NCBI RefSeq assembly: GCF_013031245.1
Contig: NZ_WPZL01000018.1
Coordinates: 1-64,000, forward strand
Reading direction: 5' to 3'
Source: Ruegeria lacuscaerulensis
GTDB taxonomy: Bacteria; Pseudomonadota; Alphaproteobacteria; Rhodobacterales; Rhodobacteraceae
Length of the DNA stretch: 64,000 nucleotides
The translations under genes were made by a program, and so were the position numbers. The notes under the pieces are model-generated. The model searched no databases. It saw only the letters and a program-made list of their open reading frames with translations, and was not told the origin of the DNA. Of this stretch, positions 1-64,000 are shown in pieces. Position 1 is the stretch's first letter, and the number at the start of each line of letters is the position of its first letter.

Positions 1-62
1 CAAACCAAAACCGTATCAACCAAACCCGCAGTAAACTGCGACTTCAAATCGTCGAGAGTCAT
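1..62 (-). CDS. Glutamine synthetase-family protein, N-terminus only (runs off the window)
   Basis: An ATG at 62 on the minus strand opens a frame that stays open to the window edge and gives about 20 residues, MTLDDLKSQ through DTVLV. A GAGG-containing Shine-Dalgarno precedes it. The short DLK...G.VDTVLV pattern resembles the N-terminus of PuuA-type (gamma-glutamylpolyamine synthetase-like) glutamine synthetases, where it leads into a DMQGR segment; that segment is outside the window. It is the last visible gene of the minus-strand amidohydrolase-TRAP operon, 57 bases after dctP. Twenty residues cannot prove a family, so the call rests on the pattern plus the glutamate-related neighbourhood. 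Confidence 0.45.
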   Translation of the reverse strand, partial: MTLDDLKSQFTAGLVDTVLV

Positions 63-84
63 ATCAGCCTCATTCCCCAGTTTT

Positions 85-110
85 CAGGGCAGGCGTAACC
101 GCCCGCCCTG
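85..110. other. Intergenic hairpin between dctP and the next gene
   Basis: Eleven-base arms (85-95 and 100-110) with one mismatch flank a TAAC loop. No T tract follows on either strand, so it is not a typical intrinsic terminator. A stem at the 3' end of a TRAP binding-protein gene could protect that part of the message from 3' exonucleases; that is inference. Confidence 0.45.
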
Positions 111-119
111 TGTCTTGAA

Positions 120-1154
120 TTAGCCGTAGCGGTAAGGCCGACCGGCCTTGAGCATTTCGGCGTTGTAGCGCTTGAAGATGTCCACAACTTTAGCTTTGGT
201 CTCGGATTCCGCCGCGATTTCGTCCCAGAACTTCACTGCGGCCTGTTCAACGGTCGCCCATTCTTCGTCCGGGATGGTTGTCAGTTGCATCTTGGTGCCA
301 TTGACACGCAGGTTGGCCTCGCCACCCCAGTACCACCACTGGCGGTAGTAATGGGACTGATCGCAGCAAACCTTGAACAGGGTCTGAAGATCCTCGGGCA
401 GTTCGTTCCAGCGATCCATGTTGGCAAAGAAGTGACCGGCCCAAGCACCCGACACGTTATTGGTCAGGAAGTAGTTGGTCACGTCAGCCCAGCCAACGGT
501 GTAGTCTTCGGTGATGCCCGACCATGCGATGCCATCCAGCTCGCCGGTTTGAACAGCGACTTCGATGTCTTCCCATGGCAGAGTGACCGGCACGACGCCG
601 AACTGGCTGAGGAACCGGCCAGCTGTCGGGAAGGTGAAGATGCGTTTGCCCTTCATGTCTTCCAGCGAGTTGATCGGGTCCTTGGTGGCAAAGTGGCACG
701 GATCCCATGCACCGGCGCTGATGTGCTTGACGCCGACCTTGGAATATTCCTCGTCCCAGATCTCGTTCAGGCCCCACTGATTGAACAGTACGGGCACGTC
801 CAGAGAATAGCGCGAGGCAAAGGGGAAATAACCGCCGAACACGGTGACTTCGGTCGGCGACGCCATCGAGTCATCGTCGGATTGCACAGCATCGATGGTT
901 CCCTTTTGCATGGCGCGGAACAGTTCTCCAGTCGGAACCAGTTGATCGGCGTAGAACAGCTCGATCTGCATACGGTCACCAGCGATCTTATTGAACATCT
1001 CAATCGCCGGGTCGATCACGTGTTCAGCCAGTGCCGGACCAGCGTAGGTCTGCATCCGCCATGTGATCGTGCTCTGCGCCAGAGCAGGCGCAGCCAGGGG
1101 CGCGGCTGCAACGCCCACCCCGGCTGTTTTCAAAAACTTACGTCTTGTCGTCAT
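120..1154 (-). CDS. dctP: TRAP transporter substrate-binding protein, DctP family
   Basis: This 344-residue periplasmic protein captures a small carboxylate-type solute and delivers it to the DctQM membrane pair. The start at 1154 follows a strong GGAGAGGAG ribosome site; an in-frame GTG 39 bases upstream has none. The N-terminus is a twin-arginine signal (RRKFLK at 4-9, hydrophobic stretch, APALA before Q27), so the protein is probably exported folded by Tat. The middle holds the DctP-family segment DMKGKRIF...AGRFLSQFG and a Trp/Tyr-rich stretch (QWWYWGG) as in TakP-like members. It follows dctM in a Q-M-P operon. The substrate is unknown; the linked amidohydrolase and ligase point to an amino-acid derivative. 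Confidence 0.9.
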   Translation of the reverse strand: MTTRRKFLKTAGVGVAAAPLAAPALAQSTITWRMQTYAGPALAEHVIDPAIEMFNKIAGDRMQIELFYADQLVPTGELFRAMQKGTIDAVQSDDDSMASPTEVTVFGGYFPFASRYSLDVPVLFNQWGLNEIWDEEYSKVGVKHISAGAWDPCHFATKDPINSLEDMKGKRIFTFPTAGRFLSQFGVVPVTLPWEDIEVAVQTGELDGIAWSGITEDYTVGWADVTNYFLTNNVSGAWAGHFFANMDRWNELPEDLQTLFKVCCDQSHYYRQWWYWGGEANLRVNGTKMQLTTIPDEEWATVEQAAVKFWDEIAAESETKAKVVDIFKRYNAEMLKAGRPYRYG

Positions 1155-1182
1155 GTTAATCTCCTCTCCATTTAAGTTTGCG

Positions 1183-1199
1183 TGCCCGTTCACTGGGCA
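1183..1199 (-). other. Small hairpin in the dctM-dctP gap
   Basis: TGCCC and GGGCA arms separated by seven bases lie in the 51-base gap between the dctM stop and the dctP start. DctP is usually needed in excess over the membrane subunits, and a stem at this junction could set different mRNA half-lives. The stem is short, so this is only suggestive. Confidence 0.3.
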
Positions 1200-1205
1200 T
1201 TCTTG

Positions 1206-2525
1206 TTAATTTCCATAAACATAACCGGGCAGCCAAAGGGCGATTTCCGGGACTGCCATTATGATAATCAGGGCCAGCACCATCACGCCGACAAAAGGGA
1301 TGATCGAGCGGTAGATGTCCTTCAACCCGATCTCGGGCGGGGCCATCGCCCGCATCAGGAACAGGTTGTAGCCGAAGGGCGGCGTCATATAGGCGATCTG
1401 CGTTGTGATCGTGTACAGCACCCCATACCAGATGAGGTCGAAGCCCAGCGCGCCAACCAGCGGCACATAAAGTGGAGCGACGATGACCAGCATTGCGGTG
1501 TCGTCCAGAAACGTGCCCATGACGATAAAACTCAGCTGCATCAGGATCAGGATCATCCACGGCGAGAGACCCAGCTGCTCGGTGAACAAGTTCTCGATGG
1601 CTTTCACCGCACCCAACCCGTCGAACACGGCCCCAAAGCCCAGCGCGGCAAGGATGATCCACATGAACATGCAGGAAATCGCCAGCGTCTGCTTGGTGCA
1701 GTCCTCGAATATCTTCCACGTCATCCGACGTTTGATGACCGATACGACAAGGGCGGTCAGCGCCCCGATGGCCGAGCTTTCAACCAGCGACGTCCAGCCA
1801 TTCACAAACGGCACCATCATCGCGGCAAAGATGATCAGCGGCAGTGCCCCTGCCCCCAGCAGCCGGATTTTCTCGGCCCGGGGCACCTCATGTGCGTCTT
1901 CCATCGCAGGCCCGAGTTCGGGCTGAATGCGGCAGCGGATCCAGATGTACAAGATGAACAGACTGGCCATCAACAGGCCGGGAAGGATACCCGCCAGCCA
2001 CAACTGCCCGACCGGTTGACGTGCGATCATGGCATAGAGCACCAGAACCACAGAGGGCGGCACGAGAATCCCCAAGCTGGACCCCGCTTGAATGACTCCT
2101 GTCACCATGATCTTGTCATAACCACGCCGTAGAAGTTCCGGCAAAGCAATCGTCGCACCAATGGCCATGCCCGCAACGCTGAGTCCGTTCATGGCTGAAA
2201 CCAGAACCATCAGGCCGATGGTGCCGATGGCCAACCCGCCATTCACCGGCCCCATCCAAACGTGGAACATCCGGTACAGGTCATCAGCCAGACGGCTCTC
2301 GCTCAGCACATAGCCCATGAAGATGAACATCGGCAGCGTCAGCAGCGGGTACCACTTCATCAACTTCATCGCCGCCGAGAACGTGATGTCCTGCCCGCCC
2401 GTACCCCACAGAGCCAGCGCAGCAATGGTTGCAACAGCGCCGATCGCGCCAAAGACACGCTGTCCGGTGAACAGCATCAGCATCATCAGAGCGAACATGA
2501 AGATGGCGATAAATTCCTGGCTCAT
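1206..2525 (-). CDS. dctM: TRAP transporter large permease, DctM family
   Basis: This 439-residue inner-membrane protein is the sodium-coupled translocation subunit of the TRAP carrier. The start at 2525 (MSQEFIAIFMF) overlaps the dctQ stop in an ATGA, which rules out the longer upstream extension. The sequence is hydrophobic throughout, with about 11-12 membrane spans. It contains the family's GMAIGAT and PPSVVLVLYA segments and the MTPPFGYNLF motif in the last third. Length and order (Q-M-P) are normal. The stop is 51 bases before dctP. Confidence 0.93.
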   Translation of the reverse strand: MSQEFIAIFMFALMMLMLFTGQRVFGAIGAVATIAALALWGTGGQDITFSAAMKLMKWYPLLTLPMFIFMGYVLSESRLADDLYRMFHVWMGPVNGGLAIGTIGLMVLVSAMNGLSVAGMAIGATIALPELLRRGYDKIMVTGVIQAGSSLGILVPPSVVLVLYAMIARQPVGQLWLAGILPGLLMASLFILYIWIRCRIQPELGPAMEDAHEVPRAEKIRLLGAGALPLIIFAAMMVPFVNGWTSLVESSAIGALTALVVSVIKRRMTWKIFEDCTKQTLAISCMFMWIILAALGFGAVFDGLGAVKAIENLFTEQLGLSPWMILILMQLSFIVMGTFLDDTAMLVIVAPLYVPLVGALGFDLIWYGVLYTITTQIAYMTPPFGYNLFLMRAMAPPEIGLKDIYRSIIPFVGVMVLALIIIMAVPEIALWLPGYVYGN

Positions 2526-3106
2526 GCCCGCCGCACTCCGATCTCCTGCCCGTTGATCCGGGCTATGTCTTTGAAAAATTCCGAGATCGCCTGCAGCAAC
2601 ATCAGGAAGAAACCGAACACCATGATGGTCTTGACCGGCCAGATATAAGGGCGCCATGCGGTCGAAGAGCGTTCCAGCCGTCCGATTTCCTCGCTGCCCG
2701 TCAGCAGGCCGATGAAATATGACACAGGCTCGTCGCCCCAATACCCCAGGCTATAGGCGGTTGATCCCAGTCCTCCATAGAACAGGACGCCCAGATAGAG
2801 GATCAGCAGGATAACTGTGAAGGCGTCGAACCAGGCTTTCTTGTGCGGGCTCCAGTTGTGGTAAAACAGGTCCATCCGCACATTCGATCCCAGCTGGATC
2901 GAATAAGGCCCGCCCACGATGTAATAGGTCACCATCGCGAACTGCGCCATTTCCAGCGTCCAGAGCGATGGCAGGAAAAAGGTCTTAGAGACTGAGGACC
3001 ACAGCAGGATCCCCATCATCACGAACAGTCCCCACATCATCACCCGGCCAATCCTGTAGTTGACCGCGTCGACGACCCGCACGTATGTCGCCATCGCTTT
3101 GATCAC
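2522..3106 (-). CDS. dctQ: TRAP transporter small permease, DctQ family
   Basis: This protein of about 194 residues has four predicted membrane spans (near the N-terminus, FAMVTYYIVGG, FTVILLILYLGVLF and the C-terminal MVFGFFLMLLQAI) and forms the small subunit that pairs with DctM. I place the start at GTG 3106, which overlaps the upstream stop as GTGA and has a GGGAAG ribosome site. ATG 3094 would give 190 residues but has a weaker site. The upstream frame is open to 3163, but that part overlaps the amidohydrolase gene. The protein is longer than the usual DctQ because of an extended loop near residues 110-140. Confidence 0.88.
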   Translation of the reverse strand: MIKAMATYVRVVDAVNYRIGRVMMWGLFVMMGILLWSSVSKTFFLPSLWTLEMAQFAMVTYYIVGGPYSIQLGSNVRMDLFYHNWSPHKKAWFDAFTVILLILYLGVLFYGGLGSTAYSLGYWGDEPVSYFIGLLTGSEEIGRLERSSTAWRPYIWPVKTIMVFGFFLMLLQAISEFFKDIARINGQEIGVRRA

Positions 3107-3858
3107 ACTGCTTCCCTTTCCCGAAGTCCCGCCAAAGTCCGGTCGATCCACGGAACAAGACACTCAGCCATAGTACTCTGTTGCTCGGGCGTGCGGATCA
3201 GATCGTTGCGAATTTCGATCATCACGTTCAGCAGCCCATTAGGCAACGCCTGTGTGTCCAGCGTATGCGCTACTCCGTCTTTGGCTGAGTACGGCTCGTT
3301 CAGGCGAGTATCGAATTGCAGTTCAGAGGGCGCTTCTTTCATCATCGCCAACGCGAACCGATCGTCGTGACCATGCAAAAGGCCCAGTTCAACCTCTCGT
3401 TTTTGACCAAGATAGGTTGGCGTAAAGCTGTGAATTGTAACCATCAGCGCCAGCGAGTCGCGGTGTTTACCAACCAAGCCGGACAGGGTTTGGGTAAAGG
3501 GTACGTAAATGCTTTCGACCCGCCTCAGGCGCTCTTCCGGCGACAAATCTACATTAGCGGGGATTATGTAGTGTTCGCTTTTGGAGGGCATGGCACCTGA
3601 TGCCTCAGGTGGGCGGTTACAATCATAAACCAACCGCGAAACCCCGCCATAAACCAGAGGTGCTGACATACGGTTTGCCATCAGTTTTGCCACAGCCAAG
3701 GCCCCCGGATCCCACGCGATGTGGCTTTCCAGCGCGTCCGTCGTTAGCCCCATGTCCCCCAGAAAACCTGGGATGCGTTTAGACGCATGTTCACACACCA
3801 ACACGACCGAAGGTGTGTCGCCGGATCTGTCCGTGTGAACAACTGTTCCAATGTCCAA
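3103..3858 (-). CDS. N-formylglutamate amidohydrolase family protein
   Basis: A cytoplasmic hydrolase of about 251 residues, of the family that splits N-formylglutamate into formate and glutamate (HutG type). The family pattern is clear: VLVCEHASKRIP near the N-terminus, HIAWDPGA, SRLVYDCNRPP, TIHSFTP and a C-terminal EIRNDLI. The frame is open to GTG 3918, but that would run through the operator at 3889-3906. TTG 3858 has AGGG seven bases upstream and gives the usual family N-terminus, so I prefer it. It is the first gene of the TRAP operon, diverging from the RpiR regulator. There is no other hut gene nearby, so the real substrate may be another N-acyl or formyl amino acid. Confidence 0.8.
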   Translation of the reverse strand: MDIGTVVHTDRSGDTPSVVLVCEHASKRIPGFLGDMGLTTDALESHIAWDPGALAVAKLMANRMSAPLVYGGVSRLVYDCNRPPEASGAMPSKSEHYIIPANVDLSPEERLRRVESIYVPFTQTLSGLVGKHRDSLALMVTIHSFTPTYLGQKREVELGLLHGHDDRFALAMMKEAPSELQFDTRLNEPYSAKDGVAHTLDTQALPNGLLNVMIEIRNDLIRTPEQQSTMAECLVPWIDRTLAGLREREAV

Positions 3859-3888
3859 TGTGCCGCCCTGCGATTCCCCGAAACACGT

Positions 3889-3906
3889 TGTGGAAAAATT
3901 TCCACA
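3889..3906. promoter_or_regulatory. Operator palindrome 1 of the RpiR divergent promoter
   Basis: TGTGGAAA and TTTCCACA arms flank an AA centre, giving an 18-base palindrome. On the minus strand a perfect TTGACA (3920-3925) sits 17-18 bases upstream of the AT-rich centre, so the palindrome would cover the -10 region of the amidohydrolase-TRAP operon, as expected for a repressor site. Its design matches palindrome 2, and AAATTT-centred palindromes are typical RpiR-family sites. Confidence 0.65.
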
Positions 3907-3962
3907 CGAAGCATTCACCTGTCAATAATTTTCCTGTACAAATTGCATCACCCTTGTTCAGC

Positions 3963-3978
3963 GTGAAAAAATTTTCAC
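3963..3978. promoter_or_regulatory. Operator palindrome 2, just upstream of the RpiR gene
   Basis: GTGAAAA and TTTTCAC arms flank an AA centre. It is the same design as the site at 3889-3906, and the two centres are 73 bases apart, close to seven helical turns, so bound proteins would face the same side. Its position just before the regulator gene suggests autoregulation, possibly through a loop with site 1. Confidence 0.65.
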
Positions 3979-4012
3979 ACTGCGCATAGAGCAGATGCAG
4001 GAGGACCAATTG

Positions 4013-4882
4013 GTGCGGGTAACGGACAGACTGCTGGCCCAGCGGGAAATGATGACACCGTCCGAGCGGCAACTGGTCAGCGTCCTGCTGGACGACTACC
4101 CCATGGCGGGCCTTGGCAGCATCACCGAGTTGGCCAGCGCGGCCTCGGTTTCGACAACTACCGTCGCCCGGATGCTGCAGAAAACCGGTTTCGACGGCTA
4201 TCCTCAGTTTCAGGCTGCCCTGCGTAGTGAAGTCAAAGAGATGATCTCGGGGCCTGTCGCCAAGCGTGACCTCTGGCAGAACGACTTGCCGGAAGAGCAT
4301 ATCCTGAACCGGTATTCCCAGCAGACGCTCGCCAATCAGAAGCGAACCATTGATGAGGTCGACCCGGCGGAATTTGACAGCTTTTGCAACCTGCTCTGTG
4401 ATCCCGACCGGCGCATCTTCATAACCGGGGGACGCATCACCGGCACCTTGGCGCAGTACCTTTACCTTCACTTGCAAATGATCCGCCCCGATGTCCGCCT
4501 GCTGCCCTTTGCGGCGTCCTGGACCCATGACCTGCTGGATATCCGCAAGAATGACGTTCTGATCGCCCTGGACGTGCGCCGTTATGAAAACTCAACCCTG
4601 CTGATCGGTCAGCTGTGCCACGAACGAGAGGCCGAGATCGTGCTGTTCACCGATCAGTGGCGCTCGCCGATTCACCGGCTGGCCAAACATACCTTCGCCG
4701 CGCGTATCGCCGTTCCGTCCGCGTGGGATTCCATGGCGTCCATTCTGGTGCTGATGGAATGCGTCATCGCCGAGGTGCAGGAACGACTTTGGGATTCAGT
4801 GAAAGAACGGACCGATGAGCTGGAACAAGCCTTTGACCGGACCAAACTATTCCGGAAATTTGGCCAAAGCTCGGGATCTTAA
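4013..4882 (+). CDS. RpiR/MurR family transcriptional regulator with SIS domain
   Basis: About 289 residues. The first 75 form an RpiR-type helix-turn-helix (MTPSERQLVSVLLDDYP...SITELASAASVSTTTVARML) and the rest a SIS domain (FITGGRITGTLAQYLYLHLQ, DVLIALDVRRYENSTLL). SIS domains normally sense phosphosugars. In Rhodobacteraceae such regulators also control amine and amino-acid catabolism, which fits this locus better. An ATG exists at 3995, but AGGAGG at 3999-4004 lies inside that extension and points to TTG 4010 or GTG 4013. The gene diverges from the amidohydrolase-TRAP operon and probably controls it through the two palindromes at 3889-3978. Confidence 0.88.
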   Translation: MRVTDRLLAQREMMTPSERQLVSVLLDDYPMAGLGSITELASAASVSTTTVARMLQKTGFDGYPQFQAALRSEVKEMISGPVAKRDLWQNDLPEEHILNRYSQQTLANQKRTIDEVDPAEFDSFCNLLCDPDRRIFITGGRITGTLAQYLYLHLQMIRPDVRLLPFAASWTHDLLDIRKNDVLIALDVRRYENSTLLIGQLCHEREAEIVLFTDQWRSPIHRLAKHTFAARIAVPSAWDSMASILVLMECVIAEVQERLWDSVKERTDELEQAFDRTKLFRKFGQSSGS

Positions 4883-4959
4883 CGCCTTTCAGCAGAAGAA
4901 AGGTACAACTGCACGTGAGGAGTGTTGCCAGCACGCAGGCGGGCGGTCACTTTGGTGTC

Positions 4960-5847
4960 ATGACATTTGTAACCGAAAACCAGCTACTCTTGCTGATCCT
5001 GTTCTTTCTGATCGGGTCGGTCGGCACTGCGTTTCTGTTTCGAAAACCGGCGGGGCACCGGGCGTGGAAGCTGGCTGATCTGGTCTGGGTCGTTCTGGGT
5101 GGGATTGGCGCGCTGGTGGCGGTGTTGGCCGGGCTTTATACGTCTGACAGTTCGCGGCTGGACCGGCAGATCGACGTGGCCTATGCCGCGACGCTGGCCT
5201 TTGATCGGGACGCCGCGCGGTTTCGTCTGAGGTTTTGCGATCCGGCCTATGATCCTGACACGGCCGTTTTGTGCGACAAGGTCGAGTTTCTGTCTGCCTC
5301 GACCGCCAGCAACGCCGACCTGCCCCTGTTCATTGCCGTGACCAACGAGGTCGCGCCCCTGCAAGGGCTGCAATTCCTGTTCGGGCGGCAAGCGAAAGAA
5401 GAACAGGACGACATGCGGGCGATGGCGGCCAAAGCCGACGCCTTCAGTATCGACCAGTTTCTGGTATTCACGACGCTGGACGATAAAACTCAGGCGGCCA
5501 TCGACAACATGCGCCGCAAGGTTCCCGCCATTGCCGGGGACTACCTGATCCTCGCTCAAAGTTATGATGATCTGGTGGAACAAGTCGGGAAACTGAAGGA
5601 TGAATGGGAATATCTGCAGGCCAATGCACATATCTTGGTTTTGCAGATCATCGCCCTGTGTCTGGTCAGCTTTGCCGCGCCCTTTCGCCTGGGCAAATCT
5701 GTCGTCGAATTACGCGCAACACTCAGCGGCGATAGGTCTGCGCCAACCGCTCCGGATCTGCCCCCAGAAAATACCGCGTCAGCGTCCACAGATTCCGAGC
5801 CCCACGGCGCACCCAACCCGCCCGCGCATAGCGGTCCGCGCTCGTAA
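4960..5847 (+). CDS. Uncharacterised membrane protein
   Basis: I do not recognise a family. The 295-residue protein has two close membrane spans (about residues 8-26 and 37-58), a soluble region of about 155 residues, and a third span around ILVLQIIALCLVSFAAPF, followed by a Pro/Ser-rich tail of about 55 residues. The soluble part is mixed-charge and helical, with two Cys residues in FCDPAYDPDTAVLC that could form a disulfide if periplasmic. ATG 4960 is used here; GTG 4915 would add 15 residues and has an AAAGG site. The last 125 bases overlap the convergent glycosyltransferase gene. Confidence 0.75.
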   Translation: MTFVTENQLLLLILFFLIGSVGTAFLFRKPAGHRAWKLADLVWVVLGGIGALVAVLAGLYTSDSSRLDRQIDVAYAATLAFDRDAARFRLRFCDPAYDPDTAVLCDKVEFLSASTASNADLPLFIAVTNEVAPLQGLQFLFGRQAKEEQDDMRAMAAKADAFSIDQFLVFTTLDDKTQAAIDNMRRKVPAIAGDYLILAQSYDDLVEQVGKLKDEWEYLQANAHILVLQIIALCLVSFAAPFRLGKSVVELRATLSGDRSAPTAPDLPPENTASASTDSEPHGAPNPPAHSGPRS

Positions 5848-6397
5848 TCACGCGCGCCTTCAACAACGTGATGCCCGACAAAGCGCGCACGAGTGCAACG
5901 TCCTCCATCAACGGCTGATCCTGATAGCCCCCCGCGCTCAAATAAGTCTGACGCGGAACCAATAGCCCCTGATCCCCGTAGGGCAGGCCAAACACGCGGC
6001 TGCGCAGATTGGCCCAGCCCGCCACCCATGTTGGCCCGAATCCCTTCGCACCAAAGGACAACCGAAAGGCGGCGGGCTTGCCGGTGTCCAAATGCTCACC
6101 GACCACTTTGCTCCACCCGTCCTGCAAGACGGTGTCGGCATGCAAGACCAGCAACCAATCGCCTTTGGCCGACGCACATCCCCGGCGCAATTGGCCCCCG
6201 CGTGACGGTTTTCCGGTTACGATCCCGGCCCCGGCCTCTTCGGCTATTTCCAATGTTGAATCCGTTGAGCCACCATCCGTGACAATCAGCTCCCTGATCA
6301 ACCCGGCGTGCAGACCTTCCATCAACGCTTGCAATGTCGCAGGCAGGACCTCACCGGCATTCAGGGTTGGGATTACGATGCTTATTGGTGCATGCAC
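5723..6397 (-). CDS. Family 2 glycosyltransferase (TIGR04283-like)
   Basis: A 224-residue GT-A glycosyltransferase. The N-terminus ISIVIPTLNAGEVLP binds the nucleotide-sugar, DGGSTDST is the family loop, and VLHADT supplies the metal-binding Asp. SRGGQLRRG followed by AKGDWLLVLHADT matches the TIGR04283 group, named rSAM/selenodomain-associated transferase 2. That name is notable because SelD and selenouridine synthase genes occur about 45 kb away, though the gene is not linked to them here. Acceptor and product are unknown. There is no membrane anchor. Its 3' end runs 125 bases into the membrane protein gene on the other strand. Confidence 0.85.
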   Translation of the reverse strand: MHAPISIVIPTLNAGEVLPATLQALMEGLHAGLIRELIVTDGGSTDSTLEIAEEAGAGIVTGKPSRGGQLRRGCASAKGDWLLVLHADTVLQDGWSKVVGEHLDTGKPAAFRLSFGAKGFGPTWVAGWANLRSRVFGLPYGDQGLLVPRQTYLSAGGYQDQPLMEDVALVRALSGITLLKARVITSADRYARAGWVRRGARNLWTLTRYFLGADPERLAQTYRR

Positions 6398-6470
6398 GGT
6401 TGATACCCTCTGGTCATGGCGGCGCGATCTCCTATATCACGGGGCCAAGGGAAAAGACGAGGACCACCCC

Positions 6471-7208
6471 ATGCCCAACCGCCGTATTTTGCGCCTCAGC
6501 GGCCCGGATACAGACAGCTTTCTTCAGGGTCTGGTCACAAACGATATTGACGGGCTGAAAAACGGGCTGGTCTATGCGGCTTTGCTCACACCTCAGGGCA
6601 AATATCTGGCGGATTTCTTTCTGAAACGCGATGGCGATGCGATCCTGCTGGATGTCGCCGAAGTACTGGCGGATGAACTGACCAAACGGCTGGGCATGTA
6701 CAAGCTGCGGGCGGCTGTCAGCATTGAAGACAGCGGCCTGAACCTGCAACGCGGAACCGATGCCACCCCCGAAGGCGCCCTGCCCGACCCGCGTCATCCC
6801 GATATGGGCTGGCGGGCTTACTCTGCAGATGCCGAAAGCGATGACGACACAGATTGGGACGCGATTCGCGTGCGCCACTGCATACCTGAAACCGGCATCG
6901 AGCTGACCCCGGACAGCTACATCCTCGAATCCGGTTTTGAGACACTGAACGGTGTCGACTTTAAAAAGGGCTGCTATGTTGGGCAGGAAGTTACCGCGCG
7001 GATGAAGCACAAGACCGAACTGCGCAAAGGCCTGCGTAGCGTCCGGGTTGCCGGCACAGCCCCGGTCGGGACGGAAATCTCGTCCGGTGGAAAATCGGCC
7101 GGCACATTGTTCACCCAGTCAAACGGTTGGGGCATCGCCTATCTGAGACTGGACCGAGCCAAGGGGGACCTGAGGGCCGATGAGGCCGTAATCAGTCTTG
7201 AAAACTAA
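6471..7208 (+). CDS. ygfZ: Folate-binding YgfZ/GcvT-like protein (Fe-S cluster maintenance)
   Basis: A 245-residue member of the YgfZ family, which uses tetrahydrofolate to support assembly or repair of certain iron-sulfur enzymes such as MiaB. The diagnostic motif K-G-C-Y-x-G-Q-E is at 166-173 with its Cys at 168. The N-terminal RLSGPDTDSFLQGLVTNDI segment is typical of the aminomethyltransferase-like fold. The start at 6471 is preceded by GAGG; the same frame is open far upstream, but only through sequence antisense to the glycosyltransferase. Alphaproteobacterial members are usually this short. Confidence 0.9.
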   Translation: MPNRRILRLSGPDTDSFLQGLVTNDIDGLKNGLVYAALLTPQGKYLADFFLKRDGDAILLDVAEVLADELTKRLGMYKLRAAVSIEDSGLNLQRGTDATPEGALPDPRHPDMGWRAYSADAESDDDTDWDAIRVRHCIPETGIELTPDSYILESGFETLNGVDFKKGCYVGQEVTARMKHKTELRKGLRSVRVAGTAPVGTEISSGGKSAGTLFTQSNGWGIAYLRLDRAKGDLRADEAVISLEN

Positions 7209-7314
7209 CATGTCGCCAATCCGGCACGTGCGATTTGCCTGCTCCTCAAGTACCGTTTGAACAAGCCCTGCGGCGCTGCCACACTGGCCGAAGTTCAAGG
7301 AACCGGGTACGCAT

Positions 7315-8259
7315 ATGTTTCAGCTGTACAGAGCGATCTGGCGCGCCAGCGCCGGGCGGCAGATCATCCTTATTGTTCTATCCATCGCCATCGCGGCTCT
7401 GGCAGCGGTGCCGCTGGAGTTTCAGCGCGACATCATCAACCACCTCACCGCCGACGATGTTGAAACGGACCGGTTGATCTATTTGGGCATGGGGATGATG
7501 GCCGTGATCCTGCTCAGCCTCGGACTGAAGTGGCTGCTGGGCTATCGCGCCGGAACGTTGGGTGAGGATTTGATCCGCATGATCCGCCAAAGACTTTTGG
7601 TGCGTTCGGCCGACTTGAACGAATCGGGTGAAACGGTGCGTAAGGGCACCATGACCACCGCCATCTCGGCCGAGGCGGAAGAACTGGGCAAATTCGCCGG
7701 CGGCGCCTTTTCTGACCCCGTTGTACAGATCGGAACCTTGATCAGCGTGATCGGCTATATTTCCTCGACCCAACCAGGGTTGGGCATGATCGCACTATCC
7801 ATGATCGTGCCCCAAATTATCATCGTCCTGATGTCACAGCGCAAAGTGAACATCTTCGTGGCTGAGCGCGTCCGAATTCTGCGCAGTTCCACTGACCGGC
7901 TGACAACCGAAGACATCAATGCGGTGGCGCGCGACGTCGAGGCTCAGTTTGACGATATCTACAACACGCGCCGCAGGATGTTCATCTGGAAGCTGTCGGC
8001 CAAATTTCTGCTGAGCGTCATCAACGGTGCCGGGACAGTCGGAGTTCTGATGCTGGGCGGTTATTTGGTTCTGAACGGCAGAACGGATGTCGGTACGGTG
8101 GTGGCCGCGACAAGCGGGCTTGGCCGTATTCAAGGCCCTACGGCGTTCCTGATCGCGTTTTACCGGCAGGTCAGCGCCAACCGTATCAAATATGAGCTAA
8201 TGCTGGAACTGTTCGGCCCCAACCCCGAACAATATCGCCAACTAAAGAGGCGGAACTAA
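7315..8259 (+). CDS. ABC exporter transmembrane domain without ATPase domain
   Basis: The 314 residues match the type IV ABC exporter membrane domain: an N-terminal span (IILIVLSIAIAALAAVPLEF), a second (MMAVILLSLGLKWLLGY), coupling-helix-like GEDLIRMIRQRLL, two more hydrophobic hairpins, and the segment RIQGPTAFLIAFYRQ that normally precedes the ATPase. The protein ends there: no Walker A, signature or Walker B follows, and no ATPase gene is adjacent. It either works with an ATPase encoded elsewhere or has a non-transport role. The ribosome site (AAGGA) is 13 bases from the ATG, so the exact start is less certain. Confidence 0.8.
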   Translation: MFQLYRAIWRASAGRQIILIVLSIAIAALAAVPLEFQRDIINHLTADDVETDRLIYLGMGMMAVILLSLGLKWLLGYRAGTLGEDLIRMIRQRLLVRSADLNESGETVRKGTMTTAISAEAEELGKFAGGAFSDPVVQIGTLISVIGYISSTQPGLGMIALSMIVPQIIIVLMSQRKVNIFVAERVRILRSSTDRLTTEDINAVARDVEAQFDDIYNTRRRMFIWKLSAKFLLSVINGAGTVGVLMLGGYLVLNGRTDVGTVVAATSGLGRIQGPTAFLIAFYRQVSANRIKYELMLELFGPNPEQYRQLKRRN

Positions 8260-8260
8260 A

Positions 8261-8291
8261 AAAGACCGCGCAGCGCAGGCTGTCGCGGTCT
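8261..8291 (-). terminator. Intrinsic terminator of efp
   Basis: GACCGCG and CGCGGTC arms (8264-8270, 8284-8290) form a stem that on the minus strand is followed by TTTTTTA. It lies 26 bases after the efp stop. There is no T tract in the plus direction, so it serves efp rather than the ABC-type gene. Confidence 0.85.
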
Positions 8292-8316
8292 CCTGATGGA
8301 CTTCATAGGCGTCGAA

Positions 8317-8880
8317 TTACGCGCGCTCGGAATATTCCATGGTTTCCGTGTTCACCACGATCATTTCATCCTGACCAATGAAGGGCGGCACCATGACCTT
8401 GACGCCATTGTCCAGAATCGCTGGCTTGAACGAGTTCGCAGCGGTCTGTCCTTTGACCACCGGCTCGGTCTCGACGATTTTACAGGTCACTTTCTGGGGC
8501 AGCGTGGCGTTCAGCGCCTCACTTTCGTAGAATTCTACCAAAATAGTCATACCGTCCTGCAAAAACGGGCGACGTTCACCCAGCAGTTCGGCAGGCAGTT
8601 CAATCTGCTCGTAGGTTTCGGAATCCATGAACACCAGCATCCCGTCGGATTCGTACAGGAACTGCTGATCTTTTTGCTCCAGCCGGACACGCTCGACCTT
8701 GTCGGCAGAACGGAACCGTTCGTTCAGCTTTGAGCCATTGCGCAGGTTGCGCAATTCGACCTGCGCAAAAGCGCCGCCTTTACCGGGCTTTACATGGTCG
8801 ACCTTGACGGCAGCCCACAGCCCGTCGTTATGCTCAAGCACATTGCCGGGGCGAATTTCGTTCCCATTTATCTTGGGCAT
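8317..8880 (-). CDS. efp: Elongation factor P
   Basis: A 187-residue cytoplasmic translation factor that relieves ribosome stalling at polyproline stretches by entering the E site. It has the standard three beta-barrel domains and normal length. The loop [10 protein letters not shown] carries Lys34, the residue that EpmA/EpmB-type enzymes beta-lysylate. The C-terminal segment TMEYSERA is close to the usual ending. It is monocistronic: a good promoter at 8923-8951 and an intrinsic terminator at 8261-8291 bracket it. Confidence 0.97.
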
Positions 8881-8922
8881 GACTTAAATCCTTCACAAAC
8901 GGTTGATGCGTCAGTTCCCGAC

Positions 8923-8951
8923 CCTATATCTGGCGGGACCACACCTGACAA
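8923..8951 (-). promoter_or_regulatory. efp: Predicted efp promoter
   Basis: On the minus strand TTGTCA (8946-8951) and TATAGG (8923-8928) are separated by 17 bases, a good sigma-70-type arrangement. The implied start of transcription leaves a leader of about 35 bases before the efp ATG. Confidence 0.65.
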
Positions 8952-9098
8952 GACAACGAGACCTAGTGCTGCACTTGCAGAAAGCTATGCAAATGACGCA
9001 ACGCAACTATGCATTTCTGGTGTATCCGAATCACACCTAATAGGTCATAAGGACCCTCACGCCGAAAATGCAAGAGCAAGAACAACAAGGGAAACGAG

Positions 9099-9419
9099 AT
9101 GAGAGATTTCGTTGACGGCACTGCCTTTAATAACGAACAAGGCAATCGTGCACGCAAACTTTTCGCGGCCGTTGTGTTGGCCGCACTTGATGACGCCATC
9201 GCCGATGACAAAAAGTACGGCAACGGCCCGGAACAAATCGCCCGCTGGGCGCGTTCGCGTGATGGTCGCGAAGTGCTATCCTGTGCCGGTATCGACCCGA
9301 ACGAGCGCGTTGTCAGCGGACTGATGGAGTTTGTTGGCCGTGGCGTGCGTACTTCGGTTGCACTGTCGCGTGAAGAGAGCGAGCGTCGCAATGCCGCTCA
9401 GCAGGCAGAAGCCGCCTGA
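9099..9419 (+). CDS. Small conserved protein, probably DUF6280-like
   Basis: The 106-residue acidic, soluble, helical protein has no signal or membrane span. It reads like a compact helical bundle, with DGTAFNNEQGNRARKLFAAVVLAALDDAI at the start split over two helices and GPEQIARWARSRDGREVL in the middle. I believe close relatives occur across Rhodobacteraceae (DUF6280), but no function is known to me. GGGAAACGAG precedes the ATG. A strong terminator follows directly, so it is its own transcription unit; the 218-base upstream region holds the efp promoter and an untranslated leader. Confidence 0.82.
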   Translation: MRDFVDGTAFNNEQGNRARKLFAAVVLAALDDAIADDKKYGNGPEQIARWARSRDGREVLSCAGIDPNERVVSGLMEFVGRGVRTSVALSREESERRNAAQQAEAA

Positions 9420-9440
9420 TCCAAGGCGACCTCTGAAGGA

Positions 9441-9478
9441 AAAAGCGCGCTCCCGAGACCGGAGCGCGCTTTTCTTTT
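9441..9478. terminator. Strong bidirectional intrinsic terminator
   Basis: Thirteen-base perfect arms AAAAGCGCGCTCC and GGAGCGCGCTTTT (9441-9453, 9461-9473) with a 7-base loop are followed by T-rich sequence on the plus strand and by five T on the minus strand. It ends both the 9099 gene and the convergent membrane-protein gene. Confidence 0.92.
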
Positions 9479-9485
9479 GGGCACT

Positions 9486-10055
9486 TCAAAAAAACAAAAG
9501 CCACTGGCGAGCCACCCAGACTTCTGCGCCTAAAAGCACTGCAAAGAACAGTTTGGCCGAGACCGACAGCCCTCTCCTCCATAGCACCAAGTAGGCGGCT
9601 GAACAGATCGCTATGGATGCCGGCACCACCCACAGCGCGTTATGTGTCCTGTCCCAATAGCTGACCGGACTGTGAAACACCCAATCGCTCAGCGGCCAGA
9701 ACTGCGGCCGTCCATCGCCTGCATGCAGCAGGAAATCCATCCCCAGATGCAGAATCCCCGCGGACGCAGCAACCGTCAGAAAGTGCCAGGCGCGCCACAC
9801 CCCCAGCAACAGTGCCAGTCCCCACAGGATAAATGAGTTGTCGATGGCAAATACTGTCTGCCACGCGGGCGAAAAATAGAGCTGATCGAAAACCTCCTGT
9901 GCCGGAATACCCAAAATGTACAGAGAAGTACCGGCCATTACATAAAGCGACAGATCAGGCAGCAATGACCCCAGCAGCGCGGCCCAAAGGGTCTGTCCCT
10001 TCGCGGGGCGCGCGAAAACGGTGGCACCGATCAAAAGATGCGCAGGAGTGTTCAT
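9486..10055 (-). CDS. DUF457/YdjM-like membrane protein (putative metal-dependent hydrolase)
   Basis: A 189-residue inner-membrane protein with about five spans. The N-terminus NTPAHLLIG and the following GSLLPDLSLY resemble the DUF457 group, whose conserved His and Asp residues were proposed to bind metal; a later HLGMDFLLH adds a second His/Asp cluster. No enzymatic activity is established for the group. I start at ATG 10055; a TTG eight codons upstream has no advantage. It diverges from cobQ with 61 bases between the starts, and such neighbours are sometimes mislabelled as cobalamin proteins only because of this position. Confidence 0.75.
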   Translation of the reverse strand: MNTPAHLLIGATVFARPAKGQTLWAALLGSLLPDLSLYVMAGTSLYILGIPAQEVFDQLYFSPAWQTVFAIDNSFILWGLALLLGVWRAWHFLTVAASAGILHLGMDFLLHAGDGRPQFWPLSDWVFHSPVSYWDRTHNALWVVPASIAICSAAYLVLWRRGLSVSAKLFFAVLLGAEVWVARQWLLFF

Positions 10056-10116
10056 CCGGGGCTTTCCCTTTGTCTTCAAATCAGGTCATCTGCGCGTCAT
10101 CGTATAGGAGACACCC

Positions 10117-11574
10117 ATGGTTCGCGCCATCATGATTCAGGGGACCGGCAGCAACGTCGGAAAATCGGTTCTGGTCGCCGGGCTGGCGCGGGCCTACACA
10201 CGCCGCGGGTTGCGGGTTGCGCCGTTCAAGCCGCAGAACATGTCGAACAACGCGGCCGTAACCGAAAATGGTGGTGAGATCGGGCGCGCTCAGGCCCTGC
10301 AGGCGCGTGCGGCCAAGCGACCGACGCATACGGATATGAACCCGATCCTGTTGAAACCCGAGACTGATACCGGTGCTCAGATCATTATACAGGGTCAGCG
10401 CGCGGGAACGATGAAGGCGGGTGACTATCGCAAGGACAAGTCCAGGCTGCTTGGTGCTGCTCTGGAAAGCTTTGGCCGGCTGTGCAGCGACGCCGATCTG
10501 GTACTGATTGAGGGTGCCGGAAGTCCGGCCGAGACCAACCTGCGCAAAGGTGACATCGCGAATATGGGTTTCGCCCGTGCGGCCGGAGTGCCGGTGGTTC
10601 TGGTCGGCGATATCCACCGAGGCGGCGTGATCGCGCAGATAGTCGGAACACAGGCGGTTCTGGACAAAGATGATCTGACAATGATTCAGGGCTTTGCCGT
10701 CAACCGGTTCAAGGGCGACGTGTCCCTGTTCGACGAGGGTCGCGATGATATCGCCGTGCGCACTGGCTGGTCTTGTATGGGCGTTGTCCCGTGGTTCCAG
10801 GACGCATGGAAGCTCCCTGCCGAGGATATGATGGACATACGTTCCCATAGCGGAGGATCCTGCAAGGTTGTCGTGCCACAGTTGGAGCGGATGGCCAATT
10901 TCGACGATCTGGACCCGCTGTCAGCCGAGCCGGGCGTATCGGTCGAAATCATCCCCGCCGGTCGCCCCCTGCCCGGTGACGCCGACCTTGTATTGCTGCC
11001 CGGCAGCAAATCTACGATCGGCGATCTGAACTTTTTCCGGGCGCAAGGCTGGGACATTGACCTTTACGCCCATGTCCGTCGGGGCGGTCACGTTCTGGGC
11101 CTGTGCGGCGGCTACCAGATGCTGGGTAAAACCATCGCGGACCCGGATGGCGTCGACGGCCAACCGGGTACGGTAAAGGGCTTGGGCCTGCTGAATGTGA
11201 CCACCATCATGGCGGGCAAAAAGCAGGTCACACTGCGAACGGCCCGGACAATTCCGAACGCCGAGCCTGTCACTGGGTATGAGATTCACATGGGCCGGAC
11301 CGAAGGCCCGGATTGCGAACGTGCCTGGCTGGAGATTGAAAACCGGCCGGAAGGCGCCGCCAATCAGACTGGTCGCGTTCGCGGCAGCTACCTTCACGGT
11401 ATTTTTTCGTCAGACGCGTTCAGAGCCAGCTATCTGGAACAGTTGGGCGCAGTATCAGACCTGTCTTACGAGGATGGGGTAGAGGATACTCTGGATGCGC
11501 TGGCGGATCATCTGGAACGACATATGGACCTGGATCGCCTATTGGCGACGGCCAGGCCTCCAAGTCGGTCGTAA
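10117..11574 (+). CDS. cobQ: Cobyric acid synthase CobQ
   Basis: A 485-residue cytoplasmic ATP- and glutamine-dependent amidotransferase that amidates side chains b, d, e and g of adenosylcobyrinic acid a,c-diamide to give cobyric acid. The N-terminal dethiobiotin-synthetase-like domain starts with [18 protein letters not shown] (P-loop). The C-terminal class I-like glutaminase has [11 protein letters not shown] with the catalytic Cys, and a C-terminal SYLHGIF His. AGGAGA is placed eight to nine bases before the ATG. It stands apart from the main cob operon (starting at 17.3 kb) and no riboswitch precedes it; the divergent gap is only 61 bases. Confidence 0.97.
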
Positions 11575-11577
11575 CGC

Positions 11578-12360
11578 TTATTCCAGTTTCTGTTCGGCCA
11601 GCGCCCGATAAATTTCTCGCCGCACCATTTTCCGAACATTGCGGGTAATGCGCTCGCCCAGCACGCCTTGCAACTCTTCCCGAACAACCTGCGCAATCAG
11701 TTCGCGCAACGCCTCTTTGTCCATGGCCGGTGCATCCGTCAGCGCTTGAACCTCAATCTGATCAGGGATTTCCTTCGCAGAAACAGCGGGATCACGAATA
11801 AAGGTCGCTGTGGTGACAGGCTCAGTTTGCCCTGTCTGCTTTGTCTCTTGCTTTGCCACCTTTGTTTCGACCACCGGATCGTCGTTTTCGCTGTTGGTGT
11901 CGACCAAGTCGAATTCCTGCTCCGAGGTCCACGCAAGTATCCTGTTAGGCGTACCTGCATAGGCATCATCACTGTCACCATCCGGTTCCCACTGATCTTC
12001 GGTTCGCGCAATGGCAGCTTCCAACGCTTCGATCTTGGCGCTCAGGCTTCCTGCAAGGCCTTCCTCGGGTTCGGGCTTTTTCTGTTCAGCGGCTGGTTCA
12101 GAATGCTGAACGATATCGCAGGCGCGCAGAACCATCGGCTTTACCGAATCTTCGGCCTTGTAGACCGTTTCTTCTTTTACTGGCTGAGACAGGTCTTTAG
12201 CTGCTTCACCGACGCGCAAGGCATCGGTCAGAACCAATTTGCTTCGTTTTCGAGAATTGGACGATAGTAAGTTTGGAATCTTTCGATCCTCTTCGCTTAC
12301 TAAACGTTTAATCGAGGACAGGACGTCCTCGATTCCCGCGTTTACGACTTTTTCCGTCAT
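11578..12360 (-). CDS. PopZ-like (DUF2497-type) pole-organising protein candidate
   Basis: The 260-residue protein has the layout of PopZ-family proteins: a short N-terminal helix (GIEDVLSSIKRLVSEED), a long acidic low-complexity middle rich in Glu, Asp, Thr and Pro, and a charged helical C-terminus (LRELIAQVVREEL...RMVRREIYRAL). PopZ forms a polar matrix that anchors chromosome centromeres and signalling proteins in Caulobacter. The N-terminal helix also carries the Rhodobacterales-like KLVLTDALRV motif nearby. It follows tolC and the PCMT-family gene on the same strand, 74 bases after tolC. The family assignment is by architecture, not by clear identity. Confidence 0.6.
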   Translation of the reverse strand: MTEKVVNAGIEDVLSSIKRLVSEEDRKIPNLLSSNSRKRSKLVLTDALRVGEAAKDLSQPVKEETVYKAEDSVKPMVLRACDIVQHSEPAAEQKKPEPEEGLAGSLSAKIEALEAAIARTEDQWEPDGDSDDAYAGTPNRILAWTSEQEFDLVDTNSENDDPVVETKVAKQETKQTGQTEPVTTATFIRDPAVSAKEIPDQIEVQALTDAPAMDKEALRELIAQVVREELQGVLGERITRNVRKMVRREIYRALAEQKLE

Positions 12361-12434
12361 TGTTCTCTACCGCTCTATCCACAAGATCGAGTGTAGCTAA
12401 ACAAGTCAAACGTCACAACAGGTAGTATCAGCTC

Positions 12435-13856
12435 TTAGTCTCGGCGCAACGCTTTGAGAACGCGATCCAGGTCCTTGCTTTGCCTGCTGATCTGGGCCGG
12501 AGCCTTTTTTACCAGATTGTAGTAAAGGGTTGGATCGTAAATTTGAACCGCAAGTCCCAGACGTTCGGCAGTCAACAGGCCCTGTGCCTGAAGCAGCTGA
12601 TACGCAGCCCGGGACCGTTCGGTTCGCGATGCAACTTCGGCCAATTGCGCGTCCAGCAAATCCTGCTGGGCATTCAGAACGTCCAGAGTGGTACGTGCGC
12701 CCAAAGTTGCTTCTTCACGAATTCCGTCAAAAGCAACCTGCGAGGCACGGACACGTTCTGTCGATGCTCTCAGGCTGGCTGTGGCGGCCTGAAAAGCGGC
12801 ATAAGCGTCCGCGACCCCCTGAGTGATGTCTTTCTGTACGTTCAGCAGGTTAGCGCGCGACGCGTCCCGTGTCGCCATTGAGCGGCGGACACTGGCGGCT
12901 AGTCGACCACCGGCATAGATCGGCTGGTTAAAGTTCAGCGAAACTGACGCATCTTCGAGGTTGTCGTCATTGTCATAGCTTTCTCTGATCCCTGCATCGG
13001 CGTTCAGGCTGACATTGGGACCGAGGTTGGCGCGTTGTTGCTGAACTTGCAGGTCCAAAGCCCGCACCTCGTGCTGCGCGGACAGGATGGATGGGTGGTT
13101 GCGTTGGGCGAGACTGACCGCTTCGGCCTCGGACCGTGGCAGGTTGGGTAGGCTGGGTTGGCCCGCTGTCCGACCCGGTTGCTTGCCAACAGCGTTCACA
13201 TATTCAGCCTGAGCGATGCTCAGATTACCCCGGGCGACAGCCAAATCCGCTTGCGAGCTGGCAAGTTGCGCTTCGGACAGTGCGACGTCTGTTCGTGTGA
13301 CCTCACCAACTTCGAATCGATCTTGCGAGGCCCGCAGTTCTTCTGCCGACACGTCTACGTTGTTCAGCCGAATCTGTACGGTTTCTTCCTGCAGCAAAAC
13401 ACCAAGATAAGCTTCCGCTGCGCGAAACAGGACTAATTGTTCAATATCCAGCAGGTTCTGCCGTGTGGACAGAACGATTTCCTGCGCGGATTGTTTGCCC
13501 AAAACCGAAAACCCACCATCATAGATCAGCTGGCTCAGGGTAAGGCCCGTAAAAAAGTTCGACGGTTCATTCCTGGTTACGACACCACTGGTCGTTGCTC
13601 TGGTGTAATCCTGACTTACCTGCACCGTCCAGTTGATGATCGGCCGCAGTGCTGACAATGCGATTGCAACGTCTTCATCAGCGGCGCGCAATAACGCGCG
13701 GTTCTGTTCCAGCAAACCGCTTGTGTTATAGGCCCCGATAAATGCATCGGTTAAATTATCGGCCCAAACTGCTCGTCCTGGCAACGCACTGAGGGCGATC
13801 CCCGCCGTCACTACCAATGCTCTAACGAACTTCCTCCCAGTGCCCCTTGAACGCAT
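12435..13856 (-). CDS. tolC: TolC family outer membrane efflux protein
   Basis: A 473-residue outer-membrane channel for type I secretion or RND/MFS efflux. Residues 1-32 are a signal peptide ending near GRAVWA. The mature part shows two internally related halves with long Gln/Ala-rich coiled-coil helices (AEAYLGVLLQEETVQIRLNN; DAYAAFQAATASLRAS) and the beta-strand segment NFNQPIYAGG typical of TolC. AAGGATT precedes the ATG. Upstream on the same strand lies the PCMT-family gene and downstream the PopZ-like gene, an arrangement that I recall from other Roseobacters. There is no transporter partner next to it, so it may serve several systems. Confidence 0.92.
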   Translation of the reverse strand: MRSRGTGRKFVRALVVTAGIALSALPGRAVWADNLTDAFIGAYNTSGLLEQNRALLRAADEDVAIALSALRPIINWTVQVSQDYTRATTSGVVTRNEPSNFFTGLTLSQLIYDGGFSVLGKQSAQEIVLSTRQNLLDIEQLVLFRAAEAYLGVLLQEETVQIRLNNVDVSAEELRASQDRFEVGEVTRTDVALSEAQLASSQADLAVARGNLSIAQAEYVNAVGKQPGRTAGQPSLPNLPRSEAEAVSLAQRNHPSILSAQHEVRALDLQVQQQRANLGPNVSLNADAGIRESYDNDDNLEDASVSLNFNQPIYAGGRLAASVRRSMATRDASRANLLNVQKDITQGVADAYAAFQAATASLRASTERVRASQVAFDGIREEATLGARTTLDVLNAQQDLLDAQLAEVASRTERSRAAYQLLQAQGLLTAERLGLAVQIYDPTLYYNLVKKAPAQISRQSKDLDRVLKALRRD

Positions 13857-13951
13857 AACAAATCCTTCTCAAACTAAAATTATGCTGCCCGGAGTATAGT
13901 TTGCGCGTTTGTCTTCAACTTATCAAGGTGCCACAAGAATACAGGGATAGA

Positions 13952-14617
13952 TTATAGCAAAAATGCACACTCTGCAGAAAATGCCTGCAAAACCGGAGCA
14001 TTAGCGTTAAACGCATGACGCCACGTCACCCGATTTCCGGATTTGTGCCCAATCCGAACGGTTCCAAGTTCACCTTCTACGAAGAGGCACGCGATGCGGC
14101 CATGATCCTTCAACTGTGCGATCAAAGCGTCCGGAACCTGCTCAACCCCACCTTGAATCATGATGACGTCATATGGCCCGTGCTCTGTTGCGCCCTGCTC
14201 CAATGGACCAATATGCACGATTGCGTTGTCGGCATCGGCCTCCATCAGAATTGCCTGTGCCTCTGAGGCCAGACTTTCATCCACTTCCACTGCCACCACC
14301 AGTTGCGCCATCCGGGCAGCAACAGCCGTGGAATATCCCAGTGCCGGAGCGATATCCAAAACCGCCTCATCATTGGAAATATTCAGCGCATCCAGCATTT
14401 TGGCCAGTGTCCGCGGCTCCAGCAGGCAACGCCCGTCACCAAGGTCAATAATGCCTTCAGCATATGCCGCTTCTCGCTGCGCATCCGGTACAAAATTCTC
14501 TCGCTGGACGGTCAGCATGGCATCAATGATGGGGAATTTCGTTACATCAGAGGGCCGGACTTGCGTATCAACCATCGTGCGGCGCCGGGTTGCGAAATCT
14601 GTCATTGGATCGCTCAT
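13952..14617 (-). CDS. Protein-L-isoaspartate O-methyltransferase family protein
   Basis: A 221-residue SAM-dependent methyltransferase-like protein. MVDTQVRPSDVTKFPI and REAAYAEG match alphaproteobacterial PCMT-family members, followed by a Rossmann SAM-binding region (EAVLDIAPALGYSTAVAARM, VVAVEVD). The usual motif I GxGxGY appears as APALGYST, a degenerate form, and the family's active-site Thr/Ser segment is not clear, so true repair activity on isoaspartyl proteins is doubtful. Start 14617 has a GGGAAT site; the longer open frame to 14725 lacks one. It lies just upstream of tolC on the same strand. Confidence 0.82.
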   Translation of the reverse strand: MSDPMTDFATRRRTMVDTQVRPSDVTKFPIIDAMLTVQRENFVPDAQREAAYAEGIIDLGDGRCLLEPRTLAKMLDALNISNDEAVLDIAPALGYSTAVAARMAQLVVAVEVDESLASEAQAILMEADADNAIVHIGPLEQGATEHGPYDVIMIQGGVEQVPDALIAQLKDHGRIACLFVEGELGTVRIGHKSGNRVTWRHAFNANAPVLQAFSAECAFLL

Positions 14618-14833
14618 GTTATTCCCAAGGATGTCCGGCTTGTGCCATATCCAGACGAAACCGGCAACGGCTCTGACGTTGAAAGTTTTGCCGGATCGCA
14701 AGAACTTGGGGCGGCATAGTGCCATAGGGCAGAAGCCGGGGTTGGATTTTTACAACCAACCCTCTGGACGCCTCAGTCGAAAGGTGTTAAAACGCCTGCC
14801 ACACCACAGCAAGTATTTGATTTTACTTGAAAA

Positions 14834-14907
14834 GGCGAGTTGGCGGAGTGGTGACGCAGCGGATTGCAAATCCGTGTACACCGGTTCGATTCCGGTACTC
14901 GCCTCCA
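14834..14907 (+). tRNA. tRNA-Cys (GCA)
   Basis: A complete cloverleaf: acceptor arms GGCGAGT and ACTCGCC, anticodon stem GCGGA/TCCGT around loop TTGCAAA with anticodon GCA at 14866-14868, T-loop GGTTCGATTCC, discriminator U and an encoded CCA. The gene is 74 bases long and stands alone between two protein genes. Confidence 0.97.
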
Positions 14908-14950
14908 CTCTCCTGAAATGGCGCCCGGTTTCAGCGACATGAGTACTGCG

Positions 14951-15907
14951 TCATTCAGCCCTACGTCCCTGAGGAATGACTTCGTAACCAGGCTCTTCCG
15001 GTTCGTCGTCAGCCATCTCGGCTGGAAAACCGGGTGCCGTGATGTCCAGACCCGTCGCATCCTCAAGCCTTTTGATGATGTTCGGCGACAGTTCCCGATC
15101 CCCATATCGGGCAATGCCGTCATCGAAGATGCTGATCATCACCGGGTTGATTTCCAAAGGCACACCGGCACGGTCGGCGACTTCCTGAAATAAACCAATG
15201 TCCTTTTTCACAAGGTCCATCGTGAATGAGATGTCACGCGACCCGTTCAGAATGACCTGGCTTTCTGTCTCATGCACAAATGAAGTGCCCGACGAAATCT
15301 TGATCGCCTCGTAAGTGGTGTTGAGGTCCATTCCCGCCGCTTTGGCAGTCACTAATGCCTCGGCGCAGGTGATCAGGTTGGCCGTGGCAAGATAGTTCGT
15401 CAGAACCTTCAGGACAGATGCCGAGCCCAGATCGCCTGTGTGCAGGACCCGTCGCCCCATGGTGGTCAAGAACGGTAGAATCCGCTCAAACGTTGCACGA
15501 TCGCATCCCGCAAAGATCGAGATGTTGCCGGTTGCTGCCCGGTGGCACCCGCCGGATACAGGGCAGTCGACCGCAGCACCTCCGCGCTCGATCACCATGG
15601 CGCCAAGGCGTTTGACCTCGGCCTCGTCGGTTGTCGACATCTCCATCCAGATCTTGCCCAGGCTGACTTCGGGCAGCATCTCCTGCATCACAGCATCCGA
15701 GGCAGCAGGCGACGGAAGGCAGGTTATGACGGCTTCGCAGTCGCGCATCATCTGCGCCGGGCTTTCGGCTGCTTTGGCGCCTTTCGCAACGAACTCCGCC
15801 ACCAGATTCGGGTCGAGATCGTGAACCGTCAGGTCGACCCCATTGCGCAAAAGCGAACCGGACAGCTTTGCGCCCACATTTCCCAAACCGATGAATCCAA
15901 CTTTCAT
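14951..15907 (-). CDS. NAD(P)-dependent beta-hydroxyacid dehydrogenase (3-hydroxyisobutyrate dehydrogenase-like)
   Basis: A 318-residue cytoplasmic oxidoreductase. The Rossmann motif GFIGLGNVGAKL is at the N-terminus, the substrate-binding DCPVSGG around residue 120, and the catalytic Lys lies in SVLKVLTNYLA. These are the marks of the 3-hydroxyisobutyrate/tartronate-semialdehyde reductase superfamily; the exact substrate cannot be read from sequence. An Asp/Glu-rich C-terminal tail is added. The start at 15907 has a strong CAGGAGG; the long open frame to 16180 is antisense to the LysR gene. It diverges from that LysR gene and is its likely target. Confidence 0.88.
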   Translation of the reverse strand: MKVGFIGLGNVGAKLSGSLLRNGVDLTVHDLDPNLVAEFVAKGAKAAESPAQMMRDCEAVITCLPSPAASDAVMQEMLPEVSLGKIWMEMSTTDEAEVKRLGAMVIERGGAAVDCPVSGGCHRAATGNISIFAGCDRATFERILPFLTTMGRRVLHTGDLGSASVLKVLTNYLATANLITCAEALVTAKAAGMDLNTTYEAIKISSGTSFVHETESQVILNGSRDISFTMDLVKKDIGLFQEVADRAGVPLEINPVMISIFDDGIARYGDRELSPNIIKRLEDATGLDITAPGFPAEMADDEPEEPGYEVIPQGRRAE

Positions 15908-15983
15908 TTTTTTCCTCCTGCGGGACCAGTCCGATGCCCTTTCCCAGCCGAGTATTGATGTTGCGCTCAGGAAACTGAAATGA

Positions 15984-16000
15984 ATAATAACGCGCATTAT
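15984..16000. promoter_or_regulatory. Candidate LysR operator
   Basis: ATAAT and ATTAT arms separated by seven GC-rich bases make a 17-base palindrome in the 115-base divergent gap, 23 bases before the LysR start. LysR proteins bind dyads with a T-N11-A core, which this site can accommodate. Confidence 0.5.
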
Positions 16001-16022
16001 GGTCAATTTTTTTTGGTGATAG

Positions 16023-16907
16023 ATGGATCGACTTCCAAACCCTGCTTGGTTGCGCAGCTTCGAATCCGCGGCGCGCCATCTGAACTTCACCACAACCGCG
16101 CGCGAACTTGGACTGACACAGACTGCGGTGTCCCTACACATCCGGTCACTGGAGGCCGAACTGGGGCAAAAGCTGTTCACCAGAAATGCGCGGCGGCTGG
16201 AACTGACAGAGCTTGGGCAATCCTATTCGCTGACGGTTCGGCGCGCGCTCGGGGATATCGCGCTGTCCACCAACAGCCTGTTCGGGCCAGCCTCTCGCCA
16301 AACCCTGACCATCAGGGCGGCGATTTCGACGGCGACCTACTGGGTGGCCGCAGAATTACCTGACTTTACCGCTCGGCACCCTGATATCCCTGTCCGGCTG
16401 GTGTCGCATATCTGGAACGACAACATCGCCCCCGAAGACGTGGATGTTGAAATTCGGCTGGGGTACGGCGACTGGCCTGCAGTGCATTCCGAAAAACTCA
16501 CCGACGAGAAACTGGTTCCGGTTTGCAAAGCCGGGGACAGCATTCCCGCACTGAGCGCCCTTTGTAACGGTCCCTTGATCCACATCCTTGGATATGAGGA
16601 CAACTGGGCGCGCTACTTTCAGGCCAACGACATCGTGCCCCCCGACCAGCCACCCCAACACTCCGTCGACACCTCGGTTGCGGCGCTGCAGCTTGTTATG
16701 GCCGGAGCAGGATACGCGACCATTCTGGAACGGTTCGCCCGAAACGCAATCCGGCAAGGTGCGCCCATCGCGATTGCTGGCCCTGCGATTCCTTTTGCTC
16801 AATCTCATTATCTGATCCGCACACACGGGGCTTCGCAGCCTACCGCTGCCGCCGGACTATTTTGTGCATGGTTGCGCGACAGGCTGGCCACAGATGCCGC
16901 TGACTGA
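16023..16907 (+). CDS. LysR family regulator (GcvA-like)
   Basis: A 294-residue regulator. The N-terminal winged helix-turn-helix is complete (RSFESAARHLNFTTTARELGLTQTAVSLHIRSLE, split here for description, residues 10-45), with the LPNPAWLR lead-in found in GcvA-type members. The rest is a periplasmic-binding-protein-like effector domain. The effector is unknown. The ribosome site is weak (GGTGAT). It diverges from the hydroxyacid dehydrogenase gene, the usual arrangement for a LysR and its target. Confidence 0.92.
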   Translation: MDRLPNPAWLRSFESAARHLNFTTTARELGLTQTAVSLHIRSLEAELGQKLFTRNARRLELTELGQSYSLTVRRALGDIALSTNSLFGPASRQTLTIRAAISTATYWVAAELPDFTARHPDIPVRLVSHIWNDNIAPEDVDVEIRLGYGDWPAVHSEKLTDEKLVPVCKAGDSIPALSALCNGPLIHILGYEDNWARYFQANDIVPPDQPPQHSVDTSVAALQLVMAGAGYATILERFARNAIRQGAPIAIAGPAIPFAQSHYLIRTHGASQPTAAAGLFCAWLRDRLATDAAD

Positions 16908-16992
16908 CATTGGCTGGTCGCTTTTCCGACCTCGTGGAAATCAACGCGCGTCTCGCGCTTGACAAGCCCCCCGCCCGTGCCGCATGTCCCAT

Positions 16993-17180
16993 GCGTTGGT
17001 GTCCATCTTCAGATGGATGAAAAGGGAATGCGTCAGCGGTTTTCCGTCAAACGCAGCCGCCCCCGCGACCGTGACCGGAGAGGGTGCCCAAAGCCACTGG
17101 CCCACAAGGCCGGGAAGGCGGGACATCTGCCAGAGCCAAGCCTCTGACATCCGCAAGCCGGGAGACCTGCCAGCAGCCGA
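16993..17180 (+). ncRNA. Cobalamin riboswitch 1 (cob operon leader)
   Basis: The 366-base gap before the cob operon holds a full cobalamin riboswitch. I see the 5' part GGTGTCC...GATGAAAAGGGAA (16998-17028), the GCCGCCCCCGCGACCGTGA core strand (17055-17073), GCCACTGG and GGGAAGGCGG (17093-17122), and the B12 box GCAAGCCGGGAGACCTGCC (17153-17171). A TTGACA at 16959-16964 may be the -35 of its promoter, although the -10 is poor. Adenosylcobalamin binding should lower expression of the downstream corrin genes. Confidence 0.95.
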
Positions 17181-17249
17181 AGATGTAACCGGGCGGGGTG
17201 TTCCGGTGTCGGGTCCATGTGCAGACGCGTGGCCCGCATGAAACCCCGT

Positions 17250-17273
17250 CCCCCGCGAAGAGGATTTGGGGGG
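17250..17273 (+). promoter_or_regulatory. Possible RBS-sequestering hairpin of riboswitch 1
   Basis: CCCCC (17250-17254) can pair with GGGGGG (17268-17273), which touches the ATG at 17274. The loop holds AAGAGGA, the probable ribosome site. This would be a translational expression platform: the hairpin forms when cobalamin is bound and blocks initiation. The pairing is visible, the switching is inference. Confidence 0.45.
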
Positions 17274-17657
17274 ATGAGAGACATGACCGAGACCGCACCA
17301 GTCGAGTTGCTGGTCTGCACGACATGCCGTCGCGGGCAACCCGTCGAGGATGACGCACAGCGCCCGGGCACGTTGCTGCATAAAGCTTTGAAACAGGCCG
17401 ATCTGCCTCAGGGCATCACCCTGAAGCCGGTGGAATGCCTGTCGAACTGCGATCAGGGCTGTTCGATCGTGCTGCGTGGTGGACCGCATCGCTGGACCTT
17501 TATTTATGAGAACCTGAACGAAACCGATCATGTCGACGTTATTGTCGAAGGTGCGACCAGATACCTGGCCACTGATGATGGGCTGGTAAAGTGGCGTGAG
17601 CGCCCTGAACATTTCCGCAAAAACTGCGCCTCGCGCATTCCCCCGATTGGAGCTTGA
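17274..17657 (+). CDS. DUF1636 metal-binding protein, first gene of the cob operon
   Basis: A 127-residue soluble protein of the DUF1636 family, small proteins usually encoded with CobW or cobalamin genes. The Cys pattern is C-x2-C (LLVCTTC), C-x3-C-x3-C (VECLSNCDQGC) and a last Cys in FRKNCASRIPPI, a ferredoxin-like set suited to a metal or Fe-S cluster. A role in cobalt delivery is inferred from context only. ATG 17274 is directly after the riboswitch; ATG 17283 is an alternative. A second, divergent copy of the family is encoded at 32.8 kb. Confidence 0.85.
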   Translation: MRDMTETAPVELLVCTTCRRGQPVEDDAQRPGTLLHKALKQADLPQGITLKPVECLSNCDQGCSIVLRGGPHRWTFIYENLNETDHVDVIVEGATRYLATDDGLVKWRERPEHFRKNCASRIPPIGA

Positions 17658-17661
17658 GATC

Positions 17662-18717
17662 ATGTCGAACCTTGAAAAACTTCCCGTGACCGTGATCACC
17701 GGCTTTCTGGGCTCGGGCAAAACCACACTGGTGCGTCACCTGATGCAGAACCCTCAGGGCAAGCGTCTTGCCGTGGTGGTCAACGAGTTCGGTGATGTTG
17801 GCGTCGATGGCGATATCCTGAAATCCTGTGCCATCCCGGATTGCCCGGCGGAAAACATCATGGAACTGGCCAATGGCTGCATCTGTTGCACCGTGGCCGA
17901 TGATTTCATCCCAACCATCGAGACGCTGATGGCGCTGGAACCGCGCCCCGATCACATCCTGATCGAAACCTCTGGTCTGGCCCTGCCAAAACCGCTCCTT
18001 AAAGCGTTCGACTGGCCCGATATTCGGTCGAAAATCACTGTGGACGGCGTAATCGCTCTGGCAGACGCCGAAGCCGTCGCCGCCGGTCGCTTTGCTCCGA
18101 ATGTCGAGGCGGTGGACGCCCAGCGCTTGGCCGATGACTCGATCGACCACGAGACACCCCTGTCAGAGGTGTTCGAGGATCAGATCTCCTGCGCAGATAT
18201 CATCCTGCTGACCAAGCCCGATCTGGCCGGTCCGGAAGGCGTTGCGAAAGCCAAAGAGATCATAGCTGCCGAAGCCCCGCGCCCACTACCCGTTGTAGAA
18301 GTCGCCGAAGGCGCCGTGGATGTGCGCGTGGTACTGGGTCTGGAAGCCGCCGCCGAGGATGACATGGACGCCCGTCCGTCGCATCACGATGGTCACCACG
18401 ATCACGAGCATGACGACTTCGAAAGCATCATCGTCGAGTTGCCGGAACAGGCCGATCCTGCCGAGTTGGTCGCCAATATCGAACGTCTGGCAAATGAGCT
18501 GAACATCCTGCGCGTCAAAGGCTATGCCGCTGTTCAGGGCAAACCTATGCGCCTTCTGGTGCAGGCCGTTGGCGCCCGTGTGCGCCATCAGTACGACCGA
18601 CCGTGGGAACCCGGCGAAGAACGCCGCTCGCGTCTGGTGGTCATTGCCGAGCATGACGACATCAAAGAGGCAGCAATCCGCGATATCCTCGTGGGCGTTG
18701 CCGAGGCCGCTGAGTAA
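17662..18717 (+). CDS. cobW: CobW GTP-dependent metallochaperone
   Basis: A 351-residue COG0523 GTPase thought to load Co2+ onto the CobNST chelatase. The P-loop GFLGSGKTT is at 14-22, the metal-binding C-x-C-C (GCICC) at 73-76, and NEFGDVG and a TKPD-type guanine motif (LLTKPDL) are present. A His/Asp-rich loop (HHDGHHDHEHDD) sits near residues 240-252. The C-terminal CobW_C domain (NILRVKGYAAVQG) is intact. Its place directly before cobN supports the cobalt role over zinc-type relatives. Confidence 0.95.
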   Translation: MSNLEKLPVTVITGFLGSGKTTLVRHLMQNPQGKRLAVVVNEFGDVGVDGDILKSCAIPDCPAENIMELANGCICCTVADDFIPTIETLMALEPRPDHILIETSGLALPKPLLKAFDWPDIRSKITVDGVIALADAEAVAAGRFAPNVEAVDAQRLADDSIDHETPLSEVFEDQISCADIILLTKPDLAGPEGVAKAKEIIAAEAPRPLPVVEVAEGAVDVRVVLGLEAAAEDDMDARPSHHDGHHDHEHDDFESIIVELPEQADPAELVANIERLANELNILRVKGYAAVQGKPMRLLVQAVGARVRHQYDRPWEPGEERRSRLVVIAEHDDIKEAAIRDILVGVAEAAE

Positions 18718-18723
18718 CCGCGC

Positions 18724-21700
18724 ATGCACGTCGTCTTCCGCGAAAGCCACGGGTTAGAAGAAACCGAGACCCCGACCGATCTGGGTCAGAGCCCGGCGGA
18801 TCTGGTGGTGCTGTCCTTTTCCGACAGTGACCTTGGCGCTTTTGCGGCAGGCTGGCATCGTGGTGGCGGGCCCGAAGGACGTATGCCGACCATGCGGCTG
18901 GCCAACCTGACGGCGCTTAAGCACCCTCTGTCCGTCGACACTTATGTCGAACAGACGCTGGACGGTGCCAGGGGCATCCTGATCCGTCTGATCGGCGGCG
19001 TGCCCTATTGGTCTTATGGCCTGCAGCAGGTTCTGGCACTGGCGCAGGCCAAAGGCATCGCGTTGGCCGTTCTGCCTGCGGACGGTCGCGAGGACACCCG
19101 GCTGGATGACTATTCCACCCTGCCCGTCTCGACCCTGCGGCGGCTTGCGAATCTGTGTGATACCGGAGGCGAGGTCGCGGCGCAGGCTGCATTGGCGCAG
19201 ATGGCTCTGGCGGCTGGGCTTTACGCAGGCCCGGTTATGGGGGCCAAGACCCTGCCAGAATGCGGCGCGTGGTGCCCGGATCGCGGAGTGATACCGGCGG
19301 ATACAGCGTTTGATGGTAACGCAAAAAGCATTCTTGTGACCTTCTACCGCGCCTATCTGACTTCGGCCGATACCGGCCCGGTTGCAGCACTGATCCGCAG
19401 CCTCAGGACACGCGGTTTCAACGCGGTTGGCCTCTTCGCACCCTCACTGAAGTCCCCGGTTGCCGCGGACTGGCTGCGTGAACAGGTCGTCAAGCTGGCT
19501 CCGTCGGCGATAATCAACGCCACCTCGTTCTCGGGTAAAAGCGCGTCGGGCACCTCGCCTCTGGACGCCGCAGGGGTGCCGGTGTTTCAGGTCGCCCTGT
19601 CGACCTCGCGGCGCAAAGCCTGGGCCGAGGCTGAGCGCGGGTTATCCCCCGCCGATCTCGCCATGCATGTGGTACTGCCCGAGGTGGACGGGCGGATTTC
19701 GGCCGGCATCGCCTCGTTCAAGGAACCGGGCAAGCGTGACCCCGATCTGGAATATTCCCGTTTCACCCACCGGCCTGAGCCCGAGCGGATCGAAGCCATC
19801 ATCGACCGCGTCTCTGGCTGGATGAACCTGAGCGAAAAGCCCAAGACTGCGCAGGTACCGGTGCTGGTGCTGTCGACCTATCCGGGCAAGGACTGGCAGA
19901 TGGCCCATGCGGTCGGGTTGGACGCACTAGCCTCAGCCGAGGCGATGCTGTCCGATCTTCAGGGCGATGGCTATGACACCGCGCCTGCCGAGCCGATTGC
20001 CGGCACGCTGCTGGACGCGCGGATTTCGTGGCCGCTAAAGGATTATCTCACAGCGCTGGCTGACCTCCCGGAAAAACTGCGTGTGGATCTTGAAACCGTC
20101 TGGGGCAAACCAGAAGACGATCCGGCATTCGCCGATGGCGTGTTCCATTTCACCGCCCTACGCCGCGGTAAGGCACTGGTCGCACTGCAACCCGAACGCG
20201 GCACGCCCGAGCTGCGCGAAGACGATTATCATGACCTCTCGCGCACACCACGCCATAGCTACGTCGCATTCTACCTGTGGCTGCGTAAAGGGTTGGGCGC
20301 GGATGCGCTGATACATATCGGCGCGCACGGGACGCTGGAATGGCTGCCCGGCAAGTCGGTGGCCCTGTCCGGCGCCTGTTGGCCCGAGGCGCTGGTCCGC
20401 GATCTGCCGGTGATTTACCCCTTCATCGTCAACGACCCCGGCGAGGCCGCGCAGGCCAAGCGCCGGATCGGCGCGGTAACGCTTGGCCACATCCCCCCTG
20501 CCCTGAAGGAAAGCGGCACGCTCGATCGGATGGTACGGCTGGAATCGCTGCTCGACGAGTTCTCAAATGCGGACGGGCTGGACCCCAAGCGCCGGGACCG
20601 TTTGCAAGAGGATATTCGCGAGGAGGCGCAGGCCATCGGGCTGGAGAGCGATCTGGGGCTCGATCAGGCCACCTGCACCGCCGAGGCGATCACCCGCATC
20701 GACCGGTTCGTCTGCGACATCAAGGAAAGCCAGTTCGGTGACGGCCTGCATGTGTTTGGCCGCGCACCTGAAGTGGCGGGCAATTTCGATGCCGCTCCCT
20801 CAGCCTGTGCCGAACGCAGCGCCCTGCTCGATGCGCTGGCCGGCAAACGGATCGAAGCCGGTCCTTCCGGCTCACCTTACCGGGGACGCTCGGATGTACT
20901 TCCCACGGGGCGGAACCTCTACACCACCGATCCGCGTTTGGTGCCGACCCGCGCGGCCTATACGCAAGGTGTGAAACTGGCAGAGGAACTGGTGCGTCGG
21001 CATTTGCAGGAGGAAGGCGACTACCCCAAGGGACTGATCGTCGATCTGTGGGGCTCGGCCACCATGCGCACAGCGGGTGAGGAATTCGCCATGGCCCTTC
21101 ACCTTTTGGGTGTGAAGCCGGTTTGGGACAAAGGTTCGGAGCGGGTTTCAGGTATCGAGGTATTGCCGATTACCGATCTCAGCCGCCCGCGTCTGGACGT
21201 AACCCTGCGCGTCTCAGGCCTGTTCCGGGACGTCTTCCCGACGCTCTCGGCGCTTTACGGTCAGGCCGTTCGGGCCTTGTCCGCACGGGACGAAGCGCCG
21301 GATTGGAATCCTTACGCGGGGCAGGCCCCGGCCGCCCGCGTTTTTGGCCCCGCACCGGGCAGTTACGGCCTGAACATGACCCACTTGTCCGAGACATATA
21401 CGGACGAAGCCCGTTCCCAGGCCGGTCAGGCATGGCTGGATGCGAGTTCTTTCGCGCTGGAAGGCGAATATATCGCCAGGGATGTCGACGGCATAACCCA
21501 ACGCGTCGCCAATGCGGACAGTTTCGTGCACTTGCAGGACCTGACCGAGACCGACCTGCTGCTGGCCAATGATTATGCCACGCACGAGGCTGGGTTTGCG
21601 GCTGCCAAGAAAGTCACTGGCGGAACAGCCCAGCTATACCATCTGGACAACACCAACCCGGAAAACCCGCGCGCGCGCACTCTGCCCGAGGAAATCAGCC

Positions 21701-22017
21701 GTGTCGTTCACGCGCGTGCCGCCAATCCCGGCTGGATCGCGGGGATGCAGCGTCACGGGTTCCGTGGCGCCGCCGAGATCGCTGCAACGCTGGACCACAT
21801 GGCCTCTTTCGCGCATCTGTCGGGCACGGTCGCGCCGCATCTGTTTGACCTCTACCACGACGCCACACTGGGCGACGCAGAGGTGGACGCCTTTCTGCAA
21901 GAGGCGAACCCACAGGCCCACCGGGCCATGCAGGACAGGTTCCGCGCATTGTTGGAGGCGGGGTTGTGGAGCACACGCCGGAATTCAATTCGCGCTGATC
22001 TGGAGGGTTTGAGATGA
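18724..22017 (+). CDS. cobN: Aerobic cobaltochelatase subunit CobN
   Basis: A 1097-residue protein: the large subunit of the ATP-dependent CobNST complex that inserts Co2+ into hydrogenobyrinic acid a,c-diamide. The family core HIGAHGTLEWLPGKSVALS (about residue 535) and a later WGSATMRTAGEEFA segment are clear. It is about 150-180 residues shorter than the Pseudomonas protein, a difference spread along the chain rather than a single break. The stop overlaps cobG in an ATGA. The partner genes cobS and cobT are not in this window. Confidence 0.96.
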   Translation: MHVVFRESHGLEETETPTDLGQSPADLVVLSFSDSDLGAFAAGWHRGGGPEGRMPTMRLANLTALKHPLSVDTYVEQTLDGARGILIRLIGGVPYWSYGLQQVLALAQAKGIALAVLPADGREDTRLDDYSTLPVSTLRRLANLCDTGGEVAAQAALAQMALAAGLYAGPVMGAKTLPECGAWCPDRGVIPADTAFDGNAKSILVTFYRAYLTSADTGPVAALIRSLRTRGFNAVGLFAPSLKSPVAADWLREQVVKLAPSAIINATSFSGKSASGTSPLDAAGVPVFQVALSTSRRKAWAEAERGLSPADLAMHVVLPEVDGRISAGIASFKEPGKRDPDLEYSRFTHRPEPERIEAIIDRVSGWMNLSEKPKTAQVPVLVLSTYPGKDWQMAHAVGLDALASAEAMLSDLQGDGYDTAPAEPIAGTLLDARISWPLKDYLTALADLPEKLRVDLETVWGKPEDDPAFADGVFHFTALRRGKALVALQPERGTPELREDDYHDLSRTPRHSYVAFYLWLRKGLGADALIHIGAHGTLEWLPGKSVALSGACWPEALVRDLPVIYPFIVNDPGEAAQAKRRIGAVTLGHIPPALKESGTLDRMVRLESLLDEFSNADGLDPKRRDRLQEDIREEAQAIGLESDLGLDQATCTAEAITRIDRFVCDIKESQFGDGLHVFGRAPEVAGNFDAAPSACAERSALLDALAGKRIEAGPSGSPYRGRSDVLPTGRNLYTTDPRLVPTRAAYTQGVKLAEELVRRHLQEEGDYPKGLIVDLWGSATMRTAGEEFAMALHLLGVKPVWDKGSERVSGIEVLPITDLSRPRLDVTLRVSGLFRDVFPTLSALYGQAVRALSARDEAPDWNPYAGQAPAARVFGPAPGSYGLNMTHLSETYTDEARSQAGQAWLDASSFALEGEYIARDVDGITQRVANADSFVHLQDLTETDLLLANDYATHEAGFAAAKKVTGGTAQLYHLDNTNPENPRARTLPEEISRVVHARAANPGWIAGMQRHGFRGAAEIAATLDHMASFAHLSGTVAPHLFDLYHDATLGDAEVDAFLQEANPQAHRAMQDRFRALLEAGLWSTRRNSIRADLEGLR

Positions 22018-23141
22018 TGGCGCCCATAGTTCAGGGTTGGTGTCCCGGTGCCCACCGCCCGATGATGTCGGGCGACGGGCTGGTTGTGCGTGTGCGTCCC
22101 CGGCTGGCGCGTCTCGACGCCGAGCAGGCTTTGGGCCTGTGTGATTTGGCCGATCAGTTCGGCAATGGCACTATTGACCTGACCAATCGCGCCAATTTGC
22201 AGTTGCGTGGCGTTAAAGAGGCTGAACATCAACCGCTGCTGCGAGAGCTTGCCGCGCTTAATCTTCTGGACGCAGAGCCGGGCATTGAAGTGCGGCGCAA
22301 TATTCTGGTCTCACCGCTTTATAAGGCGGGTGACCTGACCGCTCGTCTGACACAGGCGCTGATCAATCGTCTTGGAGAATTGCCGGCGCTGCCGGCCAAG
22401 TTTGGATTTGCCGTTGATACGGGCCCAGCACGCCTGTTGTCGGCGGACTCGGCGGATATCCGGCTGGAGATCGGCCCTAACGGCCTAACCCTGCGGGCTG
22501 ACGGAGCTGAAACCGGACGGAGCGTGACCGAGGCGGACGCCATCGACCACCTGATCTCGCTGGCGCAGTGGTTTTCACAGAACTACACGCCTGATACCCG
22601 CCGCATGGCCCGTTTGGTCACGGCTCTGGACCTGCCGCAAGACTGGCAAGGCAGCGCCCCTGGCCCCCTTGGCGATCCGATCCAACCCGGCATATGCGAA
22701 TTGGGACCATTTTACGGCGCGGCTTTCGGCCAATTGCCTGCATCGCGCCTCTCAGACCTGATCAATGCCTCAGGCGCCTCTGCCCTGCGTGTCACGCCCT
22801 GGCGGCTGATCCTGCTGGAGGGCGGGGCAGAGATGCCCGCACCGGACTTTGTCACCGATGGATCCGATCCGCTGATGACAACCGACGCCTGCCCCGGCGC
22901 CCCATTCTGCCCGCAGGCGCAAGTTGAAACCCGCGCAATTGCCCGCTCTCTAGCCTCGCGCGTCAGCGGTTGCCTGCACGTATCCGGCTGCGCCAAAGGC
23001 TGCGCCCGGATGGGATCTGCGGATATCACTTTGGTCGGCCACAACGGACGATTTGATCTTGTCAAACAAGGCCGCGCAGGGGATGAGCCCTGCCAACGCG
23101 GGCTGACCCCCGAAACACTTATGACCATGGACCTGACCTGA
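22014..23141 (+). CDS. cobG: Precorrin-3B synthase CobG
   Basis: A 375-residue oxygen-dependent monooxygenase that converts precorrin-3A to precorrin-3B; its presence defines the aerobic route. It is a sulfite/nitrite-reductase-like protein: the N-terminal DGLVVRVRPRLARL and NLQLRG half-domain, then Cys motifs CPGAPFC and HVSGCAKGCARMG that ligate a 4Fe-4S cluster. It is on the short side for the family. Overlaps join it to cobN (ATGA) and cobH (TGATG). Confidence 0.95.
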   Translation: MMAPIVQGWCPGAHRPMMSGDGLVVRVRPRLARLDAEQALGLCDLADQFGNGTIDLTNRANLQLRGVKEAEHQPLLRELAALNLLDAEPGIEVRRNILVSPLYKAGDLTARLTQALINRLGELPALPAKFGFAVDTGPARLLSADSADIRLEIGPNGLTLRADGAETGRSVTEADAIDHLISLAQWFSQNYTPDTRRMARLVTALDLPQDWQGSAPGPLGDPIQPGICELGPFYGAAFGQLPASRLSDLINASGASALRVTPWRLILLEGGAEMPAPDFVTDGSDPLMTTDACPGAPFCPQAQVETRAIARSLASRVSGCLHVSGCAKGCARMGSADITLVGHNGRFDLVKQGRAGDEPCQRGLTPETLMTMDLT

Positions 23142-23770
23142 TGCCCTATGAATATGAAACCGATGGTGCAGCGATCTACAAAGAGAGCTTTGCCACCATC
23201 CGGTCCGAGGCCGATCTGGCCCGTTTCGACGCTGATGAAGAACAGGTCGCCGTCCGGATGATCCACGCCGCCGGGATGGTAGGGTTGGAAGAGTTTGTGC
23301 ATTTCTCGCCCGGGTTCGTGACTGCCGCTCGCACCGCTCTGGAGAATGGCGCGCCGATCCTGTGCGATGCGCGCATGGTTAGCGAAGGTGTGACCCGGTT
23401 CCGCCTGCCTGCCGAAAATGAGGTGATCTGTACTCTGCATGACGAACGCGTGCGCCCGCTGGCTGCCGAGATGAGCAACACACGCTCGGCCGCCGCGCTG
23501 GAGCTATGGCGACCCTATCTGAAAGGTGCAGTGGTCGCCATCGGCAACGCGCCCACTGCCCTGTTTCACTTGCTGAACATGCTGGAAGATCCCGACTGCC
23601 CGCGCCCGGCTGCCATCATTGGCTGCCCGGTAGGTTTTGTCGGCGCGGTCGAATCGAAAGACGCCCTGTGGGAAGCGCAGCCAGTGCCGTCCTGCATCGT
23701 CAAAGGCCGTCTGGGCGGCAGCGCCATCACGGTCGCTGCCATCAACGCCATCGCGAGTCGCGCCGAATGA
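23141..23770 (+). CDS. cobH: Precorrin-8X methylmutase CobH
   Basis: A 209-residue isomerase that moves the methyl group from C-11 to C-12 to make hydrogenobyrinic acid. The catalytic His lies in VRMIHAAGM (about residue 43), followed by ILCDARMVSEG and AIGNAPTALF, which bind the macrocycle. Length and motifs are normal. It overlaps cobI by an ATGA. Confidence 0.96.
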   Translation: MPYEYETDGAAIYKESFATIRSEADLARFDADEEQVAVRMIHAAGMVGLEEFVHFSPGFVTAARTALENGAPILCDARMVSEGVTRFRLPAENEVICTLHDERVRPLAAEMSNTRSAAALELWRPYLKGAVVAIGNAPTALFHLLNMLEDPDCPRPAAIIGCPVGFVGAVESKDALWEAQPVPSCIVKGRLGGSAITVAAINAIASRAE

Positions 23771-24495
23771 GCGCGGGCAAAATATATGGCGTGGGCCTCG
23801 GCCCCGGTGACCCGGACCTGATGAGTGTCCGGGCCGACCGCCTGCTGCGCAATGCACGCCACATTGCCTTTTTCCGCAAACCCGGCCGCAGTGGTCAGGC
23901 ACGCAAAATCGTCAACGGCATGATATCCGGCGATGCGGTGGAGTTTCCGATGGAATACCCCGTCACCACCGAAATACCCGTGACTGATCCGCGTTATAAC
24001 GAGCTGCTGTCGGCGTTTTACAAAGACTGTGCCGCGCATCTGAAGGCACTGTCAGACCGGGGTGAGGATGTTGTGGTTCTGTGCGAGGGCGACCCGTTCT
24101 TCTATGGATCATTCATGCATCTTTACAGCCGCTTACGCGACGAAACTGAAGTTGAAGTCGTTCCAGCGATAACCGGCATGTCCGGCGCATGGACGGCGAC
24201 CGGCGACCCGATCACCTGGGGTGACGACGTTCTGACCGTACTGGTCGGCACCCTGCCAGAGGATGATCTGGCGCGGCGCATGGCACAGACAGATGCGCTG
24301 GTTGTGATGAAGATCGGGCGCAATATCGACAAGGTGAAACGGGCCCTGAAATCGGCTGGCCTCTATGACCGTGCCTGGATCGTCGAATTCGCCCAGATGC
24401 CAAACCAGACAGTGACAAAGCTGTCGGAGGCTTGCGAGAAGGTGACCCCCTACTTCTCAATCATCATTGTTCATGGCCAGGGGCGGCGGCCATGA
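23767..24495 (+). CDS. cobI: Precorrin-2 C20-methyltransferase CobI
   Basis: A 242-residue SAM-dependent enzyme that methylates precorrin-2 at C-20. GVGLGPGDPDLMSVRA is the SUMT-superfamily N-terminal signature; VVLCEGDPFFYGSFMH and VPAITGMSGAW are the two further methyltransferase motifs. The start overlaps the cobH stop (ATGA); the longer open frame upstream is inside cobH. Confidence 0.96.
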   Translation: MSAGKIYGVGLGPGDPDLMSVRADRLLRNARHIAFFRKPGRSGQARKIVNGMISGDAVEFPMEYPVTTEIPVTDPRYNELLSAFYKDCAAHLKALSDRGEDVVVLCEGDPFFYGSFMHLYSRLRDETEVEVVPAITGMSGAWTATGDPITWGDDVLTVLVGTLPEDDLARRMAQTDALVVMKIGRNIDKVKRALKSAGLYDRAWIVEFAQMPNQTVTKLSEACEKVTPYFSIIIVHGQGRRP

Positions 24496-25256
24496 CCGGC
24501 TGGGTCAGGATCGCCGGCCTGGGGCCGGGCAACGAAGACCTGGTGACGCCTGAGGTTTCCGCCGCGCTGGCTGAAGCAACGGATATCGTCGGCTATATCC
24601 CTTACGTCGCACGCGTAGCGGAACGCCCCGGCCTGACACTGCACGCCAGCGACAACCGGGTTGAGATCGACCGATCCCAACACGCATTGCAAATGGCGGC
24701 CGAGGGCAAACGCGTGGTCGTGGTCTCCTCTGGTGATCCCGGAGTTTTCGCCATGGCGGCTGCGGTGTTCGAAGCGCTGGAGAATGGGCCGACCGAATGG
24801 CGGGACATCCCCATCGACGTGTTGCCCGGGATCACCGCGATGCTGGCGGCGTCTGCCCGCGCCGGTGCTCCGCTGGGGCATGATTTCTGCGCGATAAACC
24901 TCAGCGACAATCTTAAACCGTGGCCTCTGATCGAAAAACGCCTGCGTCTGGCCGCGCAGGGAGATTTTGCCATGGCGTTCTATAATCCGCGCTCAAAGTC
25001 TCGCCCGGAAGGATTTGTAAAGACGTTGGAAATCCTGCGCGAGGAATGCGAACCAGAGCGTCTGATCCTGTTCGCCCGCGCCGTCTCGCGGCCGGATGAA
25101 GCTATCCATATATCGACTCTGGCCGAAGCTACCCCGGACATGGCGGACATGCAGACGGTGGTGATCGTGGGCTCGTCCCTGACCCGAGTGATAGAACGCG
25201 ACAGCGCACCGATCGTCTATACCCCAAGGTTCACCCCGGCCAAGGATCAGGAATGA
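24492..25256 (+). CDS. cobJ: Precorrin-3B C17-methyltransferase CobJ
   Basis: A 254-residue SAM enzyme that methylates C-17 and drives ring contraction, giving precorrin-4. Motifs: GLGPGNEDLVTPE, IVGYIPYV, VVSSGDPGVFAMA and LPGITAMLAASAR; FYNPRSKSRPE near the C-terminus is CobJ-specific. It starts in an ATGA with cobI. Its last 10 bases overlap the convergent cobK gene. Confidence 0.96.
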   Translation: MTGWVRIAGLGPGNEDLVTPEVSAALAEATDIVGYIPYVARVAERPGLTLHASDNRVEIDRSQHALQMAAEGKRVVVVSSGDPGVFAMAAAVFEALENGPTEWRDIPIDVLPGITAMLAASARAGAPLGHDFCAINLSDNLKPWPLIEKRLRLAAQGDFAMAFYNPRSKSRPEGFVKTLEILREECEPERLILFARAVSRPDEAIHISTLAEATPDMADMQTVVIVGSSLTRVIERDSAPIVYTPRFTPAKDQE

Positions 25257-25978
25257 GCCAGCCAGTCCAGAACCTGCGTCACACTCGACAATTCGGTCCG
25301 CTGCGGCAGAATCGGACGATCGATCATCAACACCGGCAAGCCCAGCGCCCGCGCGGCGTCCAGCTTGGCCCGCGCACCAGTGCCGCCTGCGTTCTTGGAC
25401 ACAACCAGTTCGATCCCGTGGTGCTGCATCAGGGCCCGGTCATCCGCTTCTGTGAACGGTCCACGCGAAACGATCACATCGCACCGCGGCAGGGGCAGAG
25501 ACCCCGGTTCATCCACCAGCCGCAGCAGATAGTGGTGTTGGGGTTGAGCAGCAAAATCCTCAAGATGCATCCGCCCCACGGCCAGAAAGACACGCCGCGC
25601 CGGGCCGGACAGCGCGTCAACCGCCCGGTCAATGTCGGGTATGTGGCGCCATCGGTCACCTTCCTGTTCAGCCCACGCCGGACGGGTCAGCGCGACCAGA
25701 GGGACATCGGTTTCGCGGCATGCAGTGACGGCGTTGTTGCTCATCTGTGCGGCAAATGGATGGGTTGCGTCGATCACATGCGTAACCGCATGATCGCGCA
25801 GGTAGCGTGCCAACCCTTCGACGCCACCAAAGCCGCCGACTCGCACCGGCATTGGCTGAGGGCGTGGATTGTCGACGCGGCCGGCATAAGAGTAGGTCGC
25901 CGGGATGCCCTGCTCGGCCAGAGATTTGGCCAAGGCATTTGCCTCGGTCGTACCGCCAAGGATCAGGAGATTGGTCAT
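25247..25978 (-). CDS. cobK: Precorrin-6A reductase CobK, encoded on the opposite strand inside the cob operon
   Basis: A 243-residue NADPH-dependent enzyme that reduces precorrin-6A to dihydro-precorrin-6. ILGGTTEANALA is the N-terminal Rossmann motif; VIDATHPFAAQMS and the C-terminal SKNAGGTGARAKLDAA are family signatures. It is complete and normal in length. Unlike all neighbours it is on the minus strand: its 3' end overlaps cobJ by 10 bases, and its ATG shares the CATG tetranucleotide with the cobL ATG. Its promoter must therefore lie inside cobL. Confidence 0.96.
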   Translation of the reverse strand: MTNLLILGGTTEANALAKSLAEQGIPATYSYAGRVDNPRPQPMPVRVGGFGGVEGLARYLRDHAVTHVIDATHPFAAQMSNNAVTACRETDVPLVALTRPAWAEQEGDRWRHIPDIDRAVDALSGPARRVFLAVGRMHLEDFAAQPQHHYLLRLVDEPGSLPLPRCDVIVSRGPFTEADDRALMQHHGIELVVSKNAGGTGARAKLDAARALGLPVLMIDRPILPQRTELSSVTQVLDWLAHS

Positions 25979-27176
25979 GTCTGAAACTCCGTGGCTAACC
26001 GTTCTGGGCTTGGGCGAAGATGGCCTGGATGGCCTGCCGCCCGCAAGCCGTCAAGTGCTGGAGCGCGCCGAAATCGTCATGGGGCCGTCTCGGCATCTGT
26101 CGCTGATCCCCGACACCAGCGCTCAGCGGGTCGAATGGCCGGTGCCTTTTGCCGATGGTTTGCCGATCCTCACTGGATTCCGGGGTCGGCCGACAGTTGT
26201 TTTGGCTTCGGGCGATCCGTTCTGGTTTGGCGCCGGGTCGGTGATTGCACGCAATTTCAAGGCCGGAGAATGGGCCGCCCTGCCCGGTCAATCCACCTTT
26301 TCGCTGGCAGCTGCGCGTTTGGGCTGGCCGCTGGAAAGCACGTTGACCTTCGGCCTTCACGCAGCCCCACTAACTCGGTTGCGGCCCCATCTTGCGCCCG
26401 GCCTGAGCGCCATTCTGCTGTTGCGCAACGGCGCAGCTGTGGCCGAACTGGCAACTTACCTCAAAGAAACAGGCTTTGCGGACACGCGTTTGCACGTGAT
26501 GGAGGCGCTCGGCGGTCCACGGGAACGATCACGCAGCGTGTCGCTGACCGAAGCTCTTCTGGGCGGTTTTGACCACCCGGTCTGCGTTGGGCTTGAGGTT
26601 GCGGGCAAAGGCCGCGCCTTTCCCAAGGCGTCGGGTAAACCGGATGAGATATTTGAGACCGACGGGCAAATCACCAAGCGCCCCGTGCGTGCATTGACCC
26701 TGTCGGCGCTGGCACCTCAACGCGGCGAGCACCTGTGGGACATTGGTGGAGGCACGGGGTCGATTAGCATCGAATGGCTGATGTGTGATCCAACCCTGAC
26801 GGCCACGTCAATTGAACCCCTCGAAGATCGCGCCGAACGCATTCGTCGCAACGCGGATGCGCTGGGTCAGGAACGGCTGAACGTGGTTCACGGCAAAGCC
26901 CCCGACGCGCTGAGCGGCCTAACTTTGCCGGATGTGGTTTTCATTGGCGGCGGGCTGAGCGCTGATCTTTTGGAGTGGCTGCACAGAACTTTACCCGCTG
27001 GCACCCGACTTGTCGCCAATGTAGTAACGCTGGAAAGCGAAGCTCTGCTGGCCCAGTGGCACGATAAACTGGGTGGAGAGCTTCTGCGCATCGAACTGGC
27101 GCAGGCCTCGGCGCTTGGCCCCCGACGTGGCTGGAAATCTGCCTATCCCGTGGTGCAGTGGAGCGTGACCCTATGA
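25977..27176 (+). CDS. cobL: Precorrin-6Y C5,15-methyltransferase (decarboxylating) CobL
   Basis: A 399-residue bifunctional enzyme, the usual CbiE-CbiT fusion. The N-terminal half (VLGLGEDGLDGLPPASR, VLASGDPFWFGAG) methylates; the C-terminal half (LWDIGGGTGSISIEWL, a class I SAM motif) methylates the other meso position and decarboxylates. The start at 25977 overlaps the cobK start on the other strand, so it has no ribosome site in a normal intergenic region; weak AGGA-type bases lie within cobK antisense sequence. The stop overlaps cobE (ATGA). Confidence 0.96.
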   Translation: MSETPWLTVLGLGEDGLDGLPPASRQVLERAEIVMGPSRHLSLIPDTSAQRVEWPVPFADGLPILTGFRGRPTVVLASGDPFWFGAGSVIARNFKAGEWAALPGQSTFSLAAARLGWPLESTLTFGLHAAPLTRLRPHLAPGLSAILLLRNGAAVAELATYLKETGFADTRLHVMEALGGPRERSRSVSLTEALLGGFDHPVCVGLEVAGKGRAFPKASGKPDEIFETDGQITKRPVRALTLSALAPQRGEHLWDIGGGTGSISIEWLMCDPTLTATSIEPLEDRAERIRRNADALGQERLNVVHGKAPDALSGLTLPDVVFIGGGLSADLLEWLHRTLPAGTRLVANVVTLESEALLAQWHDKLGGELLRIELAQASALGPRRGWKSAYPVVQWSVTL

Positions 27177-27541
27177 TCGTTGCTGGGTTGGGTTTTTCTT
27201 CGACGGCCACAGCGGGCAGCCTGCGCGCAGCATTTGAACGGGCCAGTGTTGGTCAGGATATAGACGCGCTGGCCACTGTTGCGGACAAAGAAGGCCATGC
27301 GGCGCTGGCTGAATTCGCCTATGCCACCGCGCTGCCCCTTCATTTTGTCGCGCCCGCCGATCTGGCGGGGCAGCGCACCCTCACCTGCTCGAACCGCAGC
27401 CGCGCCACATATGGCACCGGCAGCGTGGCCGAGGCATCCGCTCTTGCCGCCGCCGGACAGGGCGCGCGGCTAACCTCACCCAGACACATCTCGGACGACC
27501 GGCTTGCCACTTGCGCCGTCGCCATCGGAGGACAGACATGA
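27173..27541 (+). CDS. cobE: CobE / CbiG C-terminal domain protein
   Basis: A 122-residue small protein matching the C-terminal domain of Cbi[24 protein letters not shown] at the start (in two segments), then [13 protein letters not shown]. CobE is required in the aerobic pathway but its precise role is unsettled; it may chaperone an intermediate. It overlaps cobL by ATGA and cobM by an ATG just before its stop. Confidence 0.85.
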
Positions 27542-28332
27542 CCGTTCATTTCATCGGTGCCGGACCCGGCGCCGCCGACCTGCTGACCCTGCGCGGGCGC
27601 GATATCATCGCGTCTTGCCCGGTGTGCCTTTATGCCGGGTCGCTGGTGCCAGAGGAGATTCTGGGTCACTGCCCCGAGGGCGCAAAGATCGTAAACACTG
27701 CGCCGATGGATCTGGATCAGATCATGGCCGAAATCGAAGCGGCAAATCAGGCAGGTCAGGACGTGGCGCGTCTGCATTCTGGCGACTTGTCGGTCTGGTC
27801 GGCCATGGGCGAACAAATCCGACGGCTGAAAGAGATGGGCATTCCGGTCAGCGTCACCCCTGGCGTGCCTTCTTTTGCCGCTGCGGCGGCAGCTTTGGGA
27901 ACGGAACTGACCTTGCCCGGGCTGGCGCAATCAGTGGTTCTGACGCGGACACCCGGCCGTGCATCGTCGATGCCCGAGGGTGAGACGTTGGAGAATTTCG
28001 CTCGCACCGGGGCGACTCTGGCCATCCACCTGTCGATCGGCAATCTGGACAACGTGATTGCTGACCTGACCCCGGCCTATGGTGCAGACTGCCCCGTGGC
28101 CGTGGTGTACCGCGCCAGTTGGCCGGATCAGCGGATCATCCGCGCCACTTTGGCCACACTGAAAGAAGCGCTGGATGAAAGCATCTCACGCACCGCGCTG
28201 ATCATGGTTGGGCCGGCGTTGGCTGGTGAAGGTTTCGACGAAAGCTGCCTGTATTCAAGGGACTACGACCGCCGCTATCGCCCACAAAGCGCAGACAGCC
28301 CCTGGTCGAGCTGGAGCCACGGTGATGACTAA
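27538..28332 (+). CDS. cobM: Precorrin-4 C11-methyltransferase CobM
   Basis: A 264-residue SAM enzyme that methylates precorrin-4 at C-11 to give precorrin-5. Motifs: [39 protein letters not shown] and [18 protein letters not shown] precedes the ATG with good spacing. The C-terminal [12 protein letters not shown] tail is typical. It overlaps cobB by eight bases. Confidence 0.96.
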
Positions 28333-29641
28333 CCCGCCGGGCCTTTTGATCTCGGCCCCATCTTCGGGCACGGGTAAAACCACCGTCATGCTGGGCCTGT
28401 TGCGGGCGCTGGCCGAGGACGGGCTGACCGTACAACCGTTCAAGAGCGGCCCCGACTACATCGACCCGGCCTTTCACCGGGCCGCCGCCGGTCGCGCTTC
28501 GTTCAATCTGGATAGCTGGGCGATGGCAGAGCCGCTGCTAAACGCGATTTCGGCACAGTCCGACGGCGTGGATATCGTGGTGGCCGAGGGTTCGATGGGA
28601 CTGTTTGATGGTGTTGCCAAACCCGGAGAGCTGGGCCACGGCTCAAGCGCTGAAACCGCGCAACGGATGGGCTGGCCGGTGGTGCTGGTGCTGGATGTCG
28701 GCGGTCAGGCACAATCGGCGGCGGCGACGGCACTAGGTTTCCGGATGTATAACCCCGACCTGCCCTTTGCCGGTGTGATCCTGAACCGATGCGCAAGCCC
28801 TCGTCATGAGCGGCTGACCCGGCTGGGAATGGAACGCGCGGGTCTGCCAGTTCTGGGCGTGCTGCCGCGCCGTGGAGACCTGACTTTACCCGAGCGGCAT
28901 CTTGGTTTGATTCAAGCTGTTGAGCATCCCGACCTGGAAAGCGCGATTGTCGACTATGCCGCCTTCCTGCGTGAACATGTGGATCTGGCCGCAATCAAAC
29001 GGGCGGCTTCCTCAGGCCCCAGAGGGCCATCGTCAGCCGCGCTGCCGCGGCCTCCGGCGCAAAGGATCGCGTTAGCCCGGGACGCGGCGTTTTCGTTCAC
29101 GTATCCGCACTTGCTGGAAGGCTGGCGTGCGGCCGGCGCGGAAATCCTGCCGTTTTCCCCGCTGGCTGATGAGGCTCCGGCAACGGATGCCGATCTGGTA
29201 TGGTTGCCCGGGGGCTATCCGGAATTGCATGCAGGCACTTTGGCCTCAGCCGAGACATTTCTGACCGGGTTGCGCAAGCACGCCGAATCCAAGCCGGTGC
29301 ATGGCGAATGCGGTGGATACATGGCGTTAGGACAGGCGCTGATCGACAAAGAAGGTGTTCAACACCAAATGGCGGGACTGTTGGGACTGGTAACTTCGTA
29401 CGAAAAGCGCAAGTTCAACCTTGGCTACCGGAAGGCGGAATTGCTGGCGCCGATACCCGGATTTGCGGTGGACACAACATTGCGGGGGCACGAGTTCCAC
29501 TATACCTCGATAGTGGAGCAACCCGACGCGCCGCTGGCACGGGTGTTTGATGCCGAAGGGGCCGAAGGGCCGCAAACCGGATCAGTGCGTGGCAACGTGA
29601 CCGGTACGTTCTTTCATCTGATCGCGGAGGCTTCGGCATGA
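28325..29641 (+). CDS. cobB: Hydrogenobyrinic acid a,c-diamide synthase CobB
   Basis: A 438-residue ATP- and glutamine-dependent amidase. The N-terminal ATPase domain begins [19 protein letters not shown] and has [13 protein letters not shown]; the C-terminal glutaminase has [12 protein letters not shown] and [11 protein letters not shown] with the catalytic Cys. It prepares the substrate of CobNST. ATG 28325 is preferred over the longer frame inside cobM. Confidence 0.96.
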
Positions 29642-30366
29642 GCGGCTTCGTTTCGTTCATTGGCTCGGGCCCCGGCGACCCGGAATTGCTGACCCTCAAA
29701 GCCGTAGACCGGATGCAAAAGGCCGACGCGGTACTGTTTGACGACCTCAGCAGCGGTCCCATCCTGAGCCATGCGCGCGAGGACACCGATCTGGTTGGGG
29801 TCGGAAAACGTGCCGGACGCCCGTCGCCCAAACAGGATCACGTAAGCCGCCTGCTGGTGGACTATGCCAGGACAGGTGCCCGCGTGGTGCGGTTGAAATC
29901 CGGTGATGGCGGCCTTTTTGGGCGGCTTGAGGAAGAACTGGTCGCCTTGCGTGCCGCCGGAATCGAATACGAGATTATTCCCGGCATTCCTTCGGCCGTT
30001 GCTGCAGCGGCTGCGGCGGGCATCCCGTTGACCCGGCGGCTGACCGCGCGGCGGGTGCAGTTTGTTACTGGCCACGATGTCAGCGGCAAGCTGCCCGAAG
30101 ATCTGAACCTGACTGCGCTGTCGGACCCCGATGCGACAACGGTTGTATTCATGGGCAAACGCACATTCCCATTGCTGGTCGAAGCATTGCACGAACACGG
30201 CCTGCCGTTGGAGACGCCCGCGTTGATGGCCGAGGCGGTCTCGACCCCTGATCAAAAGCTGCACCGCGCGACCATCGGCGCGCTGTCTGAAAAGCTGGCA
30301 GCCGAGGTCGGAACCGCCCCGGCCTTGATTTTGTACGGCCCGTTGGCAGAGTTCGACGATGTATGA
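29638..30366 (+). CDS. cobA: Uroporphyrinogen-III C-methyltransferase CobA
   Basis: A 242-residue SAM enzyme making precorrin-2, the entry point of the pathway. FIGSGPGDPELLTLKAV is the family N-terminus and IIPGIPSAVAAAA the third motif. The second motif reads RLKSGDGGLFGR where the family normally has GGDPFVFGR, so the Pro after the Asp is replaced by Gly. The stand-alone form without CysG oxidase/ferrochelatase domain is usual for cob operons. ATGA overlap with cobB. Confidence 0.94.
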   Translation: MSGFVSFIGSGPGDPELLTLKAVDRMQKADAVLFDDLSSGPILSHAREDTDLVGVGKRAGRPSPKQDHVSRLLVDYARTGARVVRLKSGDGGLFGRLEEELVALRAAGIEYEIIPGIPSAVAAAAAAGIPLTRRLTARRVQFVTGHDVSGKLPEDLNLTALSDPDATTVVFMGKRTFPLLVEALHEHGLPLETPALMAEAVSTPDQKLHRATIGALSEKLAAEVGTAPALILYGPLAEFDDV

Positions 30367-31102
30367 TCTGACCCTGATCGGTATCGGCACCGGCAACCCG
30401 GACCACGTAACTTTTCAAGGCGCAAAGGCCATTCAGGCGGCGGATCTGATCCTGATCCCGCGCAAGGGCGAGAACAAAGCCGATCTGGCCGGGCTGCGTG
30501 AAGAGATCATCGCCGCTGTGACCGATACCCCGCCACAGATCGCCTATTTCGATATCCCCAAGCGCCGTGCGGATGATGGTTATCTGCGTGGTGTCGATGA
30601 ATGGCACGACGCAATTGCCCTGCGCTGGTACGAAGCGATCTCGGCCCACCCCAAGGCCCGCAATGTGGCCCTGCTGATCTGGGGAGATCCGTCGCTCTAT
30701 GACAGTTCCCTGCGAATCGCCTCAAGGCTGGAGCCGCAGCCGAAAACGCGTGTGATTCCGGGCATAACGGCCTTACAGGCGCTGACGGCAGCCCATGCGA
30801 TCCCGATCAACGATCTGGGCGCACCCTATGTCGTCACCACCGGGCGGCGCATCAGAGAAGAAGGCTGGCCGGAAAACGCCTCGAAAGTGGCAGTGATGCT
30901 GGACGGTGAGTGCTCGTTCCAAAGCCTTGATATGTCGGAGTACGACATTTGGTGGGGCGCATATGTCGGTATGAAACAGCAGATTCTGATCCAAGGACGC
31001 CTGAATGAGGTAGCCGAAGAGATTCTGGCCAATCGCGCCATGCACCGAGCCGCGCATGGCTGGATCATGGATATCTATTTGCTGAAAAAGCGTGGGATCT
31101 GA
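30359..31102 (+). CDS. cobF: Precorrin-6A synthase (deacetylating) CobF
   Basis: A 247-residue SAM enzyme that methylates C-1 of precorrin-5 and releases acetate; it marks the aerobic pathway. IGIGTGNPDHVTFQG, LIPRKGENKADLAGLR and LLIWGDPSLYDSSLRIA are the CobF motifs. It overlaps cobA by eight bases and is the last gene of the operon; I see no strong terminator before riboswitch 2. Confidence 0.96.
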   Translation: MYDLTLIGIGTGNPDHVTFQGAKAIQAADLILIPRKGENKADLAGLREEIIAAVTDTPPQIAYFDIPKRRADDGYLRGVDEWHDAIALRWYEAISAHPKARNVALLIWGDPSLYDSSLRIASRLEPQPKTRVIPGITALQALTAAHAIPINDLGAPYVVTTGRRIREEGWPENASKVAVMLDGECSFQSLDMSEYDIWWGAYVGMKQQILIQGRLNEVAEEILANRAMHRAAHGWIMDIYLLKKRGI

Positions 31103-31157
31103 CATAAAAGGTCGCAAATGACGATTGCGCCACCGCCGCCTTAACGGCTAAATGGAA

Positions 31158-31345
31158 GCGTCTGGTCCTGCCGGTGACATCCGGATGCTAAGAGGGAATT
31201 TGGTGCGACTGCCTGTACAGTCAACTCCAGAGCCGCCCCCGCGACTGTAAGCGGTGAGCCCCTGTTCAACCAGCCACTCCCATTCGTTGGGGGGAAGGCG
31301 AACAGAGGCATCGACCCGCAAGCCAGGAGACCTGCCAGGCATAAA
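31158..31345 (+). ncRNA. Cobalamin riboswitch 2 (cbtBA leader)
   Basis: A second full cobalamin riboswitch lies in the 287-base gap after cobF: CCGGTGACATCCGGATGCTAAG (about 31171) leading to AGGGAAT (31192), GCCGCCCCCGCGACTGTAAGCGG (31232-31254), GCCACTCC (31272), GGGGAAGGCG (31281-31290) and the B12 box GCAAGCCAGGAGACCTGCC (31318-31336). A possible promoter (TTGCTG at 31079, CATAAA at 31103, spacer 18) sits at the end of cobF. GAGGAG before the CbtB start is the likely control point. Confidence 0.95.
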
Positions 31346-31389
31346 TTGAAACACCGGCCGTCGGGTGCGGCGGCAGAGGAGAACTAAAG

Positions 31390-31560
31390 ATGGCAACACA
31401 AACAAAAACAGCATCCGCCGCGCGTACAGGCTTCGTTCCGGTCATGTTCGCAGTGGTACTGGGTCTGGGCATCGTCACGCTGACCGGTCACGTTCAGGCT
31501 GCAGCACTGCACGATGCTGCGCATGACGTACGTCACGCGACCGGCTTCCCCTGCCACTAA
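31390..31560 (+). CDS. cbtB: Cobalt transporter small subunit CbtB
   Basis: A 56-residue single-span membrane protein. The span is FVPVMFAVVLGLGIVTLTG, and the C-terminal tail LHDAAHDVRHATGFPCH carries the conserved His residues proposed to bind cobalt. CbtB/CbtA pairs were defined by their cobalamin riboswitches, exactly the arrangement here. AGGAGA precedes the ATG. It ends five bases before cbtA. Confidence 0.93.
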   Translation: MATQTKTASAARTGFVPVMFAVVLGLGIVTLTGHVQAAALHDAAHDVRHATGFPCH

Positions 31561-31564
31561 GACC

Positions 31565-32263
31565 ATGTTCAGTCGTATACTGACCAGCGCGTTGTTCGCT
31601 GGTGCTGCAGCGGGGCTGATTGCCGCCTTGCTGCAGTTGGTCTTTGTGCAACCTGTTTTGTTGCATGCTGAACTGTATGAATCCGGTGAATTGGTTCATT
31701 TCGGAGCTGAGGCCGTATCGGCCCATCCGGAATTGCCCGGCATGTTCTCGGACCTGTTCCGCGATGCGTTGAGTGTCATCTTCACCATGCTGACCTATAC
31801 CGGCTATGCACTGATGATGGTCGCGCTGATGTCCGTGGCCGAAGGCCAGGGCCACACGATTGACGGTCGCACAGGGGTTCTGTGGGGGCTGGCGGGGTTC
31901 ATCGCAATCCACCTTGCACCCGGCTTCACTTTGGCGCCCGAAGTACCCGGCGTGGCCGCGGCTGACGTTTATGCCCGTCAGGTCTGGTGGTTCGCGACCG
32001 TCGCTGCCGCTGTTGTTGCGCTATGGCTGATTGCCTTCGGCGGCAACCTGATCAGCTATGTGATCGCCGCTGCTTTGCTGCTGGCTCCGCACCTGATAGG
32101 CGCCCCCGAGCCGGATGTTTTCACCGGCCCCGTCCCGACCGAAATCGGGGCACTCTTCGCAGCCCGCGCCTTTGGCATCGGCCTGGTGGCCTGGGTCTTG
32201 GTAGGTGCATTTGCCGGCTACTTCTGGCAGAGCGAGAGCAAACGCGCCGAAGCAACGGCCTGA
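31565..32263 (+). CDS. cbtA: Cobalt transporter membrane subunit CbtA
   Basis: A 232-residue inner-membrane protein with about five to six spans. LFAGAAAGLIAALLQLVFVQP at the N-terminus and later HLAPGF and APHLIGAPEP are typical of CbtA. Together with CbtB it is a predicted cobalt uptake system, controlled by riboswitch 2. The start at 31565 follows the cbtB stop by four bases. A terminator at 32278-32310 closes the two-gene unit, although the next gene follows closely. Confidence 0.92.
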   Translation: MFSRILTSALFAGAAAGLIAALLQLVFVQPVLLHAELYESGELVHFGAEAVSAHPELPGMFSDLFRDALSVIFTMLTYTGYALMMVALMSVAEGQGHTIDGRTGVLWGLAGFIAIHLAPGFTLAPEVPGVAAADVYARQVWWFATVAAAVVALWLIAFGGNLISYVIAAALLLAPHLIGAPEPDVFTGPVPTEIGALFAARAFGIGLVAWVLVGAFAGYFWQSESKRAEATA

Positions 32264-32277
32264 TCCCAACCTTTCAA

Positions 32278-32310
32278 TCACGCCGGGTTTTGCCCGGCGT
32301 GATTCATTTT
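32278..32310 (+). terminator. Intrinsic terminator after cbtA
   Basis: Ten-base perfect arms TCACGCCGGG and CCCGGCGTGA (32278-32287, 32293-32302) with a TTTTG loop are followed by TTCATTTT. It may be partial, because the His-rich protein gene starts 18 bases later without an obvious promoter. Confidence 0.8.
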
Positions 32311-32327
32311 GTCTTCAAGGAAAAAAG

Positions 32328-32822
32328 ATGGCACGCTCACTTGCCCTTTTTGCTATCGGTCTGGTGTTCGGCAGCGGTGCAGGATTTGTTCTGGCCGCCG
32401 CCAATGGCGTCACTTTCGACGGCCACGACCATGGCGACCCTGCACACCACGGTGGCTCGGCCGCCGAGACCGTGGCGCATGATCATTCCACAGCCGTGAA
32501 CCTGCCGGCCGGTCCGGACGCACCCGGTCTGGAAATCGCGCTGACACAGGATCCAACGGCCGGGTGGAACCTGCACGTCATGCCGCAGAATTTTCGGTTC
32601 GCCCCGGAAAATGCGTCGGCGGCCGACAAGGATGGCGAAGGCCACGCCCACGTCTACATCAATGGCGAGAAACTGGCCCGGCTCTACGGCAACTGGATAC
32701 ATATTCCGGACCTGCCCAAAGGTGAAACCGAAGTCTCGGTCTCACTAAACGCCAACAGCCATAGCCCGCTGTTGGTTAACAACGTGCCGGTCAGCACGGC
32801 TGTTACGGTTCAGGTGGATTAA
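32328..32822 (+). CDS. His-rich exported protein, unknown function, downstream of cbtBA
   Basis: I do not recognise a named family. Of the 164 residues, 5-25 form a signal or anchor helix. Residues 33-53 contain six His with Asp (GHDHGDP, HH, HDH), a likely metal-binding tail. The C-terminal domain is beta-rich, with GEGHAHVYING, GNWIHIPDLPKGE and NANSHSPLLVNN, and more His residues. The position between CbtA and a DUF1636 gene suggests periplasmic metal capture or buffering, probably cobalt; that is inference. The start has AAGG eleven to twelve bases upstream. Its stop overlaps the convergent DUF1636 gene by four bases. Confidence 0.8.
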   Translation: MARSLALFAIGLVFGSGAGFVLAAANGVTFDGHDHGDPAHHGGSAAETVAHDHSTAVNLPAGPDAPGLEIALTQDPTAGWNLHVMPQNFRFAPENASAADKDGEGHAHVYINGEKLARLYGNWIHIPDLPKGETEVSVSLNANSHSPLLVNNVPVSTAVTVQVD

Positions 32823-33175
32823 AGCGCCGGAATACGCGCGCGCAGACACATCCGAAGTCGCCCGCAGGGTCGGGCGTCTTCAATCCATCCCCCGGGACTG
32901 TTTAGAAAGGCCTTGCAGGTGGCGGCGATATCGTTGGCATCCGCAACGACATTGATCCCAGAAAACACGTATGACGCGCGCCCGGCAGATTGCAGCGCCA
33001 GCGCCGTCGGCTCAGTGCAACTGCTGAAACAGGCGTGATCGGCAACAGTGACCTGATCATCCAGCCCAGCGCGGATCAGGGCCGCCTGAACGGCCTGCCT
33101 TTCGGCTTCACGGTTGCGCGTGCCCGAACAGCTGTTGCAGATCAATAGGCGTATTTGGTCCAAACCCGGCCTCAC
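32819..33175 (-). CDS. Second DUF1636-type metal-binding protein
   Basis: About 118 residues with the same Cys plan as the protein at 17274: LLICNSC (C-x2-C), HACFSSC (C-x3-C) and a C-terminal RMCLRARIP that parallels NCASRIPPI there. It differs otherwise and is clearly an old paralogue. GTG 33175 and TTG 33163 (GAGG six bases upstream) are possible starts; the frame is open to 33274 but those codons look non-coding. It is alone on the minus strand within the cobalt island and convergent with the His-rich gene. Confidence 0.75.
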   Translation of the reverse strand: MRPGLDQIRLLICNSCSGTRNREAERQAVQAALIRAGLDDQVTVADHACFSSCTEPTALALQSAGRASYVFSGINVVADANDIAATCKAFLNSPGGWIEDARPCGRLRMCLRARIPAL

Positions 33176-33303
33176 ATCCTGACGTTCGCACGTTTCTGCT
33201 GTTTTCCGACGGCCGGCGCAATCCTGAATACGCACAAGATTGTGAGTGCGCCGCACCGCCGTTTCTGGCAACAATCACACAGTCAATCCAAAGGAGACCG
33301 GGG

Positions 33304-33762
33304 ATGAAAGCGCTATGGACTGCGGTTGCTCTGCTGGCCCTGCCCGCCTGGGCAGATGAACCTCTGTCCGGTTGGGCGGTTTATCCCACCGACAAAAGCT
33401 ATGAAGATCTGGTCGCTGACACCAAGTCCGCCGTGAAGGAAAACGGGCTGATCGTGGTCACCCAGGCCGGGCCGACCAAGGCCGCTGCTGCGCGTGGCAT
33501 TGTAATTCCGGGCAATCTGGTAATTGGTGCTTTCAACAACGACTACGCCGTGCGCGTTCTGGAAACCTCGGTTCACGCGATGATCGAAGCGCCGATCCGG
33601 TTCTATGTGACCGAGAACGAGGACGGCACCGCCACCCTCTCCTACAAGACCCCCAGCTATGTGTTCGCACCTTATGTTTACGAGGGCGGGGAACCCCTGA
33701 GCGAGATTGCCGTCGAACTTGACACAAAGTTTCAGGCAGTGGCGGAATCCGCAGTCAAATAG
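33304..33762 (+). CDS. Exported DUF302 protein
   Basis: A 152-residue protein. Residues 1-17 are a signal peptide (ALLALPAWA then DEP). The rest fits DUF302: YEDLVADTKSAVKENGLIVV, NDYAVRVLETSVHAMIEAPIRFYV (in two parts) and LSYKTPSYVFAPY. DUF302 has no established activity; members are often exported and sometimes linked to metal or redox stress. AAAGGAGA precedes the ATG. It diverges from the second DUF1636 gene. Confidence 0.85.
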   Translation: MKALWTAVALLALPAWADEPLSGWAVYPTDKSYEDLVADTKSAVKENGLIVVTQAGPTKAAAARGIVIPGNLVIGAFNNDYAVRVLETSVHAMIEAPIRFYVTENEDGTATLSYKTPSYVFAPYVYEGGEPLSEIAVELDTKFQAVAESAVK

Positions 33763-33841
33763 TCACACTGACGTGAAGCTGCTTGCGTCCGGGCGTGTCC
33801 TCCGCAATCTGCTGTGACGTATAAATTTCGGAGCATGACTA

Positions 33842-35461
33842 ATGCAGGACCTCTCGCCGCGCGCTGCGGATCTTTTGGCCCAACGACTGTACGAGGCCGG
33901 ATGCCGTCACGCCTTTGGTATGCCGGGTGGCGAGGTTCTGACGCTGGTGGACGCGCTGGAACAGGCGGGGATCACTTTTCATCTGACCAAGCATGAAAAC
34001 GCCGCCGGTTTCATGGCCGAGGCGGTGCATCATCGTGACCGTGCGCCCGCCATTCTGGTGGCAACTCTCGGACCCGGCGCGATGAACGGGATCAACGTAG
34101 TTGCCAACGCGCTGCAGGATCGGGTGCCAATGATCGTACTGACCGGTTGCGTCGACGAGGATGAGGCGCTGACCTATACGCATCAGGTCATGGACCACGC
34201 GCAGGTATACCGCTCGATCACCAAGGGAACGTTCATGCTGACTGCGCAGGGCGCGGATATTGTCGCGGACAAGGCCGTTTCTCTGGCTAACCAGCCGCGC
34301 CCCGGGCCTGTGCATATCGATGTGCCGATCTCGGTCGCGGATACGCGCGTATCCGGTGTCAAACGCCGTCGCCTGGCTAAACCCGCAGTCGTCGCACCCG
34401 AGGGAAATTGCGTTGAAAAGGCCCGCCGCTGGGTGGCCGAGGCTGAACGGCCTATCGCGATTATCGGGCTGGATGTTCTCTATGACGACTCGCGCAATGT
34501 CGTGCAGGCGTTTCTGGAACATTTCAATATCCCGTTTGTAACCACCTACAAAGCCAAGGGCATCATTCCCGAAGATCATCCCCTATGCCTCGGTGGCGCC
34601 GGACTGTCGCCACTGGCCGACAAACATCTGGTGCCGTTGGTCGAACACGCCGATCTGGTTCTGTGCCTGGGCTATGACCCGATCGAGATGCGCCCCGGCT
34701 GGCGCGAAATCTGGGACCCCGAGGAAACGCGCGTCATCGACATTTCGGCCGTGGTCAACGATCACTACATGCATCAGGCCGGGCTGAACCTGGTGGCCCA
34801 TACAGGCGCTACACTGGAAGCCATTGCCAAAGGCAACACCGCCCGTGAGACTTGGCCCGGGGGTGAGCCCGCGCAGGTCAAGGCCGCCTTAGCGCAGGCT
34901 TTCCCCGCCGACGACGAGTGGGGGCCTGCCGCCATCATCGCCGAGACACGCGCGACCCTACCTGCCGAAACATTGGCGACGGCCGACAGCGGCGCACACC
35001 GCATCCTGCTGAGCCAGATGTGGGACTGTTCCGAAGAACGTGGGCTGATCCAATCCTCGGCCCTGTGCACCATGGGTTGCGCGGTGCCGATGGCCATTGG
35101 CCTGAAACTGGCCGAGCCTGACCGCCCGGTTATCAGCTTCTCCGGCGATGCCGGGTTCCTGATGGTGGCCGGAGAGTTGTCGACCGCCGCGGAAATGGGT
35201 GGCAACCCGATCTTTCTGGTCTTCGTCGACGCCAGCCTTGCGCTGATCGAACTCAAGCAACGTCAGCGTCAAATGGGCAACAAAGGCGTGGATTTCGACC
35301 GTCACGACTTTGCCGCCATGGGCCGCGCCTTTGGAGGTAACGGGCACACCGTCCGCAATCGTGAAGAGTTGCGCGCGGCGCTGAATGACGCCATGAAGGC
35401 CGACACGTTCACCGTAATTGCCGCCGAAATCGACCGTGGAGGTTATGATGGCCGGATCTGA
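33842..35461 (+). CDS. Thiamine diphosphate-dependent enzyme (acetolactate synthase-like)
   Basis: A 539-residue protein with the three ThDP-enzyme domains. The catalytic Glu52 sits in KHENAAGFMAE, the central domain spans about 190-320, and the ThDP/Mg site begins SFSGDAGFLM with Asp436. At the second Mg ligand, 27 residues on, the usual Asn is Asp463 (VFVDASLAL), and the adjacent pattern is also unusual. The substrate is unknown: acetolactate synthase, sulfoacetaldehyde and oxalyl-CoA enzymes all share this fold. It is translationally coupled to a class III CoA transferase, an arrangement reminiscent of oxalyl-CoA decarboxylase plus formyl-CoA transferase. Confidence 0.85.
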   Translation: MQDLSPRAADLLAQRLYEAGCRHAFGMPGGEVLTLVDALEQAGITFHLTKHENAAGFMAEAVHHRDRAPAILVATLGPGAMNGINVVANALQDRVPMIVLTGCVDEDEALTYTHQVMDHAQVYRSITKGTFMLTAQGADIVADKAVSLANQPRPGPVHIDVPISVADTRVSGVKRRRLAKPAVVAPEGNCVEKARRWVAEAERPIAIIGLDVLYDDSRNVVQAFLEHFNIPFVTTYKAKGIIPEDHPLCLGGAGLSPLADKHLVPLVEHADLVLCLGYDPIEMRPGWREIWDPEETRVIDISAVVNDHYMHQAGLNLVAHTGATLEAIAKGNTARETWPGGEPAQVKAALAQAFPADDEWGPAAIIAETRATLPAETLATADSGAHRILLSQMWDCSEERGLIQSSALCTMGCAVPMAIGLKLAEPDRPVISFSGDAGFLMVAGELSTAAEMGGNPIFLVFVDASLALIELKQRQRQMGNKGVDFDRHDFAAMGRAFGGNGHTVRNREELRAALNDAMKADTFTVIAAEIDRGGYDGRI

Positions 35462-36632
35462 AGGACCGTTGAAGGGCGTCAAGGTTCTGGACCTGTCGCG
35501 CATTCTGGCAGGGCCGACCTGCACGCAATTGCTGGGCGATCTGGGCGCCAGTATCATCAAGGTTGAAAACCCGGCTACGGGTGGCGACGACACACGGCAA
35601 TGGGGCCCTCCTTACGTTGAGGACGCCGAGGGCAACCGGTCCGACCTGAGCGCCTATTTCATGTCAGCCAACCGCAATAAGAAATCCGTCGCCATTGATA
35701 TTGCCACGCCGGAAGGACAGGCCGAGATCAAGCGGCTGGCCTCGCATGCCGACATCCTGATCGAGAACTTCAAACCCGGCGGGCTGGCAAAATACGGCCT
35801 GGACTACGAAACCCTGTCGCGAGAGTTTCCGAGCCTCGTCTACTGCTCAATCTCGGGTTATGGCCAAACCGGACCCAATTCGTCCAAACCCGGCTACGAC
35901 CTGATGGCGCAGGGGTATGGCGGCATCATGTCCCTGACCGGCGACCCTGATGGTGCACCGATGAAAGTGGGCGTTGGCATCGCCGACGTCATGTGTGGCA
36001 TGTACGCAAGTGTCGGCATTCTGGCTGCGCTGCGCCACCGGGATCTGACTGGCGAGGGCCAGCAAATCGATCTGGCCTTGGTTGACGCGCAGATCGCGTG
36101 GCTGATCAATGAAGGCGTGAACTACCTGACTTCGGGCAGTGTGCCTCAGCGGCGTGGTAACGGGCATCCCAATATTGTGCCGTATGATGTCTATGAAACG
36201 TCAGATGGCCACGTCATTCTGGCCGTCGGCAATGACAGCCAGTTCCGGCGGTGTTGCGACTTCATCAATCACCCCGAACTGGCTGACGACCCGCGCTTCG
36301 CCACCAACCCGGCCCGTCTGGAACACCGTGACGCCTTGAACGCCGTGCTGCGCCCTGCCCTGCAAAACTATGACATGGCCACCGTCATTGCAGAGCTGGA
36401 GTCTCGCAAGGTACCCGTCGGTCCGGTGCAAACCATGGATCAGGTATTTGCCACCAGACAGGTCGCCGCCCGGCAGATGCAGATCGCAATGCAGGCTGGG
36501 CCCGGCGAGGTGCAACTGATCGGAAATCCGCTGAAATTGTCGCGTACGCCGGTCACGTATCGCACGGCTCCGCCCGAATTCGGGGCGGACACTCAGGCAG
36601 TTCTGAGCGCTGAAAACCCGTTCGAGGATTGA
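35448..36632 (+). CDS. Class III (CaiB/BaiF) CoA transferase
   Basis: A 394-residue enzyme that moves CoA between carboxylic acids. LKGVKVLDLSRILAGPTCTQ and DLGASIIKVE are the N-terminal family motifs; the nucleophilic Asp151 is in GYDLMAQG; NRNKKSVAIDI is typical. Two ATGs exist at 35445 and 35448; GGAGG at 35438-35442 favours the second. It overlaps the ThDP gene by 14 bases, so the two are surely co-expressed and probably act on one substrate. A terminator follows. Confidence 0.92.
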   Translation: MAGSEGPLKGVKVLDLSRILAGPTCTQLLGDLGASIIKVENPATGGDDTRQWGPPYVEDAEGNRSDLSAYFMSANRNKKSVAIDIATPEGQAEIKRLASHADILIENFKPGGLAKYGLDYETLSREFPSLVYCSISGYGQTGPNSSKPGYDLMAQGYGGIMSLTGDPDGAPMKVGVGIADVMCGMYASVGILAALRHRDLTGEGQQIDLALVDAQIAWLINEGVNYLTSGSVPQRRGNGHPNIVPYDVYETSDGHVILAVGNDSQFRRCCDFINHPELADDPRFATNPARLEHRDALNAVLRPALQNYDMATVIAELESRKVPVGPVQTMDQVFATRQVAARQMQIAMQAGPGEVQLIGNPLKLSRTPVTYRTAPPEFGADTQAVLSAENPFED

Positions 36633-36641
36633 AACACTGCA

Positions 36642-36693
36642 CCGATTTCGGCGGCATGTTGCTGAAACATGCCGTTGAATCGGCGGTTTTTTT
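36642..36693 (+). terminator. Intrinsic terminator of the ThDP enzyme-CoA transferase operon
   Basis: A long stem: outer arms CCGATT/AATCGG (36642-36647, 36678-36683) and inner arms CGGCATGTT/AACATGCCG around GCTGA, followed by seven T (36687-36693). Confidence 0.88.
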
Positions 36694-36813
36694 CAAGTTT
36701 TCCACACACAGCCTTTCACCAATTCGAGAGCAAGGCCGATACTGATACGACGCCGCCAGAGTCTCTGCTAAATCGAATAGCGTAGAAATTCTCAATTGGA
36801 TCGGACCACAGGC

Positions 36814-38184
36814 ATGAAACAAGACGTTTTCGGACAGATGAACACCCTCAGCCAGCCGGCATGTGTCGAGGCGTGGAATGGTGTTCTGCTTGGGTTCATG
36901 GCGCATGCGGCCATCACTCCGCAGCATCTGGGCACCGTTCTTGAGCTTGAGCCTGACTTTGCCCTGGGTCATGCGGTCAAGGGGCTATTCATGGTTCTGC
37001 TGGGACGGCGAGAGATGACAGCAGTCGCGGTCGAGGCCCTGTCGGACGCACAGAGCGCGATGGAACGGCAGCCGGTCTCAGAGCGGGAAAGAAAGTATGT
37101 CGAGGCGCTGGGGCTGTATCTGGCTGATCTGCCCTCGCAGGCGGTGCAGAAGTTTGAGGAGATCCTGCGCTCTCACCCGCAGGATACTCTGGCGATGAAG
37201 CTCAGCCACGCCACGCGCTTTGTTCTGGGCGATTCCGCAGGCATGCGCCGGTCCATCGAACGAGTGATGCCTGCCTATGCCCCTGACCACGCAGGGCGCG
37301 GCTATCTGCTGGGCTGCCATTCCTTCGCATTGGAAGAAACCGCCGCTTATGAAAAGGCCGAAATCGCCGGTCGCCAGGCTTTGTGGATGGTATCGGATGA
37401 TGCCTGGGGCCTGCATGCCGTGGCGCATGTGCATGAAATGACGGGCAACGCGCAATTGGGCCTGGACTGGCTGGCAGGGCGCGAGGATGCCTGGGCACAT
37501 TGCAACAACTTTCGCTATCACGTCTGGTGGCACAAGGCGCTGATGCATCTGGATCTGGGTCAGGTCGATCAGGTGATGGAGCTCTATGACCAGTACATTC
37601 GTCAGGACAAAACCGACGACTACCGGGATATCTCAAACGCAACCTCGCTGTTGTCGCGGCTTGAGCTTGAAGGTGTCGACGTCGGCAACCGCTGGGAGGA
37701 ACTGGCCGATCTCAGCGCTGCCCGGACCGAAGACGGTTGTTTGATCTTTGCCGATCTTCACTATTTGCTGGCGCTGACAGGCGACAACCGAACCGACGCA
37801 ACCGGCAAGATGTTGCAGCGCATCCAGAAGGACGCGCAACGCAATCAGGGGGATACCCCGGTCCGCATGTCCGACCCGGGCGTTGCGGCGGCCAAAGGAC
37901 TTGAGGCCTTTGGCGACGGCCTTTACGGTGCCGCCTTCGACTTTTTGTCGACCGCGCGCGGCTCTATGCAATTGGCAGGTGGCAGCCACGCCCAACGTGA
38001 TGTTTTCGAGCGCATCACGATAGATTCCGGCTTGCGCGCTGGTCGACTGGATGCTGTCGAGCGCATCCTGGACGACCGCCGCGCCAAACGCGCCGGGGGC
38101 GAGGACAATTACGCCTTGGCACGCCGCGCACTGATTGACGCGGCACGCGACAACGGAGACGCACAAAGCGTCCCGGCCGAATAA
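36814..38184 (+). CDS. TPR protein of the TTC38-like family
   Basis: A 456-residue soluble helical protein. The repeats are degenerate tetratricopeptides, with HAVKGLFMVLLGRREM, GLYLADLPSQAVQKFEEIL and GLDWLAGREDAWAHCNNF. VHEMTGNAQLGLDWL followed by HVWWHKALMHLDLG matches the bacterial relatives of human TTC38. Function is unknown. ATG 36814 is preferred to a TTG at 36796. It precedes opgC by 32 bases and may be in the same transcript as the glucan genes, which would suggest a link with envelope glucan synthesis. Confidence 0.8.
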   Translation: MKQDVFGQMNTLSQPACVEAWNGVLLGFMAHAAITPQHLGTVLELEPDFALGHAVKGLFMVLLGRREMTAVAVEALSDAQSAMERQPVSERERKYVEALGLYLADLPSQAVQKFEEILRSHPQDTLAMKLSHATRFVLGDSAGMRRSIERVMPAYAPDHAGRGYLLGCHSFALEETAAYEKAEIAGRQALWMVSDDAWGLHAVAHVHEMTGNAQLGLDWLAGREDAWAHCNNFRYHVWWHKALMHLDLGQVDQVMELYDQYIRQDKTDDYRDISNATSLLSRLELEGVDVGNRWEELADLSAARTEDGCLIFADLHYLLALTGDNRTDATGKMLQRIQKDAQRNQGDTPVRMSDPGVAAAKGLEAFGDGLYGAAFDFLSTARGSMQLAGGSHAQRDVFERITIDSGLRAGRLDAVERILDDRRAKRAGGEDNYALARRALIDAARDNGDAQSVPAE

Positions 38185-38216
38185 CAAAAACAAAGACCAA
38201 GAAGGACAGAAAACGT

Positions 38217-39434
38217 ATGGCGACTTTATCGCCCGCTTCTGATTTTGCTCCGGTGACCGCTTCGGCGGCCGCCCCTGCTAGTACGCGCGATCCGCGACTG
38301 GATTTCTATCGCGGCATTGCGATGTTCATTATCCTGATCGCGCATATTCCGAATGACCCCTGGGCTAAATGGATTCCGGCACGGTTCGGGTTTTCCGATG
38401 CCACCGAGATCTTCGTGTTCTGCTCGGGCATGGCTTCGGCCATCGCCTTTGGCGGGGCGTTCATGCGTAAAGGCTGGTGGCTGGGCACGGCGCGTGTCTC
38501 CTTCCGCATCTGGCAGGTTTACTGGGCGCATATCGGCCTGTTCTTCTTTGTCGCCATGTCCATGGCGGCACTGGATCAGACCGGCCTGTTCGAGAAAACA
38601 TATATTTCGTCCCTGAACCTGCAGCATTTCTTCAACGACCCGGCTCCGCAGATCATCGGAATGTTTACGCTGACCTACGTGCCGAACTACTTTGACATCT
38701 TGCCGATGTACCTCGTGGTTCTGGCGATGATGCCCTTGTTCATGGGCCTGTCGCGCATCGGATTCTGGGCGGTCGCTACGACGTCGGTCGCGATCTGGCT
38801 GGTCGCGCAAACCGGCGTACTGGCCCTGCCTGCTGAACCGTGGTCCGACCGTCAGTGGTTCTTTAATCCCTTCGGCTGGCAATTGCTGTTCTTCACTGGC
38901 TTTGCCTTCATGCGCGGCTGGATCCCTGCGCCTCCGGTATCGAAGACGCTGATCTGGGTGGCTGCACTGTTTCTGATCCTGTCTATGCCCTTCGGCTCGT
39001 GGAAAGTGTTCACTTGGGTCAATGCCGCCGCCCCTGACCTGGCGGTAGAAATCCGCAAGGCCTGGCCCCTCACAGAGGAATTCCGCGACAAGACCGATTT
39101 CGGTCTGTTTCGCTATCTCCATTTCCTGTCGCTGGCCTATCTGGGGTGGGTCGCAGCGGGTGAGCATGGCCATCGCCTGATCGCAACCGGTCATGGTGCG
39201 GCCGCCAAAGTCTGGCAGTTTCTGCTGACCGTGATCACCAAGGTTGGGCAGCAATCGCTGGCGGTATTCGTATTTTCGATGGCAGCAGCGCGACTTATCG
39301 GCGTCGGCCTGGACCTGAGCGGGCGGGATGTTGCCAGTGTTTTCATCGCCAACATGATTGGCTTTGCCATGATCATCGGCGTGGCTTATCTGGCCGCCTG
39401 GTTTAAGTCTCAACCCTGGAAGACGAAAAAATGA
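38217..39434 (+). CDS. opgC: OpgC-type acyltransferase of periplasmic glucans
   Basis: A 405-residue inner-membrane protein with about ten spans. RDPRLDFYRGIAMFIILIAHIP is the OpgC signature, and EIFVFCSGMASA follows. The family adds succinyl groups to osmoregulated periplasmic glucans at the cytoplasmic or periplasmic face. AAGGACAG lies before the ATG. It overlaps opgG (ATGA) and leads the opgC-G-H operon. Confidence 0.92.
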   Translation: MATLSPASDFAPVTASAAAPASTRDPRLDFYRGIAMFIILIAHIPNDPWAKWIPARFGFSDATEIFVFCSGMASAIAFGGAFMRKGWWLGTARVSFRIWQVYWAHIGLFFFVAMSMAALDQTGLFEKTYISSLNLQHFFNDPAPQIIGMFTLTYVPNYFDILPMYLVVLAMMPLFMGLSRIGFWAVATTSVAIWLVAQTGVLALPAEPWSDRQWFFNPFGWQLLFFTGFAFMRGWIPAPPVSKTLIWVAALFLILSMPFGSWKVFTWVNAAAPDLAVEIRKAWPLTEEFRDKTDFGLFRYLHFLSLAYLGWVAAGEHGHRLIATGHGAAAKVWQFLLTVITKVGQQSLAVFVFSMAAARLIGVGLDLSGRDVASVFIANMIGFAMIIGVAYLAAWFKSQPWKTKK

Positions 39435-40930
39435 ACTTTTCACGTCGCGCATTTCTGGCCACGACTTCGGCGCTGTTTTTCGCGCCAGCCACATTCGCCA
39501 CTGGTGGCAAGGTCCCCTTTGCTCGCAACGACGTCATCGCGCTGGCCCGTGATCTGGCCAGCCGCCCCTATGCGGAACGCGAGATGGTTCCGCAGGAATG
39601 GCAGGACCTGACCTATCAGCAGTACCGCTCGATCCGGTTCCGGCTGGATCGCGCCCTGTGGTACGAGACCGAAACGCCATTCAACGTCGATTTCTTTACG
39701 CCGGGCTTGTACTTCCCGCGCACCGTTAAAGTGTCGATGGTTGAAGACGGGATGGCCTCGCCGGTGCCCTTTGACCTCGCGATGTTCGACAAGTCCGAGG
39801 ACGTGCCCGAACTGCCCGTAGACGACACATTGGGATTTTCCGGCCTGCGTCTGCGCACTGAAATGCATCGCCCGGGCAAAACCGACGAGTTCTGCGTCTG
39901 GCAAGGGGCCAGCTATTTCCGTGCCATCGGCCTGCATGAGGTCTACGGTCTGTCCGCCCGTGGTCTCGCGCTGAAAACCGGAGATCCGGATGGAGAGGAA
40001 TTTCCCGAGTTCATCCGCTTCTGGCTGGAACGTCCCGAACCGGGCCAGCGTGACATGGTGGTCCACGCGTTGATGGACAGCCCCAGCGTGACCGGTGCTT
40101 ATCGGTTCAACGTGACAGCCGGCTCCGATTGCGTGATGGATATCGAGGCCACCCTGTTCCCGCGCGAAGAGCTGACCCATGTGGGCATCGCGCCTGGCAC
40201 ATCAATGTTCCTCTTTGATCAGACCAACCACAGCCGGTTCGACGATTTCCGCCCCTCCGTGCACGACAGCGACGGGCTGTTGATCCGCAACGGCGCAGGA
40301 GAGGTCCTGTGGCGGCCTCTGGCAAACCCGACACGCCTGCAGATTTCCTCCTTCGTCGACATGAATCCCCGCGGCTTTGGCCTGTTGCAACGGAAACGGG
40401 AATTCTCGGATTACGCGGATCTTGAAGCGAACTACCACAAGCGCCCGGGTCTGTGGGTTGAACCCAATGGCGACTGGGGCAAGGGATCAGTCACGCTGGT
40501 CGAAATCCCAGCCGATCAGGAAATCTATGACAACATAGTCGCCTATTGGCGCCCGATGGAACCGTACCCGGCAGGTAGCCAGGTCGAGTTGTCCTATCGC
40601 CTTATCTGGGGAGAAGAACCTCAGAGCACCCCCATGCCGCGCGTGATCAATACCGCAATGGGTGAAAACACCTTCGGCGAAGGTCGTCTGGCGGTCATCG
40701 ACTTTGAGGCCAGCGAGCTGTTTGAAGATCCTGAGGCGATGACGATCTTTGTGAATTCGCCCCATGCCGAAACATCCGAAGGTGTTCTGCAACGCAACCC
40801 GGACACAGGCGGTCTTCGGCTGGCATTTTCATTCGAGCCCGGCGACCGGAACCATGTCGAGCTGCGCGCGCAGTTGCTGAAGGACAAACAGCCGGCCTCT
40901 GAGGTTTGGCTTTACCGTTGGACCTCATGA
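39431..40930 (+). CDS. opgG: Glucan biosynthesis protein OpgG/OpgD family
   Basis: A 499-residue periplasmic protein needed for backbone assembly or branching of osmoregulated glucans. The N-terminus SRRAFLATTSALFF has a twin-arginine motif and ends near TFA, so Tat export is likely, as for OpgD rather than the Sec-exported OpgG of E. coli. ARDLASRPY, the YRSIRFR segment, LHEVYGLSARGLALKTG and FSFEPG are family motifs. It is linked to opgC and opgH by ATGA overlaps. OpgG or OpgD cannot be settled from sequence alone. Confidence 0.93.
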   Translation: MNFSRRAFLATTSALFFAPATFATGGKVPFARNDVIALARDLASRPYAEREMVPQEWQDLTYQQYRSIRFRLDRALWYETETPFNVDFFTPGLYFPRTVKVSMVEDGMASPVPFDLAMFDKSEDVPELPVDDTLGFSGLRLRTEMHRPGKTDEFCVWQGASYFRAIGLHEVYGLSARGLALKTGDPDGEEFPEFIRFWLERPEPGQRDMVVHALMDSPSVTGAYRFNVTAGSDCVMDIEATLFPREELTHVGIAPGTSMFLFDQTNHSRFDDFRPSVHDSDGLLIRNGAGEVLWRPLANPTRLQISSFVDMNPRGFGLLQRKREFSDYADLEANYHKRPGLWVEPNGDWGKGSVTLVEIPADQEIYDNIVAYWRPMEPYPAGSQVELSYRLIWGEEPQSTPMPRVINTAMGENTFGEGRLAVIDFEASELFEDPEAMTIFVNSPHAETSEGVLQRNPDTGGLRLAFSFEPGDRNHVELRAQLLKDKQPASEVWLYRWTS

Positions 40931-42798
40931 ACCGGGATCTTCATATCATGCCGCCCGAGGCGCCATTGGCCATGCCCGCGCAGGATTTCAGCGCGGGGTT
41001 CCATGACGCGCAGGTGCCGGAGGCAGGCAAGCGGCGATCAGCCGGATTCTGGCGCGCGCTGGCATTTTCACCTGCGATGGCAGCTACGCTGGGCTTGTTC
41101 TGGATCATGACCGATTGGTTCGGAGCGGAAGGGATCAACCTGATCGAAGCCATCCTGTTGGCGCTGATCTCGTTCAACTTCTTCTGGATTTCCTTCACGG
41201 TCTGTACCGTCCTGCTGGGTATGATATCCCTGTCCCGACAGGAACAACCCAAACGCGCTGGCCGCCCGCATCCCCTGCGCGTGGCACTGCTGATGCCGGT
41301 GTATAACGAAGTACCCTGGAACGTGCTGGGCAATGCCCGCACCATGCTGGAAGAACTTCGTGTGCGAGGCGGGCAGCACCACTACGCCATGTTCATCCTG
41401 TCGGACACCCGTGATCCCGAGATCGCGGCGCAGGAGCAGGCCAGTATCGAGGCATTGCGCACGACCCTCGCGCCCGATTTGGAACTGTTTTACCGCCGTC
41501 GTGAACAAAACACAGACCGCAAGGTCGGAAACATCGCCGACTGGGTCAGCCGCTGGGGTGCGGATTGGGATGCGATGCTGGTGCTGGATGCCGACAGCCT
41601 GATGACCGGTCGGGCCATCGTGCGCCTAACGGATGCGCTGGCGCGCGATTCCGGCGCGGGCCTGATCCAGAGCTATCCGCAGTTGATCGGTGCTCAGTCG
41701 GTCTTTGCCCGGATGCAGCAATTTGCCAACGGCGTTTACGGCATCGCCTTTGCCGAAGGACTCGCCCGCTGGTGCGGCCAGGAGGGCAACTACTGGGGCC
41801 ATAACGCCATCATTCGCACCACGGCCTTCGCCAATTGCGCGGGCTTGCCAAAGTTGCGAGCCCTCAATGGTCAGGAAAAGCTGATCATGAGCCACGACTT
41901 CGTCGAAGCCGGTCTGATGCGCCGCGCCGGATGGGGCGTGCGGTTCCTGCCCCGTATCCGAGGCTCATACGAGGAAACGCCGCCCACGCTGATCGATCAT
42001 GCCCTGCGCGATCGCCGTTGGTGTCAGGGTAACCTGCAACACCTGAAACTGCTGGGCTCGGTCGGATTCCGCGCCGTGTCACGGTTCCACATGTTCCACG
42101 GAGCGGTCGGGTATCTGATGTCGCCGCTGTGGTTTGCGCTGCTGGTGATGTGGGCACTGATTGGTCAGGGCGAGGACGCCTCGGTCCTGCACTATTTCAG
42201 CCCCGACAACCCGATGTTCCCGCAATGGCCCGAGATGTCGGAAACCCGTCACGTGCTGATCATTCTGGTGATGTACGCCATGCTGCTGGCCCCCAAGGTA
42301 CTGGGTGTTCTGGCCCTGCCGCTCAGCGGCGTGCGATACGCTGATTTTGGTGGTGCACCCAAGTTCCTGACCTCGTTCCTGGCCGAGGTTATTCTGTCGA
42401 TCCTCTATGCTCCGATCCTGATGGTGCAGCAGATGATCGCCGTATTCCGCACCGCTCTGGGTCTCCAGAAAGGTTGGTCTCCTCAGGCGCGGGATGGCGG
42501 CAGATACAGCCTGCAAACACTGATCCTGTGCCACATGCTGGAAACCGTCAGCGGCATCGCGCTGAGCGTTGGCATCCTGTCCGGGCTTGTGTCGATCTGG
42601 CTGGCCCCGATTGCCATCAGCCTTGCGCTGGCAATTCCTCTGTCTGCACTCAGTGGCGTGTCAGCAGGTGCCGCGCGCCGCATGGTCGGCATGAAGGAAG
42701 ACTTCCAGGAACCCGCGATCACCCGCTCGGCCCGGCGTCACCGGAATGAGTTGAAGCGGCTGATCGAGGGCAAAGGTATCATGACCCCTGCCGAGTGA
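40927..42798 (+). CDS. opgH: Glucan glucosyltransferase OpgH
   Basis: A 623-residue inner-membrane GT2 enzyme that polymerises UDP-glucose into the beta-1,2 backbone. After two N-terminal spans the catalytic domain shows VALLMPVYNE, a DTRDPE segment, VLDADSLM (metal site) and RDRRWCQGNLQHL (the Q-x-x-R-W-like acceptor motif). Further spans follow. It is shorter than the E. coli protein, mainly at the N-terminus. It ends the operon and its stop abuts the convergent esterase gene. Confidence 0.94.
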   Translation: MNRDLHIMPPEAPLAMPAQDFSAGFHDAQVPEAGKRRSAGFWRALAFSPAMAATLGLFWIMTDWFGAEGINLIEAILLALISFNFFWISFTVCTVLLGMISLSRQEQPKRAGRPHPLRVALLMPVYNEVPWNVLGNARTMLEELRVRGGQHHYAMFILSDTRDPEIAAQEQASIEALRTTLAPDLELFYRRREQNTDRKVGNIADWVSRWGADWDAMLVLDADSLMTGRAIVRLTDALARDSGAGLIQSYPQLIGAQSVFARMQQFANGVYGIAFAEGLARWCGQEGNYWGHNAIIRTTAFANCAGLPKLRALNGQEKLIMSHDFVEAGLMRRAGWGVRFLPRIRGSYEETPPTLIDHALRDRRWCQGNLQHLKLLGSVGFRAVSRFHMFHGAVGYLMSPLWFALLVMWALIGQGEDASVLHYFSPDNPMFPQWPEMSETRHVLIILVMYAMLLAPKVLGVLALPLSGVRYADFGGAPKFLTSFLAEVILSILYAPILMVQQMIAVFRTALGLQKGWSPQARDGGRYSLQTLILCHMLETVSGIALSVGILSGLVSIWLAPIAISLALAIPLSALSGVSAGAARRMVGMKEDFQEPAITRSARRHRNELKRLIEGKGIMTPAE

Positions 42799-43614
42799 TC
42801 AGCCTCCCGGCAGGCCTTCGTACCAATCGACCATCATGTCCGCCCAGCCCTTGGGCACGCCATGTCCACCGGGAAACAGCGCGAATTCCAGCGCGCCGCC
42901 TTCGGCGCAGGCGGTCCATCTGCGGCGCATAAACTGACCTGTGGCGCTGAAGCCTGTGGGTTTGGTATCAACGCATTCGTTCGCCACACGCCAGATTTCA
43001 AGGCCGGCAAAGATATCGCCCTGATGAAAACGCCCTCCGCCCAGAATGCGCCCTTCCAGCGGTACAACGTTGTCGGTCCAGCCATGAGTGTGGAACAGGC
43101 GCACCGGGCCATCGCACGCTTCGGGATGCGGTCGCCAGAACCCGCCCGATACGGGCACGTAGGCTGAAAATGTATCCGGTGCTGCACAGGCGAGGTAATA
43201 GACCATGAATGCCCCTGCCGAAAAACCACCCAGAACAACACGATCCGCATCGATCCCGAACCGGTCCGAGGCGTCCTGAACCACCTCGATCAGAAAAGCC
43301 TTTTCGTCGCGCCCTTCCCATCCGGGAAAGAAGTTCCAGCTTTGGCGACCGTTGCGCTCCGACCCTTCCGGAGCCATCACCGCATAGCCGCGCGCCAGCA
43401 ATGGTTCGACCATGCTTCGGTTTTTCAAGGTCCCGGTGGCCGTACCTCCGTACCCGTGCAGAAACATCACCAGCGGCGGATTTTCGGCCTCGGGCAGTTC
43501 GATGTGATATCCGCCCGATGCCGTTACACACATGCCGTCCTGATCGGCGCATGCCGCAAAGCCGGCTTGGCCGACCAGCGCAAGACCAGTCGCCAGAGTC
43601 AGTTCTCGGATCAT
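42799..43614 (-). CDS. Secreted LpqC/PHB-depolymerase-type esterase
   Basis: A 271-residue alpha/beta hydrolase with a signal peptide (residues 1-20, ending AGFAA). FLHGYGGTATG is the oxyanion-hole region; the nucleophile Ser is in GGFSAGAF, the acid in HGWTDNVVP, and the His in GGHGVPKGW. Paired Cys (CADQDGMC; CAAPD) suggest periplasmic disulfides. The family includes feruloyl esterases and short-chain PHB depolymerases; the true substrate is unknown. It overlaps the rhodanese gene upstream by four bases. Confidence 0.88.
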   Translation of the reverse strand: MIRELTLATGLALVGQAGFAACADQDGMCVTASGGYHIELPEAENPPLVMFLHGYGGTATGTLKNRSMVEPLLARGYAVMAPEGSERNGRQSWNFFPGWEGRDEKAFLIEVVQDASDRFGIDADRVVLGGFSAGAFMVYYLACAAPDTFSAYVPVSGGFWRPHPEACDGPVRLFHTHGWTDNVVPLEGRILGGGRFHQGDIFAGLEIWRVANECVDTKPTGFSATGQFMRRRWTACAEGGALEFALFPGGHGVPKGWADMMVDWYEGLPGG

Positions 43615-44072
43615 CCTGCTCCCCCATTATCGAGCTGAACCGGCAATCCGGCTCGCACCCACCCCGGCCCGGCGGCCGAGCCCAGCATCCCTTCGGGCAC
43701 GTCGATGACGTTTGTGAATCCAGCTTCGGTCAACCTGTTGCTCATCCGGGCAGAACGCACCCCGCGCGCGCAGATCAGCGCAACAGGAGCATCCCGGTTT
43801 CCACCGGTAAGCAGCACCAACGCCTGTATGAAATCATCCCGGCGCATATCCAGCGGGTGTGCGCCCTCGCCCACGCCTGTAGCCTGCCATTCCTTGGGCG
43901 TCCGAATGTCAACCAACAGAATGTCGCCCGACAAGGCCTGATTGTGTGCTTTGGCAACAGTCAGTTTGCCGCCTGTGTAGTCCGGAGGGATCAGGCGGTA
44001 TTCCCGGACAGCAAAGCCACCGGCTAAAACGGCGCCGCCACCCAAAAGAACCCATCTTCGCGTTCGGATCAC
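43611..44072 (-). CDS. Rhodanese-domain protein with N-terminal anchor
   Basis: The 153-residue protein begins IRTRRWVLLGGGAVLAGGFA, a membrane anchor or possible Tat-like signal, followed by one rhodanese domain (ILLVDIRTPKEW and the active-site loop ICARGVRSARM with the catalytic Cys). It would face the periplasm and could act as a sulfurtransferase. It is first in a two-gene unit with the esterase (ATGA overlap), divergent from the mrp operon. Confidence 0.88.
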   Translation of the reverse strand: MIRTRRWVLLGGGAVLAGGFAVREYRLIPPDYTGGKLTVAKAHNQALSGDILLVDIRTPKEWQATGVGEGAHPLDMRRDDFIQALVLLTGGNRDAPVALICARGVRSARMSNRLTEAGFTNVIDVPEGMLGSAAGPGWVRAGLPVQLDNGGAG

Positions 44073-44230
44073 CTTATCTGCCTCACTAAACTCTGCTGTC
44101 CCGCAGTGATGCTTCTATCACAACCCGCGGCTCATTTCCGCGTCGAAATTCAGGCATCAGATCAAGTTCGCGTCATTTATTCCCACCCTAAATTCCGACC
44201 GGTCCATCGCCCAAATACGAAGTGAAAAAC

Positions 44231-44259
44231 TTGCAATAGCTGGACACTTTGAAAATTAT
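44231..44259 (+). promoter_or_regulatory. Candidate mrp promoter
   Basis: TTGCAA (44231-44236) and AATTAT (44254-44259) are 17 bases apart in the 235-base divergent gap, about 50 bases before the mrpA start. Confidence 0.5.
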
Positions 44260-44307
44260 CCTTACAAAATCAATACCACTTTGACCGCCCAGAACGGAGT
44301 ATCGCAC

Positions 44308-47178
44308 TTGTCCCTATTCCTAATCGCGGCCCTTCCCTTTCTCGGCGCTGTGTTTCCAGCCCTACTGATCAGGGCAGGACGAAATGCAGCCGCTTCTGCG
44401 GCGGGTTTGACCACTTTTCTGGCACTTATGGGGTTGCTGATACACATTCCCGCAATCATGCGCGGTGAGGTTGTTACTGCTCGGTTCGACTGGATACCGG
44501 GTTTGGGTCTGAACGCGAACTTCATGCTGGATGGGCTTGGGTTCCTGTTTGCCGGGCTGATCCTTGGCATCGGGTTGCTGATTATCCTCTATGCGCGGTT
44601 TTACCTGTCGCGCGAGGACCCGATGGGGCAGTTCTTTACCTATCTGCTGTTGTTTCAGGGCGCGATGGTCGGAATTGTCCTGTCCGACAACGTCCTTCTT
44701 TTGCTGATTTTCTGGGAGCTTACGTCTCTAAGCTCATTCCTTCTGATCGGGTATTGGAAACACCTGCCCGAAGGCCGTCAGGGCGCCCGCATGGCGCTGG
44801 CCGTCACCGGGTCCGGCGGGTTGGCGATGATCGCGGGGATGCTGATCCTCGGCAATATCGTGGGATCATATGACCTGAGTGTCATCCTGCAGAACAAAGA
44901 TCTGATTCAGGCCTCGCCCTATTACATGCCCGCTCTGATCCTGATCCTGCTGGGCTGTTTCACTAAATCGGCGCAGTTCCCGTTTCATTTCTGGTTGCCC
45001 CACGCGATGGCCGCACCAACGCCGGTTTCCGCCTATCTGCACTCGGCCACGATGGTGAAGGCCGGGCTGTTTCTGATGGCGCGGATGTGGCCGGTTCTGG
45101 CGGGTACGGATGCGTGGTTCTATATTGTCGCGACCACCGGCCTGGTGACGATGCTGATCGGAGCCTGCATCGCCCTGTTCAAGGATGATCTGAAAGCACT
45201 GCTGGCGTTTTCGACCGTCTCGCATCTGGGGCTGGTGACGATGTTGCTGGGCTTTGGCACCAAGATTGCCGCAGTCGCAGCGATATTCCACATTATCAAT
45301 CACGCGACTTTCAAATGTGCTCTGTTCATGACCGCCGGGATCGTGGATCACGAAACCGGGACCCGAGACATCAAACGTCTGGGCGGTTTGCGTCAGCTGA
45401 TGCCCATCACCTTTACCATGGGAACAATTGCCGCTCTGTCCATGGCCGGGCTTCCTCCGCTGAACGGCTTCCTGTCCAAGGAAATGATGCTTGAGGAAAC
45501 GGTCCACACTACATGGCTGCATTCTCATTATCTGGTTCCCGGTCTAGCCTTGCTGGCAGCGCTGTTCTCGGCGGCCTATTCCTTCCGCTTTGTCAGCCAC
45601 GTGTTTCTGGGGCCGCAGCGCAACGACTACCCTGCGCATCCGCACGATCCTCCGGTCGGTTTGTGGCTCGCGCCTGCATTCCTCGTGGTATTGGTCGTCC
45701 TGATCGGCCTGTATTCGAACGCCATCGTTGGCCCTCTGGTCGCAGTTGTTTCCAGCGCTGTGATTGGCGGAGAGAAACTGCCCTATTATTCGCTGAAACT
45801 GTGGCATGGCTTCACACCTGCGCTGTACATGTCGGCCGTTGCGACACTGGGCGGCCTATTTCTGCTGGCGCTGCATCGTCGCGGCGAACAACTGTGGAAT
45901 GCCCTGCCCCGGCCCGAAGCCAAGACGATCTTTGATGCCATTATCGGGGTCCTGACAACTCTCAGCCGCTGGGTAACCGACACGTTGCACAACGGCGTCA
46001 TCAGCCGTTACGCCATCATCATGATCGCCTTCACGATCGGGCTGGGCTATTACGCTTACTCCACCGGTTCAATCGGCCCTGTTACGCGCGTGCCTCTGCC
46101 CGCGCCGATCATCCCGGTCATCGGCTGGATTTGCCTTGTGGGCGCAACGCTGGCGATCATGTGGTTCCACCGCAACCGGCTGTTGTCGCTGGTGCTGATC
46201 GGCGTTGTCGGCCTGATCGTTTCGATGGCGTTCAACTATCTCTCGGCCCCGGATCTTGCTCTGACGCAGATCTCGGTCGAGGTGGTTACGATGATCCTGC
46301 TGTTGCTGTCGCTGAATTTCCTGCCCACGGATACACCCTGGGACAGCAGCGCGGCGCGGCGTTGGCGCGATGCTGCAATTTCGGTCGTAGCGGGGATCGG
46401 TTCCGGCGCGTTGATATATGCTTTGATGATGCGGGATTTCGCGTTCCCAACGATCTCGGATTTCCATCTGGCCAATTCGTACAAGGGTGGCGGCGGCACC
46501 AATGTGGTCAACGTGATCCTCGTGGACTTCCGGGGCTTTGATACATTTGGCGAAATCATCGTTCTGGGCATCGCCGCACTGATCATCTTTGCCCTGACCG
46601 AGTCCGTTCTGGGCTCGAACGTTCGCGGCTATCTGCTGAACCGCAAACCGCATTGGCCGCAATCGGGGGACTCGCATCCGCTGATGATGGTCGTGGCGAC
46701 ACGGGTAATGATGCCAATCGCGCTGATGGTCGGCGCCTATATCTTTTTCCGGGGTCATAACCAGCCGGGCGGCGGGTTCATCGCCGGCCTGGTCGTCGCG
46801 ATTGCGTTCCTGATGCAATACATGGCCAGCGGATATACCTGGGCCATTGAGCGGCAGAGATTTTACTATCACGGCACAATCGGCTGGGGTGTCCTGATTG
46901 CGGCTGCCACCGGTCTGGGCGCCTGGTTCAACGAACGTCCGTTCCTAACCAGTGATTTCGGCTACATCCACTGGCCGCCGCTGGAAGAGTTCGAATGGGC
47001 AACTGCCATCCTGTTTGACACCGGCGTGTTCCTCGCAGTTCTCGGCGCGGTGATGCTGGCGCTGGACAGCCTGTCGCGCTTTGCATGGCAGCCGGGTATG
47101 GCACAGGAATTCCCGATGGATATCAACCCGCTGCGGGACGATCCTCCGGAAGAAGAAAAAGAGAAGGAGCAGGCCTGA
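44308..47178 (+). CDS. mrpA: Mrp Na+/H+ antiporter subunit A fused to subunit B
   Basis: A 956-residue membrane protein and the largest subunit of the Mrp complex that exchanges Na+ for H+. The first 550 residues are a proton-pumping NuoL-like domain (LIFWELTSLSSFLLIGYW; HFWLPHAMAAPTPVSAYLH), then a DUF4040-like region. The last 150 residues are an MnhB domain (IFFRGHNQPGGGFIAGLVVA), so A and B are fused as in rhizobial PhaAB. TTG 44308 has GGAG at the right distance; TTG 44281 has no ribosome site. Confidence 0.94.
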   Translation: MSLFLIAALPFLGAVFPALLIRAGRNAAASAAGLTTFLALMGLLIHIPAIMRGEVVTARFDWIPGLGLNANFMLDGLGFLFAGLILGIGLLIILYARFYLSREDPMGQFFTYLLLFQGAMVGIVLSDNVLLLLIFWELTSLSSFLLIGYWKHLPEGRQGARMALAVTGSGGLAMIAGMLILGNIVGSYDLSVILQNKDLIQASPYYMPALILILLGCFTKSAQFPFHFWLPHAMAAPTPVSAYLHSATMVKAGLFLMARMWPVLAGTDAWFYIVATTGLVTMLIGACIALFKDDLKALLAFSTVSHLGLVTMLLGFGTKIAAVAAIFHIINHATFKCALFMTAGIVDHETGTRDIKRLGGLRQLMPITFTMGTIAALSMAGLPPLNGFLSKEMMLEETVHTTWLHSHYLVPGLALLAALFSAAYSFRFVSHVFLGPQRNDYPAHPHDPPVGLWLAPAFLVVLVVLIGLYSNAIVGPLVAVVSSAVIGGEKLPYYSLKLWHGFTPALYMSAVATLGGLFLLALHRRGEQLWNALPRPEAKTIFDAIIGVLTTLSRWVTDTLHNGVISRYAIIMIAFTIGLGYYAYSTGSIGPVTRVPLPAPIIPVIGWICLVGATLAIMWFHRNRLLSLVLIGVVGLIVSMAFNYLSAPDLALTQISVEVVTMILLLLSLNFLPTDTPWDSSAARRWRDAAISVVAGIGSGALIYALMMRDFAFPTISDFHLANSYKGGGGTNVVNVILVDFRGFDTFGEIIVLGIAALIIFALTESVLGSNVRGYLLNRKPHWPQSGDSHPLMMVVATRVMMPIALMVGAYIFFRGHNQPGGGFIAGLVVAIAFLMQYMASGYTWAIERQRFYYHGTIGWGVLIAAATGLGAWFNERPFLTSDFGYIHWPPLEEFEWATAILFDTGVFLAVLGAVMLALDSLSRFAWQPGMAQEFPMDINPLRDDPPEEEKEKEQA

Positions 47179-47537
47179 TGGAAGCGCTCGTAGCCTCAGC
47201 CGTAGGCATCATGACCGCTGCAGGGATTTTCCTGATCCTGCGCCGCCGAACATTCCCCGTCATTCTGGGCCTGTCCCTGATCACCTATGCGGTGAACGTG
47301 TTCCTGTTCGCAACCGGACGGCTGGCGCTGGACGCGCCCGCAGTTCTGAACAAGTACGAAGAGGTCACATATACGGACCCGCTGCCGCAGGCGCTGGTTC
47401 TGACGGCCATCGTGATCTCGTTCGGGATGACAGCAGTGATCGTGATGATCGCGCTCAGCGCCTATCTGTCGTCGAAGGATGATCATATCGACATGACCGC
47501 GCATGACAGCGTAGACGGCGCAGGAGAAGACGCATGA
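47178..47537 (+). CDS. mrpC: Mrp antiporter subunit C (NuoK-like)
   Basis: A 119-residue protein with three spans (ALVASAVGIMTAAGIFLIL; VILGLSLITYAVNVFLF; ALVLTAIVISFGMTAVIVMIALSAYL, in parts). It is homologous to NuoK, with a Glu-poor first helix and an acidic tail. TGATG overlap with mrpA and ATGA overlap with mrpD. Confidence 0.95.
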   Translation: MEALVASAVGIMTAAGIFLILRRRTFPVILGLSLITYAVNVFLFATGRLALDAPAVLNKYEEVTYTDPLPQALVLTAIVISFGMTAVIVMIALSAYLSSKDDHIDMTAHDSVDGAGEDA

Positions 47538-49078
47538 ACCACTGGATCGTTGCGCCGATCGTCTTGCCCGCGATCCTGGCCCCGTTCATCATCATGGTTC
47601 TGCGTTACCATCTGGACCTGCAACGCATCTTCTCGGTGGCGGGTGTAGTGGGTCTGCTGGGCATTGCCCTGACCATCACCGCGCAGGCTGCTGGTGGCGA
47701 CATTCAGGTCTATGAGCTGGGCGACTGGCCCGCACCGTTTGGCATCGTTCTGGTGCTGGACCGTATGTCCGCCATGATGGTGCTTCTGACCGCCCTACTG
47801 GCCCTGCCCATCGTTTTATACGCCATCGCGTCCGGCTGGGACGACCGGGGCAAACACTTCCACGCATTGTTCCATTTCCAACTGATGGGCGTCTGTGGTG
47901 CCTTCCTGACCGGCGACGCCTTCAACCTGTTCGTGTTCTTCGAGGTTCTGCTTATTGCCTCATACGGTCTGATGACGCACGGGGGCGGCTCTGTTCGGCT
48001 CAAGGCTGGGGTGCAGTATGTGGCCTACAACTTGTTGGGTTCGACCCTGTTTCTGTTCGCTCTGGGCACGCTTTATGCGGTGACTGGAACGCTGAACATG
48101 GCGGATATGGCAGTGCGCGTGGCTGAATTGCCTGCCGAGGATACCGCGCTGCTGCGCGTGGGGGCTGTGCTGCTGCTGTTGGTGTTCTGCATCAAGGCCG
48201 CCGTTCTGCCGCTACATTTCTGGCTGCCTGCCAGCTATGGCAATGCGCCGTTGCCCGTCGCTGCCCTGTTCGCGATCATGACCAAGGTCGGGGCTTATTC
48301 GATCCTGCGTATGTACACGCTGGGCTTCGGCCCCGAGGTCGAGGCAACGCAAGGCCTCGTCGGCGCGTGGCTGCAACCGGCCGCGATAGTGACTCTGGCC
48401 GTTGGAACAATCGGCATTCTGGGCGCGCAGCACATCGCGCGGATGGTGGCTTTTTGCGCCATCGCCTCAATGGGCACCCTGCTGATTGCGATTTCGCTGT
48501 TTACCGAAACTGCGACTGCTGCCGCGCTGTACTACATCTATCATTCGACACTCGCGACTGCGCTGTTGTTCCTGGTGGCCGACCTTGTGATGGAACGCCG
48601 TGGCGGTGCCATCACCCCCAAGGCACCGATGCCGCAGGGCGGGCTGATTGCGGCCCTGTTTTTCGTCGGTGCAATCGCACTGGCTGGAATGCCGCCGCTA
48701 TCGGGGTTTGTCGGTAAGCTGCTGGTGCTGGATGCTGCGCGCAACGCGCCGGACGCGAATGCAATCTGGGCGGTGATCCTGATCGGCTCGTTCGTCACCA
48801 TCGTCGGTCTGGCGCGCGCTGGTTCACTGATCTTCTGGAAAAGTCACGACGCGCAACACAACACCGAAATGGACCCGGAGAATGACGAAGGCGTTGCTGC
48901 AATACCCGCACCCGAACCGCAACCGGGTCTTGCGTTCACTGCCGTATTCGGCACCGTTCTGGGCCTTGTTCTGCTGACCCTGTTCGCGGGACCCGCACTG
49001 AACTACGCTAGCAAAACGGCAGAACAGTTATATACGCCTGAAAACTACATCTCGGCCGTATTGGGAGGAGAGGAGTAA
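47534..49078 (+). CDS. mrpD: Mrp antiporter subunit D (NuoN-like)
   Basis: A 514-residue proton-translocating subunit with about 14 spans. FVFFEVLLIASYGLM contains the key Glu, and AAVLPLHFWLPASYGNAPLPV the conserved Lys and His region. LAGMPPLSGFVGKLLV is the usual C-terminal motif. ATGA overlap with mrpC, TAATG with mrpE. Confidence 0.96.
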   Translation: MNHWIVAPIVLPAILAPFIIMVLRYHLDLQRIFSVAGVVGLLGIALTITAQAAGGDIQVYELGDWPAPFGIVLVLDRMSAMMVLLTALLALPIVLYAIASGWDDRGKHFHALFHFQLMGVCGAFLTGDAFNLFVFFEVLLIASYGLMTHGGGSVRLKAGVQYVAYNLLGSTLFLFALGTLYAVTGTLNMADMAVRVAELPAEDTALLRVGAVLLLLVFCIKAAVLPLHFWLPASYGNAPLPVAALFAIMTKVGAYSILRMYTLGFGPEVEATQGLVGAWLQPAAIVTLAVGTIGILGAQHIARMVAFCAIASMGTLLIAISLFTETATAAALYYIYHSTLATALLFLVADLVMERRGGAITPKAPMPQGGLIAALFFVGAIALAGMPPLSGFVGKLLVLDAARNAPDANAIWAVILIGSFVTIVGLARAGSLIFWKSHDAQHNTEMDPENDEGVAAIPAPEPQPGLAFTAVFGTVLGLVLLTLFAGPALNYASKTAEQLYTPENYISAVLGGEE

Positions 49079-49575
49079 TGAGACTACTGCATCGGATATT
49101 CCCCCACCCGCATCTGACTATCCTGCTGACGCTGGTTTGGATGCTATTGGCGAACGCGCCTTCGCTGAATTCTCTGGTCTTCGGGCTGATACTCGGGATC
49201 ATCATTCCCTTCATCACCCAACCCTACTGGCCTGACCGACCTAAGCTGCGCAATTGGCCGATGATCGTCGAGTATATTCTTGTGGTGCTGTGGGACATCG
49301 TAATAGCCAATATTACGGTCGCCCGGATCATCCTGTTCAAACGGGATGCCGACCGCCAACCCAACTGGGTCTGCGTTCCGCTGGAGCTACGAACGCCCGA
49401 GGCGATCACGGTTCTGGCCGGGACCATCACCATGACGCCCGGCACAGTCAGCAGTGATCTGTCAGCACACGGGCACAATCTGTTGGTCCACTGCGTCGAC
49501 GCGCCCGATCCCGACGCGGTGCGTGATCAGATCAAACACCGCTATGAGCGTCGCCTGAAGGAGATATTCGAATGA
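49078..49575 (+). CDS. mrpE: Mrp antiporter subunit E
   Basis: A 165-residue protein with two N-terminal spans (LTILLTLVWMLLAN; LVFGLILGIIIPFI) and a cytoplasmic domain with the family motif TITMTPGTVSSDL. Strong GGAGGAGAGGAG before the ATG. Needed for complex stability; no catalytic role known. Confidence 0.94.
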   Translation: MRLLHRIFPHPHLTILLTLVWMLLANAPSLNSLVFGLILGIIIPFITQPYWPDRPKLRNWPMIVEYILVVLWDIVIANITVARIILFKRDADRQPNWVCVPLELRTPEAITVLAGTITMTPGTVSSDLSAHGHNLLVHCVDAPDPDAVRDQIKHRYERRLKEIFE

Positions 49576-49841
49576 TCACCTTTGCAATCTGGTTTGCCTT
49601 TGCCTGTTTCGGCGCCGCCATCATGATGTGCCTGTGGCGGATTATTACCGCTGATGGGGTCGGCACACGCGTTCTTGCCCTGGACACAATGGTCATTAAC
49701 ACCATTGCCCTGATAATCCTCTACGGATTGGCGCTGGGAACCGAGATATTTTTCGAATCCGCTATGATCATCGCCATGCTGGGCTTTGTTTCAACCGTGG
49801 CTTACGCGCGCTTCATGCTGCGCGGTAACATTATCGAGTGA
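49572..49841 (+). CDS. mrpF: Mrp antiporter subunit F
   Basis: An 89-residue three-span protein. The motif RVLALDTMVIN holds the conserved Asp of MrpF, and FVSTVAYARFM ends the last helix. ATGA overlap with mrpE. Confidence 0.94.
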   Translation: MITFAIWFAFACFGAAIMMCLWRIITADGVGTRVLALDTMVINTIALIILYGLALGTEIFFESAMIIAMLGFVSTVAYARFMLRGNIIE

Positions 49842-49848
49842 GGGCGAC

Positions 49849-50235
49849 ATGAGTTTCATATTCGAATTCCTGATCGCGTTCTTCTTGATCGTGTCCGGCA
49901 TTTTCGGCTTTGTCGGATCCTATGGGATGATCAAGCTGAGAGACCCGATGTCCCGACTGCATGCGCCCACCAAAGCGACGACGCTGGGTGTGGGGGGAGT
50001 ATTGCTGGCATCGATCTTCCATTCAATACTGATCGAACAGCATCTTTCTCTGCATGAACTGCTGATCACGCTGTTTCTGTTCCTGACTGCCCCGATCACG
50101 GCCCTGTTCATTGCCAAATGGCATATTCACCGCCATGAATTGCCCAGCGATCTGCCGGATGCGGGCAAGGATGAGCTTTGGGCCACCCATGCAGTCGAGC
50201 AGGTCGAAGATGTCCCTGACCACAGCAAGACCTGA
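49849..50235 (+). CDS. mrpG: Mrp antiporter subunit G
   Basis: A 128-residue three-span protein. GFVGSYGMIKLRDPMSRLHAPTKATTLGV is the MrpG signature (here described in one stretch across residues 20-48), and a hydrophilic tail rich in His and Asp follows. It ends the mrp operon five bases before the SelD gene, so read-through is likely. Confidence 0.94.
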   Translation: MSFIFEFLIAFFLIVSGIFGFVGSYGMIKLRDPMSRLHAPTKATTLGVGGVLLASIFHSILIEQHLSLHELLITLFLFLTAPITALFIAKWHIHRHELPSDLPDAGKDELWATHAVEQVEDVPDHSKT

Positions 50236-50240
50236 ATTCC

Positions 50241-52400
50241 ATGCACCAACCTCCGCTACCGCTGACCCGTGATCTGGTTCTGATTGGCGGCGGGCACACA
50301 CATGCGCTTGTATTGCGCAAATGGAGTATGAACCCTCTGCCCGGCGCGCTGGTGACTGTGATCAATCCAGGTCCAACCGCCCCCTACTCTGGGATGCTGC
50401 CAGGTTTTGTCGCCGGGCATTACGACAGGTGGGAGCTGGACATTGATCTTGTGCGGCTGGCCCGTTTCGCAGGCGCACGGGTTATTCTTGGTCCGGTCGA
50501 GGGGATCGACACAGACCGCCGCCAAGTTTATGTGCCAGGTCGCCCTCCGGTAGAATTCGATGTCGCCTCGGTCAACGTGGGGATCACTTCGGACATGCCA
50601 GCCCTGCCCGGGTTTGCCGATCACGCGGTCCCGGCCAAACCCCTTGGTGCCTTCGCGGCGCGATGGGCTGAATATCTGGAGGGCACCGGCCCTGCCTCGG
50701 TCGCTGTGATCGGCGGCGGCGTCGCGGGCGTCGAACTGGTCATGGCCATGGCCCATGCCTTGCGCACCAAAGGCCGGACAGCGCAGGTGACGTTGATCGA
50801 CAATGCCTCGGCCTTGACTGCGACCGGGGCAAAGGCGGCGGCGACCATCCGCCGGGCGATGGCCGATCTGGGCGTGGACGTGATCGAAAACGTCGCCATT
50901 GCACGTATCGGTGAGGATCATATTGCCCTGACGGATGGCCGCGAGATTCCGGCCTCGTTCGTGACCGGTGCCGCCGGAGCCCGCCCGTACGATTGGATCA
51001 CCCGGACAGGGCTTGATCTAAAGGATGGGTACATTCGGGTGAACGGGCATCTGCAATCCAGCGACCCTGCGATCTTTGCAGCAGGGGATTGTGCCCACTT
51101 GTCCGAAAACCCCAGACCCAAGGCCGGCGTATATGCAGTACGTGAGGCGCCGGTCTTGTTCGATAACTTGCGCGCGGCATTGGGAGCCGGGCGAATGCGC
51201 CGGTACAGGCCTCAGAAGGATTACCTGAAACTGATATCGCTGGGCGGCAAATCGGCGCTGGCCGAACGTCTTGGCACATCTTTCAGCGGGCCGTTAATGT
51301 GGAAATGGAAGAACCACATCGACCAGACATTCATGAACAAATTCAGGGACCTGCCGCAGATGACGCGCCCTGACCTTCCACGGCACCATGCGGCAGGATT
51401 GCATGAGGCATTGGGCGAAAAGCCCATGTGCGGCGGATGCGGCGCAAAGGTCGGGCGTAATGCTCTGCAAAACGCACTCAGAGATCTGCCAGCGCCGCGG
51501 CGCACAGACGTCACTCAACTGCCCGGGGACGATGCTGCCTTGCTGACAACCGGCGGCGTGCAACAAGTCATGACCACGGACCATCTGCGTGGCTTCACCA
51601 ATGATCCTGTTTTAATGGCACGTATCGCCGCCGTTCACGCACTGGGGGATATCTGGGCAATGGGGGCCTGCCCGCAGGCCGCGACCGCGACAATCATCCT
51701 GCCGCGCATGTCGCCCGAATTACAGCACCGCACAATGGCTGAGATCATGACCACCGCCAGTGAAGTCATCGACGCGGCCGGGGCCGAGATCGTGGGCGGG
51801 CACAGTTCGATGGGTGACGAGATGACCATCGGGTTTACCCTGACCGGCCTGTGTGAGGGCGATCCGATCACGCTGTCGGGCGCGCGACCGGGTGATGCGC
51901 TGATACTGACCAAACCTCTTGGCAGCGGCGTGCTGATGGCCGCCGAAATGGCGGGTCATGCCGATGGAGCCTGGATTGCCGATGCTTTCCGCCAAATGGT
52001 GCAGCCGCAGGGTGAGGCGTCCCGCATTCTGGCCGGTGCCCATGCGATGACCGATGTGACCGGCTTTGGTCTTGCCGGACACCTGCAGGGAATATGCGAA
52101 GCCTCAGGGTGTGGGGCCACGCTCGATTTGGATACAATTCCGTTGATGGCCGGGGCGTTGAAGCTTAGCGCGCAGGGCGTACGGTCGACCATTTACAACG
52201 ATAACCGCTCGGTCGTGCCTGAACTGCCACATGGCGACAAAGTCGATCTCCTTTTCGATCCGCAAACCGCCGGAGGGTTGCTGGCCGCAGTCGCTGCAGA
52301 TCAGGCGCATGGGTTGTGCGAAGACTTGAGGCAAGCGGGTTATCCGGCGGTTATCATTGGCCATTTTACCGACACCCCGGGGGTGCGCCTTCAAAGCTGA
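50241..52400 (+). CDS. selD: FAD-dependent oxidoreductase-selenide, water dikinase fusion
   Basis: A 719-residue two-domain protein. Residues 1-390 are a pyridine-nucleotide disulfide-type flavoprotein (LVLIGGGHTHALVL for FAD, VAVIGGGVAGVELVMAM for NAD, a later IFAAGDCAHL). Residues 396-719 are SelD, which makes selenophosphate from selenide and ATP; its catalytic C-x2-K is Cys400 and Lys403 in GGCGAKV, with Cys rather than selenocysteine. The fusion is known in other bacteria; the flavoprotein may reduce a selenium compound to selenide. Convergent with mnmH, overlapping it by 10 bases. Confidence 0.93.
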   Translation: MHQPPLPLTRDLVLIGGGHTHALVLRKWSMNPLPGALVTVINPGPTAPYSGMLPGFVAGHYDRWELDIDLVRLARFAGARVILGPVEGIDTDRRQVYVPGRPPVEFDVASVNVGITSDMPALPGFADHAVPAKPLGAFAARWAEYLEGTGPASVAVIGGGVAGVELVMAMAHALRTKGRTAQVTLIDNASALTATGAKAAATIRRAMADLGVDVIENVAIARIGEDHIALTDGREIPASFVTGAAGARPYDWITRTGLDLKDGYIRVNGHLQSSDPAIFAAGDCAHLSENPRPKAGVYAVREAPVLFDNLRAALGAGRMRRYRPQKDYLKLISLGGKSALAERLGTSFSGPLMWKWKNHIDQTFMNKFRDLPQMTRPDLPRHHAAGLHEALGEKPMCGGCGAKVGRNALQNALRDLPAPRRTDVTQLPGDDAALLTTGGVQQVMTTDHLRGFTNDPVLMARIAAVHALGDIWAMGACPQAATATIILPRMSPELQHRTMAEIMTTASEVIDAAGAEIVGGHSSMGDEMTIGFTLTGLCEGDPITLSGARPGDALILTKPLGSGVLMAAEMAGHADGAWIADAFRQMVQPQGEASRILAGAHAMTDVTGFGLAGHLQGICEASGCGATLDLDTIPLMAGALKLSAQGVRSTIYNDNRSVVPELPHGDKVDLLFDPQTAGGLLAAVAADQAHGLCEDLRQAGYPAVIIGHFTDTPGVRLQS

Positions 52401-53443
52401 TCCAGAACGCGTTCAATATCCGCTGCGGTGTCTTGCAGCCCTGCCGCATCTAGTGTCGGCGCATCAATCCGGGCAATAACTTCTGCAGTTCTAGAACGGC
52501 TGGATTTTGCATAGGCCGGGTCGTAGTGCTGCTCCATCAGAGCCCGGGTCAGACCCTGCTTATCGTCAGCGTCAATCAAGGCAAGCCAGCCATCTACGAC
52601 TTCATGTCCCCTGTGAAACCGCAGCGGAGACAGGCGGTCTCGTAACCGGTCTGCGTCCGACAGGATATCGTCATAGGCGTTCACCAGGTAAGCCATGCGC
52701 GCTTCGATAGGTGCGTTGATCTGAACACGCGGCGCGACGCGCAGAGCAGCCCAAAGGCTCGGCGGAAGGATCAGCGAACCGATCTTGGAAGATTCCGCCT
52801 CGACGACCACCGGGCGCGCGCTGTCCAAAAGGCACAATGTGGCAGCCAGCGCAGACTCGAACGCCTTCTGACTGGGTTGCCCGCCCGGCATTTCCCCCAG
52901 CAAAGACCCGCGATGGTTGGCGATCCCTTCGAGATCCAGTACCTGAACTCCGCGCGCCTTCAGATGGGTTAAAAGATCCGTTTTGGCCGTGCCCGTATAA
53001 CCGTCCAACGCGATCATCCGATACGGCAGGGAATTGTCGTAGAGAAATTTTTTCACCAGCCGGCGATAGGTGCGGTACCCGCCCTCAACAACCTCCGCTC
53101 TCCAGCCGATTTGTTGCAGCATCCAGGTGAAAGAGCCTGACCGTTGCCCGCCACGCCAGCAATAGACCAAAGGTTTCCAGCCGCCTTCGTGATGAGCTAG
53201 GCTGTTCTCGATGTGATAGGCGGCATTACGAAACACCAGCGCCGCGCCCAGTTTTCGCGCCAGAAATGGGCTTTGCTGAACATAGATCGTCCCCACGTGC
53301 GCGCGTTCTTGATTGTCCAGAACCGGAAGGTTGATGGCACCCGGCAAATGGTCTTCGGCAAATTCCGCCGGGCTGCGCACATCGATAACCGTGTCAAAAT
53401 CATGCGCGTAAAGGCTGGGCAGGTCAGTGAATTTCAGAGCCAT
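52391..53443 (-). CDS. mnmH: tRNA 2-selenouridine synthase MnmH (SelU, YbbB)
   Basis: A 350-residue enzyme that replaces sulfur by selenium in 2-thiouridine at the wobble position of some tRNAs, using selenophosphate. The N-terminal rhodanese domain (VIDVRSPAEFAEDHLPGA) has the catalytic Cys95 in YCWRGGQRSGS; the C-terminal part has a P-loop-like GYTGTAKTDLL. Opposite to and overlapping selD by 10 bases, a compact two-gene selenium unit. No selA, selB or tRNA-Sec is seen, so selenium use here may be limited to tRNA. Confidence 0.95.
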   Translation of the reverse strand: MALKFTDLPSLYAHDFDTVIDVRSPAEFAEDHLPGAINLPVLDNQERAHVGTIYVQQSPFLARKLGAALVFRNAAYHIENSLAHHEGGWKPLVYCWRGGQRSGSFTWMLQQIGWRAEVVEGGYRTYRRLVKKFLYDNSLPYRMIALDGYTGTAKTDLLTHLKARGVQVLDLEGIANHRGSLLGEMPGGQPSQKAFESALAATLCLLDSARPVVVEAESSKIGSLILPPSLWAALRVAPRVQINAPIEARMAYLVNAYDDILSDADRLRDRLSPLRFHRGHEVVDGWLALIDADDKQGLTRALMEQHYDPAYAKSSRSRTAEVIARIDAPTLDAAGLQDTAADIERVLDQL

Positions 53444-53487
53444 GTCAGTGGTCTATCCTGCGTGGGCCCAATTGAAAAGGCGCTCCG

Positions 53488-54153
53488 TCAAGCCGGGACA
53501 GGCTCAATCAGGTTCGAGCCGCTGGCCCGGTTTGAATTCACAGCAGGGTCAACGCGGTAAAACTCCAACACATCCTCGGCTCCGGGCTGCAACAAACGTG
53601 CGGCTCCCCTACCCACTTCACCCAGCCAAAGCGGCCATTCGTCGGGCTCCAGGATCAGCGGCATCCGGTGGTGAATGACGCTTAGATTGCGGTTGGCAGC
53701 CGTCGTTACGATGGCACAGGTTCCTTGCCGCGCATCGTCTTTTCCCCAATCCTGCCATACCCCGGCAAAAGCAATCGGCGCGCCGTCTTTGCGATGAATA
53801 TACCACGGTAGTCGAGCGCCTTGCTCTGTCTTTGTCCATTCGTAAAATCCGGTCGCAACGATCAGGCATCTCCGTTCGCGGCAGGCAGCGCGAAAAGCAG
53901 GCTTGTCGGCCAGTGTTTCGGCGCGCGCATTGATCAACAATGGCCCGGCGGTCTCGGATTTATACCAATGCGGCAGAAATCCCCAACGCAGCGGATTCAA
54001 CCTACGCCCGGAATCTCCGGCGCGCACCACATGCACTTGATTTGTCGGACAAACATTGAAATTGGGCACTGCAGGCAGCGTGTTCGCCGGTCGCGCAGAA
54101 AACAGCTGTGCCATCGCGTCATTAGGAAGGGTTATTGCAAACCGTCCGCACAT
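53488..54153 (-). CDS. SOS-response-associated peptidase family protein (HMCES/YedK)
   Basis: A 221-residue protein that crosslinks through Cys2 to abasic sites in single-stranded DNA and shields them. MCGRF supplies Cys2, NARAET the Asn, ATGFYEW the Glu, and IHHRMP the His of the active site. All key residues are present. It lies divergent from the TPR-sulfotransferase gene, with only 55 bases between the starts. Confidence 0.94.
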   Translation of the reverse strand: MCGRFAITLPNDAMAQLFSARPANTLPAVPNFNVCPTNQVHVVRAGDSGRRLNPLRWGFLPHWYKSETAGPLLINARAETLADKPAFRAACRERRCLIVATGFYEWTKTEQGARLPWYIHRKDGAPIAFAGVWQDWGKDDARQGTCAIVTTAANRNLSVIHHRMPLILEPDEWPLWLGEVGRGAARLLQPGAEDVLEFYRVDPAVNSNRASGSNLIEPVPA

Positions 54154-54208
54154 GGGTAAAAAACCTTCAATAATCGTTGCAAACAGGCACAGGGTGTCAC
54201 GGGGTCAT

Positions 54209-55861
54209 ATGCAAAATCAAACAGCGAAAACCCTAAAAAACAAGGCGGTGGCTGCTCTGGACGCGGGCAAGCTGCAGCAGGCGTTGAAAAAGGCGCAGCT
54301 CGGGGCCAAAAAATTCCCCAAGGATTCCGATTTCCATGCCATATCGGGCTTTGTCCTTACCGAAATGAAGCAATACAAAAAGTCCATACCGTATTTCGTT
54401 GAAGCATCCCGGATGAAACCGGATGATCCGCAATTCGTGGAAAACCTTGCAAATGCCCTGATGCAGACCCGCCAGATTTCGAAGGCGCTGGAGTATACCG
54501 AGCAAAAGCTGGAACAATTCCCCAACAACAAAGAGTTGAACCGCGTCCTCGATGAGATCCATTTGAAGGGCCACAATTGGCGTAACATGATCGAACACGC
54601 GACCCAAAAGCTGGAAAGCGATCCGGAAAATGTAAGCCTTTTGACTAAGCGGGCTCGCGCTTTCGGGAAGATCGGATTTGTTGATGACAACTCGCGCGAT
54701 ATCTCACGCGCCTATAAGTTGGCGCCAGACGATGAAAAAATTGCCTTTTTGAAGTCGGTGAACCTGCACCAGAGCGGTGACAAAATGGGGTCGACGACGA
54801 TTTTGCGCAAAATTCTAGCCGAAAACCCTGAGCACGTGTCAGCCCTGCTGCAGCTGTCGACGATGATAAGCAAAGAAGACGCTCCGGAACTCTTGGAAGC
54901 AGTCCAAGCTGCAATCGAAAATAGTGAAGAACCGCATTCGGAACTTGAATTTGCCAAGGCGCATGCGATCGCAAAAAACGACGGGCTGGGCGCGGCCCTG
55001 CCGCAGTTTGCCCGGGCCAATTCACTGCAGCATGAATCGCTTCCGTACGACTTCGGGGAAGAAGAAGAAAAACTGCGAGTTATCACCAGCCTGTTTCCTG
55101 TCGGGGCCGAGATACCGGACTCCGGGCTAAACGAGTTGCCACTTCCGATTTTCGTTTTGGGTCAACCCCGCTCGGGCACGACCCTGATGGAAATGATGCT
55201 GAGTTCCGCACCTGACATTGCTGGTTGCGGAGAGCTTACGGTCGGGGCCGATTTGTCGCGTGATTTCGAGAAGAAGGGGCAGGCCTTCGACGCCACAAAC
55301 GCCACCGAGTTCGCGCAGGAGTTTCGCAAGCTGATGCCTCCGATCCCCGAAGGATCTGCCGCGTTTGTCGACAAGATGCCTCACAACTTTCAGCGCGTGG
55401 GCTTCCTGTTGTCGGCCTTTCCCAATGCGAAGGTCATCAACATGCTGCGCGACCCCCGCGATGTCGGCTTGTCCAAATGGATAAGACGATTCCCGGCGGG
55501 CGGGATGCGCTATGCGTCGAACCTCAAATCCATCGCCCACACGGCGAACTTGTACCGCCGCTACATGGCCCATTGGGATGCCGTCTTTGGCGACAAAATT
55601 CTGACGGTCCCCTACGAAAAACTGGTGGCCGATCCAAAAACCTACAGCCAACAGGTTGCCGCGTTCTGCGAAATCGAGTGGAACGAGACAATGATGCGCC
55701 CGGAAGAGAACACCAAGCAGGTGAGAACAGCCAGTATCGACCAGGTTCGCAACAAAATCTCAACCAAATCCGTTGGTGGTTGGCAGAGTGTGTCCGAGCA
55801 TATCCAACCGATGTTGGAAGGTTTCGACCCTGCGCTCTGGCCAGAATATAAAATGGGTTGA
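54209..55861 (+). CDS. TPR-sulfotransferase protein
   Basis: A 550-residue protein. The first 290 residues are tetratricopeptide repeats rich in Lys (ALDAGKLQQALKKAQ; KKFPKDSDFHAISGFVL). The last 250 are a sulfotransferase domain: LGQPRSGTTLMEMML is the PAPS 5'-phosphosulfate loop and INMLRDPRDVGLSKW the 3'-phosphate site. It would transfer sulfate to a sugar, lipid or Tyr; the acceptor is unknown. Roseobacters usually carry several such proteins. ATG 54209 is chosen because the longer frame runs through the divergent gene. A shared terminator follows. Confidence 0.9.
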   Translation: MQNQTAKTLKNKAVAALDAGKLQQALKKAQLGAKKFPKDSDFHAISGFVLTEMKQYKKSIPYFVEASRMKPDDPQFVENLANALMQTRQISKALEYTEQKLEQFPNNKELNRVLDEIHLKGHNWRNMIEHATQKLESDPENVSLLTKRARAFGKIGFVDDNSRDISRAYKLAPDDEKIAFLKSVNLHQSGDKMGSTTILRKILAENPEHVSALLQLSTMISKEDAPELLEAVQAAIENSEEPHSELEFAKAHAIAKNDGLGAALPQFARANSLQHESLPYDFGEEEEKLRVITSLFPVGAEIPDSGLNELPLPIFVLGQPRSGTTLMEMMLSSAPDIAGCGELTVGADLSRDFEKKGQAFDATNATEFAQEFRKLMPPIPEGSAAFVDKMPHNFQRVGFLLSAFPNAKVINMLRDPRDVGLSKWIRRFPAGGMRYASNLKSIAHTANLYRRYMAHWDAVFGDKILTVPYEKLVADPKTYSQQVAAFCEIEWNETMMRPEENTKQVRTASIDQVRNKISTKSVGGWQSVSEHIQPMLEGFDPALWPEYKMG

Positions 55862-55871
55862 GTGAGTTCTG

Positions 55872-55906
55872 AAAAAAAGGCCGCATTCTTGGATGCGGCC
55901 TTTTTT
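55872..55906. terminator. Bidirectional intrinsic terminator
   Basis: AAAAAAAGGCCGCAT and ATGCGGCCTTTTTT arms (55872-55886, 55893-55906) make a GC stem with A/T flanks on both sides. It lies between the convergent sulfotransferase and 5'-nucleotidase genes and can stop both. Confidence 0.93.
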
Positions 55907-55923
55907 CATTTCTTGGTACAGGC

Positions 55924-57501
55924 TTACTTTTGCTTGATACGGCCATCCAGATAGGGCTGGTACGGCGCGTTTTTCGCCAGGTATTCGGCTGTAACATCTG
56001 CCAGATCCGGCCCAAAGTCGTAAGCGTTCTTGTCCTCACCTTCGAACATGCTGTACCCGTCGCCACCGTTGCGAACGTAGTTGTTCGTGACCACCAGGTA
56101 GGTAGCCGAAGGATCAATCGGGACGAACCCGTCTCCTTCTGCGACCATGACCTCGGACACTCGTCCTTCGTTCGGCGCGACCGCGGGGTCCCAGGTGAAG
56201 GTCAGGCCAGCGACCTGCGGGAAACGCCCCTTGACCTCTTCGACCTGGCTGACACCGTTTTCCAGAGCGTCGATGACACCCTGCCCGCTGATCTCGAAGG
56301 TCGACAGCGTGTTCTGGAATGGCAGCACCGTCAGCACTTCGCCCATTGTCACGTCACCCGGATCAATCGAAGCACGCAAGCCACCCGAGTTTGCGATCGC
56401 TATCTGAGCGCCCTGATCCGCCACCCGCTCCAGCATGGCGTCTGCCACAAGGTTGCCCATCTCACATTCCTGCACGCGGCAGATGGACCGGTCTCCTTCG
56501 ATAGAGTCAGCAGCGTTTGCGACCACCTTGTTGCGGATTTCATCCAACGGAACGGCAAGTTCCGCGATGCGGTCCAGTGCGGCCCGGTCTTCGGTCACAG
56601 CGTTGTCCATGATCAACGGCTCGCCTACCGCCTCGACCACATTGCCGTCGTCGTCAAATGTCACGTTCAACTCGCCCAGGAATTTGCCATAGGCATAGGC
56701 CTGCACGATCTGAACACCGTTGACTACGGTTGGGTAAGGCCCTGCGGCTTTGTCGGACGTGTTCGACAGGTAGGTATTCGAGTGGCCTCCTACGATCACG
56801 TCCACACCAGTCGTTTCCTGCGCTACGCGCTGGTCAACACCATAGCCCGAGTGGCTGAGTACGATGATCTTGTTGACCCCCTCACCGGTCAGTTTGTCGA
56901 CCTCGGCCTGAACCGCCGGAACCGGATCCGAGAACGTGATGTTCGGACCGGGCGAAGCTATGTCATGGGTATCTTCTGGCGTCAGGCCGATCAGCCCGAT
57001 CTTCTGCCCGCCCACTTCGATGACAGTGGATTTCTTGATCTTGTCGGTCAGCAGTTCTTCATCGGCAATATCGGCATTCGACATCAGCACCGGAAAATCA
57101 ACAGAGTCGATAAAGCCGCGCAGGACCTCTGGGCCATCGTCAAATTCGTGGTTTCCGACTGTCATCGCATTATAGCCCAGCTTGTTCATAAACTCAGCCG
57201 CGACTTTGCCTTTGTAATAGGTGTAGAACAGCGACCCTTGAAACTGGTCTCCACCGTCCACAAGAATCGAGTTTTCGGCGCGTCCGCGCGCCTCATTCAC
57301 TGCGGTCACCAGACGCGCGGAGCCGCCGAAGCATTTGCCTTCGGCGTTATCCTCGGCACCGCAACCGCTGTCGTATTTGTTGATCGGCTCAAAACGTGAG
57401 TGGAAATCGTTGGTGTGCAGAATCGTCAGTTTATATTCAGCGGCTGCCATGCCTGCGGTCAGGCCCAGAACGGCTGCTGAAGCCAATAAGCGCGTGAACA
57501 T
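55924..57501 (-). CDS. Periplasmic 5'-nucleotidase/2',3'-cyclic phosphodiesterase (UshA-like)
   Basis: A 525-residue exported phosphatase that strips phosphate from extracellular nucleotides. Signal peptide 1-21 (ending AGMAAA). The metallophosphatase domain has HTNDFHSRF, VDGGDQFQG, GNHEFDDG and a GGHSNTY His pair; the C-terminal 5'-nucleotidase domain has NSGGLRASI and TNNYVRNGGDGYSMF. Paired Cys residues (CGAEDNAEGKC) fit a disulfide. It is a single gene, closed by the terminator at 55872-55906. Confidence 0.94.
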   Translation of the reverse strand: MFTRLLASAAVLGLTAGMAAAEYKLTILHTNDFHSRFEPINKYDSGCGAEDNAEGKCFGGSARLVTAVNEARGRAENSILVDGGDQFQGSLFYTYYKGKVAAEFMNKLGYNAMTVGNHEFDDGPEVLRGFIDSVDFPVLMSNADIADEELLTDKIKKSTVIEVGGQKIGLIGLTPEDTHDIASPGPNITFSDPVPAVQAEVDKLTGEGVNKIIVLSHSGYGVDQRVAQETTGVDVIVGGHSNTYLSNTSDKAAGPYPTVVNGVQIVQAYAYGKFLGELNVTFDDDGNVVEAVGEPLIMDNAVTEDRAALDRIAELAVPLDEIRNKVVANAADSIEGDRSICRVQECEMGNLVADAMLERVADQGAQIAIANSGGLRASIDPGDVTMGEVLTVLPFQNTLSTFEISGQGVIDALENGVSQVEEVKGRFPQVAGLTFTWDPAVAPNEGRVSEVMVAEGDGFVPIDPSATYLVVTNNYVRNGGDGYSMFEGEDKNAYDFGPDLADVTAEYLAKNAPYQPYLDGRIKQK

Positions 57502-57609
57502 TTTGATACTCCCAGTTGTTATTGGCCGCGATGGTGCGACGTGTAATCCAAAGAGTCAAAGGGGGAAATCCGGGTTGATTCTACCCGGCGCGCGGGGCAT
57601 CACGGCACC

Positions 57610-57948
57610 ATGCTGATTTACAAGATTTTCCGGGCCGACGAATGGGCCACGTTGCAGGCTCAGGGAGCCTCGGACGGGGCACCGATAGATATTTCGGACG
57701 GGTATGTCCATTTCTCGACCGCCAAACAGGCCGCCGAGACCGCCACCAAGCATTTTTCGGGGGTCGAAGGTTTGACCCTGTTGGCCTGCGATGCGGATGC
57801 GATGGGCGATGACCTGAAATGGGAGGCTTCGCGCGGGGGCGCGCTGTTCCCGCATCTCTACCGCAAGATCCGCATGACTGATGTGGTGTGGTCGCGCCCC
57901 TTGCCCTTTGTTGGTGAAGTCCACCAATTCCCCAAGGAGATGAAGTGA
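57610..57948 (+). CDS. DUF952 family protein
   Basis: A 112-residue soluble protein: IYKIFRADEWATLQAQG, DGYVHFSTAKQAAETA and LFPHLYRKIRMTDVV are DUF952 signatures. The fold is related to ADP-ribosyltransferase-like proteins, but no activity is known. The start is ATG with a poor ribosome site. It ends in a GTGA/ATGA-like run leading to pyrD, so it is likely co-transcribed with it. Confidence 0.9.
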   Translation: MLIYKIFRADEWATLQAQGASDGAPIDISDGYVHFSTAKQAAETATKHFSGVEGLTLLACDADAMGDDLKWEASRGGALFPHLYRKIRMTDVVWSRPLPFVGEVHQFPKEMK

Positions 57949-58136
57949 CTATTCTCATCAATCCCGACCGCGCCCAATTCGGGGCTTTCATCGCGCGCCA
58001 CCCCACCGCGCACGCATTTCTTGAGATGGGCGCTGAGCCCATAGACCAGGCGGCAGCGAAACACAGGCAAGCGGCCGCAGAGACTTCACGGCTGAACCCC
58101 TGTGCACCAACTCAAGGCCGAGGTGCGTTCGGATGA
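57945..58136 (+). CDS. Possible 63-residue coupled small protein between DUF952 and pyrD
   Basis: GTG 57945 overlaps the DUF952 stop (GTGA), and the frame ends in an ATGA with pyrD. The first half ([21 protein letters not shown]) has coding-like codon use; the second half is rich in Ala, Gln and Pro and looks less natural. I know no family. Either a real small coupled protein or just a chance open frame that aids translation of pyrD. Confidence 0.3.
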
Positions 58137-59191
58137 AATTGACTGAGAAACTGGGCCTGGCTGTCCTGCACCGGATGGACCCCGAAACCGCCCATGGGAT
58201 GTCGATAAAGGCGTTGAAGGCTGGACTTGCCCCTTCACCGGGACCCGTGACGTCGCCCCGCTTACAGACCCGTATTGCCGGGTTGGGCCTGCCAAACCCG
58301 GTTGGTCTGGCAGCTGGCTTTGACAAGAACGGAGAGGTTCTGACGCCTTTGTCGCGCTCGGGCTTCGGGTTCATCGAAGTCGGCGCCGTCACTCCACGCC
58401 CGCAGCCCGGAAATCCCAAACCCCGCCTGTTCCGCCTGACCGAGGACAAAGCCGCCATCAATCGCTTTGGCTTCAACAACGAAGGTATGGAGGTCATGGC
58501 CGACCGCCTGGCCAACCGTCCCAAGGATGCGGTGATCGGTCTGAACCTTGGTGCGAACAAGGACAGCGACGACCGTCCCGGTGACTTTGCCAAAGTTTTG
58601 GCCCATTGCGCCGCAAATCTGGATTTCGCCACGGTCAACGTCTCTTCGCCCAACACCGAGAAACTGCGGGACTTGCAGGGCAAGGCCGCGCTGGGTGCGC
58701 TGTTGGGCGGCGTGATCGAAACGCGTAATGCGCTGCCCCGTCCTTTGCCCATTTTCCTGAAAATCGCCCCTGATCTGACCGGGTCCGAGTTGCAGGACAT
58801 CGCCGACGTGGCCGTCGAGACCGGGGTAGACGCCATTATCGCCACCAACACAACCCTGTCCCGCGAGGGCTTGCGCAGCGCCCACAAGAGCGAAACCGGT
58901 GGTCTGTCCGGCGCTCCTTTATTCGAAAAATCGACGCGGGTTCTGGCGCGTCTCAGCCAATTGACCGGCGGGAATATCCCTCTGATCGGTGTGGGCGGCA
59001 TCAGCAATGCACAGCAAGCCTATACCAAAGTTTGCGCCGGTGCTTCTGCCGTGCAGCTCTATACCGCCTTGGTTTATGGCGGCATTTCTTTGGCAGCAGA
59101 GATCGCAAAGGGTTTGGATGAATTGTTGGCGCAGGACGGGTTCAACTCAGTCGCGCAAGCTGTTGGAAGTAAAAGAGAGGACTGGCTGTGA
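58133..59191 (+). CDS. pyrD: Quinone-dependent dihydroorotate dehydrogenase
   Basis: A 352-residue class 2 enzyme of pyrimidine synthesis that passes electrons to ubiquinone at the inner membrane. [11 protein letters not shown] and [10 protein letters not shown] bind FMN and substrate; [12 protein letters not shown] carries the catalytic Ser of class 2 enzymes; IGVGGI binds the phosphate. The N-terminal helix ([16 protein letters not shown]) contacts the quinone. GAGG lies nine bases before the ATG. It overlaps the arsC-like gene by GTGA. Confidence 0.96.
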
Positions 59192-59529
59192 TAGAGTACT
59201 GGCACAACCCCCGTTGTTCGAAATCCCGCGCCGGGCTGGCTCTGCTTGAAGAGAACGGCGCGGAGGTCGAGGTTCGTAAATACCTTGAGGATGCCCCCTC
59301 AGCCGACGAGCTTCGCGCCGTGCTTGACCAATTGGGCAGCGCCGCCATCGACATGGTGCGCACGGGCGAAAAGCAGTTCAAAGAACTGGGCCTGACCAAA
59401 ACATCGCCCGAAGGCGACTTGATACAAGCCATGGCCGAGAACCCGATCCTGATTGAACGCCCACTGGCTATTTCTGGCGGCAAGGCGGCTATTGGGCGCC
59501 CGCCCGAGAACCTATTAGAACTGCTCTAG
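59188..59529 (+). CDS. arsC: ArsC/YfgD-type arsenate reductase-like protein
   Basis: A 113-residue thioredoxin-fold protein. HNPRCSKSR contains catalytic Cys10 and Arg14; the ERPLAI segment holds the second Arg used in arsenate binding. GTG start at 59188 within the pyrD stop. No arsenite pump is nearby, so a general glutaredoxin-linked role is possible. Its TAG stop overlaps that of the convergent MATE gene within CTAG. Confidence 0.9.
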
Positions 59530-60842
59530 GCCACCTGCGCCTCAAGCCGGGGATAGCGCCACCCTAGTGTGACGCCGCGCGCGATGTTCAGAATCATCAG
59601 AGCGGCCCACAGTCCGTGATTGCCAAGGATCGGCACCAGAAGGAAAAGCGCCACCACATAGATCGCGACCGACTGAATCATTGCGTTGCGCATCGCGCGG
59701 GTCCAGGTGGCCCCGATATAGATGCCGTCGAACATCCAGCTTGCCACGCCAATTACCGGTGCCAGCGCCGCCCAGATCAGGTATTCCCGCGCCGCGATCC
59801 GAACGTCGGGCGATGTCGACATTAAGTCGATCAGAGCAGGCCCAGCAAGATAGAACACCATCCCCAAAGCAAGGGCCCCTCCCACGCCCCATTGCGAGGC
59901 CATGATCGACGCGCGCCGGACCTGATACCGGTCCCGCGCGCCGACCGCGCTGCCGACCAGTGCCTCGGCGGAAAAGGCGAACCCGTCCAGAGCGAAGGCG
60001 GTGATCTCAAGGAATTGCAGCAACACCTGATTGGCAGCAAGATTCACGTCTCCCAGATCCGAGCCCACGAACAGAAATGTGGTAAACGCCCCGGTCAGAA
60101 GGACGGACCGGATCATGATATCCCCATTCACCTGCATCATCCGCCGTAACCGTGCCGCATCGAAAATCCGGGGCCAGTCACGCCACTGGTTGCCGCCGAA
60201 CGCGCGCCGACACAGCCACAGGCCCAGCGCCAGCCCGGTCCATTCAGCGATCAGGGTCGCAATGGCAACGCCTTCCACACCCCATCCGAGGCCAAGTACG
60301 AACCACAGATCCAACAGGATGTTCAGCCCGTTCATCCAAACTTGCAGAACGAATACGCCACGGGTTCGTTCGACCGCGATCAGCCAACCCGTCACGGCAA
60401 ACAGTGCAATCGTTGCAGGGGCACCCCAGATTCGGATCTGCAGGTAATCCCGCGTCAGCGCCTCGACCTCGGGGCTTGCGGGTGAGAGGGCAAAAGCGCC
60501 CCAGAACACCCAGATCTGGGTCAGGATAAAGAACAGCCCCGCCGTGCCGCCAAGCAGTAGCCCGCGCATCAGCAGGGCTCCGGTTTCCGCCGTTTCCCCT
60601 GCCCCGCGCGCCTGCGCAACAAGACCGGTTGTTCCCATGCGAAGGAATCCAAAGATCCAATAGATGCTGGCCAGGATCACGGCGCCCATTCCGACGGCCC
60701 CGATTGGCGCCGCCAGACCCATCTGCCCGACCACGCCGGTATCTACTGCGCCCAGAATCGGTACAGTGGCGTTGGACAGCACGATAGGAACGGCGATTTT
60801 CAACACCCGCTTATGCGTGAGGGGTGCCGAGGCGACCTGCAT
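59526..60842 (-). CDS. MATE family efflux transporter (DinF-like)
   Basis: A 438-residue inner-membrane antiporter with 12 spans. IAVPIVLSNATVPILGAVDTGVVGQMG is the MATE/DinF N-terminus (described in parts), and GFLRMGTTGLVAQA the next signature. It exports drugs or metabolites against Na+ or H+. Six bases separate its start from the thioesterase stop upstream, so the three minus-strand genes 61788-59526 form one operon. Confidence 0.93.
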   Translation of the reverse strand: MQVASAPLTHKRVLKIAVPIVLSNATVPILGAVDTGVVGQMGLAAPIGAVGMGAVILASIYWIFGFLRMGTTGLVAQARGAGETAETGALLMRGLLLGGTAGLFFILTQIWVFWGAFALSPASPEVEALTRDYLQIRIWGAPATIALFAVTGWLIAVERTRGVFVLQVWMNGLNILLDLWFVLGLGWGVEGVAIATLIAEWTGLALGLWLCRRAFGGNQWRDWPRIFDAARLRRMMQVNGDIMIRSVLLTGAFTTFLFVGSDLGDVNLAANQVLLQFLEITAFALDGFAFSAEALVGSAVGARDRYQVRRASIMASQWGVGGALALGMVFYLAGPALIDLMSTSPDVRIAAREYLIWAALAPVIGVASWMFDGIYIGATWTRAMRNAMIQSVAIYVVALFLLVPILGNHGLWAALMILNIARGVTLGWRYPRLEAQVA

Positions 60843-60848
60843 AATGAC

Positions 60849-61367
60849 TTACTCTTTTTCCGGTTTGGGTTGCGGCATCAAAAAATGACCGGTGGCCTGA
60901 GCAAACGGGCGCGCGTGATTGTCCTGCCATGTCTCGACCCGAACCGAGGCATAGCGTCGCCCCAACCGGCTGACAAAGGCCCGCGCATACGCATCACGTG
61001 GCAAACCAGACCGCAGATAATCGACTGTGAAATCGACGGTTTTCGGAAATCGCACGGTCTCGTCCCCGAAAATATCACTAGCGTCCAGTTCGCCGCTTTC
61101 GATGCGCGGAAAGAAGTATTCCCAACTCAACGTGATGACGGCAGTCACTTCGAGGAACGCCGCCGTCACCCCCCCGTGCAATGCGGGCAGCAGAGGGTTT
61201 CCGATCAGTTTCTCGTCAAAATTCAGCACGCCGGTCAGTTCATCCCCCCGACGGTCGAAACTGATATTGAGGAACCGGATATACGGAACACCTTCGACAA
61301 TTGCGTTCAGGGCCGCATCGCGACGTTGCTTGACCACCTGCATGGGTTCGGGACGGGAGCGGGCCAT
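60849..61367 (-). CDS. PaaI-like hotdog thioesterase
   Basis: A 172-residue acyl-CoA thioesterase. NPLLPALHGGVTAAFLEVTA carries the HGG hotdog motif; DFTVDYLRSGLPRDAYARA is the central helix/strand. The start at 61367 has a GGAGGG site; the longer frame runs inside its neighbour. It is one of two thioesterases in tandem; this one is longer by about 30 residues at the N-terminus and has a larger loop. Confidence 0.9.
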   Translation of the reverse strand: MARSRPEPMQVVKQRRDAALNAIVEGVPYIRFLNISFDRRGDELTGVLNFDEKLIGNPLLPALHGGVTAAFLEVTAVITLSWEYFFPRIESGELDASDIFGDETVRFPKTVDFTVDYLRSGLPRDAYARAFVSRLGRRYASVRVETWQDNHARPFAQATGHFLMPQPKPEKE

Positions 61368-61368
61368 A

Positions 61369-61788
61369 TCACTTGCCCTCCACTGTGAACGCGCCGGAGG
61401 CTGTCGCGACCGGATTTTCCTGATCTTCGTCGCTGGCAGTAGCACGAACAAAGGCCACGTTTCGCGTGATATGATAGCAGGTCGCGCGGGTTGTGATGGT
61501 CTGACCCGGTGTCGCCGCACGCATGTAATCGATGCGCAGATCAATGGTTGCTGTGCTGCTGGGCGCGAACGGATGACTCATTACTGCTGCTCCGCAACAG
61601 GTGTCCAACATCGTGGATATGGCGCCGCCATGGATCACACCGGTCCGCGGGTCACCTATCAGAGCCTCGTTATATGACATGGTGATTTCCGCCTCACCAT
61701 TGCCGATTTTGGTCAGCTCCAAACCCAACGCATTGGCATGCGGAATGGCTTCAATGAACTGACGCGCTATTTTCAATATGCCCGCCAT
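61369..61788 (-). CDS. PaaI-like hotdog thioesterase, first of the tandem pair
   Basis: A 139-residue hotdog thioesterase: PHANALGLELTKIG, GVIHGGAISTMLDTCCG (HGG motif) and IDLRIDYMRAATPGQ. Such enzymes cut CoA esters from aromatic or fatty-acid breakdown. Only one base separates it from the second copy. It diverges from the first MerR gene and acyl-CoA chemistry is also next door (acyl-CoA dehydrogenase at 63 kb), so a shared regulon is plausible. Confidence 0.92.
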   Translation of the reverse strand: MAGILKIARQFIEAIPHANALGLELTKIGNGEAEITMSYNEALIGDPRTGVIHGGAISTMLDTCCGAAVMSHPFAPSSTATIDLRIDYMRAATPGQTITTRATCYHITRNVAFVRATASDEDQENPVATASGAFTVEGK

Positions 61789-61904
61789 ATTGATGGCTCC
61801 TGTCGTCTGATCGCCTCTTTATGTGCCTCTGGTGGCGCAAAGGGCAAGCCCGACTGTTGCGCTTGCCGTCACGACGGCCTAACTTGCGATCAAGGAGGCC
61901 AGGA

Positions 61905-62273
61905 ATGTCCGACAAACGTTTGTCATTCAAAGAGATGTGCGCCGAGTTCGAAGTGACTCCACGTACCCTGCGCTACTATGAATATATAGAGCTGCTGCAG
62001 CCAGAGCGGGAAGGCAGATCGCGTTTCTACGGCCCCCGCGAGTGCGCGCGGATGACACTGATCATGCGTGGCCGCAAATATGGATTTCCACTGGAAGACA
62101 TCCGCCAGTGGCTGCTGATCTATGAGGATCAGGGGAATCAGGCGCAGATGGCGGCTTTCGTGGATATGGCGGATCAACAGGTGATCGAGTTGCATAAACA
62201 AAGGCAGCAGCTGGATGAGGCGATCGAAGCCTTGCAGGAAATGCGCGATCAGACCGCCAGGTCACTGACCTGA
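61905..62273 (+). CDS. MerR family regulator, first copy
   Basis: A 122-residue regulator. The N-terminal winged helix has EMCAEFEVTPRTLRYYE and RGRKYGFPLEDIRQWL; the rest is a coiled-coil dimer helix (VIELHKQRQQLDEAIEALQEM). No Cys-rich metal or Fe-S motif is seen, unlike MerR or SoxR, which points to an acyl-CoA or other organic ligand. AAGGAGG precedes the ATG. It lies between the divergent thioesterases and the second MerR. Confidence 0.93.
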   Translation: MSDKRLSFKEMCAEFEVTPRTLRYYEYIELLQPEREGRSRFYGPRECARMTLIMRGRKYGFPLEDIRQWLLIYEDQGNQAQMAAFVDMADQQVIELHKQRQQLDEAIEALQEMRDQTARSLT

Positions 62274-62391
62274 TCGACCGACGGACCCTTATTACACGTA
62301 GTGCATTAGCTTAATTGAGCGGAGTTTCATGGCCCCGTTCCAGGTTTGTGTTTCGCGATAAGGCGCTCGGGCGCCTCACCCACCGAAATTC

Positions 62392-62508
62392 CGTTACGTA
62401 ACGTCCCAAAAAGTAGGTAAACCGCACCTTGACGCGAGAGGATGCTACGTCAACTTATTTGTGACGTAGCGTTTGCATTACGTGAACGTCATCTCCGTGT
62501 TGTAACGT
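62392..62508. promoter_or_regulatory. ACGT-palindrome cluster upstream of the second MerR gene
   Basis: Seven ACGT cores lie in 117 bases: CGTTACGTAACG (62392-62403, perfect), GCTACGTCA/TGACGTAGC inverted repeat with a nine-base gap (62444-62470), TTACGTGAACGTCA (62478-62491) and TAACGT (62503-62508). TTGACG (62429) and TTATTT (62455) could form a promoter with a 20-base spacer, the long spacing typical of MerR-regulated promoters. The rest of the 291-base gap also has a small GC hairpin at 62361-62376. Confidence 0.65.
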
Positions 62509-62564
62509 GCGCATCGACTGCGCAACTAACTTTGATAGACGCCAGTGACGAGAGTGCTGAAACC

Positions 62565-62966
62565 ATGACCGAAGACCTGATGACCATACGTGAAATGTGC
62601 GAGACGTACGATGTTACACCACGCACATTGCGGTTTTACGAGGCAAAGGAACTTTTGTTTCCGATCCGTGAGGGGCAAAAGCGTTTGTTCACCAAACGTG
62701 ACCGCGCGCGCCTGAAACTGATCCTGCGCGGCAAGCGCTTTGGGTTCAGCCTGGAGGAGATCCGGCAATTGCTGGATCTGTACCATGTCGGTGACCAGCA
62801 ACTGACTCAGATGACCCGTACATATGAAATTGCGCGGGAACGTCTGGCAGACATGGAAACCCGCAAGGAAGAACTCACTCAGGCCATTGACGAATTGAAG
62901 GAACAGTTGCGTTGGGGCGAGAAAGTCATCGCCTCGATGAAACACGAGAAAAAGGCCGCCGGGTAA
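62565..62966 (+). CDS. MerR family regulator, second copy
   Basis: A 133-residue regulator close to the first copy: [36 protein letters not shown], then a longer coiled coil ([20 protein letters not shown]). No Cys motif. The frame is open further upstream, but that part runs through the operator cluster, so ATG 62565 (or 62580) is the start. It precedes an acyl-CoA dehydrogenase by 46 bases, as MerR-type fatty-acid or branched-chain regulators (LiuR-like) do. Confidence 0.93.
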
Positions 62967-63012
62967 CCCTCGCGGTCCCAACCCCGGACATCTGAAATTA
63001 AGGGAGCTTCAT

Positions 63013-64000
63013 ATGCCCGTTTACAACGCGCCTACCAAAGACACTCAGTTCATTCTGCACGATGTTCTGAAAGTCTCGAAATCGGATATTCCGGGGTACA
63101 GCGAACTGGAAGCCGAGTTTACAGGCGCCGTTCTGGAAGAAGCTGGCAAAGTTGCCACCAACGTTCTGCACCCGCTGAACGTGGTAGGAGACACAGAAGG
63201 GTGCCGGTTGGAAAACGGCATCGTGTATACACCCACAGGATTCAAAGATGCCTTCGAGCAGATGAAAGAAGGCGGTTGGACCGGCCTGGACATGCCCGAA
63301 GAGTACGGTGGCCAGAACATGCCCTATGTTCTGGGAACGGCAGTGGGCGAGATGTTCTCGGGCGCGAACCAGGCGTTTGTGATGTATCAGGGCCTGACCC
63401 ATGGCGCGGCGTCCGCCATCCTGGCGCATGGCACCGACGAGCAGAAGAACAAATACCTGCCGAACATGGTTAGCTGCGAATGGACCGGCACCATGAACCT
63501 GACCGAGCCGCATTGCGGCACCGATCTGGGCCTGATGCGCACCAAGGCGGAACCGCAGGGCGATGGCTCCTACAAGATATCGGGCCAGAAGATCTTTATC
63601 TCGGCCGGTGATCACGACATGGCCGACAACATCATCCACCTTGTTCTGGCCAAGATCCCCGGCGGTCCCGAAGGTATCAAGGGCGTGTCCTTGTTTATCG
63701 TGCCCAAGTTCATTGTTAACGAAGATGGTTCACTGGGTGAGCGCAACGGCGTCTCGGTCGGCAAGATCGAAGAGAAGATGGGCATCCACGGCAACTCGAC
63801 CTGTGTCATGAACTATGACGAAGCCACCGGCTGGCTGCTGGGAGAGGAGCACAAAGGCATGCGCGCCATGTTCACCATGATGAACGAAGCGCGTTTGGGG
63901 GTGGGCATGCAAGGCCTGTCTCAGGCCGAGGCAGCATTCCAGAACGCCTTGGAATATGCCAAGGATCGCCTGCAAGGTCGCGACGTGACCGGCGTGAAAA
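63013..64000 (+). CDS. Acyl-CoA dehydrogenase (DmdC/FadE-like), 5' part
   Basis: The first 329 residues of a flavoenzyme cut by the window end; family members have about 590-600. [25 protein letters not shown] and [18 protein letters not shown] are the N-terminal helical domain, and [19 protein letters not shown] the FAD/substrate segment. The subgroup includes 3-methylmercaptopropionyl-CoA dehydrogenase (DmdC), but many Roseobacter paralogues act on other acyl-CoAs, so the substrate is open. AGGGAG lies before the ATG. Probably controlled by the adjacent MerR. Confidence 0.9.

Follow-up and report, generated by a model that had tools for sequence, protein, structure and literature searches.

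A histidine-rich protein encoded directly after cbtBA is a candidate accessory subunit of a predicted cobalt transporter in Alphaproteobacteria

We analyzed a 64,000-nucleotide stretch of Ruegeria lacuscaerulensis DNA (the window) in which a cobalamin riboswitch, cbtB, cbtA and the gene for a histidine-rich protein, here named HisP, form one same-strand cassette (Table 1). With modest confidence, we interpret the cassette as a B12-repressed cobalt import unit in which HisP would be the capture subunit and a hairpin after cbtA would have a tuning role, with a nearby DUF1636 gene (copy b, DUF1636b) adjacent to the system and a DUF302 gene unrelated to it. The original prediction had gathered the riboswitch and five genes into a single system. 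All of these elements are present (by covariance and profile matches, and HisP by its sequence), and the single system did not hold, as DUF1636 is encoded on the minus strand and DUF302 is not associated with cbtA.

Table 1 The cbtB-cbtA-hisP cassette and its neighbors, with positions in the window.
Feature	Position	Strand	Description
Cobalamin riboswitch RF00174	31146..31353	+	Control region of cbtB-cbtA-hisP; cmscan 119.9 bits (covariance model, gathering threshold 31.5), E 1.6e-29
cbtB	31390..31560	+	56 aa, C-terminal tail ALHDAAHDVRHATGFPCH; PF09489 E 3.7e-19, 69.1 bits (Pfam cut-off 27)
cbtA	31565..32263	+	232 aa, membrane subunit of the predicted cobalt transporter; PF09490 E 3.7e-46, 158.4 bits (cut-off 30.7); TIGR02458 249.1 bits (cut-off 182.9)
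Hairpin	32276..32304	+	13-bp stem, 8 G-C pairs, terminator-like, ends 23 nt before hisP ATG
hisP	32328..32822	+	164 aa; no match in Pfam or NCBIfam; candidate accessory subunit of CbtBA
DUF1636 copy b	32819..33175	-	118 aa, convergent with hisP; PF07845 E 2.7e-17, 63.7 bits (gathering score 31.6)
DUF302 gene	33304..33762	+	PF03625 E 2.4e-8, 34.1 bits (gathering score 23); judged outside the system

The cassette resembles known CbtAB systems in gene order (cbtB then cbtA, 4 bases apart), riboswitch and Pfam families, and differs from them in the additional histidine-rich protein with a predicted membrane helix after cbtA. CbtB narrowly missed the curated NCBIfam cut-off of TIGR02459 (56.3 vs 64.4 bits), so our claim is of a Pfam-family CbtB in a cbtBA context and not of a TIGR02459 equivalog. 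As far as the accessible parts of the cited papers go, CbtAB is predicted to transport cobalt under the control of cobalamin riboswitches (Rodionov 2003, via PMC4771312 and PMC2667541), coenzyme B12 represses cbtB 43-fold in a B12 producer (PMC8123684), and cells grow better at 1 uM Co when cbtB is knocked down (PMC13108547). In Methylobacterium, overexpression of cbtAB alone gave no relief of the growth defect under cobalt limitation (available part of PMC2773004), a point against the proposed importer role. The sections of the CbtAB literature examined describe no third partner of CbtBA. Of 107 cbtA loci, 104 have the riboswitch upstream in a scan for its core and the B12-box motif (79/80 with HisP and 25/27 without). 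No sigma-70-like promoter was found in 31000-33900 (shuffles, 1.0), in a scan that is uninformative for this organism.

HisP follows CbtBA on the same strand in all 80 fetched loci, the best 80 of 386 confirmed, which were picked by closeness to the query and a pattern containing GHAH. This linkage is kept in at least four contexts (Ruegeria, Leisingera/Phaeobacter, Sulfitobacter and Thalassospira/Stappiaceae) and spans Rhodobacterales, Thalassospira, Stappiaceae and one Aestuariivirgaceae draft. A draw of 149 genomes from the family, in which one CbtA match under the cut-off (G033) was left out, had CbtA in 44 genomes and 44 HisP matches, of which ranks 1-18 adjoin cbtA and ranks 19-44 do not. 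Conservation of three extra genes with cbtBA had been predicted: it was borne out for HisP, by the 80 best fetched loci and the 18 top-ranked family matches, in part for DUF1636, and not for DUF302. HisP is missing beside cbtA at 27 of the 45 loci of that draw, and is therefore not needed for CbtBA as such.

Phylogenetic analysis of CbtA placed all 77 rows with HisP in one group of 79 rows (support 100/99). The tree has no outgroup and several HisP-less rows on long branches; without an outgroup, a clade here means one side of a branch. The HisP label changes 3 times on this tree, against 24.3 in shuffles, in a kind of test that near-copies favor. HisP is absent at two loci inside the HisP-linked group (L136 and L138), and HisP and CbtA distances correlate (r 0.84, 72 rows). 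At the class level, two strong matches (G331 and G296) are larger proteins, not encoded beside cbtA and near ABC-transporter genes. Outside the class, a 398-genome draw from the phylum yielded two partial matches, G696 and G769, which cover profile positions of about 50-163, and no HisP of full length. We interpret HisP as a putative extra subunit of one CbtBA subfamily.

The cassette also moves as a unit. At least 14.9 kb that include it are common to eight genomes of seven genera at an identity of at least 99.96%, and on a Leisingera plasmid it adjoins a Tn3 transposase. In favor of the preferred reading, cbtBA, hisP and DUF1636b are all missing from one congener, whose site is too short for the riboswitch as well. 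On the evidence of the shared block and the plasmid, HisP might be a passenger of shared operon history, with no role in cobalt import; however, the linkage lasts through at least four contexts and several groups, with invariant residues, which makes a passenger quite improbable. The plasmid record annotates HisP as 'hypothetical protein'.

HisP is built of a predicted GxxxGxxxG helix, a conserved histidine-rich linker (residues 33-53) and a predicted beta-sandwich (about 57-163). The six histidines reported for the linker are there, exactly at positions 33, 35, 40, 41, 51 and 53, with further histidines at 83, 106, 108, 125 and 145; the beta domain said to bear more of them is a predicted beta-sandwich with four conserved histidines. 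The AF2 model has a helix at residues 4-25 and a pLDDT of about 97 in the beta domain. HisP had been described as exported, which needs qualifying: the invariant GxxxGxxxG suggests a protein that is probably anchored in the membrane and not released. This motif, which was not in the search pattern, occurs in 80/80 cbtA-linked HisP proteins; for unlinked relatives in this survey, the N-terminus is that of the open frame, with its start unchecked. G11, G15, G19, F20, H33, D34, H35, H53, H106, H108, H125 and H145 are invariant in an alignment of 48 HisP proteins (47 of the 80 fetched plus the window protein, after removal of duplicate and nearly identical rows and of rows whose letters or starts were unclear). 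Since the search pattern contains GHAH (H106/H108), GHxH conservation in the 80 loci is by construction; H106 and H108 are also invariant in 20 proteins obtained by a protein search.

No Pfam or NCBIfam family matched HisP at E up to 1, with CbiN, NikK/NikL-type proteins and DUF4399 considered, and its relatives gave weak, scattered Pfam matches (six families at E up to 0.1 among 48 members). DUF4399 was dropped as a HisP domain, with E 0.06-0.1 in two unlinked relatives, as was a relation of the beta domain to CusF (sequence match E 0.4). Foldseek returned no match to the beta domain at E <= 0.001; the best structural match of the domain (Z 8.5, rmsd 2.5, 82 aligned) was to generic Ig/FnIII-like sandwiches, and no solved metal-binding relative was found by sequence. 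PCuAC (PF04314) is fused to a HisP-like beta domain in distant relatives unlinked to cbtA (E 3.5e-12 in L029), whereas HisP has a predicted membrane helix and no PCuAC match at E up to 1, and PCuAC is absent from the six families matched by the 48 members. Relatives suggest copper no less than cobalt.

Histidine-rich linkers are typical metal sponges. HisP could accordingly be a periplasmic buffer or protector for cobalt, copper or zinc that takes up metal at the importer to limit mis-metallation, sharing its regulation with CbtBA and taking no step in uptake, as would also suit a beta domain that occurs fused to copper chaperone domains and without cbtA nearby. However, the invariant GxxxGxxxG anchor favors a physical partner of CbtBA, and the restriction of this form of HisP to one CbtA group favors a partner over a free buffer. 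We therefore regard a buffer as rather unlikely.

We prefer the reading of HisP as part of the transporter. By analogy, it is best read as working like CbiN or NikK/NikL, as an accessory that probably captures metal. In the parts of the papers available, CbiN of the ECF importer CbiMNQO is likewise a small membrane accessory, whose extracytoplasmic segment lies over the metal pocket (PMC7689651), and NikK and NikL of NikKMLQO are additional components of Ni/Co importers, some of them close to B12 genes or riboswitches (PMC2667541). Two helices and a short loop make up CbiN, whereas HisP has one predicted helix, the linker and the beta domain, with no Pfam match; HisP differs from NikK/NikL in transporter and in having no Pfam match at E up to 1.

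In the proposed mechanism, CbtA and CbtB would carry Co(II) across the inner membrane, a known prediction with recent genetic support. The GxxxGxxxG helix would anchor HisP to the membrane, with CbtA, CbtB or a second HisP as its probable contact. On the periplasmic side, it is plausible that the linker and the histidine-bearing beta domain catch cobalt, which HisP may then pass to the His/Cys tail of CbtB and to CbtA. That tail is of the same kind in the compared rows with and without HisP. Richer histidine content in CbtB as a replacement for HisP where it is absent was rejected: the mean over the last 40 residues was 5.0 in 84 rows with HisP, which include near-identical copies, and 4.2 in 28 rows without, which count one place twice (L136 and L169). 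A bolder form of this proposal is a class of three-subunit importers in Alphaproteobacteria, in which HisP would be a required capture subunit packed on CbtBA by a glycine zipper, the hairpin would set dosing and DUF1636b would be a redox or metal-site partner; we hold it only tentatively.

A hairpin usually lies between cbtA and hisP. Folding of this gap gave z = -5.1 in the window, and z fell below -2 in 51 of the 59 distinct gaps that are at least 30 nt long. The region 31000-33900 holds 8 terminator-like sites, against 3.0 in shuffles, and the stem after cbtA is tied for longest with one inside cbtA. Because the hairpin is terminator-like, co-transcription of cbtA and hisP is only putative; the hairpin probably sets the amount of HisP or protects the cbtBA message. 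Units under B12 riboswitches are expected to be on when B12 is short, which is when capture is wanted, and it is thus improbable that HisP is instead a negative regulator whose cobalt-loaded linker closes CbtBA. Such gating would fit a hairpin that gives substoichiometric HisP, and in one bacterium cobalt import by CbtBA seems to do harm at 1 uM Co (available part of PMC13108547).

The stop codons of hisP and DUF1636b overlap in TTAA (32819-32822). The DUF1636 gene lies on the strand opposite to cbtB, cbtA and hisP, which rules out a five-gene operon. DUF1636b, whose GTG start was chosen by aligning relatives, is a second copy as predicted; the first precedes CobW, after a second cobalamin riboswitch (16980-17188). 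The six-cysteine plan gave way to a count of seven (13, 16, 49, 53, 87, 104 and 110), and only C13, C16, C49 and C53 are invariant in 35 aligned DUF1636 proteins. DUF1636b shares fold (Foldseek E 1.1e-8, TM 0.72/0.77) and sequence family (DUF1636 alignment, profile E 8.9e-31) with the solved thioredoxin-like ferredoxin 9JN8, ORF378 of Rhodobacter capsulatus, from which it differs by the extra cysteines at 87, 104 and 110. The accessible part of PMC4520260 places DUF1636 in the thioredoxin-like [2Fe-2S] ferredoxin fold, with three of four cluster cysteines conserved and one atypical cysteine. This points to a convergent, functionally adjacent protein of thioredoxin-like ferredoxin type, and the sensing proposed for DUF1636 or DUF302 found no supporting evidence. 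In the family draw, where DUF1636 was recorded only for genomes that have cbtA, it lies within 1.5 kb of cbtA at 23 of 45 loci, of which 12 have HisP and 11 do not. Its predicted conservation with cbtBA holds in part, the gene being often linked but convergent or at another place in the unit.

We judged that DUF302 goes with downstream TPP-enzyme and CoA-transferase genes, outside the cobalt system. In the family draw it lies within 5 kb of cbtA at 3 of 45 cbtA loci, contrary to the conservation predicted, and cbtA and DUF302 are not associated at the genome level (8 of the 29 genomes in which DUF302 has a close match, Fisher p = 1.0). The congener's cassette-less site retains DUF302, outside the empty-site boundary. 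Of these 29 genomes, 26 do not carry DUF302 within 5 kb of cbtA; 20 of the 26 were inspected (including G031, with cbtA about 8 kb off), and the same TPP-enzyme gene is close by at 10 of these 20 DUF302 loci. Two more of the 26 were seen: the TPP enzyme adjoins DUF302 in G043 (L111); in G122 (L170) none stands beside it, and the contig ends about 400 bases past DUF302. The empty site, the non-association with cbtA and the TPP-enzyme neighborhood led us to reject DUF302 as a cobalt gene. Together with the opposite strand of DUF1636, they make it very improbable indeed that a single system of capture, delivery and sensing unites the riboswitch with all five genes, even though the genes are neighbors here and DUF302 is no more than 4 kb from cbtA at 17 of the 80 loci (best 80 of 386).

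DUF302 should not be labelled cobalt-related by proximity. In many marine bacteria, the gene after a B12-controlled cbtBA encodes an unnamed, histidine-rich and probably membrane-anchored protein, which might capture cobalt on behalf of the transporter. This offers a candidate role for a protein annotated 'hypothetical protein', and HisP predicts where cobalt would first bind and which residues to mutate.

In the window, the cobalamin cluster occupies 17.2–31.1 kb. Profile search confirmed the identity of CobW and CobF, and the remaining cob labels, which served as search queries, are our reading of the open reading frames. The cassette comprises a cobalamin riboswitch (RF00174), cbtB, cbtA and hisP, the gene for a His-rich protein (HisP). 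The stop codons of hisP and the DUF1636b gene overlap in TTAA. The other cobalamin riboswitch lies immediately upstream of DUF1636a (the copy before CobW) and CobW, the three spanning 16980–18717, and a third DUF1636 copy is found elsewhere in the genome (G000:C25:34626–34865).

Features of the cassette and its surroundings in the window
Feature	Position	Strand	Remark
Cobalamin riboswitch 1	16980–17188		
Cobalamin riboswitch 2	31146–31353		precedes cbtB
cbtB	31390–31560	+	
cbtA	31565–32263	+	
hisP	32328–32822	+	64-base gap after cbtA
DUF1636b	32819–33175	minus	convergent with hisP
DUF302	33304–33762	+	next after DUF1636b

We searched 149 genomes of the family (the family draw) with the HisP protein, CbtA, DUF1636 and the DUF302 protein and combined the coordinates. 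HisP gave 44 matches across 40 genomes; it was present at 18 of the 45 cbtA loci above the cut-off (44 genomes). Scanning named genomes with a profile pattern yielded 386 places that were confirmed, of which the best 80 were retained. The original prediction that HisP is conserved with cbtBA was borne out: the order cbtB-cbtA-hisP on a single strand was found in all of these best 80 of 386 loci (L055 begins within cbtB), and the family-draw matches ranked 1–18 all lie within 1.5 kb of cbtA, while ranks 19–44 never do. The cassette follows cobF in Ruegeria, is flanked by a DUF1636 gene and cobF in many relatives among Leisingera and Phaeobacter, and is upstream of DUF1636a-CobW-CobN in Sulfitobacter. 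For the Thalassospira and Stappiaceae cassettes, no cob gene was found within the fetched stretch.

In a maximum-likelihood tree of CbtA (104 rows), the nearest named relatives of the window genome were Ruegeria. A single branch, supported at 100/99, contains 79 rows; these comprise every row with HisP (77) and the HisP-less L136 and L138, both long. The HisP label requires three changes on the tree versus a shuffled mean of 24.3 (0 of 500 shuffles as low), with near-copies easing such clustering. HisP and CbtA distances correlate (r 0.84, 72 rows), as expected if the unit travels together; common ancestry alone would also produce such a correlation.

The window's HisP (P0002, 164 aa) matched no Pfam or NCBIfam family in the profile search. 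Its predicted model has a helix at residues 4–25 (pLDDT only ~60), a low-confidence stretch from there to about residue 50, and a beta-sandwich at 57–163 (pLDDT ~97). Across 48 aligned HisP proteins linked to cbtA, G11, G15, G19, F20, H33-D34-H35, H53, H106, H108, H125 and H145 are invariant, and H51 and H41 are kept in 47 and 41, respectively; H125 is not invariant in the more divergent family-draw set (L018). GxxxGxxxG occurs in 80/80 linked proteins (best 80 of 386) and near the N-terminus of one of 12 unlinked relatives (L028), with two more pattern matches elsewhere in long frames. GxxxG packs membrane helices together, and a cleaved signal peptide would have no reason for a glycine zipper, so we read the helix as a putative membrane anchor that may have a helix partner.

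Class-level (289 genomes) and phylum-level (398 genomes) draws yielded full-length HisP matches in the window's class only. Two strong class-level matches (G331 and G296) are larger proteins not adjoining cbtA. By eye, the HisP-like domain of the G331 protein is followed by another beta domain, and that of the G296 protein is preceded by a PCuAC-like part; cbtA lies on a different contig in G331 and was not found in G296. In unlinked relatives, the HisP-type domain is located behind a PCuAC copper chaperone domain (L029, E 3.5e-12, above the cut-off; L030, E 2.1e-6, slightly below it). Proteins in which a PCuAC or PCuAC-like part precedes a HisP-like domain also recur in a conserved cluster (L152, L154, L163, L165–L167). 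Nearby genes, identified by eye, encode an ABC-transporter binding protein (IKIGFQ....TGIGAAYGRWY; L152, L154, L163, L165, L167), a membrane protein starting HAS/HTS..G..LLLPTD.Y (L152, L154, L163) and hydantoinase A/B-looking proteins (L163, L165–L167). At L151 (6425–7273), the HisP-like domain precedes an apparent cupredoxin-like second beta domain (by eye), and the gene adjoins branched-chain-type ABC transporter genes. A weak HisP-like match with an internal stop beside cbtA (L157 355–684; draft genome, other family of the class) looks like a degenerate hisP.

Between cbtA and hisP, the window has a hairpin (32276–32304) with a 13-bp stem and T-rich tail; 23 bases, AAGGA among them, separate its end from the hisP ATG. 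We examined cbtA-hisP gaps at 81 loci and folded the 59 distinct gaps of at least 30 nt against dinucleotide shuffles. Values of z < -2 were obtained for 51/59 and z < -3 for 35/59; the other eight miss z -2, clearly so in L063, L102 and L104. The stem is retained across lineages despite differing stem sequences. As there is hardly any promoter space between hairpin and hisP, hisP expression would depend either on read-through or on a promoter within cbtA. In 11 of 12 Sulfitobacter-type loci, the gap is at most 11 nt without a hairpin (L098 has a gap of 81), and translation of cbtA and hisP is probably coupled in the short-gap loci.

DUF302 had been proposed as part of the same cobalt island. 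We discard this, as DUF302 lies within 5 kb of cbtA at 3/45 cbtA loci in the family draw, shows no genome-level association with cbtA (8/29, Fisher p = 1.0), and remains in the cassette-less G043, the sole congener within that draw. Protein searches of G043 gave no CbtA match, no HisP match and one DUF1636, and its cob cluster runs cobF, DUF302, TPP enzyme, CoA transferase. Aligned blocks between window and G043 stop at window position 31077 and restart at 33326, an interval of 2248 bases in the window versus 130 in G043, too few for the 208-base riboswitch. In this one case, riboswitch, cbtBA, hisP and DUF1636b were gained or lost jointly while DUF302 stayed. Instead, DUF302 belongs with a TPP enzyme/CoA transferase module. 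The window's TPP enzyme was within ~2 kb (62–82% identity) at 10 of 20 other DUF302 loci inspected (of 26), with the CoA transferase at 8 of those 10; both are present at the G043 locus and neither at that of G122, where the contig ends nearby. At each of the 18 cassette loci (of 80) that bear DUF302, the start of the TPP enzyme lies no more than 1.2 kb further downstream. The window's DUF302-TPP-dependent enzyme-CoA transferase trio (33304–36632) is a recurring one (8/20 other loci inspected).

DUF1636 (PF07845) was found in 104/149 family-draw genomes. Its predicted conservation with cbtBA held in part: it is near cbtA at 23/45 loci (12 with HisP), but in the window the gene is on the minus strand, convergent, and 11 of the 23 loci are without HisP. 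The convergent layout was seen again in Thalassospira, Stappia and Roseibium. Four Cys are invariant across 35 aligned DUF1636 proteins. By Foldseek, the DUF1636b predicted model (mean pLDDT 90.6) resembles the Rhodobacter capsulatus thioredoxin-like ferredoxin 9jn8 (E 1.1e-8), and a profile search finds the same protein (E 8.9e-31), in agreement with an earlier assignment of DUF1636 in a passage of PMC4520260. The match favours redox or metal-site function over a cobalt sensor.

The cassette is mobile. DUF1636-CbtB-CbtA-'hypothetical protein' occurs on a mobilizable plasmid of Leisingera, with genes for recombinase and Tn3 transposase next to it. Loci L067–L074, from 8 genomes in 7 genera, are 99.96–99.98% identical to L067 over 14.9–16.5 kb, reflecting either the recent spread of a plasmid or element or contamination common to these genomes; the shared stretch surrounds DUF1636-CbtB-CbtA-HisP. 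No PLSDB record covered 80% of a 6-kb query from these loci (best place 39% at 84%). One CbtBA pair (L136 4315–5723 and L169 8444–10923, the same place) has neither HisP nor riboswitch motif. It is preceded by short genes resembling, by eye, sigma factor and membrane sensor/anti-sigma proteins, and looks differently controlled.

CbtBA is a predicted cobalt importer, based on an older prediction and text passages of PMC13108547. According to passages of the respective papers, cbtB knock-down gave better growth of Methylococcus capsulatus in 1 µM cobalt medium (PMC13108547), cbtAB overexpression did not help cobalt-limited Methylobacterium, arguing against a simple picture (PMC2773004), cbtB is under 43-fold B12 control (PMC8123684), and Ni/Co importers take on accessory proteins such as CbiN and NikK/NikL (PMC7689651, PMC2667541). 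Text passages from some of the papers that treat CbtA, CbtB and cobalt, and from PMC2667541, PMC7689651 and PMC8123684, make no mention of a third CbtBA component. The analogy with CbiN and NikK/NikL makes a capture subunit of CbtBA the likeliest role for HisP, which would capture cobalt for the importer and then hand the metal over. We infer that HisP may bind metal, pass it on and be needed for transport. Because CbtBA often occurs without HisP, this protein would improve one subfamily of the importer and not be a component of every CbtBA system.
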